Below are positions 1-55,126 of a stretch of 55,126 nucleotides of DNA, one piece after another. This DNA comes from Candidatus Omnitrophota bacterium (GTDB taxonomy: Bacteria; Omnitrophota; Gorgyraeia; S143-82), in contig WGAY01000078.1 of NCBI GenBank assembly GCA_015494585.1, positions 1 to 55,126 on the forward strand, in the 5' to 3' direction. Made by a program: the position numbers and the translations under genes. The notes under the pieces are model-generated. The model searched no databases. It had not been told where the DNA came from and saw only the letters and a program-made list of their open reading frames with translations. Positions within the stretch are counted from its first letter, which is position 1. Each line of letters opens with the position of its first letter.

Positions 1-132
1 TGCGATGCTACCCTATTGCGTCAGACTACTGGCTGGTCTCCTGAGGTGGGATTTAGGGATGGACTTGCCTTGACCATAGAGTGGTTTAAAAGACACAGAA
101 GCAGATACAAATCGGATATATACAATGTATGA
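1..132 (+). CDS. C-terminal fragment of an NAD-dependent sugar epimerase/dehydratase (truncated by window start)
   Basis: Frame 1 open from base 1 to TGA at 130-132: CDATLLRQTTGWSPEVGFRDGLALTIEWFKRHRSRYKSDIYNV; GWSPEV..F.DGL..TIEWF is typical of extended-SDR sugar epimerase C-termini. Confidence 0.7.
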   Translation, partial: CDATLLRQTTGWSPEVGFRDGLALTIEWFKRHRSRYKSDIYNV

Positions 133-211
133 TGAGAAGTATCGATATCTTTTTCTATCGCACTATACATGTTATAATCCTGAATTATGAGTAGATTTTA
201 GCTAAGATCAA

Positions 212-310
212 GGATGAAGAATGGAGTACGGAGAATGAAGGAATTTTTTTTATTAAGAAAGGAAAACATATCAGAAATAAAAATCCTTCATACTCCATTC
301 TTTCTCATCC
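212..310. repeat. Imperfect inverted repeat (about 99 bp), member of dispersed intergenic repeat family
   Basis: Left arm GGATGAAGAATGGAGTACGGAGAATGAAGGAATTTTT; reverse complement of right arm GGATGAGAAAGAATGGAGTATGAAGGATTTTT. Confidence 0.7.
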
Positions 311-409
311 AGTTTTGATTAAAATGCTGTAGTTTTGACTTTTGAGTTATATTTGGATTAACAAGGCGATGGAGGGTCCTATGATCCGAGATAAAGTATG
401 GGAGGCCCA

Positions 410-1288
410 ATGAAGGGGATTATATTGGCAGGCGGCTTTGGTACGAGGCTTTATCCGATAACCATCCCTGTGGTAAAGCAGCTTTTGCCTATATATGATA
501 AGCCTATGATATATTATCCCTTATCCACGCTTATGCTGGCCGGAATAAGGGATATACTGATTATATCTACCCCTTCGGATATTGATAGATTCAGGAGTCT
601 GTTTTCTGATGGCAGTAGATACGGACTGCGTATTGAGTATGCAGTACAGGATTATCCCAGGGGATTGGCTGATGCATTTATTGTGGGTAGGGACTTTATC
701 GGGGAAGAAGATGTGGCCCTGGTTCTGGGCGATAACATATTCTATGGTCACGGCCTAACCGATCTCCTTGAGGATAGCCGCAGGTATGTGGAAGCTCAAA
801 AAAATGCGGTTATCTTTGCCTATGCTGTAAAGAATCCGTCTGCCTATGGGGTTGTGGAGTTTGATGAAAACGGACGGGCTGTTTCTATAGTGGAGAAACC
901 TCATTCTCCAAATTCAAATTGGGCAGTTGTTGGTCTTTATTTTTACCCTAATGATGTGGTAGAGGTTGTAAAGGGGATATCTCCTTCTGAAAGAGGTGAG
1001 CTTGAGATAAGTGCGGTGAACGATTTTTATCTTAGATCTGCACGATTGGATGTGAGGCTGTTAGGCAGGGGTTATGCCTGGCTGGATACAGGGACATTTG
1101 AGAACCTGCTTGAGGCAGGCAAATTCATCGAGATTATAGAGAAGAGGCAGGGTTGGAAGATAGCCTGTATAGAAGAGATAGCCTATAGAAATGGCTTTAT
1201 ATCCAAGGAGCAGCTATTGGAGCTTGCCAGACCTTTGATGAAGAGTTCCTATGGGAAGTATCTGGTATCTCTGATAGAGGAGGACTGA
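410..1288 (+). CDS. rmlA: Glucose-1-phosphate thymidylyltransferase
   Basis: [56 protein letters not shown] track start 398, likelier ATG at 410. Confidence 0.95.
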
Positions 1289-1839
1289 TGCGTTATTTCG
1301 AGACAGAACTTAAAGGTGTATTTATATTCGAGCCAAATGTGTTCGAGGACGAGAGGGGATATTTTTTCGAGAGCTTCCGCAAGTCTATAGTGGCAGAGGC
1401 ATTAGGTTATGATATTGATTTTGTTCAGGATAATGAGTCGAAGTCTTGTAGAGGGGTTTTGAGGGGCATTCACTATCAGCTGCCTCCCTTTGCCCAGAGC
1501 AAGCTCGTTCGCGTGGTTAAGGGAAAGATATGGGACGTAGCCGTTGACCTACGCAGGTCAAGTCCAAATTTTGGTAGGTGGATAGGAGTAATACTTGATG
1601 ATGAGTCCAAGCGACAGATATTTATCCCAAGGGGATTTGGCCATGGTTTTGTGGTCTTAAGCGATGAGGCGATAGTTGCCTACAAGGTAGACAACTACTA
1701 TTCCAGGGAACACGATAGGGGCATATTCTACGCGGATGAGGGCCTGAATATAGATTGGCCCTTGGAGAAGGCAGAGATTATCCTTTCGAATAAGGATGCT
1801 GGCTTGCCTCTTTTGAGGGATGCGGAGGTCTTTGAATGA
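1288..1839 (+). CDS. rmlC: dTDP-4-dehydrorhamnose 3,5-epimerase
   Basis: FEDERGYFFESF, QDNESKSCRGVLRGIHYQLPPFAQSKLVRV motifs; stop overlaps next gene. Confidence 0.95.
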   Translation: MRYFETELKGVFIFEPNVFEDERGYFFESFRKSIVAEALGYDIDFVQDNESKSCRGVLRGIHYQLPPFAQSKLVRVVKGKIWDVAVDLRRSSPNFGRWIGVILDDESKRQIFIPRGFGHGFVVLSDEAIVAYKVDNYYSREHDRGIFYADEGLNIDWPLEKAEIILSNKDAGLPLLRDAEVFE

Positions 1840-2846
1840 AGACATTGCTTATCACGGGCGGTGCGGGTTTTATTGGCAGCAATTTTATAATCTATCTTAT
1901 GGATAGATATGAGGACTACAGGATAGTAAACCTGGATTTGCTTACCTATGCCGCTGATCTAGATAATCTGAAGGGCATAGAAGGCAGGGACAATTATGTC
2001 TTTGTCCAGGGAGATATCTGCGATGCAGAGCTTGTGAGTCGCTTGTTCAGAGACTACGATGTATCGGCTGTAATACATTTCGCTGCGGAATCGCATGTCG
2101 ATAATTCTATTGTCAATCCTGGTGTATTTATCCGGACCAATGTGCTGGGGACTTACGTCTTATTGGATGCTGCATATCGCTATTGGATGGATGGGCCTTT
2201 CAGGATCAAGAAGGGCTTTGAGAATGCGCGATTTCACCATATATCTACGGATGAGGTCTATGGAAGCCTAACGGATGATGGCTATTTTACAGAGGATTCA
2301 CCGTATGCGCCGAATTCACCTTATAGTGCATCGAAGGCATCTAGTGATATGCTAGTGAGAAGTTATCACCACACATATGGTATGAATACTGTGATAACTA
2401 ACTGTTCGAATAATTACGGCCCAAGGCAGCACAAGGAAAAGCTAATACCGACGATAATACGCTCTGCACTTGAGGACAGGCCGATCCCGATATATGGGCA
2501 GGGCCTGAATGTAAGGGATTGGCTTTATGTAGAGGACCACTGCAGGGCGATTGATGTGGTATTTCATAATGCGGATTCGGGTCAGACATACAATATTGGC
2601 GGGGAAAGTGAGAAGAGGAACATAGATGTTGCCAAGATTATCTGCCATATTCTCGATGAGATGAGGCCACGTTCTTCTGGTAGTTATGAGGAGCTGATTA
2701 CATTTGTAGAAGACCGCCCTGGACACGATTGGCGCTATGCTATGGATATATCGAAGATAAAAAGGGATCTGGGGTGGGAGCCCCAGATAGCATTTGAGGA
2801 TGGGATAAGGATGACAGTGGAATATTATTTGGAAAGATTTGGTTGA
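1836..2846 (+). CDS. rmlB: dTDP-glucose 4,6-dehydratase
   Basis: TGGAGFIGSNF, YxxxK (YSASKASSD), NCSNNYGPRQHKEKLIPTII, VEDHCRAI motifs. Confidence 0.95.
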   Translation: MKTLLITGGAGFIGSNFIIYLMDRYEDYRIVNLDLLTYAADLDNLKGIEGRDNYVFVQGDICDAELVSRLFRDYDVSAVIHFAAESHVDNSIVNPGVFIRTNVLGTYVLLDAAYRYWMDGPFRIKKGFENARFHHISTDEVYGSLTDDGYFTEDSPYAPNSPYSASKASSDMLVRSYHHTYGMNTVITNCSNNYGPRQHKEKLIPTIIRSALEDRPIPIYGQGLNVRDWLYVEDHCRAIDVVFHNADSGQTYNIGGESEKRNIDVAKIICHILDEMRPRSSGSYEELITFVEDRPGHDWRYAMDISKIKRDLGWEPQIAFEDGIRMTVEYYLERFG

Positions 2847-2865
2847 ATGCAGGAGGTTTGAGAGA

Positions 2866-4119
2866 ATGGACGTTAAGGGGTATCTAGCAGGCATCTCGAA
2901 GAGGGCAAGGCAGGCCTCTTATTCAGTGGCCAAGGCCAGTACTGAGGAGAAGAACAGACTGTTAAAGGAGATGGCGAAGGCATTGAGGGAAAAGAGCGAT
3001 TATATTATTCAGGAGAACGAAAAGGACCTTCTCTATGCCAAAGAACATAATCTGTCTAAGGCAATGCAGGATAGGTTGCTGTTAAATAAGGCGCGTATAG
3101 AGGCGATGGCAGTATCCCTTGAGGAGATAGCGGCCCTGAAGGACCCGGTGGGGGAGGTTATCTCTGCCTGGCGGAATAAGGACGACCTGTGGATACATAA
3201 GGTCAGGGTACCGATAGGAGTGATTGGGATAATATATGAGTCCAGACCAAACGTTACCTCTGATTGTATTGGGCTGTGTATAAAGTCGGGAAATGCGGTT
3301 ATATTGCGGGGCGGAAAGGAGGCAATAAATTCTAACCTTGCGATATTTAAGACATTGAAGGCTGTATTGGAGAATAGCTCTATTTCCAGCGATGTTATCT
3401 CTTTTGTAGAAACGACCGACCGCAGTGCGGTTGCAGAGATGCTCAGGCAGGTTGGTTTTATCGATCTGATAATCCCTAGAGGAGGTGAGGGACTAATTAG
3501 ATTTGTGACTGAGAATTCCCTTGTGCCGGTTATCAAGCACTATAAAGGGGTATGCCATGAATTTGTGGATGCATCTGCTGATATTGATATGGCGGTTGAT
3601 ATATGCCTGAATGCCAAAGTGCAGCGTCCAGGGGTGTGTAATGCGATAGAAAAGATAATCGTGCACAGGGATATTGCCAGAGAATTTATCCCCAAGGTGG
3701 CAAAGGCCTTAAAGGATGCTGGGGTTGAGATCAGGGGTTGCCAGGAGACGGTCGGTATTGTAGATTGTGTCCTGGCCGAGGAGGACGATTGGTATGAGGA
3801 ATATCTGGATTTAAAGATTGCAATAAAGGTGGTTGATTCGCTCCAGGATGCAATTGAGTGGATTAACCAGCACAGTTCTCACCATTCAGATGGTATTATT
3901 ACCTCAGATTATGAATCGGCTATGCGCTTTACGCGGGAGGTAGATTCTGCGGCGGTCTATGTTAATGCCTCTACACGCTTTACTGATGGCGGTGTGTTTG
4001 GGCTTGGTGCAGAGATAGGGATAAGCACGGACAAGCTGCACGCTCGTGGACCTATGGGTGTAGAGGAATTGACGACATATAAGTATATTATATTTGGGGA
4101 GGGGCAGGTAAGGAAGTAG
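2866..4119 (+). CDS. proA: Gamma-glutamyl phosphate reductase
   Basis: IGVIGIIYESRPNVTSDCIGLCIKSGNAVILRGGKEAI; RPGVCNAIE; FGLGAEIGISTDKLHARGPMGVEELTTYKY; RBS aggagg before ATG 2866. Confidence 0.95.
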   Translation: MDVKGYLAGISKRARQASYSVAKASTEEKNRLLKEMAKALREKSDYIIQENEKDLLYAKEHNLSKAMQDRLLLNKARIEAMAVSLEEIAALKDPVGEVISAWRNKDDLWIHKVRVPIGVIGIIYESRPNVTSDCIGLCIKSGNAVILRGGKEAINSNLAIFKTLKAVLENSSISSDVISFVETTDRSAVAEMLRQVGFIDLIIPRGGEGLIRFVTENSLVPVIKHYKGVCHEFVDASADIDMAVDICLNAKVQRPGVCNAIEKIIVHRDIAREFIPKVAKALKDAGVEIRGCQETVGIVDCVLAEEDDWYEEYLDLKIAIKVVDSLQDAIEWINQHSSHHSDGIITSDYESAMRFTREVDSAAVYVNASTRFTDGGVFGLGAEIGISTDKLHARGPMGVEELTTYKYIIFGEGQVRK

Positions 4120-4136
4120 TTCCCTTTGGAGTTACT

Positions 4137-4697
4137 ATGGGTCGACGGATAGGTATGCTTGGCGGGGCCTTTGACCCACCTCACATAGGCCACCTGATTC
4201 TGGCGGAGGCCGCATATAGGCAGTGCGCACTTGATGAGGTTGTCTTTGTGCCTTACCATTTAAGTGGAGATAAATATCCCTGCGCAAGTCCTGAAGACAG
4301 ACTCGAGATGATGCGCCTTTCTGTAAAAGGGATTGATTATTTTTCCTGTAGTGATATGGAGATAAAGAGAGGAGGCAGGACTTATACTATAGATACGGTT
4401 AAGGAGGTCCTCGAAAGGGAACCTGATTGCCAGCTATTTTGGATAATAGGTTCTGATTCTGCTAGGGGCTTAACTTCTTGGAAAGAATGGGAAAACCTGA
4501 TAAAATTGGTACAGTTTATTGTGGGGTATAGGGATGAACTTATCCCTGAACGGGATTATTTTATACCCGTCTCTATCCCTTATATAGGGATAAGCTCTTC
4601 TGAGGTGCGCAGGAGATTGAAGGAAGGTAGTTCGGTAAGGTTTATGATTCCTGAGGCAGTAAGGGAATATATTATCGAGAGGGGATTATATAGATGA
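4137..4697 (+). CDS. nadD: Nicotinate-nucleotide adenylyltransferase
   Basis: GMLGGAFDPPHIGHLILAE and ISSSEVRRRLKEGSSVRFMIPEAVREYI motifs. Confidence 0.93.
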   Translation: MGRRIGMLGGAFDPPHIGHLILAEAAYRQCALDEVVFVPYHLSGDKYPCASPEDRLEMMRLSVKGIDYFSCSDMEIKRGGRTYTIDTVKEVLEREPDCQLFWIIGSDSARGLTSWKEWENLIKLVQFIVGYRDELIPERDYFIPVSIPYIGISSSEVRRRLKEGSSVRFMIPEAVREYIIERGLYR

Positions 4698-5560
4698 GTA
4701 TATTCAGACCCAAAAAGCGATTTAGCTTATTCCATAAAAAGGAAAAGAAAAGGGATGTTCCATCGGATCTCCTAACAAAGTGTCCTTCCTGCCATAAACT
4801 GATATTGAGCAGGCAGATAGAGGAAAACCTCTCGGTTTGTACGAACTGTGGGTTTCATATGCAGATATCTGCGCGAAGGCGTATAGAGATAACCGTGGAT
4901 GAGGGAAGTTTTGATGAGATGTTTGCTGAGATTAAGACAACTGATCCACTCGAATTTAGCGGGCCTAAGACCTACAAGGATAAGCTAAAAGAGGCAAGGG
5001 AGCAGACTGGATTGGATGAGGCGATTATTACTGGGACTGCCAGTATAAATGGTCGACGGGTTGCCCTGGCGGTTACGGATTCCAGGTTTATTATGGGTTC
5101 GATGGGTTCGGTTTTGGGAGAAAGATTTACCAGATTGACAGAGTATGCAATGGAGAATTCTTTGCCATTGATATCTATATCTGCCTCAGGGGGTGGTGCG
5201 AGGATGTATGAGGGGATGTTTTCCCTGATGCAGATGGCCAAGACCTCCGCGGCAGTGGGTAGGTATCAAAAGAATGGGGGGATATATATATCCGTATTGA
5301 CCAATCCGACAATGGCGGGTATCCTGGCAAGTTTTGCTTCACTTGGGGATTTGCTCATAGCAGAACCTGGGGCATTGATAGGTTTTGCTGGCCCCAGGGT
5401 TATCAAGCGCACGATAAACCAGGACCTTCCCGAGGGGTTTCAGCGCTCCGAGTTCTTGCAGAAACATGGATTAATTGATATGATTGTAGAACGCAAAAAT
5501 ATGAGAGATACATTGATAAGACTTCTGGAAACCTTCTGGTATTACAAAGATAGAAATTAG
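4694..5560 (+). CDS. accD: Acetyl-CoA carboxylase carboxyltransferase subunit beta
   Basis: CPSCHKLILSRQIEENLSVCTNCGFH zinc ribbon; SASGGGARMYEGMFSLMQMAKTSAA; FAGPRVIKRT. Confidence 0.95.
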   Translation: MSIFRPKKRFSLFHKKEKKRDVPSDLLTKCPSCHKLILSRQIEENLSVCTNCGFHMQISARRRIEITVDEGSFDEMFAEIKTTDPLEFSGPKTYKDKLKEAREQTGLDEAIITGTASINGRRVALAVTDSRFIMGSMGSVLGERFTRLTEYAMENSLPLISISASGGGARMYEGMFSLMQMAKTSAAVGRYQKNGGIYISVLTNPTMAGILASFASLGDLLIAEPGALIGFAGPRVIKRTINQDLPEGFQRSEFLQKHGLIDMIVERKNMRDTLIRLLETFWYYKDRN

Positions 5561-5570
5561 TGGAGGTAAT

Positions 5571-6677
5571 ATGGCAGAGGTAATTCTAAAGCAGGTTGTA
5601 AAGAGGTATGACAGGGGTGTTACGGCAGTAAAGGGGATAGACCTTGAGATAAAAGACGGAGAGTTTGTAGTATTGGTTGGCCCTTCGGGTTGTGGTAAGT
5701 CAACCACTCTGAGGTTGATAGCTGGCCTGGAGACTGTGACCAGCGGAGAGATATACATAGGCGATAGGCTGGTCAATGATGTTCCGCCGAAGAACAGAAA
5801 TATAGCTATGGTATTTCAGAACTATGCCCTTTATCCCCATATGACTGTATTTGAGAATATGGCATTTGGCCTGAAGTTGAGGCGTTATCCTAAAGAAGAG
5901 ATAAGGTCTCGGGTAGAGGAGGCGGCAGAGATTTTGGGTATAAAGCACCTATTGTCGAGGAAACCAAAAGAGCTTTCTGGTGGAGAGCGCCAGAGGGTGG
6001 CAGTTGGCCGAGCAATAGTGCGTAAACCTTTGGTGTTTTTGTTTGATGAGCCGCTGAGTAATCTGGATGCAAAATTGAGAGTAACAATGCGTACAGAGAT
6101 AAAGAGATTGCATTCGAGATTAAAGACAACGATGATATACGTTACACACGACCAGGTTGAGGCAATGACAATGGGCGACAGGGTCTGTATACTTCGTTCA
6201 GGTGAGATACAACAGTTTGACGATCCTGTAAGCGTGTATGAACGGCCTGCTAATAAATTCGTTGCCGGATTTATCGGTACACCGCCTATGAACTTTTTCG
6301 AGGGTAAGATAGTGAGAAAACAGGATAAATACTACTTTCAGGGTGATGATCTGGATTTAAAGATAACAGAGGCTATGTATCCAGTGATAAAGTCCTATGC
6401 GGATAAAGAGATTATTATGGGTATTCGTGCCGAGGACATACACGATATAGGCTATGTTACCTTTGCCAAACAGACAGGAAATAGGGCAAAGGTGATATGT
6501 GATGTGATTGAACCGATGGGCTCTGATTCCTTTGTCTATTTCAGGAGCGGAGAAAAGACCTTTGTGGCAAGGATGAGACCGAATCTGGCGCCGAGTGTTG
6601 AATCGGAGGTCGAGGTCATTTTTGATATGGCAAAGGTCCATTTCTTCGACAAAGACACAGAGAAGACCATTGTTTAG
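5571..6677 (+). CDS. ugpC: Sugar-type ABC transporter ATP-binding protein (UgpC/MsmK/MalK family)
   Basis: GPSGCGKSTTLRLIAGLE, ELSGGERQRVAVGRAI, FDEPLSNLDAKLR; TOBE-like C-terminus. Confidence 0.9.
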   Translation: MAEVILKQVVKRYDRGVTAVKGIDLEIKDGEFVVLVGPSGCGKSTTLRLIAGLETVTSGEIYIGDRLVNDVPPKNRNIAMVFQNYALYPHMTVFENMAFGLKLRRYPKEEIRSRVEEAAEILGIKHLLSRKPKELSGGERQRVAVGRAIVRKPLVFLFDEPLSNLDAKLRVTMRTEIKRLHSRLKTTMIYVTHDQVEAMTMGDRVCILRSGEIQQFDDPVSVYERPANKFVAGFIGTPPMNFFEGKIVRKQDKYYFQGDDLDLKITEAMYPVIKSYADKEIIMGIRAEDIHDIGYVTFAKQTGNRAKVICDVIEPMGSDSFVYFRSGEKTFVARMRPNLAPSVESEVEVIFDMAKVHFFDKDTEKTIV

Positions 6678-7926
6678 AAAAAATCTTTTTACAATTGTTG
6701 CTATTCTTGCTTATGTTATCCTTCCTCTGTGGTACGCTATCAGTTACTGCCCTTATAATATATTTTTTGTCTTCTTATCCTATATTATCGTACTTTCAAT
6801 AATCGTATTCCTCTACCGCAGAATAACCAATACGGTCTGCTATTGGGAGATTAAAAAGAGTGATCTATACGAGAAAATCAATCTCCTGCAGGCAGAGGTG
6901 GAACAGGCCTCGCGTATGGAAAATATACTCCAGAGGAAAAAGAGTCGTTATCTCGCTCTGGAGTCTATGATGCAGAAACTTAGTTATAATCTTTCACTTG
7001 AGGCGGTTTCCCATTACATAGTACAGAAATGTATGGACATGATACCTAAAGCGGATATTGCTGTACTTTACATAGTAGATGAGGATAAACAGCGGCTTAA
7101 TCTGGTGGAAAGTGTTGGAGAGGACCCAGAATTCTACAAATTGCCAAAGAATGGAGATATATTCGACAAGTGGGTGATGAAGCATGCTTGCCCTTTATTG
7201 GTGGAGGATACATCTCAGGACTACAGGTTTGACCTGGATAGCCTTGGCAAGGCCATACCAATTGGCTCGTTAATAAGTGTTCCTCTTATGCTGGAAGAGA
7301 AGGTAATAGGTATCTTGCGCATAGATTCATTTGATAAGTATACCTTTTATTCGGAAGACCTCTCTTTCCTGCAGACCATAGGAGACTTGGCCGCAGTTGC
7401 AATAGGAAACACTATCCTCTATAAGCGTATGGAGGATCTGGCATTGCATGATGGCCTGACAAATCTCTATATGCGGCGTTACATATTAGAGCGCCTTGAA
7501 AGTATTATCCTTTATCATAAGAAAAATGTTTTCTCGCTTTTGATGATAGATATAGATGATTTCAAGAAATACAACGATACCTATGGTCATACGGCAGGCG
7601 ATATTGTTATAAAGAATGTCGCGCGTGTTTTACTTAAACATACGAGAATACATAAAGATATAGTTGCACGTTACGGTGGAGAGGAGTTTTTGGTATATCT
7701 AGAGGAGAGGAATCTTCAAGCTGCTGTTGAGATAGCAGAGAAGATACGTCAGGATATAGAATCGAAACAGGTTGTCCTCAGAAGGATACCTACCAGTGTT
7801 ACGGTGTCCATAGGGGTGGCCTCTTATCCTAAGGACGGCAAGGATAAGATTACCCTGATTAAGAAGGCGGATGAAAGGTTGTACGTGGCCAAGTCAACAG
7901 GGAAGAATAGGGTATGTTTTGCCTGA
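6670..7926 (+). CDS. Membrane-anchored GAF-GGDEF diguanylate cyclase
   Basis: Hydrophobic N-terminus, GAF-like region, RYGGEEF; ORF track start 6595 but TTG at 6670 avoids long overlap with preceding gene. Confidence 0.85.
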   Translation: MFRKNLFTIVAILAYVILPLWYAISYCPYNIFFVFLSYIIVLSIIVFLYRRITNTVCYWEIKKSDLYEKINLLQAEVEQASRMENILQRKKSRYLALESMMQKLSYNLSLEAVSHYIVQKCMDMIPKADIAVLYIVDEDKQRLNLVESVGEDPEFYKLPKNGDIFDKWVMKHACPLLVEDTSQDYRFDLDSLGKAIPIGSLISVPLMLEEKVIGILRIDSFDKYTFYSEDLSFLQTIGDLAAVAIGNTILYKRMEDLALHDGLTNLYMRRYILERLESIILYHKKNVFSLLMIDIDDFKKYNDTYGHTAGDIVIKNVARVLLKHTRIHKDIVARYGGEEFLVYLEERNLQAAVEIAEKIRQDIESKQVVLRRIPTSVTVSIGVASYPKDGKDKITLIKKADERLYVAKSTGKNRVCFA

Positions 7927-8918
7927 CGCTTATTTTATCCATAATATTTGGTGTGGGTGGATGGATTATTATCTACCTATTAGCCAAAAATAAAAAGATA
8001 TCTGCGGATATGGAGTTTAAGATACAGGAGCTGGAGAAGACCCGTCAGAGGATGTACTATGACCTTGAGGCGCAGAGGAGAAAGAATAGGGAATTCGAAA
8101 AGGATGCCGAGAAAGAAGTCAAACTCTACGAGATAATAAAGAGCCTCACCAAGACGTTAGATGAGATAGAGATGTTTAAGATATTTAAGGAAAAATTAAA
8201 GGAGTACATCAATGTCGAGGACTGTATGTTCATAGACAGCACGGAATTATCTCTGACCCATAGTATGGAATATTATCTCTTTCCCATACGAGTTGAGAAC
8301 GATATACGTGGTTATCTTGCGGTCAAGGGTTGTAAGGACGAGGACTTGGATGTTTTCCACATCCTTGCGAATCAGTTTGCACTTGGAATGCGTAGGATAA
8401 AGTTATATAAGGCCATTGAAGAGATGGCTATTACCGATGAGCTTACTGGGACATTTTTACGCAGGTATGTTCTGGATCGCTTTTTTGAGAGCTTATTGCG
8501 GGCCAATAAATTTGGTTCGCCGTTAAGCTTTCTAATGATAGATGTAGACGATTTTAAGAAGATAAACGACTCCTATGGGCACCTTGTGGGCGATGCGGTC
8601 CTGAAGGAGGTGGCCAGTCGTATTATGTCAACGGCACGTGAGATAGATCTTGTGGGCCGTTATGGCGGGGAGGAGTTTTGCGTAATTCTGCTGGATACTG
8701 ATAAAAACGGTGCCAGGATGGCTGCTGAACGTATTTGTAGTGTGGTATCTGAACGCCCGATAACAGCCTATAATGAAAGCCTTTCTGTAACAGTGAGCGT
8801 GGGTGTTGCCTCTTTCCCTGAAGACGGAAAGGACCCCTATACTATAATTGAAGTGGCTGACAAGGCCCTATATGAGGCCAAAAAGACAGGGAAAAATAGG
8901 TTTGTGAGTATGGATTAA
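7914..8918 (+). CDS. GGDEF-domain diguanylate cyclase with N-terminal TM and coiled coil
   Basis: REIDLVGRYGGEEFCVILLD; SVGVASFPEDGKDPYTIIEVADKALYEAKKTGKNR. Confidence 0.88.
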   Translation: MFCLTLILSIIFGVGGWIIIYLLAKNKKISADMEFKIQELEKTRQRMYYDLEAQRRKNREFEKDAEKEVKLYEIIKSLTKTLDEIEMFKIFKEKLKEYINVEDCMFIDSTELSLTHSMEYYLFPIRVENDIRGYLAVKGCKDEDLDVFHILANQFALGMRRIKLYKAIEEMAITDELTGTFLRRYVLDRFFESLLRANKFGSPLSFLMIDVDDFKKINDSYGHLVGDAVLKEVASRIMSTAREIDLVGRYGGEEFCVILLDTDKNGARMAAERICSVVSERPITAYNESLSVTVSVGVASFPEDGKDPYTIIEVADKALYEAKKTGKNRFVSMD

Positions 8919-8938
8919 TATAAGGCAGAACTTTCTGA

Positions 8939-11437
8939 ATGCTTGCTGAAATCATAAGGCACTCATTGAAGGAATCTCCGGGCGTTGTGTCGGTCGTGGC
9001 CTCGGCTGGCTCGGGTAAGACGTTTACGTTGACCAGTCTTTACATTGCCTTACTTTTAAAAGGCATCCCTATTGACTCTATCCTTGCGATTACCTTTACC
9101 AATAAGGCAGTAGAGGAGATGCGCCTGCGTGTGATTTCGAGGTTGATGGCAATTTATTTTGAAGGTAAGGAAGTTGATTTTTTCAGCAGTGTCCTAGGGG
9201 AGAGCGAGGAGAAGATACGTTTTCTTGCAGGGGTGATACTTGAGAAGATGCTGTTTAATCTGTCTATGATGTCCATTCAGACTATCGATAGTTTCCTGAA
9301 TAGGCTGAGGATGGCATTTAGCCTCGAACTGGGGATAAGCCCTTATGCACAGATACGAAACTCTATCTACCCTGATATGGAGATGATACTAGGTGCATTG
9401 CTTCTAGAGGCGCAGGAAAATGAGGGAATTCGCTCGAATCTTATGAGGTTTATTCATAGGTTTGCAGCAGGGCTTTCGGTCTATCGTTCTTGGGACCCTG
9501 TAGAATATGCCAGGGATGTCTTTCTTTCTTTCCTCTATCAGGAATCGTATAGCGGGTTGCAAATAGGACGGATGGACTGCCGGCCATTAAAGGCCTTAAG
9601 AGAGGAGGTTATTCAGAAGAGAGATAGGTTCCTGGATTTTGTAAGGAGGAGTTCTCTCAGTCTAAAGACTACCGTTTACAAGGCCCTGGAGGGCATTTCT
9701 ATAGACGCTCTTCAGTCGCTTACTGGTATAAGTTCTTCCTATTTCCGGAAGCTGGATATAGAAGATTATCTTGATATCTATAAAAAGGAATCCCGTACGG
9801 CTAAGCTTAAGGAAGTTAGTGATGGCTATGGCCTATGGAGAAAATTTCTGGAGTCGTTATACGAATTTTGTGAGAGTGTCTCTGTTTCTATTCCTATGCC
9901 TTTTGTAGAGGTCTATGCGGCGTTTAAGAGCATATTGGAGTCCTATCAGAGGGAAAACGATGTGACCTATCTCAATCTCCTGCAGATACATATCTCTCGA
10001 CTCGACCCTATGGTGGTAGCGGAAAAGAGTTGTATGAGGGTTTCACGTTATAAGTATTTCTTGATAGACGAGTTTCAGGATACGAGTCTCTCCCAATGGA
10101 CTGCCCTACGTCCTTTACTCGAGGAGTTATTGAGTCAAGGGGGGCTGTTGTTCTGTGTCGGGGATCCAAAGCAGACTATATATCGCTGGAGAGGTAGTCG
10201 TCCAGATATGTTTCAGTTGTTGAAAGGGGCCTTTAACGCCGAGTTTAGGGAGTTTGTACTAGATACGAACTGGCGTAGTAGCAGACAGCTGGTAGAATTT
10301 AATAACCGCATATTTTCTGTGGGACAGGAGATAGGGGCCAGGTTTGATAACGGCCATCTGGATGGAATATATCTTGGTTATCTATCTGACTGCTTTTCCC
10401 CAGATAAGGTGTGTCAGCAGAGTGTGATAGATATATCTGGTGGGGTCGAGTTAGTCTATTGGGATGATTTGCAGGATATTCAGGACTATGTGGATGCGAT
10501 ATTTTCTATTGTACAGAATAAGCTGGGATGTTCGGATGTGTGTATACTAGTTCGGACAAATTCCCAAGCAAGGGATTTATTGCTTGGCCTGTCTCAAAAG
10601 GGAGTGCCTGTGATATCCGATGAATCGGTTGCATTGACTTCTAATCCTATTATAAGGTCGATAATATGCCTATTAAAGTGGATAAGATTTCCGGAGAATA
10701 ATACTTATCTATATATGTTTCTTATGAGTGATTTATGGAAGCGGGTGTCAGGGAGAGCTAATGGATTTTGGGAGAAGGAGATAAGGATTAGAGAATCAGA
10801 TTCCCTGGCAAGTATGGTTATGTCTTATGTCTCTATTCGTCCATCTTCTAGCCTTTATCTCTATGTGAAGACCTTGATGGATAGGTTGGATGTTTTTACT
10901 ATCTATCCGGAACATCGTTTATATCTAAATGGATTTTTGGATATGATATGGAGATGGGAGATGGAAAATAATTCTTTGTTGTCGGAATTCCTTGATTATT
11001 GGGATAAACAAGATACATCCTATACAGATGCTGAGCGGCTTGCAATGCCAATGCTTAAAGATACGGTTAAAATAATGACCATACATAGCTCAAAGGGACT
11101 GGAATTTGATACAGTGATATTGCCGTTTTTAGCGATAGATTTCATAAAGCGAAAAAGCGGCAGGTTTGATGCCCAGCTCCACTGGGTAGAAGGCGATGCC
11201 CTTTATCCGCACTATGTAAATAAAAAGATGTTGTTTCCAATGACAAAACTGGAACGACTTTATAACCAGGAGAATACCCTTATCCTATGGGATAATATGA
11301 ATCTTCTTTATGTAGCAATGACGCGTGCCAAACGACGACTTATATTACTTCTGCCTGGACAGCTAAATCCTGGGAATAGAATAAAACTGTGGGCGGAGTT
11401 TGTAACCCGCGATGCAAGGTCTGAATTGGAGTCGTAA
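8939..11437 (+). CDS. UvrD/Rep (AddA/RecB-like) superfamily I helicase without recognisable C-terminal nuclease domain
   Basis: ASAGSGKTFTLTSLYIALLL, ITFTNKAVEEMRLRV, LIDEFQDTSLSQW, VGDPKQTIYRWRGSRP, IMTIHSSKGLEFDTVILPF, LLYVAMTRAKRRLIL. Confidence 0.88.
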   Translation: MLAEIIRHSLKESPGVVSVVASAGSGKTFTLTSLYIALLLKGIPIDSILAITFTNKAVEEMRLRVISRLMAIYFEGKEVDFFSSVLGESEEKIRFLAGVILEKMLFNLSMMSIQTIDSFLNRLRMAFSLELGISPYAQIRNSIYPDMEMILGALLLEAQENEGIRSNLMRFIHRFAAGLSVYRSWDPVEYARDVFLSFLYQESYSGLQIGRMDCRPLKALREEVIQKRDRFLDFVRRSSLSLKTTVYKALEGISIDALQSLTGISSSYFRKLDIEDYLDIYKKESRTAKLKEVSDGYGLWRKFLESLYEFCESVSVSIPMPFVEVYAAFKSILESYQRENDVTYLNLLQIHISRLDPMVVAEKSCMRVSRYKYFLIDEFQDTSLSQWTALRPLLEELLSQGGLLFCVGDPKQTIYRWRGSRPDMFQLLKGAFNAEFREFVLDTNWRSSRQLVEFNNRIFSVGQEIGARFDNGHLDGIYLGYLSDCFSPDKVCQQSVIDISGGVELVYWDDLQDIQDYVDAIFSIVQNKLGCSDVCILVRTNSQARDLLLGLSQKGVPVISDESVALTSNPIIRSIICLLKWIRFPENNTYLYMFLMSDLWKRVSGRANGFWEKEIRIRESDSLASMVMSYVSIRPSSSLYLYVKTLMDRLDVFTIYPEHRLYLNGFLDMIWRWEMENNSLLSEFLDYWDKQDTSYTDAERLAMPMLKDTVKIMTIHSSKGLEFDTVILPFLAIDFIKRKSGRFDAQLHWVEGDALYPHYVNKKMLFPMTKLERLYNQENTLILWDNMNLLYVAMTRAKRRLILLLPGQLNPGNRIKLWAEFVTRDARSELES

Positions 11438-11526
11438 TAGGTTTTGGTGGTTTAAAATTCGCCGATGTTGGGGTATAATATTAAATCTAATTGAGGGGGG
11501 AGGGCATCCAGGAAGGAGGCCGTAGT

Positions 11527-12345
11527 ATGTTTAGGGGTGTCTGGATTTTTCTATTATTTATACTGGCTGTATCAGGGTGGGGATTCTGGTTCTATTCCCA
11601 GACTGTCGAAAGGCAGGATATTTTCGATGTAGAATCAGTACAGGCCGATTATTCATCAGAGACTACTAGTGAGTCTAAGGCCGATGAATCTGTGGCCCAG
11701 GACTTTGTGGCCCTGGATTCTCCTGTTGCTAAGGAGGCTCAGGAACATCCGGATGTAGATGCCAGGATTGTGGAACTAGAGGCGCAGAAGAAGCAGCTAG
11801 AAGAGGATTATCAGAAACTGGCGTCTCGTGTCTCTGCTATCGAGGCAGATTATAAATCTATACAGAAGGAGAATGAAGAGCTCAAAAAGAAGTTGGATCT
11901 AAAGGATGAAAGGTTAAATACCCTTAATTCTGCGGTTACTCAATTAAAACGCAAAAATACGCAGTTGACGATGCAGGTCCAGCGCCTTACTGGAGAGATA
12001 AAGGCCTTGCGTTTGGAAAATAAGGTGTTGAAGACCAGGATACAACAACTCAGGGATATTCTCAATTCTTGGCCAAAACTGAAACAGGCCATCCGCGATC
12101 TGAAGATCAGGATGAGACTTGAGAGGAAGCGAAGGAGAGAGGAGGCCAGGAGGAGGGCGCTGGCTACTGGAAACCGTGGTTATGTGGTGCGCAATGGGAG
12201 GCCGACGATTGGTGCAAATAAGGCTCAGGGTGGTAATGTGATAGAGAAATTAAAAACGAGGACAAAGCAACCTTTAAAACAAAATAGTAGCAATCCCTCG
12301 ACCAATGAAAATGTCTCGGTTGAGGTCTTGCCTGTACTTGAATGA
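11527..12345 (+). CDS. Single-TM protein with long coiled coil and basic tail
   Basis: MFRGVWIFLLFILAVSGWGFWFYSQ then heptad-rich E/K/L region (VSAIEADYKSIQKENEELKKKL...); ATG 11527 preceded by ggaagga. Confidence 0.65.
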   Translation: MFRGVWIFLLFILAVSGWGFWFYSQTVERQDIFDVESVQADYSSETTSESKADESVAQDFVALDSPVAKEAQEHPDVDARIVELEAQKKQLEEDYQKLASRVSAIEADYKSIQKENEELKKKLDLKDERLNTLNSAVTQLKRKNTQLTMQVQRLTGEIKALRLENKVLKTRIQQLRDILNSWPKLKQAIRDLKIRMRLERKRRREEARRRALATGNRGYVVRNGRPTIGANKAQGGNVIEKLKTRTKQPLKQNSSNPSTNENVSVEVLPVLE

Positions 12346-12806
12346 TGTCGGATTTTATTTCGAGTTTCTTGAACAATAAGGTCTTCTGGATAGGCTTTAC
12401 TGGCTGGGCAATCGGTCAGGGGTTAAAGGTAGTTATTGGGGTTATAAGGGAGCATAGGTTTGACTTCCGTTGGTTTGTTGGCACTGGTGGAATGCCGAGC
12501 GCCCATTCCTCAGGGGTATCTGCCTTTGCCACTGCGGTTGGACTCAAGCACGGATGGGATTCTACCTTTTTTGCTATCGCATTTGTTATTGCCTTCCTTA
12601 CGATGTTTGATGCCCAGGGAGTGCGCAGGGCAGCGGGTCGTCAGGCGGCAGTCCTGAATAAGATAGTAGATGAGCTTTATTTGCACGGTAAGGTCTCTGA
12701 AGGTAGATTGTGGGAGCTACTGGGACATACCAGGTTTGAGGTCTTTGTTGGCTTCTTGATTGGTGTGACTTCGGCGCTATTTTTGGCTCCTAGATGGGGC
12801 TTGTGA
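12342..12806 (+). CDS. Divergent PAP2-family membrane protein (YuiD/DUF212)
   Basis: GTGGMPSAHSSGVSAFATAVGLKHGWDS; MFDAQGVRRAAGRQAAVLNKIVDEL; GHTRFEVFVGFLIG. Confidence 0.9.
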   Translation: MMSDFISSFLNNKVFWIGFTGWAIGQGLKVVIGVIREHRFDFRWFVGTGGMPSAHSSGVSAFATAVGLKHGWDSTFFAIAFVIAFLTMFDAQGVRRAAGRQAAVLNKIVDELYLHGKVSEGRLWELLGHTRFEVFVGFLIGVTSALFLAPRWGL

Positions 12807-12821
12807 GAAAAGGGGTTTGTT

Positions 12822-13658
12822 ATGAATAATAGACGCTATATCATTGTTGTGGGAATTATATTGGCAATAGTGGGCCTTGTTTTTGTGATGAGATCCGGTG
12901 GGCATAAAGCGAATAGTTCCTCTCCTGCGCCTGCCTCTGCAGCGAAAGTTGATATAGAGGCCCGGCTTGCTAGCATACAGGAGAAGATGGCAAGTGGGGA
13001 TTATCTTGCCGCCAGGGATATGTGTAAGGACTTGTTAGATCAGGTTAGCTCTCAGGAGGATATAGAGGTTATAGAGGACCTCCTCCAGCAGATTAATTTC
13101 AAGATAGTCACCAATCCTGTTCCTGTTGAGGGCAAGACAGTTGAATACGAGGTTAAGCCAGGTGATACACTTTATGGAATTGCCAAAAAGTTTCATACAA
13201 CCATTGATTTTATAAAGCTCAGGAATCACCTTACCAGCGACCTAATAAAACCCGGGCAGAGGCTTTCTATTTATACCGGCAAGTTTTATATAGTGGTTGA
13301 TAAGTCGCAAAATATGTTGATGTTGTATGCGGATGGTGACTTGATAAAGACATATAAGGTTTCTACGGGCAAGGATAATCTTACGCCAGTAGGTGAATTT
13401 AAGATTGTTACGAAGTTAAAGAATCCTACATTCTTTTCCAATGGAAAGGCAATCCCGCCTGGGGACCCAAATAATATATTGGGGACTCGTTGGCTGGGAT
13501 TTGATTATGGCAATGGTTCCTATGGGATACACGGTACGACTTCGCCGGATACGATTGGTAGCTATGAAACCAATGGCTGTGTTAGAATGAAGAATGAAGA
13601 AGTAGAAGAGCTATATGCTTTAGTTCCGGTTGGGACAAAGGTAAAGGTGGTTGAGTGA
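12822..13658 (+). CDS. LysM plus L,D-transpeptidase (YkuD) protein
   Basis: VEYEVKPGDTLYGIAKKFHTTIDFIKLRN (LysM); YGIHGTTSPDTIGSYETNGCVRMKNEEVEELYALVPVGTKV (catalytic HGT...SxGCVRM). Confidence 0.92.
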   Translation: MNNRRYIIVVGIILAIVGLVFVMRSGGHKANSSSPAPASAAKVDIEARLASIQEKMASGDYLAARDMCKDLLDQVSSQEDIEVIEDLLQQINFKIVTNPVPVEGKTVEYEVKPGDTLYGIAKKFHTTIDFIKLRNHLTSDLIKPGQRLSIYTGKFYIVVDKSQNMLMLYADGDLIKTYKVSTGKDNLTPVGEFKIVTKLKNPTFFSNGKAIPPGDPNNILGTRWLGFDYGNGSYGIHGTTSPDTIGSYETNGCVRMKNEEVEELYALVPVGTKVKVVE

Positions 13659-13659
13659 T

Positions 13660-14640
13660 ATGAAACAGGTACTGGATATAGAACGACCAATCGTTGAGCT
13701 TGAGAATAAGATTGAGGAGTTACGTAATTTTAAGGGCGATTCCGATGTTGACCTCTCAGAAGAGATAAGGCAGATGGAGAGGAGGCTAGAAGAGCTAAAA
13801 CGAAAGGTGTATTCCAACCTTACTGCCTGGCAGAGGGTGCAGCTGGCAAGGCATCCTCAGAGGCCTTATACGCTGGATTATGTCGATAGAATAATGGACG
13901 GTTTTGTGGAATTGCACGGAGATAGGATGTTCGCTGACGATAGGGCAATTATAGGGGGCATTGCCTCATTCAGAGGCCAGCCTGTTATGGTTATAGGCCA
14001 TCAAAAGGGCAGGAATCTGAAAGAGAATATCTATAGAAACTTTGGTTGTGCCCATCCCGAAGGGTATAGAAAGGCGATGAGACTTATGCGCTTGGCAGAG
14101 AAGGCCAGGATGCCAATAGTTATTTTTGTAGATACACCAGGGGCCTATCCTGGTATTGGTGCAGAAGAGAGGGGACAGGCACATGCTATTGCTGAGAATA
14201 TTAGGGATATGTTTGAGATAAATACCCCTATACTGGTATATGTCATTGGAGAAGGCGGTAGTGGAGGAGCACTTGGTATTGGAGTGGGAGATAAGGTCTG
14301 CGTTATGGAGAATGCCTATTATTCAGTGATATCTCCAGAAGGATGTGCTGCTATACTCTGGAAGACCGGCGAAGGGGTTGAGGCGGCGGCCAATGCCCTA
14401 AAATTGACTGCCCAGGACTTATTAGGATTTGGTATAATCGATGAGGTTATTCCAGAGCCGCTGGGCGGTGCCCATAGATATCCAGATAAGGCCGCTTCTA
14501 TCTTGGCCGACGCTATTGCTAGCCATCTGGCTGAGTTAAGTAGACTTTCCATGGATCAGCTCCTTGTAAGGCGATACGAGAAGTTTAGGGGAATTGGGGC
14601 CTATATGGTTCAGGAGAAAGCATCATCTGAGGCACAATAA
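13660..14640 (+). CDS. accA: Acetyl-CoA carboxylase carboxyltransferase subunit alpha
   Basis: LARHPQRPYTLDYVDRIMDGFVELHGDRMFADDRAIIGG; FVDTPGAYPGIGAEERGQAHAIAENI; GEGGSGGALGIGVGDKV. Confidence 0.95.
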   Translation: MKQVLDIERPIVELENKIEELRNFKGDSDVDLSEEIRQMERRLEELKRKVYSNLTAWQRVQLARHPQRPYTLDYVDRIMDGFVELHGDRMFADDRAIIGGIASFRGQPVMVIGHQKGRNLKENIYRNFGCAHPEGYRKAMRLMRLAEKARMPIVIFVDTPGAYPGIGAEERGQAHAIAENIRDMFEINTPILVYVIGEGGSGGALGIGVGDKVCVMENAYYSVISPEGCAAILWKTGEGVEAAANALKLTAQDLLGFGIIDEVIPEPLGGAHRYPDKAASILADAIASHLAELSRLSMDQLLVRRYEKFRGIGAYMVQEKASSEAQ

Positions 14641-14642
14641 TT

Positions 14643-15383
14643 ATGGAAGAAAGGGAATTAAAGGTAGTCTTATTGTCTCATACGCCCAGGCCCCTGGATG
14701 TGATATATGCAGCCTGTAGGCAGTGTTATTCTCATCACAGTGCCATAGATATACTCGATGCCGATGTTTCTTTGGAAAAGAAAGAGACGCTGGTCAAGAA
14801 AGTGATTGATTCTGGGCATGAAAGTCCTCTGGAACACGTAAGCTTTACCTTCGCTGTTGAGGGTATATCTCGTGCCTGTTCGCATCAGCTGGTGAGGCAT
14901 AGATTAGCCTCATATTCACAGCAGAGTCAGAGGTATGTTGAACTGGACAATCTCCCTTTTGTTATGCCTCCTTCCATAAAGGCTAACGAGAAGGCTAGAA
15001 AGCGCTTTTTAAAGATAATCTCTGAGTTGGAGGCCTCTTATAAGGATTTGATAGACCTGCTTTCTTCCCAAAATTCGCAAGAGGACTCCCGGAAATATCT
15101 TGAGGATGCGCGTTATATACTGCCCAATGCCTGTGAGACGCGCATTGTAATTACAATGAATGCAAGGGAGTTGCTACACTTTTTTGGAGTGCGTTGCTGT
15201 ACAAGGGCGCAGTGGGAGATCCGCAGGCTATCAGAGGAGATGCTTTCTCTTGTGAGGAGCGTGCTTCCGATTATATTTGACAGAGCTGGAGCGAAATGTG
15301 AACGATTAGGATATTGTCCTGAAGGCAGCTTTAGTTGCGGACGTTATCCATTGAAAGAGGAGGTGCTCAGAAGGAATGTCTAG
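14643..15383 (+). CDS. thyX: FAD-dependent thymidylate synthase
   Basis: SPLEHVSFTFAVEGISRACSHQLVRHRLASYSQQSQRYV contains the ThyX RHRxxSxxxxSxRY-like motif. Confidence 0.95.
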   Translation: MEERELKVVLLSHTPRPLDVIYAACRQCYSHHSAIDILDADVSLEKKETLVKKVIDSGHESPLEHVSFTFAVEGISRACSHQLVRHRLASYSQQSQRYVELDNLPFVMPPSIKANEKARKRFLKIISELEASYKDLIDLLSSQNSQEDSRKYLEDARYILPNACETRIVITMNARELLHFFGVRCCTRAQWEIRRLSEEMLSLVRSVLPIIFDRAGAKCERLGYCPEGSFSCGRYPLKEEVLRRNV

Positions 15384-15804
15384 CAAATCCAGCAAAGGGC
15401 CTTCAATGTTTAAGGCCGTTATCCTTTCGCTTATCTTTCCAGGACTTGGGCAGTTGTACCTTCGTCTATGGACTAAAGCGGCAGTATTTATCAGTTTAAG
15501 TGTGCTTTCTCTCTGGGAGTTGGGAAAGATTATGAAGGTATTTGAGGAGCTTTATATGGAGCTCTATCCGACATTGCTTGGTGCAATAAATAGCGGTGGG
15601 TATATGATGGATGTGAACAGCGAACTAGCTAGTATAGCTGCTGGGAAGATGGATGTCTTTGCCCAGGTAAAATATTCTGTTTTCTGGTTATTGTTTTTTA
15701 CAATAGTATTTATATGGGCCCTGGTCGATGTCAGAATTTCAGTAAAGCGTATACGTTTCTCTTCCAAAGACAATGAGACGCTGGTAGGTTCTACTGAAGG
15801 CTGA
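15376..15804 (+). CDS. Small membrane protein, TM2/DUF5683-like
   Basis: Two hydrophobic segments; FKAVILSLIFPGLGQLYLRLWTKAAVFISL. Confidence 0.5.
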   Translation: MSSKSSKGPSMFKAVILSLIFPGLGQLYLRLWTKAAVFISLSVLSLWELGKIMKVFEELYMELYPTLLGAINSGGYMMDVNSELASIAAGKMDVFAQVKYSVFWLLFFTIVFIWALVDVRISVKRIRFSSKDNETLVGSTEG

Positions 15805-15810
15805 GATGTT

Positions 15811-16689
15811 ATGGCCAAAGCTGGTTTTGTATCTATCATCGGCAGGAGTAACGTTGGCAAGTCCACTCTTGTAAACAATATTATCAATCACAAGGTATCT
15901 ATAATATCTCCTGTTCCACAGACCACTAGGCATCAGGTCAGAGGTGTATATACTGACGATAGGGGGCAAATAGTCTTTCTAGATACACCGGGGATTAATC
16001 TGGTGAAGTTTCCTCTGGCCAGGCGTTTTAATACCGTTGCCTTTAATGCCCTTTCCAATGCCGATGCCGTATTATATGTAGTCGATATCCAGGATAGGAT
16101 TGGCAGAGAGGAGACGACTGTTATAGAGACATTGAGGGAGATAGATAAACCGGTTGTCGTTGCCCTGAACAAGAAGGACCAGGGCAAGGGCTTTGTAAAT
16201 GACTACATAGATAAGATAGATGGTATAGCGCGTTACTTTATCCCTGTCTCGGCGATAAGATCAGAGGGACTTGATGCCCTGATTAATGCCATCTTTGAGG
16301 TATTGCCAGATGCGGATAACCTCTATTATCCCCCACATATGAAGACTGATTTCCCCTTGCGTTTGTTTATCTCTGAAATAATTCGAGAGAAGTTCTTGAA
16401 TGTCCTAAAAGATGAATTGCCTTATTATTTTGCGGTAATTGTGGAAGAGATAGAAGAGAAAAGGGACGATTTAATCGTTATTAAGGCTCAGATTATTACA
16501 AAGGAAAAGAGGCATAAGGCCATAATCATAGGGAAGGAAGGCAGGTTGATTAAGGAGGCAGGGACAAAAGCTAGAAAGGAATTAAAGGTATTGCTTGGCA
16601 AAAAGGTACACCTTGACCTGTGGGTAAAGGTAGATGAAAATTGGACTAATGATCCGGATATGCTGAGGGAGTTGGGTTATGCTGTGTAG
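15811..16689 (+). CDS. era: GTPase Era
   Basis: GRSNVGKSTLVNNII, FLDTPGINL, NKKD; C-terminal KH region IIGKEGRLIKEAGTKARKELKVLLGKKVHLDLWVKVDENW. Confidence 0.95.
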   Translation: MAKAGFVSIIGRSNVGKSTLVNNIINHKVSIISPVPQTTRHQVRGVYTDDRGQIVFLDTPGINLVKFPLARRFNTVAFNALSNADAVLYVVDIQDRIGREETTVIETLREIDKPVVVALNKKDQGKGFVNDYIDKIDGIARYFIPVSAIRSEGLDALINAIFEVLPDADNLYYPPHMKTDFPLRLFISEIIREKFLNVLKDELPYYFAVIVEEIEEKRDDLIVIKAQIITKEKRHKAIIIGKEGRLIKEAGTKARKELKVLLGKKVHLDLWVKVDENWTNDPDMLRELGYAV

Positions 16690-17821
16690 GTATTTTGGTG
16701 ACTGTGGGGGGTGCAAACTCCAGGATATCCCTTATGCCCAGCAGATAGAGATAAAGAGGGAGTTTATCTTAAAACAGGCAGAAAAGCATAATGTAGTTCT
16801 GCCTGATTTTAAGGTTACCCCATCGCCAAGGGAGTTTTTCTATCGAAACAAGATAGAGTTGACCTTTTCTAATGGTGGTGATGGGAAGGTTAATCTTGGA
16901 TTCCATCGCTACAAAAAGAATAGAGAGATCATAGATATAGATGAGTGCCTCATATTTTCAGAAAGGCTTCCATTACTTTTGTCCAGGATTAAGGATTACG
17001 TGCATTTCCTGTCCCTACCTGCCTATGATAAGTTTTCTCATAAAGGGTTCTGGAGGCACCTTTTGATCAGGCGTAACAAAGAGGATATCTTTACTGTGGC
17101 GATGGCCACATCTTCTCAATTTAATACAGATAAACGAGCATTGATTGATGCCCTGGCAGACCTTGATTTTGTGAAAAACATCTATTGGATAGTTAATGAC
17201 AGATTGGGTGACGCGATTGCCTTTGAGGATGTTGAGTTGTTAAAAGGGGATGGCCTTTTATATGAAAGAGTCTGTTCTACTGACTTTATTATAGGCCTAA
17301 AGGGATTCTTTCAGGTAAATCCCTGGGCAGTTGAGTCGCTGTATTGTCTTGTTCTAGAGTTGGCAAGGCGGTATACCTCTGGGAAGGTCCTTGACCTATA
17401 CGCCGGATCAGGGGGAATTGGCCTTGTACTGGCAAAGAATGGATTTGATGTATTGGGTATAGAGCTCGACGATGGTGCTGTCAGTGAGGCGCGCCAGAAT
17501 ATGCTGAATAATGGGATTAAAAACTATTCTATGTTGAAAGGGAATGTCAGGGCCCTTCTAGGCAAGAATCCTGATTGGGTAGGTAAATTTGATACAGTTA
17601 TATTAGACCCCCCTAGGTCTGGTATGCCGGATAAGGTGCGCAGGAGGGTATTGCGTCTGGCCCCATCGAATCTTGTCTATATATCCTGCAACCCAGTTAC
17701 ATTTATGGCGGATATCGTTGACTTCTTGGAGGCATATCGTATAGAGGATTTCTTTGCAATTGATATGTTTCCCCATACACCGCACATAGAATTAGTTGCA
17801 TTTATGAAAAGAAAGCAATAA
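16679..17821 (+). CDS. 23S rRNA (uracil-5-)-methyltransferase (RumA/TrmA family)
   Basis: CRYFGDCGGCKLQDIPYAQQ; VLDLYAGSGGIGLVLA; LDPPRSGMPDKVRRR; YISCNPVTFMADI. Confidence 0.9.
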   Translation: MLCRYFGDCGGCKLQDIPYAQQIEIKREFILKQAEKHNVVLPDFKVTPSPREFFYRNKIELTFSNGGDGKVNLGFHRYKKNREIIDIDECLIFSERLPLLLSRIKDYVHFLSLPAYDKFSHKGFWRHLLIRRNKEDIFTVAMATSSQFNTDKRALIDALADLDFVKNIYWIVNDRLGDAIAFEDVELLKGDGLLYERVCSTDFIIGLKGFFQVNPWAVESLYCLVLELARRYTSGKVLDLYAGSGGIGLVLAKNGFDVLGIELDDGAVSEARQNMLNNGIKNYSMLKGNVRALLGKNPDWVGKFDTVILDPPRSGMPDKVRRRVLRLAPSNLVYISCNPVTFMADIVDFLEAYRIEDFFAIDMFPHTPHIELVAFMKRKQ

Positions 17822-17904
17822 CCCCTATCCTTATATATGGCCGAATCATAAGGGGATAAAGGATTGTTTTAAAAGATAATCAAGGTTTTTGTATTAAAAA
17901 GATT

Positions 17905-18726
17905 ATGCCAATGGTTAATAATAGCAATATATCTGGAGTGCTTTCCAGTTTAATAGAAAGGATTCTCTCTTTTAAAGATGGACAACATCCTATTACTGCA
18001 GCCCAGTTAACGGAATTAGGTCCTAGTGACAGTGAACTGTCTATTGAATTATTTAGTTTCTTGTATGAGAAGGTGTTTGAATTATTGGGAAATGAGAAGG
18101 TCTTGCAGGGATTAGATGCTGAGAGCTTGTATTCTTTTTTGGAAAAGGGATCTGTATCGGAGTTTGTTTTAGATAAGACTGCACTGTCAAAGGGGTTTTG
18201 GTTTCTTCCCAGGACGGAGAGAAAAGAAGATTTATTGAGATTGCTTTATTCTCTTCTATCCAGGGATAGTTCAAACGATGGCGGCAAGGCAGGGCTTACA
18301 TCTAATCATCGACGGCTATTGCTTGGTTTTATGGAGATGGTGCTTGCGTTGAGGATGTATGCCACTAGCTTAGCTAAAGATGGAATCCTTTTTTCCCTTA
18401 TCCCATTTGTTCTGGATGGCAGACCATTTTTGGTTAGTATGAGGTTTTATGGTAAGAGGACGCGTTTTTACAGGGAGAAAAAGCAGCAAAGGTTTGTATG
18501 CGAATTTTCTACCAATGTCTTTGGGGTGGTAATGCTTGTGCTTGACAAGGATGAGGTGAGAGATTTTATTTGGATTGATTTATATGCCCAGAGGAATTTG
18601 GGTTTATTAAAGGAGGACAGAGAAGAAATAGATGCGCTTAGGAAGGATATAAATGCTGTGATACGCATGAGACCTTTGAACTTCAAAGATGATGGTGGTA
18701 CTATGATTTTAAATAGGAAGGCTTAA
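17905..18726 (+). CDS. Hypothetical protein, weakly FliK/YlqG-like
   Basis: Open frame immediately upstream of an FlhB-C-like gene; C-terminal beta-rich region IPFVLDGRPFLVSMRFYGKRTRF. Confidence 0.45.
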   Translation: MPMVNNSNISGVLSSLIERILSFKDGQHPITAAQLTELGPSDSELSIELFSFLYEKVFELLGNEKVLQGLDAESLYSFLEKGSVSEFVLDKTALSKGFWFLPRTERKEDLLRLLYSLLSRDSSNDGGKAGLTSNHRRLLLGFMEMVLALRMYATSLAKDGILFSLIPFVLDGRPFLVSMRFYGKRTRFYREKKQQRFVCEFSTNVFGVVMLVLDKDEVRDFIWIDLYAQRNLGLLKEDREEIDALRKDINAVIRMRPLNFKDDGGTMILNRKA

Positions 18727-18732
18727 TGGGAT

Positions 18733-19023
18733 ATGACAGAGAAAAGGCCGTCCATTAAACGAGCAGTTGCACTTGGGTATAGTAAATACGATGTTAATGC
18801 CCCAAAGGTCCTCGCGAAGGGACAAGGGCTTACGGCTGAAAAGATCCTTGAGATAGCAGAGGAATTTGGCGTTGCGGTCTATGAAGATGGGACACTACTT
18901 TCTATGTTTTATGCCTTAGATATTGGAGAGGAGATACCTGAAAGCCTATATATTGCCGCGGCAAAGGTCCTGGCATTTGTATATAGGCAGGATAAAAGTG
19001 CCAGTGAGAAAAAAGCCTTTTGA
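18733..19023 (+). CDS. Stand-alone FlhB C-terminal-domain-like protein (YlqH type)
   Basis: RAVALGYSKYDVNAPKVLAKGQGLTAEKILEIAEEFGVAVYEDGTLLSMFYALDIGEEIPESLYIAAAKVLAFVYR. Confidence 0.85.
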   Translation: MTEKRPSIKRAVALGYSKYDVNAPKVLAKGQGLTAEKILEIAEEFGVAVYEDGTLLSMFYALDIGEEIPESLYIAAAKVLAFVYRQDKSASEKKAF

Positions 19024-19239
19024 GTTCCCTAAAGTCAACGGAATCTTTTTGTAGATATATCTTCTTACTATTTTTTATTGATGCTAGGATAGTATGATAT
19101 AATGAGTTTACTAAAACTTAAACCTACATTTCCTAAAAGGTAAAAGAATAAAGGAGGCAAAAGGATATAAGATTTGGTCCTTTCTGTCCTTTTATTTCGT
19201 CTCTGAGAAGGATTTGATTATTAAAAAAGGAGGGTTCTT

Positions 19240-19776
19240 ATGAAGGTTATCAAGTATGCAATGATTTTTTGCCTTTTATTTTCTTTGAATTCGGATCTCT
19301 TTGCCTGGAAGATGCCCAGTATAGGACTGAAAGCCAAAGACTCAAAGGAGTCCCAAGAACTTAATTCATCTATTACTGATGAAGAATATAAAGAGATAAT
19401 GTCTAAGATAAGATTGACCAGGGATGTAATAGATAGATTTTTGGAGGTATATCCACGCTATAAGTCTATTGTCGAGAAGTGTGCTCCGGATGAGGATGTC
19501 AATTCACCGGCTGCCGCCCAGAAGTGTGCAAAGAAGTTGCTGTCGCTTTTGAAGAAATATAATTTTTCTGTGGAGGAATTTGGCGGGGTGATTACTCGTC
19601 TGGCCTATGCATATGCCCAGGCTCAGATGTCGCAAGATAATCCTATAATGGGTGCGATGTCAGGGATGTTTAATAGCGGTTTGACTTCTGCTGGCCAGAA
19701 ACCAGTTGCCAAAGATGAGCTGCGACTTGTTAAGGAATATATGGATCGGCTTGAAAATATATTCGGGAGAGAGTGA
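19240..19776 (+). CDS. Secreted hypothetical protein
   Basis: N-terminal signal peptide MKVIKYAMIFCLLFSLNSDLFAW; good RBS aaaaaaggaggg. Confidence 0.6.
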   Translation: MKVIKYAMIFCLLFSLNSDLFAWKMPSIGLKAKDSKESQELNSSITDEEYKEIMSKIRLTRDVIDRFLEVYPRYKSIVEKCAPDEDVNSPAAAQKCAKKLLSLLKKYNFSVEEFGGVITRLAYAYAQAQMSQDNPIMGAMSGMFNSGLTSAGQKPVAKDELRLVKEYMDRLENIFGRE

Positions 19777-20858
19777 TGCAGGTTGATGGGAAATCCTACC
19801 ATACAATCTGGTCTGATGAAGAGAAAAAGGTGTTTATTATAGATCAGAGGTGGTTGCCGCATAGATTTGTTGTGGAGGAGATAGATTCCTGCACAAAAAT
19901 GGCCGAGGCTATCAGGGATATGCATCTAAGGGGTGCTATTGTTATTGGGGTTGCAGCTGCTTATGGGGTATATCTTGCAGCAAGGGATTCTAAAGGGGAC
20001 TTGGATAGGTTCAATCGGTTGTTAGATGCCCTGAGGGAGACTCGTCCCACGGCTGTAAATCTCATCTGGGGAATAGATATGGTCCTGGGGCGTATATCTG
20101 GTGTGCGTGATTGGGAGGCAGTTGTAGAGATAGCGTTCAATGCGGCGAGAGAGGTGGAAAGGGGGGAATTGCTGCGTTGTAAAATGATAGGTGAGCATGG
20201 CGTTGGTTTGATAGAGGAATTGTTTGAGAGGAAAGGCGATGTGGTCAATATCCTTACCCATTGCAATGCTGGATGGCTCGCCTGTGTGGATTACGGAACT
20301 GCGACCGCTCCTATATACGAAGCCCACAAGAGGGGTATACCTGTGCATGTGTGGGTGGATGAGACCCGGCCCCGGAATCAGGGTGCACGCCTTACTGCCT
20401 GGGAACTTCTCAATCAGGGAATACGGCATACAGTTATTGCCGATAATACCGGCGGCCACCTTATGCAGCATTCTATGGTGGATATAGTGATTGTGGGCGC
20501 GGACAGGGTTACCAGAAGAGGTGATGTGGCGAACAAGATAGGTACCTATCTGAAGGCTTTGGCGGCCAGGGATAACGGTGTCCCCTTCTATGTTGCGCTT
20601 CCGGGTTCTACTTTTGATCTGTCTTTATACGATGGTATAACAGAGATACCAATAGAACTTCGTTCGCCTGACGAGGTCCGCTATGCCCAGGGACTGCTTG
20701 GTGATCGCATTGAGAGAGTGCTTCTCTGTCCACAGGAGAGTCCGGCAGTAAATTATGGCTTCGATGTTACACCGTTCAACCTTATTAGCGGTTTTATCAC
20801 AGAGAAAGGCATTATTCCGGCTGTGGAGGATAGTATATTGGCTTTGTTTGGGGATTAA
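19776..20858 (+). CDS. mtnA: Methylthioribose-1-phosphate isomerase (eIF2B-like family)
   Basis: GAIVIGVAAAYGVYLAA; ILTHCNAGWLACVDYGTATAPIYEAHKRGIPVHVWVDETRPRNQGARLTAWEL; GADRVTRRGDVANKIGTYLKALAA. Confidence 0.95.
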   Translation: MQVDGKSYHTIWSDEEKKVFIIDQRWLPHRFVVEEIDSCTKMAEAIRDMHLRGAIVIGVAAAYGVYLAARDSKGDLDRFNRLLDALRETRPTAVNLIWGIDMVLGRISGVRDWEAVVEIAFNAAREVERGELLRCKMIGEHGVGLIEELFERKGDVVNILTHCNAGWLACVDYGTATAPIYEAHKRGIPVHVWVDETRPRNQGARLTAWELLNQGIRHTVIADNTGGHLMQHSMVDIVIVGADRVTRRGDVANKIGTYLKALAARDNGVPFYVALPGSTFDLSLYDGITEIPIELRSPDEVRYAQGLLGDRIERVLLCPQESPAVNYGFDVTPFNLISGFITEKGIIPAVEDSILALFGD

Positions 20859-20873
20859 AATCGGAGGTAGAAG

Positions 20874-22367
20874 ATGAGTCAGGCACAGGAATTCTTTAGC
20901 TCTATAAAGGCCTTTGCTGAGGAAGTGCACAATAATAGAATGATTGATAGGGATTCGATTTTCTACAAGATAGGTTTTGATGGAGATCAGCACCGTCTGG
21001 GCTGGGTAGTAGCACCTGAAGAGGATGCCCTTGGAGAATGGTTGGATAAGGCCGAATTTCTTCTCGAGAAACAGGTTGTGCTCTTTGTTGGTATGGGTGG
21101 ATCGATTAACACCATAAAGATGTTGAAACAGATCTTAAATATTGATAATGCCTATAGCTTCGATAATCCTGATAGGGAATTGATTATTAGGGAATTAGAA
21201 GAAATTAAGCAAAGGCACAATGTTATTCTCTCAGATATCTTTATTGTGGCGATAAGTAAATCTGCAACTACTTATGAGACCCATGAGATAGCGAAGATAT
21301 TAAAGTCTATATACGAAAAAGAGGGATTAGACATATACGAGAAAATGCTATGGATTATCGATATGCCCAATAAGGGGCAATTGGAATCGAGAGGTTGGGA
21401 TCTTTCCAAGATGACGCTTTTACCTATTCAGGTTGATGGAAGTACCGACATAGGTGGTAGGTTTACCTCTCCTCGCACTGCTTTATTTCTTCTACCGGCG
21501 CTTTTGTATCTTAGAGATAAGTCCTCGATTATCAAGATGATGAGGTGGCTTAGAGACTGGGAGATGAATAGCGAGTTTCAGAACAGAGTCTGGGAATTTG
21601 GATCACTGGTTATACCATCAGAGCTGGAGTCCAACCATCCGTTTGTCTGTATCGTCATGCCTGAAAGTCTTTCCTCTGCCTATGAACCCGTAAGGGTCTG
21701 GACGAATCAACTCTTCCAGGAATCCTTAGGTGGCAAGGTAAAGGGTTTTGATCCCAAGACGTATGTGGCCTTTGAGAGGGAGCTGTCAGAGCTTTATCCT
21801 TTTATTGAGAGATTCAATATGGCCCGCATAGAGACAGGAGTGCTGGATGAGTTGGCCTCTCCGTCTTCGGATATAGAGAGGTTGGCAATAATCAACCTAT
21901 CTCTTGAGTACGTTACTGCCATAATCGCCTATCGTTATTCCAGGAAAACAGGTGAGATATTGAATTTTGTTACCCAACCCAATGTACAGCTCTATAAGCA
22001 GAAGATGAAGTCAATAGATGAGGTTTCTTCTGGGCACAAGATTGGTCTGGATGAGATTATCCCTCTGGTAAGGGAAAATTTGAAAGATGGTATAAAGTTT
22101 GTTGAACTCGTCTACTATGGACCGGATAATAGTGTTTATGAAAATCTGAAGAACATTGGCAAGGGATTAAGGACGGATGTGCTGGAACTGGTCTTTAGGG
22201 GGCCAGACTGGAACCACCATGCCTTTCAGGCCGCACCAATGACCAGTCATACGCTGTTTGTCATCGTTGTCGACGAACGGGCGGATTTGAGTGTGAAGAA
22301 GGTTGCCCAGGCCACGGTGGATGTGCTTCGGGATTACGATGTGAGCCACCTGTATCTGTGGATATGA
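20874..22367 (+). CDS. Phosphoglucose isomerase-family (SIS) protein
   Basis: VLFVGMGGSINTIKM; VAISKSATTYETHEIAKIL; DIGGRFTSPRTALFLLPAL; VWTNQLFQESLGGKVKGF. Confidence 0.75.
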   Translation: MSQAQEFFSSIKAFAEEVHNNRMIDRDSIFYKIGFDGDQHRLGWVVAPEEDALGEWLDKAEFLLEKQVVLFVGMGGSINTIKMLKQILNIDNAYSFDNPDRELIIRELEEIKQRHNVILSDIFIVAISKSATTYETHEIAKILKSIYEKEGLDIYEKMLWIIDMPNKGQLESRGWDLSKMTLLPIQVDGSTDIGGRFTSPRTALFLLPALLYLRDKSSIIKMMRWLRDWEMNSEFQNRVWEFGSLVIPSELESNHPFVCIVMPESLSSAYEPVRVWTNQLFQESLGGKVKGFDPKTYVAFERELSELYPFIERFNMARIETGVLDELASPSSDIERLAIINLSLEYVTAIIAYRYSRKTGEILNFVTQPNVQLYKQKMKSIDEVSSGHKIGLDEIIPLVRENLKDGIKFVELVYYGPDNSVYENLKNIGKGLRTDVLELVFRGPDWNHHAFQAAPMTSHTLFVIVVDERADLSVKKVAQATVDVLRDYDVSHLYLWI

Positions 22368-22927
22368 AACGGAATGAGGGCTACATAAAATTTAACTGCG
22401 ATTGGAACAGGGGATCCATCCCCGAAATAGATGGCTTTGCTGCCCTGAATAGGATAAGGACGGCCCTGTGGGATATGGGCCTTATAGGTGTATATGAAGG
22501 CGGTATTGGTTATGGAAATATCAGTATGCGCGTTGATAAGGATGTCTTCCTCATAACTGGTTCGCGGACTGGGGCAAAGAGGCAGCTTGGAATCGATGAT
22601 TATTCTTTGGTAGTCGACTTTGATATTTCTAGGAATTATGTCCGCTGCAAAGGGCTAGTTCAGGCCTCTTCTGAGTCTATGACCCATGCGGCCCTCTACA
22701 GGGCAAACGATCTGGCAAAGTTAGTAATACACGTACACAGCTCCAGGATGTGGCAGTTTCTAAAAGAGAGATTACCAACGACGAGTGAGGATGCAGAGTT
22801 TGGCACTCCCCAGATTGCAATGGAGGTATTGCGTATAGCGCGCCAGCTGGAAAGGGAGTTTGGAATTATCGTATTGGGTGGCCATAAGGACGGGCTTTTA
22901 TTCTATAGTTCGCAGCTAGGCTGGTAA
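22364..22927 (+). CDS. Class II aldolase/adducin family protein
   Basis: GYGNISMRVDKDVFLITGSRTGAK; LVIHVHSSRMWQFL; IIVLGGHKDGLLFY (candidate metal histidines). Confidence 0.82.
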   Translation: MKRNEGYIKFNCDWNRGSIPEIDGFAALNRIRTALWDMGLIGVYEGGIGYGNISMRVDKDVFLITGSRTGAKRQLGIDDYSLVVDFDISRNYVRCKGLVQASSESMTHAALYRANDLAKLVIHVHSSRMWQFLKERLPTTSEDAEFGTPQIAMEVLRIARQLEREFGIIVLGGHKDGLLFYSSQLGW

Positions 22928-22931
22928 GGAT

Positions 22932-23207
22932 ATGAAGTACCACATATTCTTTTCAGGACGGGTCCAGGGAGTTGGTTTTCGATATAGCTGTCAGGAGATA
23001 GCCAGGCGTTGGGGATTAAATGGATGGGTGAGAAACCGCAGAGATGGCCGAGTTGAACTTTTCATAGAGGGTAGTAGCACCGATATTTCTGGTTTTTTAT
23101 CAGACCTTGAACGCAGGTTTCTAGGCTACGTTTCGAATATGGAATATAAAGACGATGCAGAGGATATCCCATCTCAGATGTCTTTTCATATCTTACCGAC
23201 TGAATAG
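22932..23207 (+). CDS. acyP: Acylphosphatase
   Basis: FFSGRVQGVGFRYSCQEIARRWGLNGWVRNRRDGRVELFIEG. Confidence 0.95.
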   Translation: MKYHIFFSGRVQGVGFRYSCQEIARRWGLNGWVRNRRDGRVELFIEGSSTDISGFLSDLERRFLGYVSNMEYKDDAEDIPSQMSFHILPTE

Positions 23208-23284
23208 GATGAGTTCGATTTATTACTGATTGCATTCACTCCTGAATAAGATGTGTGTTATAATTTGATAGAGGTTAAAATAAA

Positions 23285-23660
23285 CCCAAATTATGCAATA
23301 GGGATTTGTGATATAATGGAACTCGTTGTAGGGTAATAGGAAAGGCTAAAAATAAGAATTCACCATGTGGTTAAACTAAAAACTAAAAAGTCAAAACTAA
23401 AAACCACAACTCAAAAGTAAAAGCTGATTTTAATTTACACAGGGGAGGTAGATTTACAGGGAGTAAGGTGTTGCACAGGAACTGGAGGCTTGGCCGACGA
23501 TAAAGGGGTAAGGGAAAAAGGGATAAAATAAAAAGATTTAAGGTTTAAGCTGTGGATTTGACTTTTGAGATTTGACTTTTGAGTTATATTTGAATGAGGA
23601 AGTAAATGTTTGATTAACAAATCGATGGAAGATAAAGAATTCTAATGTATAATCCGGGAT
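23285..23660. repeat. Dispersed intergenic repeat, copy A (upstream of dapB)
   Basis: Shares CCCAAATTATGCAATAGGG, GAAAGGCTAAAAATARGAATTCAYCATGTGGTTAAACT, ATAAAATAAAAAGATTTAAGGTTTWAGCTGTGG-like, GATTTGACTTTTGAGTT and GTATAATCCGGG with 47256-47585. Confidence 0.8.
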
Positions 23661-23688
23661 AAATATTCTAGAGTAATAGGAGGAAGGT

Positions 23689-24489
23689 ATGGTAAAGGTT
23701 GGTATCCTTGGGGCATGTGGTCGAATGGGTAGGGCCATTAATGATATCTGTTCTCAGGACGAGAGTGTTGAGGTTGTGGCGCTTTGGGAACGTCCAGCCA
23801 GTGAATTTATCGGAAAATCTGGACAGGAGGTTGGGCTAGGCTGTGATGTAAAGATAGAATCATTTCCGTATGGTCTTCCAGAGGTTGATGTGGTAATAGA
23901 TTTTACTATGCCCGAGGTTACTATGTCCGTACTGCCAGAGGTGGTCAGACGCGGCAAGGATATGGTCATTGGAACTACTGGATTTTCCGATGAGGAGAGA
24001 AAAAAAATAGAGTCGGCAGCTGATTCGATAGGGATAGTCTTTTCACCTAATATGTCCCTTGGTGTAAATCTACTGTTTGTCCTCGTGCAGCTTGCAGTAA
24101 GCGCGTTACCTGATAATTACGAAATAGAAATAGTAGAGGCCCACCATCATTTTAAGAAAGATGCCCCATCGGGTACAGCTATGAAGCTTTGGGAGATTAT
24201 CAAGCATGTCCGTTCTCTATCTGATAACGATCTGGTCTATGGACGACGGGGGCTGACAGGTCCGCGCAGGCAGGATGAGGTGGGCATACATGCATTAAGG
24301 TGTGCTGATATAGTTGGGGAGCATACAGTAATGTTTGGAATAGAAGGAGAGAGGATAGAGTTATCTCATAAGGCCTCCTCTCGATTTGCCTTTGCCAGGG
24401 GAGCTGTGATGGCAGCGAAGTTCATAACAGAAGAAGCCAAAGGCCTCTACGATATGTTGGATGTTATGGGATTAAAGTCTCTCCTTTAG
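23689..24489 (+). CDS. dapB: 4-hydroxy-tetrahydrodipicolinate reductase
   Basis: VGILGACGRMGRAI; IGTTGFSDEERKKIE; IVEAHHHFKKDAPSGTAMKLWEII. Confidence 0.95.
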   Translation: MVKVGILGACGRMGRAINDICSQDESVEVVALWERPASEFIGKSGQEVGLGCDVKIESFPYGLPEVDVVIDFTMPEVTMSVLPEVVRRGKDMVIGTTGFSDEERKKIESAADSIGIVFSPNMSLGVNLLFVLVQLAVSALPDNYEIEIVEAHHHFKKDAPSGTAMKLWEIIKHVRSLSDNDLVYGRRGLTGPRRQDEVGIHALRCADIVGEHTVMFGIEGERIELSHKASSRFAFARGAVMAAKFITEEAKGLYDMLDVMGLKSLL

Positions 24490-24504
24490 GACTGTGCTGT
24501 AGTA

Positions 24505-26256
24505 GTGGGAGTTGGCCAGTTGAATTTTATTGTTGATCTACTTGTCGATGTGCCTGTAGATCAACCCTTCTCATATATATCCTCGCAGGCATTGCAGGCA
24601 GGTCAGCGTGTTGTAGTTGACTTTGCGGGCAAGAAGAGACTAGCCATTGTGGTCGACTCATATCATATCGGCCAACGGGGTGTTGAAATTCCTCCATTAA
24701 AGCCTGTTCTTAAAATACTAGATTTAAAGAGAAGTAGATGGTTTTCGTCTCTTGATATTGAATTTTTGAGAACTATATCGGATTCTGTGTTTGTCTCTTG
24801 GGGGGAGATGTGCATATCTGCTCTCCCGAAGGTGTTTAGACAAAAAAGACTAGTTCAATTTTCTATAGATGAGACGTTGCGGCCAGATAATAGGGAAGAT
24901 GTGGGATTTGTAGAATCTGTGTATGGTGATTCCTGCCATTTCCATAAATTCGTACTGGAGGAAATATCAAAGCAAAACACCAGGATCTACCTATGGATAG
25001 TGGATTCTACTTATAGGGCCAGAGAGGTGCGTGAATGGATTGCCAATAAAATTAGTATTCCAGTTTTCTTATTTACTCATGATTCTACGATGGAGAGTTT
25101 GAAGGAAATAGTTGGGGCACTTAACAGAGGGTCCATATTGATAATAGGGACAAGGCATCTAGGATTTTTCCCGTTACTAAAGGGCGAAACGATATTTTTA
25201 GAAGATGCCTGGATGGATATTTATAGGCAGGAGGTTACTCCGAAGTATGACCTAAATCGTGTCCTTTCTATGCGTGCGGATGTAAACGGTTCGCGCATAT
25301 ATAGAAATATGGTGAGACGCAGGAAATCGGTTTCTGTATATGCCATACAGTCCAGGGAGCACAGGCTTCTGCCTGTATTTGTAGAGGAGGACTTTCGCAA
25401 GAGGGTTTCAGGAGGAGAGCGTTGTGCGATATTTATGTTTGGTTCTGGATATGCTAGAATGCTTAGATGCTCTTCCTGCAAGACAGTCCAGTCTTGTCCA
25501 AGGTGTGATAGGCCTTATAACCTAGTCCTTGTGGGGAAAAAACATCAACTTTATTGTCCCTCGTGTGGTCAAAGCATAGAATGGCGGGGGAAGTGTATAC
25601 AGTGCAGTTCTATTTCTGTGCGCCTTTCTTCTATGGGAGCAGAGCGCTGGACGAAGATTATTAGAGACAGGTTAACAGACGTGGATGTCTTTGTGAACGC
25701 AAGACAGATCTCTAGCCCGGGTGTGTATATCTTTAACAGATGGCAGGGACTGTGTTCGGAGTTTTCTTGTGCCCTGTTGTTGGGGATAGATAAGATACTT
25801 GCCCTTGATAGGTTTTATTCCCTGAATCTTGCCCTTGACTTTATTGCCTCTGCGTCCTTTAAGGTCAGGGATAAGTTGTTTGTTAGGACGAGGTTTGAAT
25901 GGCTGGCTGATGAGGCGTATGCTGTAGAAAGGGATGATAAGATACGCAGGGACCTGGGTCTGCCTCCGTATGGAAAGGTTGTCGTGGTGTCGGTTAGAGA
26001 TAAGCGCCTGAAGAAGGCGAATCAGTTTGCCATTGAGTTATCGAATAGATTATCGAAATTGTTGGAGAATAGGGATGCAAATATACTTGGGCCATATGCG
26101 CCTGTCGAGAAAAAGAAAAGAGATTATTATTATTTCAACATAGATATATTCTTGCATAAGGAGATCTCTCCTAATTTGACAAGAGAGATAAAGGACCTCT
26201 TATTAAGTGTAAGGAAGAGAAATAATACGATAGTAACCGTAGAGGTCTTTGAATAA
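24505..26256 (+). CDS. priA: PriA-like primosomal protein with degenerate helicase motifs
   Basis: N-terminal VDLLVDVPVDQPFSYISSQALQAGQRVVVDFAGKKRLAIVVD; Cys cluster CSSCKTVQSCPRC...CPSCG...CIQC; LGLPPYGKVVVVSV; no GSGKT or DEEH. Confidence 0.85.
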   Translation: MGVGQLNFIVDLLVDVPVDQPFSYISSQALQAGQRVVVDFAGKKRLAIVVDSYHIGQRGVEIPPLKPVLKILDLKRSRWFSSLDIEFLRTISDSVFVSWGEMCISALPKVFRQKRLVQFSIDETLRPDNREDVGFVESVYGDSCHFHKFVLEEISKQNTRIYLWIVDSTYRAREVREWIANKISIPVFLFTHDSTMESLKEIVGALNRGSILIIGTRHLGFFPLLKGETIFLEDAWMDIYRQEVTPKYDLNRVLSMRADVNGSRIYRNMVRRRKSVSVYAIQSREHRLLPVFVEEDFRKRVSGGERCAIFMFGSGYARMLRCSSCKTVQSCPRCDRPYNLVLVGKKHQLYCPSCGQSIEWRGKCIQCSSISVRLSSMGAERWTKIIRDRLTDVDVFVNARQISSPGVYIFNRWQGLCSEFSCALLLGIDKILALDRFYSLNLALDFIASASFKVRDKLFVRTRFEWLADEAYAVERDDKIRRDLGLPPYGKVVVVSVRDKRLKKANQFAIELSNRLSKLLENRDANILGPYAPVEKKKRDYYYFNIDIFLHKEISPNLTREIKDLLLSVRKRNNTIVTVEVFE

Positions 26257-26261
26257 AAAAT

Positions 26262-26284
26262 GTCTAATGCATTAGACCTTTTTA
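26262..26284. terminator. Palindromic probable terminator hairpin
   Basis: AAAAAATGTCTAATGCATTAGACCTTTTTA; GTCTAATGCATTAGAC is a perfect 16-nt palindrome followed by a T-run. Confidence 0.55.
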
Positions 26285-26350
26285 TATTATATTAATAAAA
26301 TTATTGATTTTATCGTCGGTATATGTTTTAATATTTAAAAGAAAATTCTT

Positions 26351-26791
26351 ATGAAAGTAATTGCTACTAATAAAAAGGCAGCCAGGGATTATGAGATCTT
26401 TGATAAGTTTGAGGCTGGATTGGTTCTGACTGGGACGGAAGTTAAGTCCCTGCGTGCAGGACGGGCGAATATCAGTGATGCATTTGTTAGGATAGAAGGT
26501 GGCGAGGCCTTTGTATTTAATATGCACATACCGGAGTATAAGCATGGTAACCTATTTAATCACGACCCTGTACGCAAGCGGAAACTGCTGCTTCATAAGA
26601 GAGAGCTGGATAAGATAAATGGGGCAGTAACCAGAAAACATTATACCTGCATTCCATTGAGATTATACTTCAAGGGTGGCTGGGCAAAACTGGAAATAGC
26701 CCTTGCTAAGGGCAGGCGCCAGTACGACAAGAGGATGCAGATAAAGAAGCGTGAGGTGGAGCGGCAGATAAGAAAGGCCCTGAAGAGGTAG
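26351..26791 (+). CDS. smpB: SsrA-binding protein
   Basis: ATNKKAARDYEIFDKFEAGLVLTGTEVKSLRAGRANISDAFVRIEGGEAFVFNMHIPEYKHGN...HDPVRKRKLLLHKREL. Confidence 0.96.
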   Translation: MKVIATNKKAARDYEIFDKFEAGLVLTGTEVKSLRAGRANISDAFVRIEGGEAFVFNMHIPEYKHGNLFNHDPVRKRKLLLHKRELDKINGAVTRKHYTCIPLRLYFKGGWAKLEIALAKGRRQYDKRMQIKKREVERQIRKALKR

Positions 26792-26818
26792 TAGGTCAAA
26801 TAACCAAGGGGGTGACGT

Positions 26819-27019
26819 ATGGCTCAAAAGGTATTGAAGTGTGGGATTAAGAAGGAGCCAGGGTATCTGTATTTTATCGACAAGGATGGCGACATAGCCA
26901 GGGCCAAGATGGCAAGGGGTGGCAAGAAGAAAAAGGCTGCCAAGAAATCTGCTAAAAAGACGACCAAGAAAACCACAAAGAAGACCACCAAAAAGGCCGC
27001 AAAGAAGAAAAAGAAATAA
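26819..27019 (+). CDS. Small basic histone H1-like protein with lysine-rich tail
   Basis: MAQKVLKCGIKKEPGYLYFIDKDGDIARAKMARGGKKKKAAKKSAKKTTKKTTKKTTKKAAKKKKK; RBS aagggggtg. Confidence 0.8.
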   Translation: MAQKVLKCGIKKEPGYLYFIDKDGDIARAKMARGGKKKKAAKKSAKKTTKKTTKKTTKKAAKKKKK

Positions 27020-27044
27020 CTACTGTGCGAATTTGATTCATTGG

Positions 27045-27075
27045 GCCTCCATCAACATGAGATGGAGGCTTTTTT
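27045..27075 (+). terminator. Rho-independent terminator
   Basis: GCCTCCATC-AACATGA-GATGGAGGC-TTTTTT. Confidence 0.9.
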
Positions 27076-27110
27076 ATTTGATATCTGGTTGTATTCTAAT
27101 CGAGTTCGGA

Positions 27111-27139
27111 TTGTAAACTTCAGAGCGATGTGTTATACT
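27111..27139 (+). promoter_or_regulatory. Candidate sigma70-type promoter for the 27184 CDS
   Basis: TTGTAA (27111-27116), 17-bp spacer, TATACT (27134-27139). Confidence 0.5.
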
Positions 27140-27183
27140 TTAAGTCAAAGGATTATAGATTGTAAAATAGATATGCTTGAATT

Positions 27184-27987
27184 ATGATAAAGTCAAAGGG
27201 TTATATATTTTTTTGTCTGAGCACCTTTCTATTGATCTGTTTGGCCCAGGATAATATTTGGGGGATATGTATAAATAGTAAACATTGCCCAAGTGAGTGT
27301 CGTTTAGAGGGTGGTGGGAAAAAACTATACACCGCACCTGATGCGTCTTGCCGATATCATCCAGGATGTTGTGAAGGCATATGTTGTGATGTAAACGGAA
27401 ACTGTGAGTGTTGCAATGGCAATATTTCTTGCCTTTGTAGTAGGGCACGCTGTACCCCGGTTTGTAATTATTCCCATACGGGAACTGATGCAGACGGAGA
27501 TGGCTGGGATAAAGAGTGTGGGGATTGTAAGGATAGCGGAGTGAATGCCGAGAGAATCTATCCTGAGAATTCTAATGAATATTGCGATTGCGATGCTAGT
27601 ACACCTGCAGAACATCCGTCTTCTACTGGGATTCCAGAAACAACTGCCTGTGAATGCACTGGTTTTGATCCGTCAAATCCATCAAATTGTATAAAGTTCA
27701 GTGATGATTGTCTTTGTTTGGATCATATAGACAACGATTGTGATGGAGATGTAGATCTTGACGATGACGAATGTCCGCTTTCAGGTAAGGATTGGGTGGT
27801 AGCCAAGAATGTATACCTGGATAGGTCCAAGAATTTGGGTGGTGCGGGGCTCTATGTAATGAATGGTTTTACCCTTACTATTGCCAGTGGTGTTACATTG
27901 ACAGTGGGTAAAGATAGAGGCGTGCATCTTATGGGACCTGGTGCCCACATTGTTGTAGAAAAGGGTGGAAGAATAGATTTCAATTAG
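27184..27987 (+). CDS. Secreted Cys-rich protein with Asp-rich (MopE/TSP3-like) calcium-binding type repeats
   Basis: Signal peptide then CCEGICCDVNGNCECCNGNISCLC, TGTDADGDGWDKECGDCKD, DHIDNDCDGDVDLDDDEC. Confidence 0.7.
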   Translation: MIKSKGYIFFCLSTFLLICLAQDNIWGICINSKHCPSECRLEGGGKKLYTAPDASCRYHPGCCEGICCDVNGNCECCNGNISCLCSRARCTPVCNYSHTGTDADGDGWDKECGDCKDSGVNAERIYPENSNEYCDCDASTPAEHPSSTGIPETTACECTGFDPSNPSNCIKFSDDCLCLDHIDNDCDGDVDLDDDECPLSGKDWVVAKNVYLDRSKNLGGAGLYVMNGFTLTIASGVTLTVGKDRGVHLMGPGAHIVVEKGGRIDFN

Positions 27988-28056
27988 ATTGATTTTTTGG
28001 TATAATGCTTAGTAGTTGAATTGAAAGTCAGGAATATTGATTGATTTGAGTGTTGG

Positions 28057-28088
28057 GGCCGCTGAGCTCAGCTCAGCGGCCTTTTGTG
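28057..28088 (+). terminator. Rho-independent terminator
   Basis: GGCCGCTGAG-CTCAG-CTCAGCGGCC followed by TTTTGTGTTTT. Confidence 0.85.
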
Positions 28089-28123
28089 TTTTCAGTGGGT
28101 CTGGTTAAAAGAAGGAGGAATGG

Positions 28124-28642
28124 ATGATGCAGATGCAGATTCTCGTGCTGCTGATGGCGGCTGTGGTCTTTTCTGCTCCGAGGCTCTTTGCAGAGGAGCA
28201 GGCCTCTGCGGCCACACCGGAGCAGGTGAGCGAGACCTCGACGGTTACAATAGAGTATACTGTCAAGGACTCAAAAGGCAAGGTAGTGGATTCTAATGTC
28301 GGCAAGAAACCACTTACCTTTGATATGGAAAAACACCAGATTATACCTGGCTTGGAGAGGCGCCTTGTTGGTATGAAGGTGGGAGAAGAAAAGGAGATAA
28401 AGGTGCCGGCAAAGGAGGCCTATGGAGAGGTACAGGATGAGCTTATCATTGAGGTTCCTCTTGAGAAGCTTCCTCAGGGGGTAAAGGTAGGTGATATGCT
28501 TCAGATGCAGTCAGCAGATGGACGTGTATATCCCTGCAGGGTTGCAGAGATAAATGACAAGACGGCCAGGCTTGACCTGAACCATCCCCTGGCAGGACAG
28601 GATCTTACCTTTGATGTGAAGATCCTGAAGGTAAAAGAATAG
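28124..28642 (+). CDS. Exported FKBP-type (SlyD-like) peptidyl-prolyl cis-trans isomerase
   Basis: Signal-like N-terminus; VTIEYTVKDSKGKVVDSN...QIIPGLERRLVGMKVGEEKEIKVPAKEAYGE. Confidence 0.9.
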   Translation: MMQMQILVLLMAAVVFSAPRLFAEEQASAATPEQVSETSTVTIEYTVKDSKGKVVDSNVGKKPLTFDMEKHQIIPGLERRLVGMKVGEEKEIKVPAKEAYGEVQDELIIEVPLEKLPQGVKVGDMLQMQSADGRVYPCRVAEINDKTARLDLNHPLAGQDLTFDVKILKVKE

Positions 28643-28677
28643 TTTGATTACTTAATGGAAAGAGAGAGGTTTGGATG

Positions 28678-28977
28678 ATGGGAAAGAGATTATACGTTGG
28701 AAATCTTCCTTATGCTGTTAACGATGAGAGGCTTTTGGAGATTTTTTCAGAGGTCGGGACTGTCAGCAGCGCGCAGGTAATACTGGACAGAAATTCTGGT
28801 AGGTCTAAGGGCTTTGGTTTTGTTGAAATGGCAAACGATGACGAGGCCCAGGCCGCCGTGGATAGATTGAATCAGCAGGAAATAGATGGCCGTAAGATTA
28901 TCGTAAACGAGGCACGGCCTAATACCAGGAAGTCAGCTGGATTCAATCGCTCCCGTGGATTTAGGTCCTTTAGATAA
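28678..28977 (+). CDS. RRM-domain RNA-binding protein
   Basis: KRLYVGNLPYAVNDERLLEIFSEVG (RNP2) and SKGFGFVEMANDDEA (RNP1). Confidence 0.95.
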   Translation: MGKRLYVGNLPYAVNDERLLEIFSEVGTVSSAQVILDRNSGRSKGFGFVEMANDDEAQAAVDRLNQQEIDGRKIIVNEARPNTRKSAGFNRSRGFRSFR

Positions 28978-29006
28978 CGAATATAACCAAGGCCCACTGA
29001 ATATCC

Positions 29007-29041
29007 ATACCGCAGGTTTATGTTAGCCTGCGGTATTTTTA
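29007..29041 (+). terminator. Rho-independent terminator
   Basis: ATACCGCAGG-TTTATGTTAG-CCTGCGGTAT-TTTTATT. Confidence 0.9.
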
Positions 29042-29045
29042 TTGG

Positions 29046-29110
29046 GCATGGAGAATGGAAGATTTTTTATTTTAACCTAAATTATGCGATAGAAGTTTGT
29101 GATTATTATA
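29046..29110. repeat. Degenerate copy of dispersed intergenic repeat
   Basis: GCATGGAGAATGGAAGATTTT (cf. 54973 region) followed by ACCTAAATTATGCGATAGAAGTTTGTGATTATTAT (cf. copy A). Confidence 0.6.
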
Positions 29111-29130
29111 GGACTGTTTATCGTTCAGGT

Positions 29131-29745
29131 TTATTTTTCCTTCTCATATACAATGTCAAGGAAGTTTTTTATAATATCTTTGCCATATTCAGTAAGGATG
29201 GATTCTGGATGGAATTGCACGCCCCATACTGGGAATTTCTTGTGCCGTATTGCCATTATCTCCTTTTCTTTTGTCTCGGCTATTACTTCTATATCCGATG
29301 GCAGGCCCTTGCGGTCTATAATCAGGGAATGATATCTGGTGGCCATAAATCCCTGCGGAATGCCTTTGAAAAGTCTGTCCCCACTGTGGTATATCTCAGA
29401 GGTCTTTCCATGCATAAGCCTTTTGGCGTGGGTAATCCTTCCACCAAAGGCAACACCAATTACCTGGTGTCCAAGGCAGACTCCGAGTATTGGAATGTTT
29501 TTGCAGAATTTGTTTACTGCTTCTATGGATATACCAGCATCTTTGGGCCATCCAGGCCCTGGAGATATGATTATGGTATCGGGTTTAAGCGCGGCTATTT
29601 CTTCTATGGTGGTTTCTTTTGAACGCAATACAGTGGTGGTATAGCCAAGCTCTCCTATGTACTGCACGATGTTGTAGGTGAAGGAATCGTAGTTGTCTAT
29701 CATTATTATATTTTTGTTCTTTTTCTTCGTCTTCTTCTTTGTCAT
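29131..29745 (-). CDS. pabA: Anthranilate/aminodeoxychorismate synthase glutamine amidotransferase component
   Basis: IIMIDNYDSFTYNIVQYIGELG; IISPGPGWPKDAG; ILGVCLGHQVIG; VWGVQFHPESILTEYG; TrpG vs PabA not separable from sequence, pabBC is nearby. Confidence 0.9.
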   Translation of the reverse strand: MTKKKTKKKNKNIIMIDNYDSFTYNIVQYIGELGYTTTVLRSKETTIEEIAALKPDTIIISPGPGWPKDAGISIEAVNKFCKNIPILGVCLGHQVIGVAFGGRITHAKRLMHGKTSEIYHSGDRLFKGIPQGFMATRYHSLIIDRKGLPSDIEVIAETKEKEIMAIRHKKFPVWGVQFHPESILTEYGKDIIKNFLDIVYEKEK

Positions 29746-29747
29746 AT

Positions 29748-30890
29748 CTACTCCACGAATTGTACCTGATTTTTACCTAATCGTTTTGCCTTATACAATG
29801 CCCCATCTGCCAGCTCTATTAATTCCTGCTTGTCTTTGGCATCTTCGGGGTAGGATGCAACGCCTATACTCAAGGTGGGCAGGTTTGCTTTTTCCACTGC
29901 ATCTCTGAGGCGTTCGGCTATATGACCGGCATCCTGGCGGTTTGTATCTGGTAGTATTATGGCAAATTCCTCTCCTCCATATCTGCACACCAGGTCCATT
30001 TTCCTGGATTGTTCCCGCAGGATATAGGATATAGAACGCAGGATTTCATCGCCCTTCTGATGTCCATATTGGTCATTGTATTGTTTGAAGTTATCGATAT
30101 CGATGAGAAGGAGAGACAAGGGCCTTTCTCCTGCCTTTGCCGTAGAAAGCATCTCCTCCAGGGAATACTGAAAGTATCCATGGTTCCATAGCTGGGTAAG
30201 GGAGTCTGTGTGGGCCCTTAATAGGGCCTGTTCGTAGAGCATTGAATTTTCAATGGCCAGGCCCGCCTGGTTGGCGAACATTGTGAGCATCTTTATGTCT
30301 TCGTCGGTTATTGGCTTGCGGTTAAATATGTTATCGGCCAATATTACGCCTACGACTTTGTCATGTGCCTTTAGGGGTAAGACTACGAATTCTTCGGTCT
30401 TGAGTTCGTGAATAATCGGATCTGAGATGTAGTCTTCTGGTTTGGTATGAATTATATGTTTTATCTCTCCATCGATTACGGCCTGGGCCAAGATCCCATT
30501 CTCTGGAGATATGGAGATCTTGAAGTTTTTCACTATTTGATTGAGTCTGGAGTCGGATATCTTCTTTGAGTGTTTGTACTGCTGTATGAGGGCATTGAGA
30601 TCCAATCGGTTGTTTTCGATGTAGTGCCATATCTTATGTGCCTTTTCTCCGGAATCAGGACCAATGCCAAGTGCGCCTTCCAGGGTGTTTTGGCCTTGAT
30701 TGACGAGGAACAATATGGCCCGATTTAACCCCAGTCCGCTGTGGGCGGTAATAGCGGTAAGGATGATGTAGAGTATTTCATCTAATTTGAGTGTGCTGCG
30801 CATAGCATTGCTTATCTCGTAGAAGAGCCTGAGCTGGTGCTGGAGCTTCTCGAGTTCTTTATGTATGTTTTGTTGTCCCAGAATATTCAT
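29748..30890 (-). CDS. GAF-GGDEF diguanylate cyclase
   Basis: GAF-like N-terminus; SRKMDLVCRYGGEEFAIILPD; LSIGVASYPEDAKDKQELIELADGALYKAKRLGKNQV. Confidence 0.9.
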   Translation of the reverse strand: MNILGQQNIHKELEKLQHQLRLFYEISNAMRSTLKLDEILYIILTAITAHSGLGLNRAILFLVNQGQNTLEGALGIGPDSGEKAHKIWHYIENNRLDLNALIQQYKHSKKISDSRLNQIVKNFKISISPENGILAQAVIDGEIKHIIHTKPEDYISDPIIHELKTEEFVVLPLKAHDKVVGVILADNIFNRKPITDEDIKMLTMFANQAGLAIENSMLYEQALLRAHTDSLTQLWNHGYFQYSLEEMLSTAKAGERPLSLLLIDIDNFKQYNDQYGHQKGDEILRSISYILREQSRKMDLVCRYGGEEFAIILPDTNRQDAGHIAERLRDAVEKANLPTLSIGVASYPEDAKDKQELIELADGALYKAKRLGKNQVQFVE

Positions 30891-30980
30891 AGCAAAATTA
30901 TAGCAAATTTTATCGTCCAGCTGGTAAAATAAATTATAAAAGTTTTAGATTGGATCGCGGTTATTAACTGGGAGGCCTGT

Positions 30981-31790
30981 ATGGATAATGTTTTGAAGAT
31001 AAGGAAGGCCGTGGAGGAGAATCTCTCTTCGGTTAGACATAAGATATTGGTTATGAGTGGCAAGGGAGGGGTTGGTAAGTCTTCTTTTGCTGTGAATATG
31101 GCTGTGGGTTTGACCCTGCGCGGCAAGAGGGTAGGGATACTGGATACTGATGTGCATGGGCCAGATGTCCTGTTACTTTTGGGTGTTGAGTCTGAGCCTC
31201 TATTTACGGATGCAATGGGCAAGATTATGCCGGTTAAGGTCAATGAGAGGCTTTCTGTCTTGAGTCTGGCCTCTAATCTTAATCCTGATGAGGCAGTGGT
31301 TTGGCGCGGACCTCTAAAAATATCTGCTATTCGTCAGTTTCTGGCAGATACCAATTGGGGAGAACTCGACTTCCTTATAATTGATTCTCCACCTGGTACG
31401 GGGGATGAGCCACTTACTGTGATGCAGTTTTTAGAGGGGATGCTTGACGGGGCAGTGGTGATAACCACTCCTCAGGATGTTGCGCTGCTTGATACCAGGC
31501 GGAGTATTGCATTTGCCAAGAAGATGAATGTGCGTTTGCTTGGTATTGTTGAAAATATGAGTGGTTTTGTGTGTCCTCATTGCGGAAAGACAACGGAGTT
31601 ATTTCTTTCCCGAGGAGCAGACAGGATTTCCCGTGAACTTGGGGTGGATGTGCTGGGGCATATCCCATTTTCCATGGCTATGGTGCGCGCCGCACAAGAG
31701 GGTAGGACTATCTGGGATGCACAGGATGACCTGGATGTCATAGAGGTCTACAATAAGATTATCGATAGGGTTCTGGAGAGGATTGGTTGA
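30981..31790 (+). CDS. mrp: Mrp/NBP35-family P-loop ATPase (iron-sulfur carrier)
   Basis: VMSGKGGVGKSSFAVNMAVGL; DTDVHGPDV; IIDSPPGTGDEPLTVMQ; ENMSGFVCPHCGK. Confidence 0.93.
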   Translation: MDNVLKIRKAVEENLSSVRHKILVMSGKGGVGKSSFAVNMAVGLTLRGKRVGILDTDVHGPDVLLLLGVESEPLFTDAMGKIMPVKVNERLSVLSLASNLNPDEAVVWRGPLKISAIRQFLADTNWGELDFLIIDSPPGTGDEPLTVMQFLEGMLDGAVVITTPQDVALLDTRRSIAFAKKMNVRLLGIVENMSGFVCPHCGKTTELFLSRGADRISRELGVDVLGHIPFSMAMVRAAQEGRTIWDAQDDLDVIEVYNKIIDRVLERIG

Positions 31791-33457
31791 TTTCAGATAT
31801 GGACCTTGCCTTCGTAAAGGATAGCTGGGTGGAGTTGAGGGATGGGGTCTTTTTTGACGATGTAGGAGAGGCCTGCGATGCGATAGAGAGTCGGCGACAT
31901 GAAGGTCCTCTGTTTGTTTACCTATCCTATAGCCCTGCGGATACTGGATACCCACTTGCGGCTATCTGGAAGATGGGCCCTAAAATATCTATGTCACCTG
32001 AGAATGGAGGTTTTGGTGTAACTAGAGTGAGGCTTGGGCGGGGATTTTACGAATTTAGGGGTGCAATTAGAAAGATAAAATCTCATATACGAGAGGGATA
32101 TACATATCAGGTAAATTATACCTTTCCGGTGGAGTTCGATTTCAGTGGTTCGCCTGTGGCCTTGTTTTTTTCTCTGCTAGGCTTTCAGCCTGTGGAGTGT
32201 CCTATGGCGGTGTTTTTTAAGGGGAGGTTCGGATTTTTGTGCCTTTCCCCTGAGCTGTTCTTTGAGGTGAGGGGAAGGGATATAGTTATGGAGCCTATGA
32301 AGGGGACCTGGTCTGTGGATGAGAGATTTGTTATAGACGAGAAGACAAGGGCCGAGAATCTTATGATAGTGGATATGATAAGAAATGATTTGGGGAGGGT
32401 CTCTTGCTTTGGCTCGGTTGAGGCAGATCTATTTATTCGAAAGGACTACAAGACTTTGGTTCAGCTGGTCTCGCGTGTAAAGGCGAGATTGAAGGAAGCT
32501 GTTTCGTATCGAGAATTATTTTCTTCCTTGTTCCCCTGCGCCTCTATAACTGGTGCTCCTAAACTGGAGACTATCTCTATTATCAATGGGCTTGAGGGAT
32601 ATAGGCGCGGTATCTATACCGGTGCTATTGGCGTTGTCGACGGGGACTATGGGCGGTTTTCAGTGGCTATCAGGACGGTCGAGCTGGACCTCTTGAAGGG
32701 AAAGGGGCGACTTGGGATCGGCAGTGGGATTGTATGGGATTCGCGCAGCCATAGAGAATATGCAGAGGATTTGTTGAAGGCCAGATTTTTCTTTTCGTCT
32801 GTATTTGACTTCCACCTCATAGAGACGATGAGGCTAGAAGACGGGAAGTTTCCGCTTCTTGAGTACCACTTCCAAAGACTGGAGGAGGCAACTGCTGTAT
32901 TTGGTTTTAGGTATCCGCGGATGAAGATAATGAGGGCATTGGATTCCCTGAGACAGGAATATAGGGATGGTTTATTCCGAGTTAGGTTGACGCTTTTCTG
33001 GGATGGGATCTATAATTTGGAGGTTAGTCCATTTTGTGAGGAAAAGCAGACTGTGTGGCGATTGATGCTGATGTCGTTTGAGAGGTATGCCCTAAAGGAA
33101 CACCTTTTGTATAAGACCAGTCTCCTGCGTGGATATTTCGATGATACCCTGAGGTCTGCCAGGAGTAAGGGTTATGATGAGGTGCTGTTTTGTGACAAAA
33201 ATGGATATCTGCTTCAGGGTTGTATTACTAATGTATTCATTGAGAAGAACGGGGAGCTTTTTACGCCACCTGTATCTTGGGGTGTGTTAAATGGGGTTTA
33301 TCGGCGTTATATGCTTGCTTCTGGTAGAGTCCAGGAGGCGAGAATAAGCCTGGATGATTTAATAGAGGGGGAGGCGCAGGTATATATGGGCAATGCCCTT
33401 AGATATCTCATCCCAGCGACCTGCGATAGACTGCTATCGAAGGAGTTCGTGGGGTAG
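31787..33457 (+). CDS. pabB: Fused aminodeoxychorismate synthase component I / 4-amino-4-deoxychorismate lyase (PabB-PabC)
   Basis: N-half: IREGYTYQVNYTFPVEF, PFPCASITGAPKLETISIINGLEGYRRGIYTGAIG, PMKGTWS; C-half class IV aminotransferase-like LIETMRLEDGKFPLLEYHFQRLEEA...YDEVLFCDKNGYLLQGCITNVFIEKNGELFTPPV. Confidence 0.92.
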   Translation: MISDMDLAFVKDSWVELRDGVFFDDVGEACDAIESRRHEGPLFVYLSYSPADTGYPLAAIWKMGPKISMSPENGGFGVTRVRLGRGFYEFRGAIRKIKSHIREGYTYQVNYTFPVEFDFSGSPVALFFSLLGFQPVECPMAVFFKGRFGFLCLSPELFFEVRGRDIVMEPMKGTWSVDERFVIDEKTRAENLMIVDMIRNDLGRVSCFGSVEADLFIRKDYKTLVQLVSRVKARLKEAVSYRELFSSLFPCASITGAPKLETISIINGLEGYRRGIYTGAIGVVDGDYGRFSVAIRTVELDLLKGKGRLGIGSGIVWDSRSHREYAEDLLKARFFFSSVFDFHLIETMRLEDGKFPLLEYHFQRLEEATAVFGFRYPRMKIMRALDSLRQEYRDGLFRVRLTLFWDGIYNLEVSPFCEEKQTVWRLMLMSFERYALKEHLLYKTSLLRGYFDDTLRSARSKGYDEVLFCDKNGYLLQGCITNVFIEKNGELFTPPVSWGVLNGVYRRYMLASGRVQEARISLDDLIEGEAQVYMGNALRYLIPATCDRLLSKEFVG

Positions 33458-33460
33458 CCT

Positions 33461-34684
33461 ATGGAAAAGGCAATCTTGGTTACTGTTGTCTCGCGAGGAG
33501 AGAAGGATAAGCTACAGACCTATTCGAATGAACTAGAGCTTTTGGCGAAGACGGCAGGTGTGGAGACGATTAGGTCTATTGGATTTGATATAGATAGGCC
33601 TACTGCTGCCTATTATATAAGCAAGGGCAAGCTTGAGTTGATCAGGGAGGCGGTGGAGGAGCTTGAGCCGGATGTGGTCGTATTTGGGATAAATCTCAAG
33701 GCAAATCAGCAGAGGAATATCGAGGATATCCTTAATGTCAAGACTATAGACTATACCCAGCTTATACTTGATATATTCGCCAGGCATGCCCGTACTATGG
33801 AAGGCAAGATGCAAGTGGAGCTTGCCCAGCTACAGTACCTGCTGCCAAGGCTTTCGGGTAGGGGGATAATGCTTTCCAGGCTTGGAGGGGGAATAGGTAC
33901 TCGCGGGCCGGGTGAGACGAAGCTTGAGGTTGACCGTCGTAGGATAATGCAGAGGGTATCTAGGCTAAAGAAGGAATTGGCGCGTTATAGAGACCATAGG
34001 TCGAGGATACGATCTGCCAGGAAGAGACGTGGTGCCTCCCAGATAAGTCTGGTAGGCTATACCAGCGCCGGCAAGACGACCCTTATAAATGCCCTTGCCT
34101 CTGCCAACCAAAGGGTCTCTAAGGAGTTGTTTACCACCCTCGATCCTATTCTGCGAAAGGTGCGCCTGCCTGATGGACGTTATGTGGTGATATCCGATAC
34201 AGTTGGGTTTATTGATAGGCTGCCCCATACACTCGTTGAGGCATTTAAGGCTACCCTTGAGGAGGTGGTTTCCTCGGATTTATTGTTGGTAGTGTTGGAT
34301 GGTTCGGATGTGGATTGGCGTCGTAAGAGGAATGCGGTCTTTGATGTGCTGGAAGAAATAGGAGCGCGGGAGAAACCCATTATAACGGTTGTGAATAAGA
34401 TAGATATTGCAGATTCAAGCATCCTCTCAGAGATATCCTTGCGCGCTGCCAATCCAGTATTTGTCTCTGCCCTGACTGGTGAGGGTATAGATGCACTTCT
34501 GGAGAAGATAGCAGAGCTTTTAGTCCCGCATTTGCCCTACAATAAGTTGCTTATTCCATATGGGGATGTGGGATTGTTGAATTATATATATGAGAATGGT
34601 AAGGTCGTGAAGAGAGAGGACAGAGAAGACGGCATATATGTAGAGGGGTGGTTTGATTTGAAGGAGGGTCTTGGCACAGGATAA
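33461..34684 (+). CDS. hflX: GTPase HflX
   Basis: LAQLQYLLPRLSGRGIMLSRLGGGIGTRGPGETKLEVDRRRI; GYTSAGKTTLINAL; DTVGFIDRLPHTLVEAFKATLEE. Confidence 0.95.
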   Translation: MEKAILVTVVSRGEKDKLQTYSNELELLAKTAGVETIRSIGFDIDRPTAAYYISKGKLELIREAVEELEPDVVVFGINLKANQQRNIEDILNVKTIDYTQLILDIFARHARTMEGKMQVELAQLQYLLPRLSGRGIMLSRLGGGIGTRGPGETKLEVDRRRIMQRVSRLKKELARYRDHRSRIRSARKRRGASQISLVGYTSAGKTTLINALASANQRVSKELFTTLDPILRKVRLPDGRYVVISDTVGFIDRLPHTLVEAFKATLEEVVSSDLLLVVLDGSDVDWRRKRNAVFDVLEEIGAREKPIITVVNKIDIADSSILSEISLRAANPVFVSALTGEGIDALLEKIAELLVPHLPYNKLLIPYGDVGLLNYIYENGKVVKREDREDGIYVEGWFDLKEGLGTG

Positions 34685-34700
34685 TTGGCAGGTAAATATT

Positions 34701-35192
34701 ATGAATGAGGTCGTTTTAGGGATAGATCCCGGAATAAATACCACTGGTTATGCGGTCATCAGGATATTGAACCGCTCCTGTTCGATTGTGGATAAAGGAT
34801 ATATAAGGCCCCCTAAAGGCAGGCCGTTTGCGAGGCGGCTTTCATTTTTGTATGAATCTATCCTGTCTATCCTTGAAGAATTTCGTCCGGCAGTAGTAGT
34901 AGTTGAGGAGATATACTCCCACATTAGTTATCCTTATACCTCTGTATTGATGGGGCATGCAAGGGGGGTTATCTTTCTGGCAATAGATAAAACTGGTGCG
35001 CAACTTCAGACTATCCCCCCTAGTAGGGTAAAAAAGGCCATTGCTGGTAGGGGCAATGCATCGAAGGAACAGATAAGAGGGGTATTAAAACAGCTATATG
35101 GGCTTGGAGAGGAGTTCGATGCCTATCCTTTGGATGTAAGCGATGCACTGGCCCTTGCCACTGGTTATGTGTTTTTGACGAAGCGGAAGTAG
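34701..35192 (+). CDS. ruvC: Holliday junction resolvase RuvC
   Basis: VLGIDPGINTTGYAVI; VVVEEIYSHISYPYTSVLMGHARGVIFLA; DVSDALALATGY. Confidence 0.93.
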   Translation: MNEVVLGIDPGINTTGYAVIRILNRSCSIVDKGYIRPPKGRPFARRLSFLYESILSILEEFRPAVVVVEEIYSHISYPYTSVLMGHARGVIFLAIDKTGAQLQTIPPSRVKKAIAGRGNASKEQIRGVLKQLYGLGEEFDAYPLDVSDALALATGYVFLTKRK

Positions 35193-35198
35193 TGGCGT

Positions 35199-36095
35199 AT
35201 GAGGTTCCCAGCCGAATTTGAGTCCAGACTGAAAGGGTTTTTCCCGAGATACAGCGACCAGATACTGCATAACCTCTATAGGTCCAAAGGAGTGGTGAGT
35301 TTTCGGGTAAATCGTATAAAGGGAAGGGGTAGGGATGTGATTTCTTCCCTGAAATCCCTGGGGTTTAATCTAAAACAGCTGGCCTGGTATGAAGATGGAT
35401 TTATCCTTATCAATAGATCTCTGCGAGACTTACAGCAGACCACTGCCTATCTGGAAGGCCTTATATATGTGCAGAATCCTTCAAGTATGTTGCCGCCATT
35501 GTTTATGGATCTCGAGAGGGGGCAGAAGGTCCTTGACCTGTGCGCTGCGCCAGGGAGCAAGACTTCCCAGATAGCATCTCTCCTTGAGAATGGGTGTGAG
35601 CTTGTTGCGGTGGAAAAGATAAGGCCGAGATTCTATAAACTAAAGGCGAATCTGGAGAGACAGGCAGTGCAAGCAGAGCTGCGCCTTATGGACGGGGTCA
35701 GGGTAGGCAGAGTTTACCCTGCCTACTTTGATAGAATCCTGCTGGATGCCCCATGCAGCGCAGAGGGCAGATTTGATATAAACAATCCCAGGAGCTTTAA
35801 ATATTGGTCCTTGAGAAAGGTAAAGGAGATGCAGAAAAAGCAAAAGCGCCTATTTAGGGCTGCCTATTATGCTCTGAAGCAGTCAGGGATAATGGTCTAT
35901 TCGACCTGTACTTTTTCTCCAGAGGAAAATGAATTTTTGATAAAATGGGCATTGGAAAAGTTTGATGGGCTGTCTGTTGTAGATAGGGATATAGGCCTTA
36001 AAAACGCCTTCCCTGGAATGGATGGACTGGGCTGGCATATAATCCCGAATGATGAGATGGAGGGATTTTATATATGTGTTTTGAGGAAGGGATGA
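35199..36095 (+). CDS. NOP2/Sun-type (RsmB/RsmF-like) RNA m5C methyltransferase
   Basis: VQNPSSMLPPLFMDLERGQKVLDLCAAPGSKTSQIASLL; LLDAPCSAEGRF; YSTCTFSPEENE. Confidence 0.92.
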   Translation: MRFPAEFESRLKGFFPRYSDQILHNLYRSKGVVSFRVNRIKGRGRDVISSLKSLGFNLKQLAWYEDGFILINRSLRDLQQTTAYLEGLIYVQNPSSMLPPLFMDLERGQKVLDLCAAPGSKTSQIASLLENGCELVAVEKIRPRFYKLKANLERQAVQAELRLMDGVRVGRVYPAYFDRILLDAPCSAEGRFDINNPRSFKYWSLRKVKEMQKKQKRLFRAAYYALKQSGIMVYSTCTFSPEENEFLIKWALEKFDGLSVVDRDIGLKNAFPGMDGLGWHIIPNDEMEGFYICVLRKG

Positions 36096-36117
36096 TTGAA
36101 GAGAATAGGAGATATTT

Positions 36118-36879
36118 GTGAAGAAGAGGCTGGCAGTTTTTCTGGCAATTACGGTCTTGGTGGTTCTGGCTGGCAAGGTATTCCTGGATTCTATATATTA
36201 TCCGCCGATATTGATGTATCATTCACTTGATATGGGAACCTATGGAAGGCAATTGGGGGTCTCTGAAGATGTCTTCAAAGAGCAGATGGAGTTCCTGAAA
36301 CGGCATAAATACCGCGTGATTTCCCTAAGAGAGCTGGCTCAAATGATAAGGGAATCAAGACCTATTCCTAAAAGATCTGTGGTCATAACATTTGATGACG
36401 GATATAAGGACAACCTGAAGGCGGTTAAGATTTTGAGGGATTACGGCTTTCCTGCCATAATATTTATCCCGGTAATCTTTGTGGACAAGGATGGTTATCT
36501 ATCTTCTGACGATATACGTTATATAGATGGCGTTGATGGAATTGATATAGGTGTACACGGTTATGCCCATAAATATCTTCCGGAGGCGCGGGATCTGATT
36601 AAAGAGATCGTTTTCCCCTGGCGGTTCTGGCGTGGGGTCCTTGGCCATAATGTGTATGCGATTTCTTATCCTATAGGAGGGTTTAACAGGGATATCCAGG
36701 CTATAGTAAAAAGGACTGGTTATCTGGTTGCCGTGACCACGAATAGGGGATATGATAAAGGGATAGATATATACGCCTTGAGGCGGGCGAAGGTAAAGAA
36801 TTCAGATAGGGGATTAAGGTTTTGGTTTAAAGTGAGCGGATACTACGATTTCTTTAGGAAGTTGCGCAGACCAGAGTGA
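36118..36879 (+). CDS. Membrane-anchored polysaccharide deacetylase (NodB homology)
   Basis: PPILMYHSLDMG; VVITFDDGYKDNLKAVKILRDYGFPAIIFIPV; IGVHGYAHKYLP; GTG start at 36118. Confidence 0.9.
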   Translation: MKKRLAVFLAITVLVVLAGKVFLDSIYYPPILMYHSLDMGTYGRQLGVSEDVFKEQMEFLKRHKYRVISLRELAQMIRESRPIPKRSVVITFDDGYKDNLKAVKILRDYGFPAIIFIPVIFVDKDGYLSSDDIRYIDGVDGIDIGVHGYAHKYLPEARDLIKEIVFPWRFWRGVLGHNVYAISYPIGGFNRDIQAIVKRTGYLVAVTTNRGYDKGIDIYALRRAKVKNSDRGLRFWFKVSGYYDFFRKLRRPE

Positions 36880-36894
36880 TAACAGGAGGTTGCT

Positions 36895-37647
36895 ATGTCG
36901 GGTCATTCGAAATGGCACAGCATCAGACACAAAAAGGCGGCTAGGGATGCTAAGAGGGGTAAGATATTTACAAAACTCATAAAGGATATAACTGTTGCCG
37001 CGCGTGATGGAGGAGGAGATCCAGAGCTTAATCCGCGCCTTCGACGGGCAATAGATAAGGCCAAGGCAGCCAATATGCCGGCTGACAATATTGAAAGGGC
37101 AATAAAGAAGGGTACAGGTGAGCTGCCAGGGGTTACCTATGAATCAGTTACTTATGAAGGCTATGGGCCGGGCGGTGTGGCGATACTCGTTCACGCCTAT
37201 ACGGATAACAAAAACAGAACGGTTGCCGAGATACGCCATATCTTTTCAAAAAAGGGTGGGAATATGGCCGGTGCTGGCAGTGTGGCCTGGATATTTAATA
37301 AAAAGGGTATTATTGTTGTGGATAAGGACAGGATAGATGAGGACTCTCTCCTGGAGGTGGTGCTGGAAGCAGGGGCTGAGGATATGAGTTCGGAGTCTGA
37401 TGTCTATGAGGTGTACTGCGAGCCAGGGGCGCTGGAGTCGGTAAGGGAGGCCCTGGAGGCCAAGGGGATAGAGTATCAGTCGGCCGATGTGACGATGGTG
37501 CCATCGACTACTGTATCTATAACAGATGAATCCGTTGCCAGACAGCTGCTCTCTCTTATGGAGATGCTGGAAGAACACGACGATGTGGAAAATGTGTATT
37601 CGAATTTTGATATTCCTCAGGAGATAATGGAGAAGATAGCTGGCTAG
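36895..37647 (+). CDS. yebC: YebC/PmpR-family transcriptional regulator
   Basis: [75 protein letters not shown]. Confidence 0.97.
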
Positions 37648-37674
37648 GTCGTTTTGTGCTCTGTTAGGGATTCT

Positions 37675-38322
37675 ATGGATACGATTAGAGAATTAAAGAA
37701 GATATATAAAGAGATTGTCCCTGAGATAAAGGCAAGACTTGGAGAATTTAGACAATTGATAGAGGGATCTGATGACTATGCTATATATAAAGAGCTTATC
37801 TTTTGTCTACTTACACCCCAGTCAAAGGCAAGGGTTTGCTGGCAGGCTGTGTGTAGATTGGATGAGTCGGGTTTTTTGTTAAGGGGAACAGAGAAGCAGG
37901 TAAGGGATTGTCTGGTGGGGGTGAGGTTTAAGAATAATAAGGCCAGGTACATATTAGAGGCAAGAAATAGGTTTGTCTGCCCGTCGAGTGGGCCCTATAT
38001 GGCGGGTTTTATAAATGAATTTGAGGATGTATTGGCCTTGAGGAAGTGGCTGGTGAAGAATGTCAAGGGATTGGGATATAAGGAGGCCAGCCATTTCCTT
38101 CGCAACATAGGATTAGGAGAGAACTTGGCGATTCTGGATAGGCATATCTTAAAGAATCTTCGCTACTTTGGCGTAATAGAGGAAGCCCCGTCGTCCTTGA
38201 CGGCTGGCAGATATATGGAGATTGAGGAGAAGATGCGCGAGTTTTCGGATAGGATTGGAATACCTATGGACGAGCTTGATCTACTGCTGTGGTATAAAGA
38301 GGCGGGAGAGGTATTTAAATAG
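37675..38322 (+). CDS. ogg: N-glycosylase/DNA lyase (Ogg2-like)
   Basis: KELIFCLLTPQSKARVCWQAV; VKNVKGLGYKEASHFLRNIGLGENLAILDRHILKNL. Confidence 0.87.
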   Translation: MDTIRELKKIYKEIVPEIKARLGEFRQLIEGSDDYAIYKELIFCLLTPQSKARVCWQAVCRLDESGFLLRGTEKQVRDCLVGVRFKNNKARYILEARNRFVCPSSGPYMAGFINEFEDVLALRKWLVKNVKGLGYKEASHFLRNIGLGENLAILDRHILKNLRYFGVIEEAPSSLTAGRYMEIEEKMREFSDRIGIPMDELDLLLWYKEAGEVFK

Positions 38323-38351
38323 GGAGATGAAGGAGAAAAAGGAGGGTAGTT

Positions 38352-38837
38352 ATGGACGAGATATTGGAGATACTAGAGAAGGATGCAAGGACCACTCCTG
38401 GAGAGATAGCAGATATGCTTGGTATGGATGAGAAGGAGGTGAAGGAAAAGATAGCCAAATATGAGGAGAAGGGGATTATCCTTGGCTATAAGGCAGTGAT
38501 AAACAAAGAGGCCTTGGGGATGATGAAGGATAAGGTGGTTGCCCTGATAGAGGCAAAGGTTTTGCCAGAGAAGAACGTTGGATTTGATAATACTGCCCGT
38601 AAGATATATAAATTTGACGAGGTCAAGACCTGTTATCTGGTTTCAGGTGATTATGATCTCTTGCTCGTTGTCGAGGGAAAGGACATACATACAGTGGCAA
38701 GTTTTGTGGCAGAAAAACTTTCTCCTATGGAATCGGTACAGGCCACCAGGACACACTTTATGCTTAAGAAATATAAGGAAGATGGTATAGTCCTGGCGTC
38801 TCCTGAAGAAGATAAAAGAATGGCGATAAGTATTTAG
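38352..38837 (+). CDS. Lrp/AsnC-family transcriptional regulator
   Basis: LEILEKDARTTPGEIADMLGMDEKEVKEKIAKYEEKGIILGYKAVINKE plus RAM-like C-terminus (VSGDYDLLLVVEGKDIHTVASFV). Confidence 0.92.
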   Translation: MDEILEILEKDARTTPGEIADMLGMDEKEVKEKIAKYEEKGIILGYKAVINKEALGMMKDKVVALIEAKVLPEKNVGFDNTARKIYKFDEVKTCYLVSGDYDLLLVVEGKDIHTVASFVAEKLSPMESVQATRTHFMLKKYKEDGIVLASPEEDKRMAISI

Positions 38838-38859
38838 AGGTTTTATGAAAGGGGCTGGT

Positions 38860-40389
38860 ATGAAAAGACTGATATTTTGTATGTCTTTGTCCCTCTGTTT
38901 TTGTGCGGTTGTTTTATATGGAGAAAACAAGAAGGAAATTACTGCCTTTTATCCGTCTCCTTATGGGGAGTATGAGCAACTCAAGAGCTTCTCTCTTTTG
39001 GTTGCCAATGGGAATAATGAATTTTTTAGAACGACTACTCCTGATAATGGATCCATTGCAGTAGAGAATTCTATATTTGTGGGGAAAGAAGACTTCCCAA
39101 CCGATAACAGCATTCGTTTTTGGGTTAATTCTGGAACCGGCATAGATGCCCAGAATACCTCTTCCTTTATCTATACCAGTGATGGCAGACTCCTGTTGGG
39201 AGACGGGGTGGCGAATGAGGTTGCTACTAATACGCAAAATAACAGAGCTGTTTTCTTAGTAACGGGTGAGAATGATTCATCTCTAATCTACACCAGTGAC
39301 GGCAGGTTGCTGTTGGGAGATGGGGTGGCGGATGATGTTAATAATAATGATGATAACAGGATTCTCCTAATCAGACCTGAGACGAGAGATGGTTTTGAGG
39401 ATGCAGAAATAATGGTTGGTAATTATAATGATGGGAATTTCAATATCACTGGTGTAAGTATTGACCAAAATGGTCAACCTTGTGTTTATATGGGTGTTAA
39501 TAACCAGGTGAAGGGGTTCTTTGTAGGATATGGGACAAACTCGAGACTTGCCTTGAGTCATGTGCAAATGAACGATGGAGAAGCTGATACCCTTATATCT
39601 GATAGTAGTGTACTTATAACCTCAATCGGTGCTGGCAATGGAAATAATGCAATTACAATATCGGCGGCAGGAGGAATTTGCCTAAGTCCTCATCCAGGGA
39701 CTTTGTACGCTTTTAACAATATAGATTCCGTTGCATTCGTGGATGCCGGGGATAATAATAAGGCCCTCGCCTGGGGGATAATCCAGAACAATAATCCTGT
39801 TGAGTATGGTTATCTTGGTGGAAATTTAAACGACAATAAAGTAGAGATAGGCGCTACCACTGGGAATTTGTTTTTGACAACTAACGGAAATCCAGCGATT
39901 GGGGTGGATGGTTTTCAACGGGTTGAGATAGGTGGAGGCGTTGGTCTTATAAATCTGGATAGCAGTCTAACTGTAAATGGGGCCAATTGGCCCAATATTG
40001 CCAGATTCCGGCAGGCCAATAGCTGGGTTGTTATTACATCACAGGGAGATGTAAAGTTGAATCAGGGAGATGTCCTTATAGATAATGGGAGGTTGGCAGT
40101 TGGTACGGATAGCCCTTTCTGGAGTTATGGTGGGAAGGGAATACGTGCGTATATCAATGGATACGCAGTGGTTAGTGATGTCTATATAAGAAATCCAGTG
40201 AATAACTCTGTTTCTTCTGGTTGGGTTTCAAATATACTCTCCAGCAGCAGGATCGACTATAGGGATTGTGCCTATACAGCTGATGCACATAAAGGTACTT
40301 GTCCCAAGGGATATGTTGCCATTGGCTTTGATTGTACCGGGAGTTGTGAAGGGTCAAATATGCGGTTGAGGTGTTGTCGGTTAAAGTAA
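38860..40389 (+). CDS. Secreted fibre-like protein with internal repeats and Cys-rich C-terminus
   Basis: Signal peptide MKRLIFCMSLSLCFCAVVLYG; ITAFYPSPYGEYEQLKSFSLLVANG; duplicated IYTSDGRLLLGDGVA; C-terminal CAYTADAHKGTCPKGYVAIGFDCTGSCEGSNMRLRCC. Confidence 0.7.
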   Translation: MKRLIFCMSLSLCFCAVVLYGENKKEITAFYPSPYGEYEQLKSFSLLVANGNNEFFRTTTPDNGSIAVENSIFVGKEDFPTDNSIRFWVNSGTGIDAQNTSSFIYTSDGRLLLGDGVANEVATNTQNNRAVFLVTGENDSSLIYTSDGRLLLGDGVADDVNNNDDNRILLIRPETRDGFEDAEIMVGNYNDGNFNITGVSIDQNGQPCVYMGVNNQVKGFFVGYGTNSRLALSHVQMNDGEADTLISDSSVLITSIGAGNGNNAITISAAGGICLSPHPGTLYAFNNIDSVAFVDAGDNNKALAWGIIQNNNPVEYGYLGGNLNDNKVEIGATTGNLFLTTNGNPAIGVDGFQRVEIGGGVGLINLDSSLTVNGANWPNIARFRQANSWVVITSQGDVKLNQGDVLIDNGRLAVGTDSPFWSYGGKGIRAYINGYAVVSDVYIRNPVNNSVSSGWVSNILSSSRIDYRDCAYTADAHKGTCPKGYVAIGFDCTGSCEGSNMRLRCCRLK

Positions 40390-40433
40390 GATGAAAAGTT
40401 CTATTGATATGCAGGTAAATTATCTCTAAAAAT

Positions 40434-42224
40434 ATGGACAACATACGCAATTTTTGCATTATTGCACATATAGATCACGGAAAGTCCAGTCTGGCTGACC
40501 AGTTGATAAAGTACTGTGGTGCTGTAGATGAGCGCAAGTTCAGAGAACAGCTCCTGGATGATATGGAATTGGAGAGGGAGCGGGGGATTACTATCAAGTC
40601 TTCGGCAGTACGACTCAATTATAGGGCAGTGGATGGACGGAAATATGTGTTGAATCTGATAGATACCCCTGGACACGTTGATTTTTCCTATGAGGTCTCA
40701 AAGGCCCTTGCATCCTGCGAGGGTGCGCTTCTGCTCGTGGATGCCTCTCAGGGGGTTGAAGCCCAGACAGTGGCCAATCTCCACCTGGCCAGGAAAGAGA
40801 ATCTGAAGATTATCCCTGTCTTGAATAAGATAGACCTTCCAGGTGCGGATCTGGAGAGGGTTCTGCCACAGGTGGAGTCCCTGGGCTTTGCATCAGAAGA
40901 TATTGTTCTGGCTTCAGCCAAGGAAGGTATCGGAATAGATGAAATACTCGAAAGGATTGTAGCCGATATTCCACCCCCTTCGGGTGATAAAGATTCACCT
41001 TTACGTGCCCTGGTATTTGACTCGGCCTATGACCAATACAAAGGCGTGATAGTCTATTTCCGTGTATTCGATGGGAGGATCTGCCGTAAAGATAGGATTC
41101 GTTTTATGGCTAGCAAGTCAGATTTTGAGGTGGAAGGGATAGGGATTATGACCCCTGAGAGGGTGATGGTGGATAGCCTTTCAGTTGGAGAGGTGGGTTT
41201 TCTCTATGCAAATATCCGCGATCCAAAGGCCGTCAGTGTAGGAGATACCATTACCTGGATGAAGAATCAGGCCAGTGCACCACTGCCAGGATATAAAAAG
41301 ATACCGCCAATGGTGTTTGCAGGGGTTTATCCAGTGAATGCCTCAGATTTTCCCGCCTTGAGGGACGCTATGGAAAAACTATCTCTCAATGATTCATCCT
41401 TTGTCTTCGAACCAGAAAGTTCCACTGCCTGTGGCTTTGGTTTTCGATGTGGTTTTTTGGGTATGCTCCATATGGAGATAGTACAGGAACGCCTTGAACG
41501 AGAATTTGGTCTAGATTTAATACTTACTACCCCTTCGGTGGTCTATAAGGTAATTACCACGGATGGCAAGGAGCACCAGGTGCGTGGCCCAGCTCAGATG
41601 CCACCGATGGAAAAGGTAAGAGAGAGTTATGAGCCTTTTATAAAGGCAAATATCATTATACCAGTGAGCTATATTGAACCAGTAATGAATCTCTGTAAGG
41701 AAAAACGCGGCCGTTATGTTGAAACCAACTATCTTGGCAATGACAGGTTAGAGCTTATCTTCCGTATGCCCCTGGCAGAGGCGATTACTGACTTTTATAA
41801 CCGGCTCAAAACAGTCTCGCGGGGATATGCCTCTCTGGACTATGAACTGGATGGATATGAAAAGGTGGACCTGGTCAAGATGGATATTATGCTCAATAAG
41901 ACCCCTACCGATGCCCTTTCTTTTCTTGTGCCAAGGGAAAAGGCCTACGAGCGGGGCAGGGCAGTGGTAAGGAAACTGCGAGAGCTGATACCCAGGCAGT
42001 TATTCGAAATATCTGTCCAGGCGGCCATTGGCTCGAAGATTATTGCCAGTGAAAAGATACGCCCCCTGGCAAAGAATGTTACTGCTAAGTGTTATGGAGG
42101 GGATATAACCCGTAAGCGCAAGTTATGGGAGAAGCAAAAGGAAGGCAAAAAACGTATGAAGATGATGGGCAAGGTGCAGGTCCCGCAGGATGCCTTCCTG
42201 GCTACACTGAAGATAGAGGACTGA
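40434..42224 (+). CDS. lepA: Elongation factor 4
   Basis: NFCIIAHIDHGKSSLADQLI; LNLIDTPGHVDFSYEVSKALASCEGALLLVDASQGVEAQT; LEP C-terminal KCYGGDITRKRKLWEKQKEGKKRMKMMGKVQVPQDAFLATLKI. Confidence 0.98.
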   Translation: MDNIRNFCIIAHIDHGKSSLADQLIKYCGAVDERKFREQLLDDMELERERGITIKSSAVRLNYRAVDGRKYVLNLIDTPGHVDFSYEVSKALASCEGALLLVDASQGVEAQTVANLHLARKENLKIIPVLNKIDLPGADLERVLPQVESLGFASEDIVLASAKEGIGIDEILERIVADIPPPSGDKDSPLRALVFDSAYDQYKGVIVYFRVFDGRICRKDRIRFMASKSDFEVEGIGIMTPERVMVDSLSVGEVGFLYANIRDPKAVSVGDTITWMKNQASAPLPGYKKIPPMVFAGVYPVNASDFPALRDAMEKLSLNDSSFVFEPESSTACGFGFRCGFLGMLHMEIVQERLEREFGLDLILTTPSVVYKVITTDGKEHQVRGPAQMPPMEKVRESYEPFIKANIIIPVSYIEPVMNLCKEKRGRYVETNYLGNDRLELIFRMPLAEAITDFYNRLKTVSRGYASLDYELDGYEKVDLVKMDIMLNKTPTDALSFLVPREKAYERGRAVVRKLRELIPRQLFEISVQAAIGSKIIASEKIRPLAKNVTAKCYGGDITRKRKLWEKQKEGKKRMKMMGKVQVPQDAFLATLKIED

Positions 42225-42335
42225 TTTAGATAATTTAGGAAGGTGGATTGACCTAGGATGTGTTATAATTGCAGGGTATTGTAGTAGTGTGAGTGTGAAT
42301 TTGCAGGATTTATGCTATTTAGCCGGGAGGGGTTT

Positions 42336-42989
42336 ATGAAAATATTTATAGATACTGCGAATCTTGAGGAGATAAAGCAGGCCAGGGATTTTGGTATATT
42401 GGACGGTGTTACCACAAATCCTACTCTCCTTGCAAGGGAAGGCAAGCCGCCTCTGAAGCAATTGGAAGAGATCTGCAGGATTGTTGATGGCCCGGTAAGT
42501 GCGGAGGTAATAGCCTTGCAGAGCGATGAGATGGTAAAAGAGGCAAGGGATTTATCGAAAATAGCAGATAATATAGTGATAAAGATACCGTTGACCCTGG
42601 AGGGGTTAAAAGCGGTCAAGATACTAGAGGGTGAGGGAATAAAGACCAATGTTACCTTGTGTTTTTCTGCAATGCAGGCCTTATTGGTGGGTAAGGCCGG
42701 GGCCAGTTATATCTCTCCCTTTGTTGGCAGGCTGGACGATATCTCCGACGACGGTATGCGTCTTATAGAGGATATAATTACGATATACGATAACTATGGC
42801 TTTGATACAGAGATAATAGTAGCCAGTATTCGCCATCCTATGCACGTCTACTGGGCGGCAAAGCTGGGTGCGGATATCGCCACGATACCGTTTAAGACTA
42901 TTTCTCAGCTGATTAAACATCCATTGACGGATATTGGCATTGATAGATTTCTGAAGGATTGGCAGAGTCTGCAGGATAATTTAGGTTAA
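42336..42989 (+). CDS. Transaldolase / fructose-6-phosphate aldolase family
   Basis: [84 protein letters not shown]. Confidence 0.93.
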
Positions 42990-43003
42990 AGAAGGAGGTC
43001 TTT

Positions 43004-43774
43004 ATGTTCTCTAAATATGGCGAAAAAGAGGTTTCCTTTGCGATAATAGATGCCTTTTTTGAGAAGTTGAAGTCAGTAGTAGTCTCGGATGTGGTCATTG
43101 TTGGGGCAGGTCCAGCTGGTCTGGTTGCTGCCTATTATCTTTCTAAGAAGGGGAAGAAGGTAGTTTTGATTGAGAAAAACAATGCCCCTGGGGGAGGTGC
43201 CTGGTCAGGGGGGTATCTTATGAATGAGCTTACTATCCGCTATCCGGGCAATGAGGTCCTTGAGGATATGGGGCTCAAGGTCAAAGAGGTAAAAAAAGGC
43301 TTGTTTACTGCTGATGCACTTTACATATGTGCCGGACTTATAAAGAAGGCCCTGGAGACTGGAGCGGTTATTCTGAATCTTACGCTCTGTGAGGACATAA
43401 TAATGCGTAATGGCGTAATAGAGGGTGTGGTCATCAATTGGTCGCCTATCCAGTTTATGCCAAGACCAATGCGTACGCTGGATCCGATCGTGCTGGAGTC
43501 AAAGGTGGTTATAGATGCCACGGGACACGATGCCGCAGTAGCGGCAATGCTTGCCAAGAGGGGCTTGCTGGAGATAGCAGGTGAAGGGGCAATGCACATA
43601 GAGGCCTCCGAGGACCTCTTGGCAGAGAAGACAGGTAGGATATTTCCTGGTCTTTATACAGCGGGTATGTCGGTTTGTTCTGTATATGGCCTGCCAAGGA
43701 TGGGGCCTACGTTTGGCGGTATGTATGTCTCTGGAAAGATTGCAGCAGAGAAGATATTGGCTGAACTAGGCTGA
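43004..43774 (+). CDS. thi4: Thiazole synthase, Thi4 family (non-Cys, probably sulfide-dependent)
   Basis: DVVIVGAGPAGLVAAYYLSKKGKKVVLIEKNNAPGGGAWSGGYLMNEL; VVIDATGHDAAVAAMLAKRG; GLPRMGPTFGGMYVSGKIAAEKI. Confidence 0.9.
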   Translation: MFSKYGEKEVSFAIIDAFFEKLKSVVVSDVVIVGAGPAGLVAAYYLSKKGKKVVLIEKNNAPGGGAWSGGYLMNELTIRYPGNEVLEDMGLKVKEVKKGLFTADALYICAGLIKKALETGAVILNLTLCEDIIMRNGVIEGVVINWSPIQFMPRPMRTLDPIVLESKVVIDATGHDAAVAAMLAKRGLLEIAGEGAMHIEASEDLLAEKTGRIFPGLYTAGMSVCSVYGLPRMGPTFGGMYVSGKIAAEKILAELG

Positions 43775-43775
43775 T

Positions 43776-44888
43776 ATGGTCAAGAAGATCCTGCTCCTAT
43801 ATATTTCAAATATATCGGGGCACAAGAGTGCTGCCAATGCCATAGAGAAGGCAATCAATATGCTTGCGCCCTTTGCTGATGTGAAGGGGATGAATTTTTT
43901 TAATTATGTTGCCCCCATCACAGAGAAGGTAGTCAATACTATGTATATGGGGGTCATAAAGCGCGCGCCTATAATATGGCAGGTTATGTATGACAATCCC
44001 AGGGTAGTCAGATCTACCTCTCGGGCACGCAGGTTTGTATATAATCAGATAAGGAAAAAGGTCGATAGGCTTATATCTCACTATAATCCAGACGTCGTTA
44101 TAGCTACTCAGGCGTTTCCCTGTGAAATCATATCCAGATACAAGATAGAAAACTCTAAGAAATTCCGTGTCTTTGCGGTTTTAACGGATTTTGCGCCGCA
44201 CTCCTTCTGGATCTCTGAGGCGGTTGATTATTACATAGTGGCAACCGATGCAGTGAAAGACAAACTTATCAAAAAGGGCGTGCCTGAAGAGAAGGTCAAG
44301 GCATTTGGTATTCCCATAGATCCGGATTTCTACTTTAGTAAAGACTCAGTGGATATTCGAAGGCGACTAGGTATTGGGCAGGATAGGGATGTGGTTCTGC
44401 TTATGGGAGGGGGACAGGGACTCGGGCCGATAGGCAAGGTCTTGAAATCAATGGATAAGGTGGATATAGATTTTGATATTATTACCATTTGTGGAAATAA
44501 TAAGAGGTTATTCCGTTCCGTTGAGAGGAATAAAAAGAGGATGCAGCATAAGGTTTGTAATTTTGGATTTGTCGAGAATGTGGATGAATTTATGTCCATA
44601 GCGAAGGTGCTTGTGACGAAGGCCGGAGGACTTACGGTGTCTGAGGCAATGGCAAAGGGCCTTCCTATGATAATAATGAATTCCCTGCCAGGACAGGAAT
44701 ACAATAATCTGAAATTTTTATTACGCAATAGATGTGCCCTGCGGGCTGAGGACCATAAGGAGGTTCGCAGGCTTTTAGAGAGGTTATTGAGAGATGCGGC
44801 CCTGTGGGAGAGGCTTCACAAAAATTCCCTGATAACAGGCCGTCCTAATGCGGCACTAGAGGTGGCGCACCTGGCATTGGAGATGTGA
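43776..44888 (+). CDS. MGDG synthase/processive diacylglycerol glycosyltransferase-like GT28 protein
   Basis: ILLLYISNISGHKSAANAIEKAI; VLTDFAPHSFWISEAVDYYIVAT; VLLMGGGQGLGPIGKVL; VTKAGGLTVSEAMAKGLPMIIMNSLPGQEYNN. Confidence 0.87.
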   Translation: MVKKILLLYISNISGHKSAANAIEKAINMLAPFADVKGMNFFNYVAPITEKVVNTMYMGVIKRAPIIWQVMYDNPRVVRSTSRARRFVYNQIRKKVDRLISHYNPDVVIATQAFPCEIISRYKIENSKKFRVFAVLTDFAPHSFWISEAVDYYIVATDAVKDKLIKKGVPEEKVKAFGIPIDPDFYFSKDSVDIRRRLGIGQDRDVVLLMGGGQGLGPIGKVLKSMDKVDIDFDIITICGNNKRLFRSVERNKKRMQHKVCNFGFVENVDEFMSIAKVLVTKAGGLTVSEAMAKGLPMIIMNSLPGQEYNNLKFLLRNRCALRAEDHKEVRRLLERLLRDAALWERLHKNSLITGRPNAALEVAHLALEM

Positions 44889-46462
44889 TGTGGAGACTTT
44901 ATCTGTTTTGTCTTAAGAATATAAATAAGGCCCCAGGGCTTTTTCATTTTGTAGGTAGCTTGCTGGCTAGTATCAAATACTTTTTGTGTCCACCGGACAT
45001 AAGGCGTATTGTGAGGAATATCCGTCTCATTAGAGGACGGAATTATCCTATATTTAAGGCCTTCTTATTGGGACACAGGGTATTGGTCAACTTTGTCCAC
45101 TACTGGCTGGATTTTATATATTTGGGCAGAGTAGCTCCCCATCTACTGAAAGAATCTGTTGAGATAGAAGGAAGGCAATATCTGGATGAGGCACTTTCTC
45201 TGAATAAAGGCGTAATAATTGCTACTGCCCATTTTGGCAATTGGGAGATAGCGGGTTTTTGGTTAGGTGAAAATGGCTACCCTATCCAGGCAATAGCCCT
45301 GCCGCATAAGGACAAAAAGATAAATGAGTTTTTCGACTCCACTCGTGCTATGCATAATGTAAGGGTAATTCCAACGGGCAGATCCACACGCTGTATAGGG
45401 GTGCTGAAAGAAAAAGGGGCCCTAGCAATTTTAGGGGATTGGGATTTTAGTGGAGGCAAGGCAGTCCTGGATGTCGATTTCTTTGGACGCAGGGTTCTAT
45501 TTCCCTCAGGGGTGGGTGTGTTTGCCCACAGGTTTAAGGTGCCGGTAGTGCCTTTGTTTGGGATGATTGAGGCCCCTGGCCGATATAGATTGAAGGCCTT
45601 TCCCCCTATTTCACCGGAAGGCAAATCTGCCTCCGATATCCTGCAGGCCTATGTCAAGGCTCTTGAGAATGTACTGAGAGAAAGGCCCCTGCAGTGGTAT
45701 ATGTTTGGTGAGATAAGATACGCTCCGGAAGGGATAAATAAGAATGAGCTCTGTATAGTTATCCCTGCCTATAACGAAGAAAAGCACATAGGTAGCCTCT
45801 TGAATAAACTTGCGCCAACAGGGTATAAGGTCATACTTGTCGATGACGGCTCGGTGGATAAGACCTCAGAGGTAGCATCGCAGTATGAATTTGTAATCTT
45901 GCACAGGCTTTCCTGCAATGAGGGCAAAGGGGTTGCCATAAAAGAAGGGTTGGCGATTGCGAAAAAGGAAGGATTTAAGTGGGCTGTGCTTATGGATGCC
46001 GACGGACAACACCTTCCTGAGGATATCCCTTCTTTTTTGTCAAAGGCATTCTCTGATGTGGGTATGGTCTGCGGCAATAGGATGCATAATCCTGAAGGAA
46101 TGCCTTTATTAAGGAGATTGGTGAACAGGATTATGTCAGTAATAATATCTCTGTACACATTTGATTCTATCCCGGATACACAATGCGGTTACAGGCTCAT
46201 CCGCCTTTCTGCTATCGACCCGGACAAGCTAACAAGTGACCGCTATGAGATAGAAACGGATATAATCCTGCGGGTGAGAGAAGAGGGCTGGGAGATAGTT
46301 TCTACGAACATAACCTCTGTATATCACGATACGGCTGTAAGCTACATAAACCCATTCAGGGATACATTGAGATTCATCTATTTTATGTGCATGGATTTTT
46401 TGAGGAGAATAGCTAGAATGTTGTCTGGAAGACGTAGAGATGAAAGGGATGTGGGAAGGTGA
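44885..46462 (+). CDS. LpxL/HtrB-type acyltransferase fused to a GT2 glycosyltransferase
   Basis: N-half VIIATAHFGNWEIAGFWLG (HX4E), ALPHKDKKINEFFDSTR, GVFAHRFKVPVVPLFGMIE; C-half CIVIPAYNEEKHIGSLLNKLAPTGYKVILVDDGSVDKTSEVA...VLMDADGQHLPEDI. Confidence 0.88.
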   Translation: MMWRLYLFCLKNINKAPGLFHFVGSLLASIKYFLCPPDIRRIVRNIRLIRGRNYPIFKAFLLGHRVLVNFVHYWLDFIYLGRVAPHLLKESVEIEGRQYLDEALSLNKGVIIATAHFGNWEIAGFWLGENGYPIQAIALPHKDKKINEFFDSTRAMHNVRVIPTGRSTRCIGVLKEKGALAILGDWDFSGGKAVLDVDFFGRRVLFPSGVGVFAHRFKVPVVPLFGMIEAPGRYRLKAFPPISPEGKSASDILQAYVKALENVLRERPLQWYMFGEIRYAPEGINKNELCIVIPAYNEEKHIGSLLNKLAPTGYKVILVDDGSVDKTSEVASQYEFVILHRLSCNEGKGVAIKEGLAIAKKEGFKWAVLMDADGQHLPEDIPSFLSKAFSDVGMVCGNRMHNPEGMPLLRRLVNRIMSVIISLYTFDSIPDTQCGYRLIRLSAIDPDKLTSDRYEIETDIILRVREEGWEIVSTNITSVYHDTAVSYINPFRDTLRFIYFMCMDFLRRIARMLSGRRRDERDVGR

Positions 46463-46474
46463 AAGGAGGTGCTT

Positions 46475-47251
46475 ATGCTAAGAAAGACATTTCTTTTAAT
46501 TAACTTATTTTTACTAATATCAGGACCATTGACATTTGCCATGGATGCCGATGATGTGGGCTGGCTTGTATATAATAGATACGATGGTGATGATGCCTAC
46601 TACAAGATTGATATGGAGCTGGTAGATAGATCAGGTGATAGGATTAAACGGGAAATGGAGGTCTATATAAAGGATTATAATGGACTTGATAAGACCACAA
46701 TTGTATTTTTATCACCGCCCGATATAAGGGGAACGGCATTTTTATCTATAGAGAATCCCAAGGGGGCGGATAAGACTCAGTTTCTCTATCTCCCATCGCT
46801 TGGCAGGGTCAGGCGCATTACAAGCAGGCAGAAGGCCAATAGTTTCGTGAATACAGATTATAGCTATGAGGATATAGGGCGGAGGTGGCCGGCGAAAGAC
46901 AAGCATAGGCTTATTGGCGCAGAGAACATCCTCGGAAGGCCGTGTTATGTCTTGGAATCTATTCCCAAAAGGGATGGCGAAAGTCAATATTCCAAACGGA
47001 TTTGCTATATAGATAAAGAGACAGGCTTGAGCCTGAAACGTGAGTTTTTTGATAAAAAAGGAAGGAAAATCAGGGAGATGCGGGTAAATAAGATATCGGT
47101 TATTGACGGTATCCCCACAGTTATCGATTCTGAGATGATAGACCTTAGAACGGGACATAAAACAGTGATGAAAGTTAAGGAGGTACGATATAACCAAGGA
47201 CTACCTGATAAGATCTTTAGCGTTAGATATATGAAATCCCTTACTGAATGA
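46475..47251 (+). CDS. Outer-membrane lipoprotein-sorting (LolA-like) protein
   Basis: Signal peptide; DKTTIVFLSPPDIRGTAFLSIENPKGADKTQFLYLPSLGRVRRITSRQKANSFVNTDYSYEDI; RBS aaaggaggt before ATG 46475. Confidence 0.85.
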   Translation: MLRKTFLLINLFLLISGPLTFAMDADDVGWLVYNRYDGDDAYYKIDMELVDRSGDRIKREMEVYIKDYNGLDKTTIVFLSPPDIRGTAFLSIENPKGADKTQFLYLPSLGRVRRITSRQKANSFVNTDYSYEDIGRRWPAKDKHRLIGAENILGRPCYVLESIPKRDGESQYSKRICYIDKETGLSLKREFFDKKGRKIREMRVNKISVIDGIPTVIDSEMIDLRTGHKTVMKVKEVRYNQGLPDKIFSVRYMKSLTE

Positions 47252-47255
47252 TGAT

Positions 47256-47585
47256 CCCAAATTATGCAATAGGGTATTAAAATGTAGTGAAAGGAGTTGT
47301 GGGACAACAAGAAAGGCTAAAAATAGGAATTCATCATGTGGTTAAACTCAAAACTATTTTATATATAAGGAGAAGGTGGATTGGGAAAGAGCCAAAATGG
47401 ATTGCAAGGATTGTGAGTTTAGCTTATGATAGAGAAAAAAGAGAATAAAATAAAAAGATTTAAGGTTTTAGGCTGTGGTTTTTAGATTTGAGATTTGACT
47501 TTTGAGTTTTATTGGAGGAGAAAAGAGATGGTTTCTTAACAAAGCGACGGGAGATAAAGGATTCTCTAAGGTATAATCCGGGTTT
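47256..47585. repeat. Dispersed intergenic repeat, copy B (between LolA-like gene and SNF transporter)
   Basis: CCCAAATTATGCAATAGGG...GAAAGGCTAAAAATAGGAATTCATCATGTGGTTAAACT...ATAAAATAAAAAGATTTAAGGTTTTAGGCTGTGG...GAGATTTGACTTTTGAGTT...GTATAATCCGGG. Confidence 0.8.
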
Positions 47586-47616
47586 GCGGGTTTAACAGTA
47601 TATCATAGGAGGTGTT

Positions 47617-49179
47617 ATGGCGAAAAAGGTGAGGGATTCCTGGGCCTCCCGTCTAGGAGTTATCCTGGCGGTGGCTGGTAGCGCGGTTGGACTGGGTAAT
47701 TTCCTTAGGTTTCCGGTTCAGGCAGTGCAAAATGGCGGCGGTGCCTTTATGATTCCCTATTTTGTCTCACTTCTTCTCCTCGGAATACCTCTTATGTGGG
47801 TGGAATGGGCGCTTGGAAGGTATGGAGGTGGATTTGGACACGGTACAGCACCAGGGATATTTCATTCGGTATGGAATAAGAATAGATTCATAAAATACTT
47901 CGGTGTCATCGGAATATTTGGCCCGCTGGCGATCTTTATATACTATACCTATATCGAATCCTGGACGCTTGGCTTTGGCGTATTAGGTCTTATTGGCAAG
48001 CTGAAGACAGCGGCCATGGCAAAGGAATCTATGCAGGCCTTTCTTTCTGATTACCAGACCAGACTATGGCCATCTTATCTGTTTTTTCTGATTACCTTTT
48101 TCGCCAATATCTATGTTATTTCTCATGGCGTCTCAAAGGGGATAGAGAGATTTTCTCGCTGGGCAATGCCAACCCTTCTTTTTATGGCGGTTGTGTTAAT
48201 GATAAGGGTCTTAACGCTTGGTGCACCCTACCCAGAGCATCCTGACTGGAACGTCCTTAACGGACTAGGGTATCTGTGGAATCCTGATTTTTCGGCCTTG
48301 CGCAATCCCAAGGTCTGGTTGGCCGCGGCAGGTCAGATCTTCTTTACGCTAAGTGTTGGTATTGGGGTTATATTAACCTATGCCAGCTATCTCAAAAAGA
48401 CGCATGATGTCGTTCTATCAGGTCTTACTTCTGTAAGCACAAATGAGCTCATAGAGGTAGTTATTGCGGGTAGTATTGTAATTCCAGCGGCCTTTGCATT
48501 CTTGGGTCCGGTCGAGATAGAGGGAGTTGCCAAATCCGGGGCATTTAACCTGGGGTTCGTCACAATGCCAATGGTTCTAAATAAGTTCCCACTGCCTCAA
48601 TTCTTTACTGGGTTATGGTTCCTGCTTCTGTTCCTTGCTGGAGTTACTTCATCTGTTTCCCTGGTCCAGCCGGCTATTGCCTTTTTAGAAGATGAATTCA
48701 ATATATCCAGGAAGAAGGCAGTTGGGATATTTTCGGTGGTTTCTTTTGTACTGATGCAGCCCGTGATATTCTGGTTTTCAAGGGGGATTGTCGATGAGAT
48801 GGACTTCTGGGTAGGTACGGTCTGTTTAGTGGTATTTGCCCTAATTGAGGTGATCCTTTTTTCCTGGGTCCTTGGTATGGATAAGGCATGGGATGAGATA
48901 CATCAGGGGGCGGATCTTATGATACCCAGGTTCTATAGATTTATTATGAAGTACATTACCCCATTGTTTTTGATAGTCATACTAGTCTCCTGGCTCATAT
49001 CCTCGAAAGACATAATATTTATGAGCAATGTTGCCAATGCGAATAAACCCTTTGTTCTAGGTACCAGATTGGCCTTGCTGTTGTCTTTATTCCTGCTGGC
49101 CTTTCTGGTAAAGATAGCCTGGAAGAGGAGGGGGGATCGGATTGGAGCTATGGAGATAGATAGGGGTAGAGAAGGATAG
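47617..49179 (+). CDS. Sodium-dependent transporter, SNF/NSS family
   Basis: SWASRLGVILAVAGSAVGLGNFLRFPVQAVQNGGGAFMIPYFVSLLLLGIPLMWVEWALGRYGG; multiple TM segments. Confidence 0.96.
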   Translation: MAKKVRDSWASRLGVILAVAGSAVGLGNFLRFPVQAVQNGGGAFMIPYFVSLLLLGIPLMWVEWALGRYGGGFGHGTAPGIFHSVWNKNRFIKYFGVIGIFGPLAIFIYYTYIESWTLGFGVLGLIGKLKTAAMAKESMQAFLSDYQTRLWPSYLFFLITFFANIYVISHGVSKGIERFSRWAMPTLLFMAVVLMIRVLTLGAPYPEHPDWNVLNGLGYLWNPDFSALRNPKVWLAAAGQIFFTLSVGIGVILTYASYLKKTHDVVLSGLTSVSTNELIEVVIAGSIVIPAAFAFLGPVEIEGVAKSGAFNLGFVTMPMVLNKFPLPQFFTGLWFLLLFLAGVTSSVSLVQPAIAFLEDEFNISRKKAVGIFSVVSFVLMQPVIFWFSRGIVDEMDFWVGTVCLVVFALIEVILFSWVLGMDKAWDEIHQGADLMIPRFYRFIMKYITPLFLIVILVSWLISSKDIIFMSNVANANKPFVLGTRLALLLSLFLLAFLVKIAWKRRGDRIGAMEIDRGREG

Positions 49180-49252
49180 AGAGAATTATACTTTGATGAT
49201 TTAACAGTTTCGAGTCTTGATATGTGGGTTTTGATATTTAAGTTTATTTAAT

Positions 49253-50794
49253 ATGAAAAAGACAAAGAAACTACCTATAGGAGTCCAGGATTTTAGGGAG
49301 ATAAGGCAAGAAGATTATCTTTATATAGATAAGACTGAGCCGATATACAGACTCATAAGTGAGGGCAAGTATTATTTTCTCTCCCGTCCGCGTAGGTTTG
49401 GAAAAAGCCTGCTGGTATCCACGCTGAAGTACCTCTTTCAGGGTGAGAAAGAATTATTCAAGGGGCTTTATATCTATGATAAGTATGATTTCCCGAAGTA
49501 TCCGGTAATACATATGGCCTTTGGAGGAAGCAGGAGTGAGGAGAGATTGTTGAATATAATAAGGCAAAACATTGAGCGTAATAGCGATGCATTGGGGATA
49601 GAATGCCCTGACTATAAAGATGTGGCGTATTGTTTTGCCGAATTAATAGAAAAGGCCTATAAAAAATACAACCAAAAGGTTGTAATCCTGATAGACGAAT
49701 ACGATAAGCCTATCATAGACAACATAGATCAGATGGATGTAGCCAAGGAGAATCGCAATGTCTTACGCGAACTTTATACAGAGATAAAAAATAATGATCC
49801 TTATATAAAATTTGCCTTTCTGACAGGGGTGACCAAATTCTCCAAGGCAGGGATATTTTCGGGATTGAATAATCTAGAGGATATAACCCTTGAGCCAGAG
49901 TTTGGGAATCTATTAGGGATAACGCAGGCAGAATTAGAAAAGTATTTTGGCGATCTGTTCAAGGAGAACCATGTAGATTTAGAGGAAGTAAGAGAATGGT
50001 ATAACGGATATAACTTTCTGGGGGATCTGGTATATAACCCATTTGATTTATTGTTGTTCGTCAAAAAGGGCTTTAGATTTCGCAGTTACTGGTTTTCGAC
50101 GGCTACTCCTAAATTCTTGATAGATGTAATAGATAGAGGGAATTTTTATATACCAGAGATTGCGGGGTTGAGAGTAGATGAGACGTTATTAGAGAGCTTT
50201 GATATAGAAAATATGCGCCCAGAGGCGATATTATTTCAGGCGGGGTATTTGACAATAGATAAGCAGGTAATAAATGAAGAGGATGAGATAGAATATTTGT
50301 TACGATTACCGAACAAAGAAGTTAGTAGCTCCCTCTCAAAGGTATTGATAGAATATCTTGCGCAGAGCTTAAATATGGAGAAGCGCACAGGCATACACGT
50401 AGCGCTAAAACAGGGCAATGTGGATGATTTGCGGAAAGAGCTCGAATCACTATTTGCCTCACTGCCGTATCATATTCACATCAAAAATGAGATGGCAAGG
50501 CAGGAAGGCTATTATACATCGGTGATATTTGCGTATTTACAGAGCATAGCAGATAGGATAATTGGAGAAGATGTAACGAGTAAGGGAAGGGCAGATATAG
50601 TAGTAATGGTGCGGGATAAGATATATATCTTTGAGATAAAGGTAGACACAGAAGAAAGCCCGATAAAGCAGATAAAAGAGAGGCAGTATTATAAGAAGTA
50701 CGAAAATCAGAACAAGCCGATATATCTGATAGGAATAAAGATAGACAGTAAAGAGAGGAATATAGTTGGGTTTGAATGGGAGAAAAGAAACTAA
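49253..50794 (+). CDS. AAA-ATPase-like protein with C-terminal PD-(D/E)XK nuclease fold (DUF1703 type)
   Basis: LPIGVQDFREIRQEDYLYIDKTEPIYRLISEGKYYFLSRPRRFGKSLLVSTLKYLF; VVILIDEYDKPIID; GRADIVVMVRDKIYIFEIKV. Confidence 0.93.
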   Translation: MKKTKKLPIGVQDFREIRQEDYLYIDKTEPIYRLISEGKYYFLSRPRRFGKSLLVSTLKYLFQGEKELFKGLYIYDKYDFPKYPVIHMAFGGSRSEERLLNIIRQNIERNSDALGIECPDYKDVAYCFAELIEKAYKKYNQKVVILIDEYDKPIIDNIDQMDVAKENRNVLRELYTEIKNNDPYIKFAFLTGVTKFSKAGIFSGLNNLEDITLEPEFGNLLGITQAELEKYFGDLFKENHVDLEEVREWYNGYNFLGDLVYNPFDLLLFVKKGFRFRSYWFSTATPKFLIDVIDRGNFYIPEIAGLRVDETLLESFDIENMRPEAILFQAGYLTIDKQVINEEDEIEYLLRLPNKEVSSSLSKVLIEYLAQSLNMEKRTGIHVALKQGNVDDLRKELESLFASLPYHIHIKNEMARQEGYYTSVIFAYLQSIADRIIGEDVTSKGRADIVVMVRDKIYIFEIKVDTEESPIKQIKERQYYKKYENQNKPIYLIGIKIDSKERNIVGFEWEKRN

Positions 50795-50843
50795 TCAGAG
50801 GCAAGAACAAATAGAATTCTAACAAAAAGGAGTAGTTTGGATT

Positions 50844-52400
50844 ATGAGGAGCAAGTATTATGTAACAACGCCTATATATTATGTAAATGCTAAGCCTCAC
50901 ATAGGCCACTCTTATACGAATATAGCCGCCGATGCAGTGGCTAGATTTTTTAGGCTTAAAGGGGTTGATACCTATTTCCTTACCGGAACCGATGAACATG
51001 GACAGAAGGTAGAAAAGGCGGCAAGAGAGGCAGAACGGCCTACACAGGAATTCGTGGATGAACTTGCTGATAAGTTTCGCGAATTATGGAGATTGCTAGA
51101 GGTTACACCGGATGACTTTATCCGTACAACAGAGGGGAGGCATATAAAGGCGGTAAAGTATGTGTTGAATTATCTATATGAGAAGGGCGATATCTATAAG
51201 GATTCTTATTCGGGATGGTACTGTGTCCCCTGCGAGACCTTCTGGACGGAAGGACAGGTTGAAAAAATCAATGGAAAGGCCGTTTGCCCTGATTGTAAGA
51301 GGCAAGTCGATGAATTGACAGAAGAAAATTATTTCTTTAGACTTTCAAAGTACCAAAATTGGCTTATTGATTACATAAGGAGCCATCCGGACTTTGTAAA
51401 GCCAGAAGGTAGGTATAACGAGGTCTTGAGCTTTCTTGAGAGGGAGAGATTAAATGACCTCTGTATATCCAGGCCAAAGTCTAGATTTTCTTGGGGGATA
51501 GATCTTCCATTTTCAGAAGAGCATATTGCCTATGTTTGGTTTGATGCACTGATAAACTATATCAGTGCATTGGGTTACCCTGAGAAGACAGAAAAACTCG
51601 AGAAATACTGGCCTGCTGATGTGCATCTCATCGGTAAAGATATCCTCCGGCAGCATGCTGTTTACTGGCCGATAATGCTCCATGCCCTTGATCTGGATAT
51701 ACCATATCAGGTATTTGCACATGGCTGGTGGCTTGTAGATAACAAGGGCCAGGCCGAAAAGATGTCGAAGTCACGCGGTAATATCGTAGATCCGTATACA
51801 ATGGTGGATGAGTTTGGGGTGGATGTATATCGCTATTTTTTGCTGCGTGAGATTCCATTGGGTGTGGACGGATTGTTTTCCTATGATTCTGTGCTGAAGA
51901 GGTATAATGGCGACCTTGCAAATGACCTGGGGAACCTGGTATACAGGATATTGTCCATGGCAGAGAAATACCTGCCCGAAGGGGTAGTTAGGTTTGAGGC
52001 TAGGCCGAAGAATAGACTGATTGAGAGTTTATTTGAACTGAAGGATAAAGTTGACCTAGAATTTTCTTCGCTTAATTTTTATGATGGCCTTGCCAGTATA
52101 TGGGAGGTAGTCAATCTGGCCAATAAATTCATAGAGGAGGAACAGCCCTGGACAATGCGGAAGGAGGGCAGGATAGAAGACCTGCAGAGGTTTATGTATA
52201 TATTGCTGGAAGTACTACGAATTATTGCCGCCTGTATTTATCCCGTTATGCCCTCTACTGCCGAGAAGATATGGCAGCAGTTAGGGATAGAGGACGATAT
52301 ATTGTCTGTTGGCTGGGAGGGAGTATTTGTATGGGGGGAAATCAAAGATGGTGCAAAGATAGAGAAATTCCCTCCCCTTTTCCCACGCCGTGAAGCATAG
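50844..52400 (+). CDS. metG: Methionyl-tRNA synthetase (short form, no C-terminal tRNA-binding domain)
   Basis: YYVTTPIYYVNAKPHIGHSYTNIAADAVARF; TGTDEHGQKVEKAA; KMSKSRGN; VWFDALINYIS. Confidence 0.97.
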   Translation: MRSKYYVTTPIYYVNAKPHIGHSYTNIAADAVARFFRLKGVDTYFLTGTDEHGQKVEKAAREAERPTQEFVDELADKFRELWRLLEVTPDDFIRTTEGRHIKAVKYVLNYLYEKGDIYKDSYSGWYCVPCETFWTEGQVEKINGKAVCPDCKRQVDELTEENYFFRLSKYQNWLIDYIRSHPDFVKPEGRYNEVLSFLERERLNDLCISRPKSRFSWGIDLPFSEEHIAYVWFDALINYISALGYPEKTEKLEKYWPADVHLIGKDILRQHAVYWPIMLHALDLDIPYQVFAHGWWLVDNKGQAEKMSKSRGNIVDPYTMVDEFGVDVYRYFLLREIPLGVDGLFSYDSVLKRYNGDLANDLGNLVYRILSMAEKYLPEGVVRFEARPKNRLIESLFELKDKVDLEFSSLNFYDGLASIWEVVNLANKFIEEEQPWTMRKEGRIEDLQRFMYILLEVLRIIAACIYPVMPSTAEKIWQQLGIEDDILSVGWEGVFVWGEIKDGAKIEKFPPLFPRREA

Positions 52401-52408
52401 GGTGGTAT

Positions 52409-53182
52409 ATGAGTCTTGTCGATACGCATTGCCATCTTACATTCCCTCAATATGACCAGGATAGAGAAGAACTGATAAACCGCATATTTTCCTCTAATCT
52501 GGCCTGGGTGCTTAATGCCTGCTCCAGCCTGGAAGATATTGCGCCTATGAAGGACTTAGCTATGCGTTATCCGGATAAGATATTTCTTTCCATAGGGGTC
52601 CATCCGCATTATGTAGAAGGCCTATCTAATGAAGATTATGCCCTAATCAGAGATGAATTGGCCACATTTGACTACAAGGCAATTGGAGAGGTCGGGATAG
52701 ACCTATTCAGGAATTTGTCTCCGCTTGAGGCCCAGAAAGACACCTTTGCTAGGTTTATCCAATTGGCAAAGGAATTTGATAGGCCGATTATCGTGCATTC
52801 TAGGGAGGCAGATGAAATTGTTGTAGGGATGTTGAGAGAGGCTGGTCTGGAGGGCAGGTTTGTCGTGCATTGTTTTTCCGGCGGAGTCGACTTTGCCAGG
52901 CAGGTACTTGATATGGGGGGGATGATATCGGTTACTGGAAATATAACCTATAAGAAGTCCGATGCTATTCGTGAGGCAGTCAAATATGCGCCACTAGATA
53001 GGATTATGGCAGAGACAGATTCGCCATATCTTGCACCACAGATTATACGTGGCAAGAGAAACGATCCATCCTTTGTTCTGGAGGTCTATAAGGCGATTGC
53101 CGAGATAAAGTCAGTAGATTTGAATCGGTTAATAGATGTGTTGTATAGAAATGCATCACTGTTTTTTGGGGTTGGGTCATGA
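52409..53182 (+). CDS. tatD: TatD-family metal-dependent hydrolase
   Basis: MSLVDTHCHLTFPQYDQD; IGEVGIDLFRN; PIIVHSREADE; VVHCFSGG; MAETDSPYLAP. Confidence 0.95.
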   Translation: MSLVDTHCHLTFPQYDQDREELINRIFSSNLAWVLNACSSLEDIAPMKDLAMRYPDKIFLSIGVHPHYVEGLSNEDYALIRDELATFDYKAIGEVGIDLFRNLSPLEAQKDTFARFIQLAKEFDRPIIVHSREADEIVVGMLREAGLEGRFVVHCFSGGVDFARQVLDMGGMISVTGNITYKKSDAIREAVKYAPLDRIMAETDSPYLAPQIIRGKRNDPSFVLEVYKAIAEIKSVDLNRLIDVLYRNASLFFGVGS

Positions 53183-54882
53183 TACATTCTATAGTTGATA
53201 AGATAAAGGCCAGCCTTGATACATTTGGAATAGTTCCTCTTTCTATGTGGGACGAAATAATCAGGGTGGCCAGGCAGGATAATATTTCTATTGTGTCTGC
53301 AATGCTTAAGTTGGGTATTATTTCCGATCCCGAGACAGGGCCCAAATTTGCAGATCAATGGGGAATAACCTATGTTTCTTCAATTGATAAGGAAGACATA
53401 GATTTTTCCTTGAAAGGAAAAATAGAAAAAGATGTAGCCAGGAAGTGGAAGGTTTTTCCTATAGGAATGAAGGACGATCATATCCTTATGGCTATATGTG
53501 ATCCATTGAATCTAGTCGGCGGATTGCTTGAAGATGAGATCGGATTCCCTATAGAGCCGGTATTTCTAGAGTGTAGTTTTGTGGAAGAATTGATAGAGAT
53601 TGCCTATCCTGAGAAATCCTCACCTAGTTCTATTGCCGTTGAGAGGCATAGTTCTGTGGTTCAACCTGTTGTAGGGGAGGAACTGCTAGAAGGGAACGGG
53701 TTAAATGCAGCCTATGTTTCTTCTGTTACTCCTGATTCTGAAGATGCGCCTATGATAGCCCTTATTGAGGAAATAATCCTTGGTGCCTACAAGGAGAGGG
53801 CCAGTGATATACATATAGAGCCATTTGAGGAGTGGGTGCGGGTAAGGTATCGGATAGATGGGATGTTGCATGAGATAGATAGGATATCCAAGGACCTGCA
53901 TGGGAGCATGGTGACCAGAATAAAGATAATGGCCAATATGGACATCGCTGAAAAACGCCTGCCCCAGGATGGTAGGATTCTATTTGAGAAGGGAGATGTC
54001 AATCTAGATTTGAGGGTCTCTACGATAAACACTGGTTATGGAGAGACCGTTGTTATTAGATTGTTAAACAAACAGGTCGGACTTATCTCTCTTAATGAAT
54101 TGGGTATGGAGGAGGACTTGCTGCAGGAGTTTCGAAAGATTATAAATCTGCCCTATGGGATGCTGCTAGTTACGGGTCCTACAGGCAGCGGTAAATCTAC
54201 GACACTTTACGCGGCCCTCTCGGAGATAGACCATAACCTGCGCAAGGTAATTACAGTTGAGGATCCAGTTGAATATCAGCTTTCTGGTATAAATCAGGTC
54301 CAGGTGCGACCCTTGGTTGGGCTTACCTTTGCATCTGCGCTTCGTTCCATCTTGCGTCAGGCCCCAGATGTCATACTGGTGGGAGAGATAAGGGATAGGG
54401 AGACTGCCCAGATAGCCGTACAGGCCGCCTTGACAGGCCATCTTGTGCTCTCAACCCTCCATACTAACGATGCCCCTTCTGCTATTACGCGACTTGTCGA
54501 TATGGGTGTGCCTTCTTACCTGGTGGCATCCTGTATTGCAGGTGTCCTTGCCCAGCGGCTTGTGCGAAGACTCTGTCCTGTATGCAAGGTAGAGATCTCT
54601 GAACCTCATGAAGATAACCATTCAGGTGAAGCTGTGGCCCAAAAGTTCAGACCATCGGGCTGTCAGGAATGCAAGATGACTGGGTTTAAGGGAAGGGTGG
54701 GAATATTTGAGCTTATGACAGTGGATACAGAGTTGCGAGATGTGATTGCCAGGGGTGCACCTGCTGAGGAATTGAAATATATTGCGGAGTCGAAAGGTAT
54801 GCAGACACTGCGAGACAACGCCTTTAGGAAGGTAAATGATGGGCTTACCACTGTCTCTGAAATAATGCGCGTTGTTAAGTAG
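53179..54882 (+). CDS. pilB: Type IV pilus assembly / type II secretion ATPase (PilB/GspE)
   Basis: LLVTGPTGSGKSTTLYAAL; VEDPVEYQLSGINQVQVRPLVGLTFASALRSILRQAPDVILVGEIRDRETAQIAVQAALTGHLVLSTLHTNDA; CPVC...GCQECKMTGFKGRVGIFEL. Confidence 0.95.
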   Translation: MIHSIVDKIKASLDTFGIVPLSMWDEIIRVARQDNISIVSAMLKLGIISDPETGPKFADQWGITYVSSIDKEDIDFSLKGKIEKDVARKWKVFPIGMKDDHILMAICDPLNLVGGLLEDEIGFPIEPVFLECSFVEELIEIAYPEKSSPSSIAVERHSSVVQPVVGEELLEGNGLNAAYVSSVTPDSEDAPMIALIEEIILGAYKERASDIHIEPFEEWVRVRYRIDGMLHEIDRISKDLHGSMVTRIKIMANMDIAEKRLPQDGRILFEKGDVNLDLRVSTINTGYGETVVIRLLNKQVGLISLNELGMEEDLLQEFRKIINLPYGMLLVTGPTGSGKSTTLYAALSEIDHNLRKVITVEDPVEYQLSGINQVQVRPLVGLTFASALRSILRQAPDVILVGEIRDRETAQIAVQAALTGHLVLSTLHTNDAPSAITRLVDMGVPSYLVASCIAGVLAQRLVRRLCPVCKVEISEPHEDNHSGEAVAQKFRPSGCQECKMTGFKGRVGIFELMTVDTELRDVIARGAPAEELKYIAESKGMQTLRDNAFRKVNDGLTTVSEIMRVVK

Positions 54883-54933
54883 ATAGGAAATCTAAAAATA
54901 ATTGGAAAATTTGGGGCTTCGATTTATAATTAG

Positions 54934-55126
54934 TCCAAATTATGCAATAGGGATTAACATTGAGAATAAAGAATGGAGCATGGAGAATGGAAGGATTTTA
55001 TTTTTAAAAAAATATCCTTCATTTTCTATTCTTATTTGTTTAGGCTAGAAATAGAATGGTAGATTAGCAAAAGTAAAAGATAAGGAATTCGATGGATAAT
55101 TCGAGGATTAGGAGATTACCCATAGG
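54934..55126. repeat. Dispersed intergenic repeat, copy at right window edge (probably truncated)
   Basis: TCCAAATTATGCAATAGGGATT then imperfect hairpin AGAATGGAGCATGGAGAATGGAAGGAT...ATCCTTCATTTTCTATTCTT, then GATTAGCAAAAGTAAAAGATAAGGAATTCGATGGATAATTCGAGG. Confidence 0.7.

Follow-up and report, generated by a model that had tools for sequence, protein, structure and literature searches.

An LPLAT acyltransferase and a GT2 glycosyltransferase became joined into one polypeptide once, in a single Omnitrophota genus, from genes that elsewhere in the class stand separately in a conserved GT28–LPLAT–GT2 operon. The fusion is real, the motifs of both halves are intact and both are under purifying selection. 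The joining suggests that both enzymes serve one membrane-glycolipid pathway, which has probably not been described before. The window, by which we mean the whole analysed stretch of 55,126 nucleotides, is contig 78 of a MAG of 1.53 Mb in 80 contigs that is 94% complete. Members of Omnitrophota have yet to be cultured; they are widespread and mostly ultra-small, and some are thought to depend on a host (PMC10066038). The terms lipid, lipopolysaccharide and LPS are absent from the main text of that survey (PMC10066038).

The fused gene and its single origin

The gene and its principal features are located as follows.

44885-46462, + strand: fused LPLAT–GT2 gene, 525 aa, GTG start, single uninterrupted frame
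45083-45706, + strand: LPLAT domain PF03279 (Pfam), residues 67-274; nearest solved relative PatA
45230-45247, + strand: HX4E motif HFGNWE, residues 116-121; H116 corresponds to PatA H126 and E121 to PatA D131
45437-45439, + strand: codon of D185, aligned with the charge-relay carboxylate E200 of PatA; conservation 98% among 72 relatives
45707-45751, + strand: domain junction, residues 275-289, without a dedicated linker
45752-46216, + strand: GT2 domain PF00535, residues 290-444; nearest solved relative dolichol-phosphate mannose synthase (DPMS)
45995-46012, + strand: DADGQH, including the DxD motif, residues 371-376; D371, D373, Q375 and H376 100% conserved in 73 relatives

An earlier note on this DNA had described a 525-aa polypeptide combining the two enzymes, and its coordinates, length and quoted motifs are all confirmed, including IPAYNEEKHIG (residues 293-303) and VDDGSVDKTSE (residues 319-329). 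Both Pfam assignments are far above chance level: PF03279 scores 96.8 bits on the N-terminal half against a curated cut-off of 22.3 (E 1.8e-27), and PF00535 scores 91.5 bits on the C-terminal half against 23.3 (E 7.6e-26), covering positions 1-164 of a 168-position profile. The joining of the two domains added almost no linker. W271 and P294 are 22 residues apart in the fusion, and the separate genes have a median LPLAT tail of 10 residues and a median GT2 head of 10. Hydrophobicity peaks at a 19-residue Kyte-Doolittle mean of 1.36, too low to mark a clear transmembrane helix anywhere in the protein, as would suit a peripheral membrane enzyme. An AlphaFold2 prediction made with three sequences gave a model too poor for domain placement (mean pLDDT 54.8, pTM 0.42). 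An internal start yielding a separate GT2 product was considered and set aside as unlikely, as the sole start-like codon before the GT2 domain common to the four fused genes is an ATG within the conserved LPLAT motif QW(Y/F)MF.

A misassembly or frameshift that merged two genes, which the fragmentation of the source MAG might favour, is exceedingly improbable, and we reject it because the congeners carry the same fused frame. Each of the four genomes sampled from the genus carries the intact frame; these are independent MAGs with an identical junction, and the three relatives (89, 64 and 60% identical) contain no internal stop; the doubt over assembly raised in the earlier note was thus settled in favour of the fusion. 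Comparison of the window with its 89% relative gave dN/dS ratios of 0.070 (LPLAT half), 0.067 (GT2 half) and 0.053 (GT28 gene upstream), and values of about 0.07 in both halves indicate that purifying selection acts on each of them.

The LPLAT–GT2 fusion arose once, in one Omnitrophota genus. In the tree, the fused LPLATs form one clade with support of 100/100, which fits one origin. The fused arrangement is the derived state, and the class-wide operon with separate genes is the ancestral one. Independent fusions elsewhere in the phylum were tried as candidates and rejected: full-length matches in other genomes all contained stop codons, and the loci that were read, including those with unusually long frames (L094-L098), held separate genes. 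None of the other loci inspected in the class or the phylum carried the fusion. A contig scan of the genome collection with the fusion, which detects close relatives only, matched the congeners alone, and plasmid records, searched for the LPLAT-first order outside Omnitrophota, contained no match that spanned 80% of the query. The search outside Omnitrophota was narrow, and the LPLAT-first fusion may also occur elsewhere.

A conserved three-gene operon

The unit to which the fusion belongs begins with a GT28 gene that was absent from the earlier account of the fusion. This gene and the one downstream of the fusion are located as follows.

43776-44888, + strand: GT28-type lipid glycosyltransferase gene, with MGDG_synth (PF06925) and GT28 C-terminal domains; first gene of the conserved unit
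46469-47251, + strand: gene for a LolA_like protein (PF17131) of the periplasmic lipoprotein-carrier type, downstream of the fusion and separated from it by 6 nt

The GT28 gene belongs to one unit with the fusion. It overlaps the start of the fused gene by 4 nt, and the overlap is equal in two congeners. Matches at E 1e-30 or better were found in 347 of the 384 genomes of the class. Elsewhere in the class, LPLAT and GT2 are separate, adjacent genes on the same strand in nearly all loci examined, many of them overlapping or lying a few nucleotides apart, and a GT28 gene of the MGDG-synthase type sits directly upstream of LPLAT in 38 of 41 loci. A few genomes from other Omnitrophota classes have the LPLAT and GT2 pair as well; in one of them (G385) all three genes are adjacent and separate. 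That the three-gene unit is kept in nearly all sampled families of the class makes an envelope glycolipid worth seeking there, and the fusion in one genus offers natural support for treating the LPLAT and GT2 steps as a pair. A literature search for a GT28–LPLAT–GT2 operon found no description, which is a weak sign of novelty.

The remaining neighbours of the operon are housekeeping genes that differ between families. The LolA_like protein is a possible transport partner of the operon product; near the operon, its gene had no match in the other 40 loci. The gene immediately before GT28, at 43004-43774 of the window, encodes a Thi4-type thiazole synthase (TIGR00292, 244.6 bits against 148.3) and adjoins the operon in one congener only (locus L028). 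The LolA_like, Thi4 and fructose-6-phosphate aldolase neighbours were rejected as parts of the system because relatives do not keep them next to the operon. Two congeners have RseP as the next gene after the fusion and then IspG, with UppS further on. Positions 49253-50794 of the window carry an accessory-type gene amid housekeeping genes, with AAA-ATPase_like (PF09820) and PD-(D/E)XK nuclease (PF08011) domains.

Residues, relatives and the proposed pathway

Both halves of the fusion look active, judging from their residues. In the LPLAT half, H116, E121 and D185 are each 98% conserved in 72 Omnitrophota LPLATs, and in the GT2 half, D320, D321, D371, D373, Q375, H376, D431, Q433, C434 and G435 are 97-100% conserved in 73 proteins; the loss of catalytic residues that the earlier note had considered has therefore not taken place. 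Alignment to PatA further pairs Y73 with Y83 and R154 with R164, and the change from E200 to D185 is conservative. In PatA, which acylates a mannose of a glycolipid, the essential residues are H126 and E200; D131 is believed to have a structural role, and binding of the PIM2 acceptor is predicted for E149, R164 and H284 (PMC4792965). E149 and H284 are replaced by L139 and Y272 in the fusion. With the catalytic residues kept and these two changed, the LPLAT half would retain the chemistry of PatA with a different acceptor pocket. The fusion scores 81.1 bits on the PatA equivalog model PRK07920, below its cut-off of 209. The GT28 protein is closest to a processive diacylglycerol glucosyltransferase (9wde, E 6e-42) and then to MGDG synthase (4wyi, E 1e-36), and it falls short of the equivalog cut-off (228.7 against 500).

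Because the LPLAT half is nearest to PatA, the GT28 protein is nearest to diacylglycerol glucosyltransferase and MGDG synthase, and the operon is conserved, the reading we favour, with roughly even confidence, is that the fusion is a two-domain enzyme on the cytoplasmic membrane face and that the operon builds one acylated glycolipid. According to this model, the GT28 enzyme, of the UgtP/MGDG-synthase type, would add the first sugar to diacylglycerol or a comparable lipid. The GT2 half would attach another sugar, and the LPLAT half, like PatA, would move an acyl chain onto a sugar hydroxyl of the same glycolipid. The fusion, formed end to end from the second and third genes of the old class-wide operon, would hold two consecutive steps together at 1:1 stoichiometry with their chemistry unchanged. 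A single enzyme may, as the earlier note proposed, both acylate and glycosylate one lipid. For the fusion, we infer the membrane side, the shared substrate, the order of steps and the acyl and sugar donors from sequence and gene order. A more far-reaching form of the proposal, which we put forward tentatively, is that the operon represents a glycolipid pathway, so far undescribed and near-universal in the sampled class, whose product is a major envelope lipid with an acylated sugar, and that the fused polypeptide glycosylates and acylates one lipid consecutively.

The GT2 half resembles polyprenyl-phosphate sugar synthases, and it may therefore glycosylate polyprenyl phosphate instead of the GT28 product. 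Its nearest solved structures are DPMS and ArnC-type enzymes, and its best curated models are AglJ (87.9 bits) and PpgS (76.6 bits). If the GT2 half were a synthase of this kind making a lipid-linked sugar donor, and the LPLAT half acylated a different molecule, the fusion would be a co-location like that of Ppm1 in Mycobacterium tuberculosis, which took the same evolutionary path from adjacent genes to one ORF (PMC3460810). Of the genes that follow the fusion in two congeners, RseP, IspG and later UppS, several serve polyprenol supply. However, the cut-offs of both curated models (325 and 370 bits, respectively) are missed widely, the window contains no UppS/IspG neighbourhood, and the GT2 domain of ApeJ, thought to act on a lipid anchor, aligns with the GT2 half at least as well. 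We regard this alternative as unlikely but deserving of serious weight.

A role in lipid A or core LPS, with the LPLAT half as a late acyltransferase (LpxL/LpxM) and the GT2 half as a core sugar transferase, appears improbable. PF03279 is the lipid A acyltransferase family, and the genome encodes LpxC and LpxK, which suggests that lipid A is probably made. The LpxL/HtrB-type label that the earlier note had applied needs correction: the LPLAT half is closer to PatA (E 9e-14) than to a solved lipid A acyltransferase (E 4.5e-8), and it scores far under every LpxL/LpxM cut-off, with 38.6 bits against 297.8 for LpxL/LpxP (TIGR02207) and 25.3 against 336 for LpxM (TIGR02208). In addition, the fusion is unlinked to lpx genes, and the GT28 protein upstream is of the diacylglycerol-glycosyltransferase type. 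It is instead an LPLAT–ELM1 protein that adjoins LpxK, class-wide, and the genome holds a third LPLAT; the LPLAT fused to ELM1 is a candidate for lipid A acylation, which counts in favour of a glycolipid role for the LPLAT–GT2 fusion.

In this genome, the LPLAT–ELM1 (PF06258) fusion comprises 576 aa and lies directly downstream of LpxK (contig 41 of the MAG, L003:1507-3237). ELM1 was present in 57 of 59 Omnitrophota relatives, nearly always within a frame of 570-718 aa, and 28 ORFs among 31 ELM1-bearing loci checked (one counted twice; L003, L116-L145; phmmer) contained both domains. The ELM1-like KdoT of Acinetobacter baumannii is a Kdo transferase (PMC12856342), so LPLAT–ELM1 may combine sugar-transferase and acyltransferase functions for lipid A assembly throughout the class, and could be of greater interest than the LPLAT–GT2 fusion. 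The third LPLAT is a stand-alone protein of 293 aa (contig 80, L002:1447-2328), in which the HX4D/E motif reads HYSNFT, with T replacing D/E. Several MMPL/RND proteins are also encoded elsewhere in the genome.

An ApeJ-like enzyme for an aryl-polyene or flexirubin-type pigment lipid is very improbable: ApeJ contains both domains, each alignable to the fusion, and aryl-polyene clusters also include a gene like the LolA_like one downstream (PMC8253772), but the domain order is opposite, the LolA_like gene is not conserved, no PKS-type genes lie beside the fusion, and the whole genome has one ketoacyl synthase against three annotated in the CFT073 cluster. This single ketoacyl synthase rules out an aryl-polyene pathway in practice, unless its genes lie in the missing 6% of the MAG, and it bears out the earlier expectation that PKS-type genes are absent nearby and that the substrate is something other than an aryl polyene.

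Comparison with known systems

ApeJ of Escherichia coli CFT073 (c1194) likewise joins GT2 and LPLAT in one polypeptide and is proposed to attach a lipid to an anchor (PMC8253772). By BLASTP, one half aligns with the fusion at 29% identity over 236 aa (E 1e-23) and the other at 23% (E 1e-6), so the aryl-polyene comparison drawn in the earlier note holds as an analogy. However, in ApeJ the GT2 domain is N-terminal and the LPLAT domain C-terminal, and its LPLAT half has no PF03279 match at E 0.001, whereas that of the fusion has a strong one. The ApeJ cluster includes genes for ketoacyl synthases, ACPs, MMPL and LolA and no GT28, while the fusion has GT28 upstream. The reversed order and different gene context indicate that ApeJ is an analogue and not the same fusion.

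The nearest solved relatives of the GT28 gene are the processive diacylglycerol glucosyltransferase UgtP/YpfP and plant MGDG synthase, which are not known to be accompanied by LPLAT and GT2 genes in their organisms. PatA has in common with the LPLAT half the catalytic His, the acidic relay residue, Y83 and R164 (PMC4792965); it differs in standing alone, whereas the fused half is joined to GT2, and in the two acceptor residues described above. VexE of the Vi antigen system acylates a sugar at C-6 and not another acyl chain, like the role proposed here, which demonstrates that LPLAT enzymes are able to acylate sugar directly (PMC9597891). It is combined with a TPR domain and acts on UDP-GlcNAc, while the fusion is combined with GT2.

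Ppm1 (Rv2051c) of M. tuberculosis has, like the fusion, an N-terminal acyltransferase and a C-terminal DPMS-like GT2, and its relatives keep adjacent separate genes (PMC3460810). Its acyltransferase is Lnt, its GT2 makes polyprenyl-phosphate-mannose and there is no GT28, in contrast to the LPLAT and upstream GT28 described here; Pfam found no Lnt or CN_hydrolase match in the N-terminal domain of the fusion. The two halves of Ppm1 catalyse reactions on different molecules (PMC3460810), and a conserved neighbourhood or fusion is therefore a sign of functional linkage and not proof of a common substrate. In its domain arrangement and history, Ppm1 is the best evolutionary parallel to the LPLAT–GT2 fusion.
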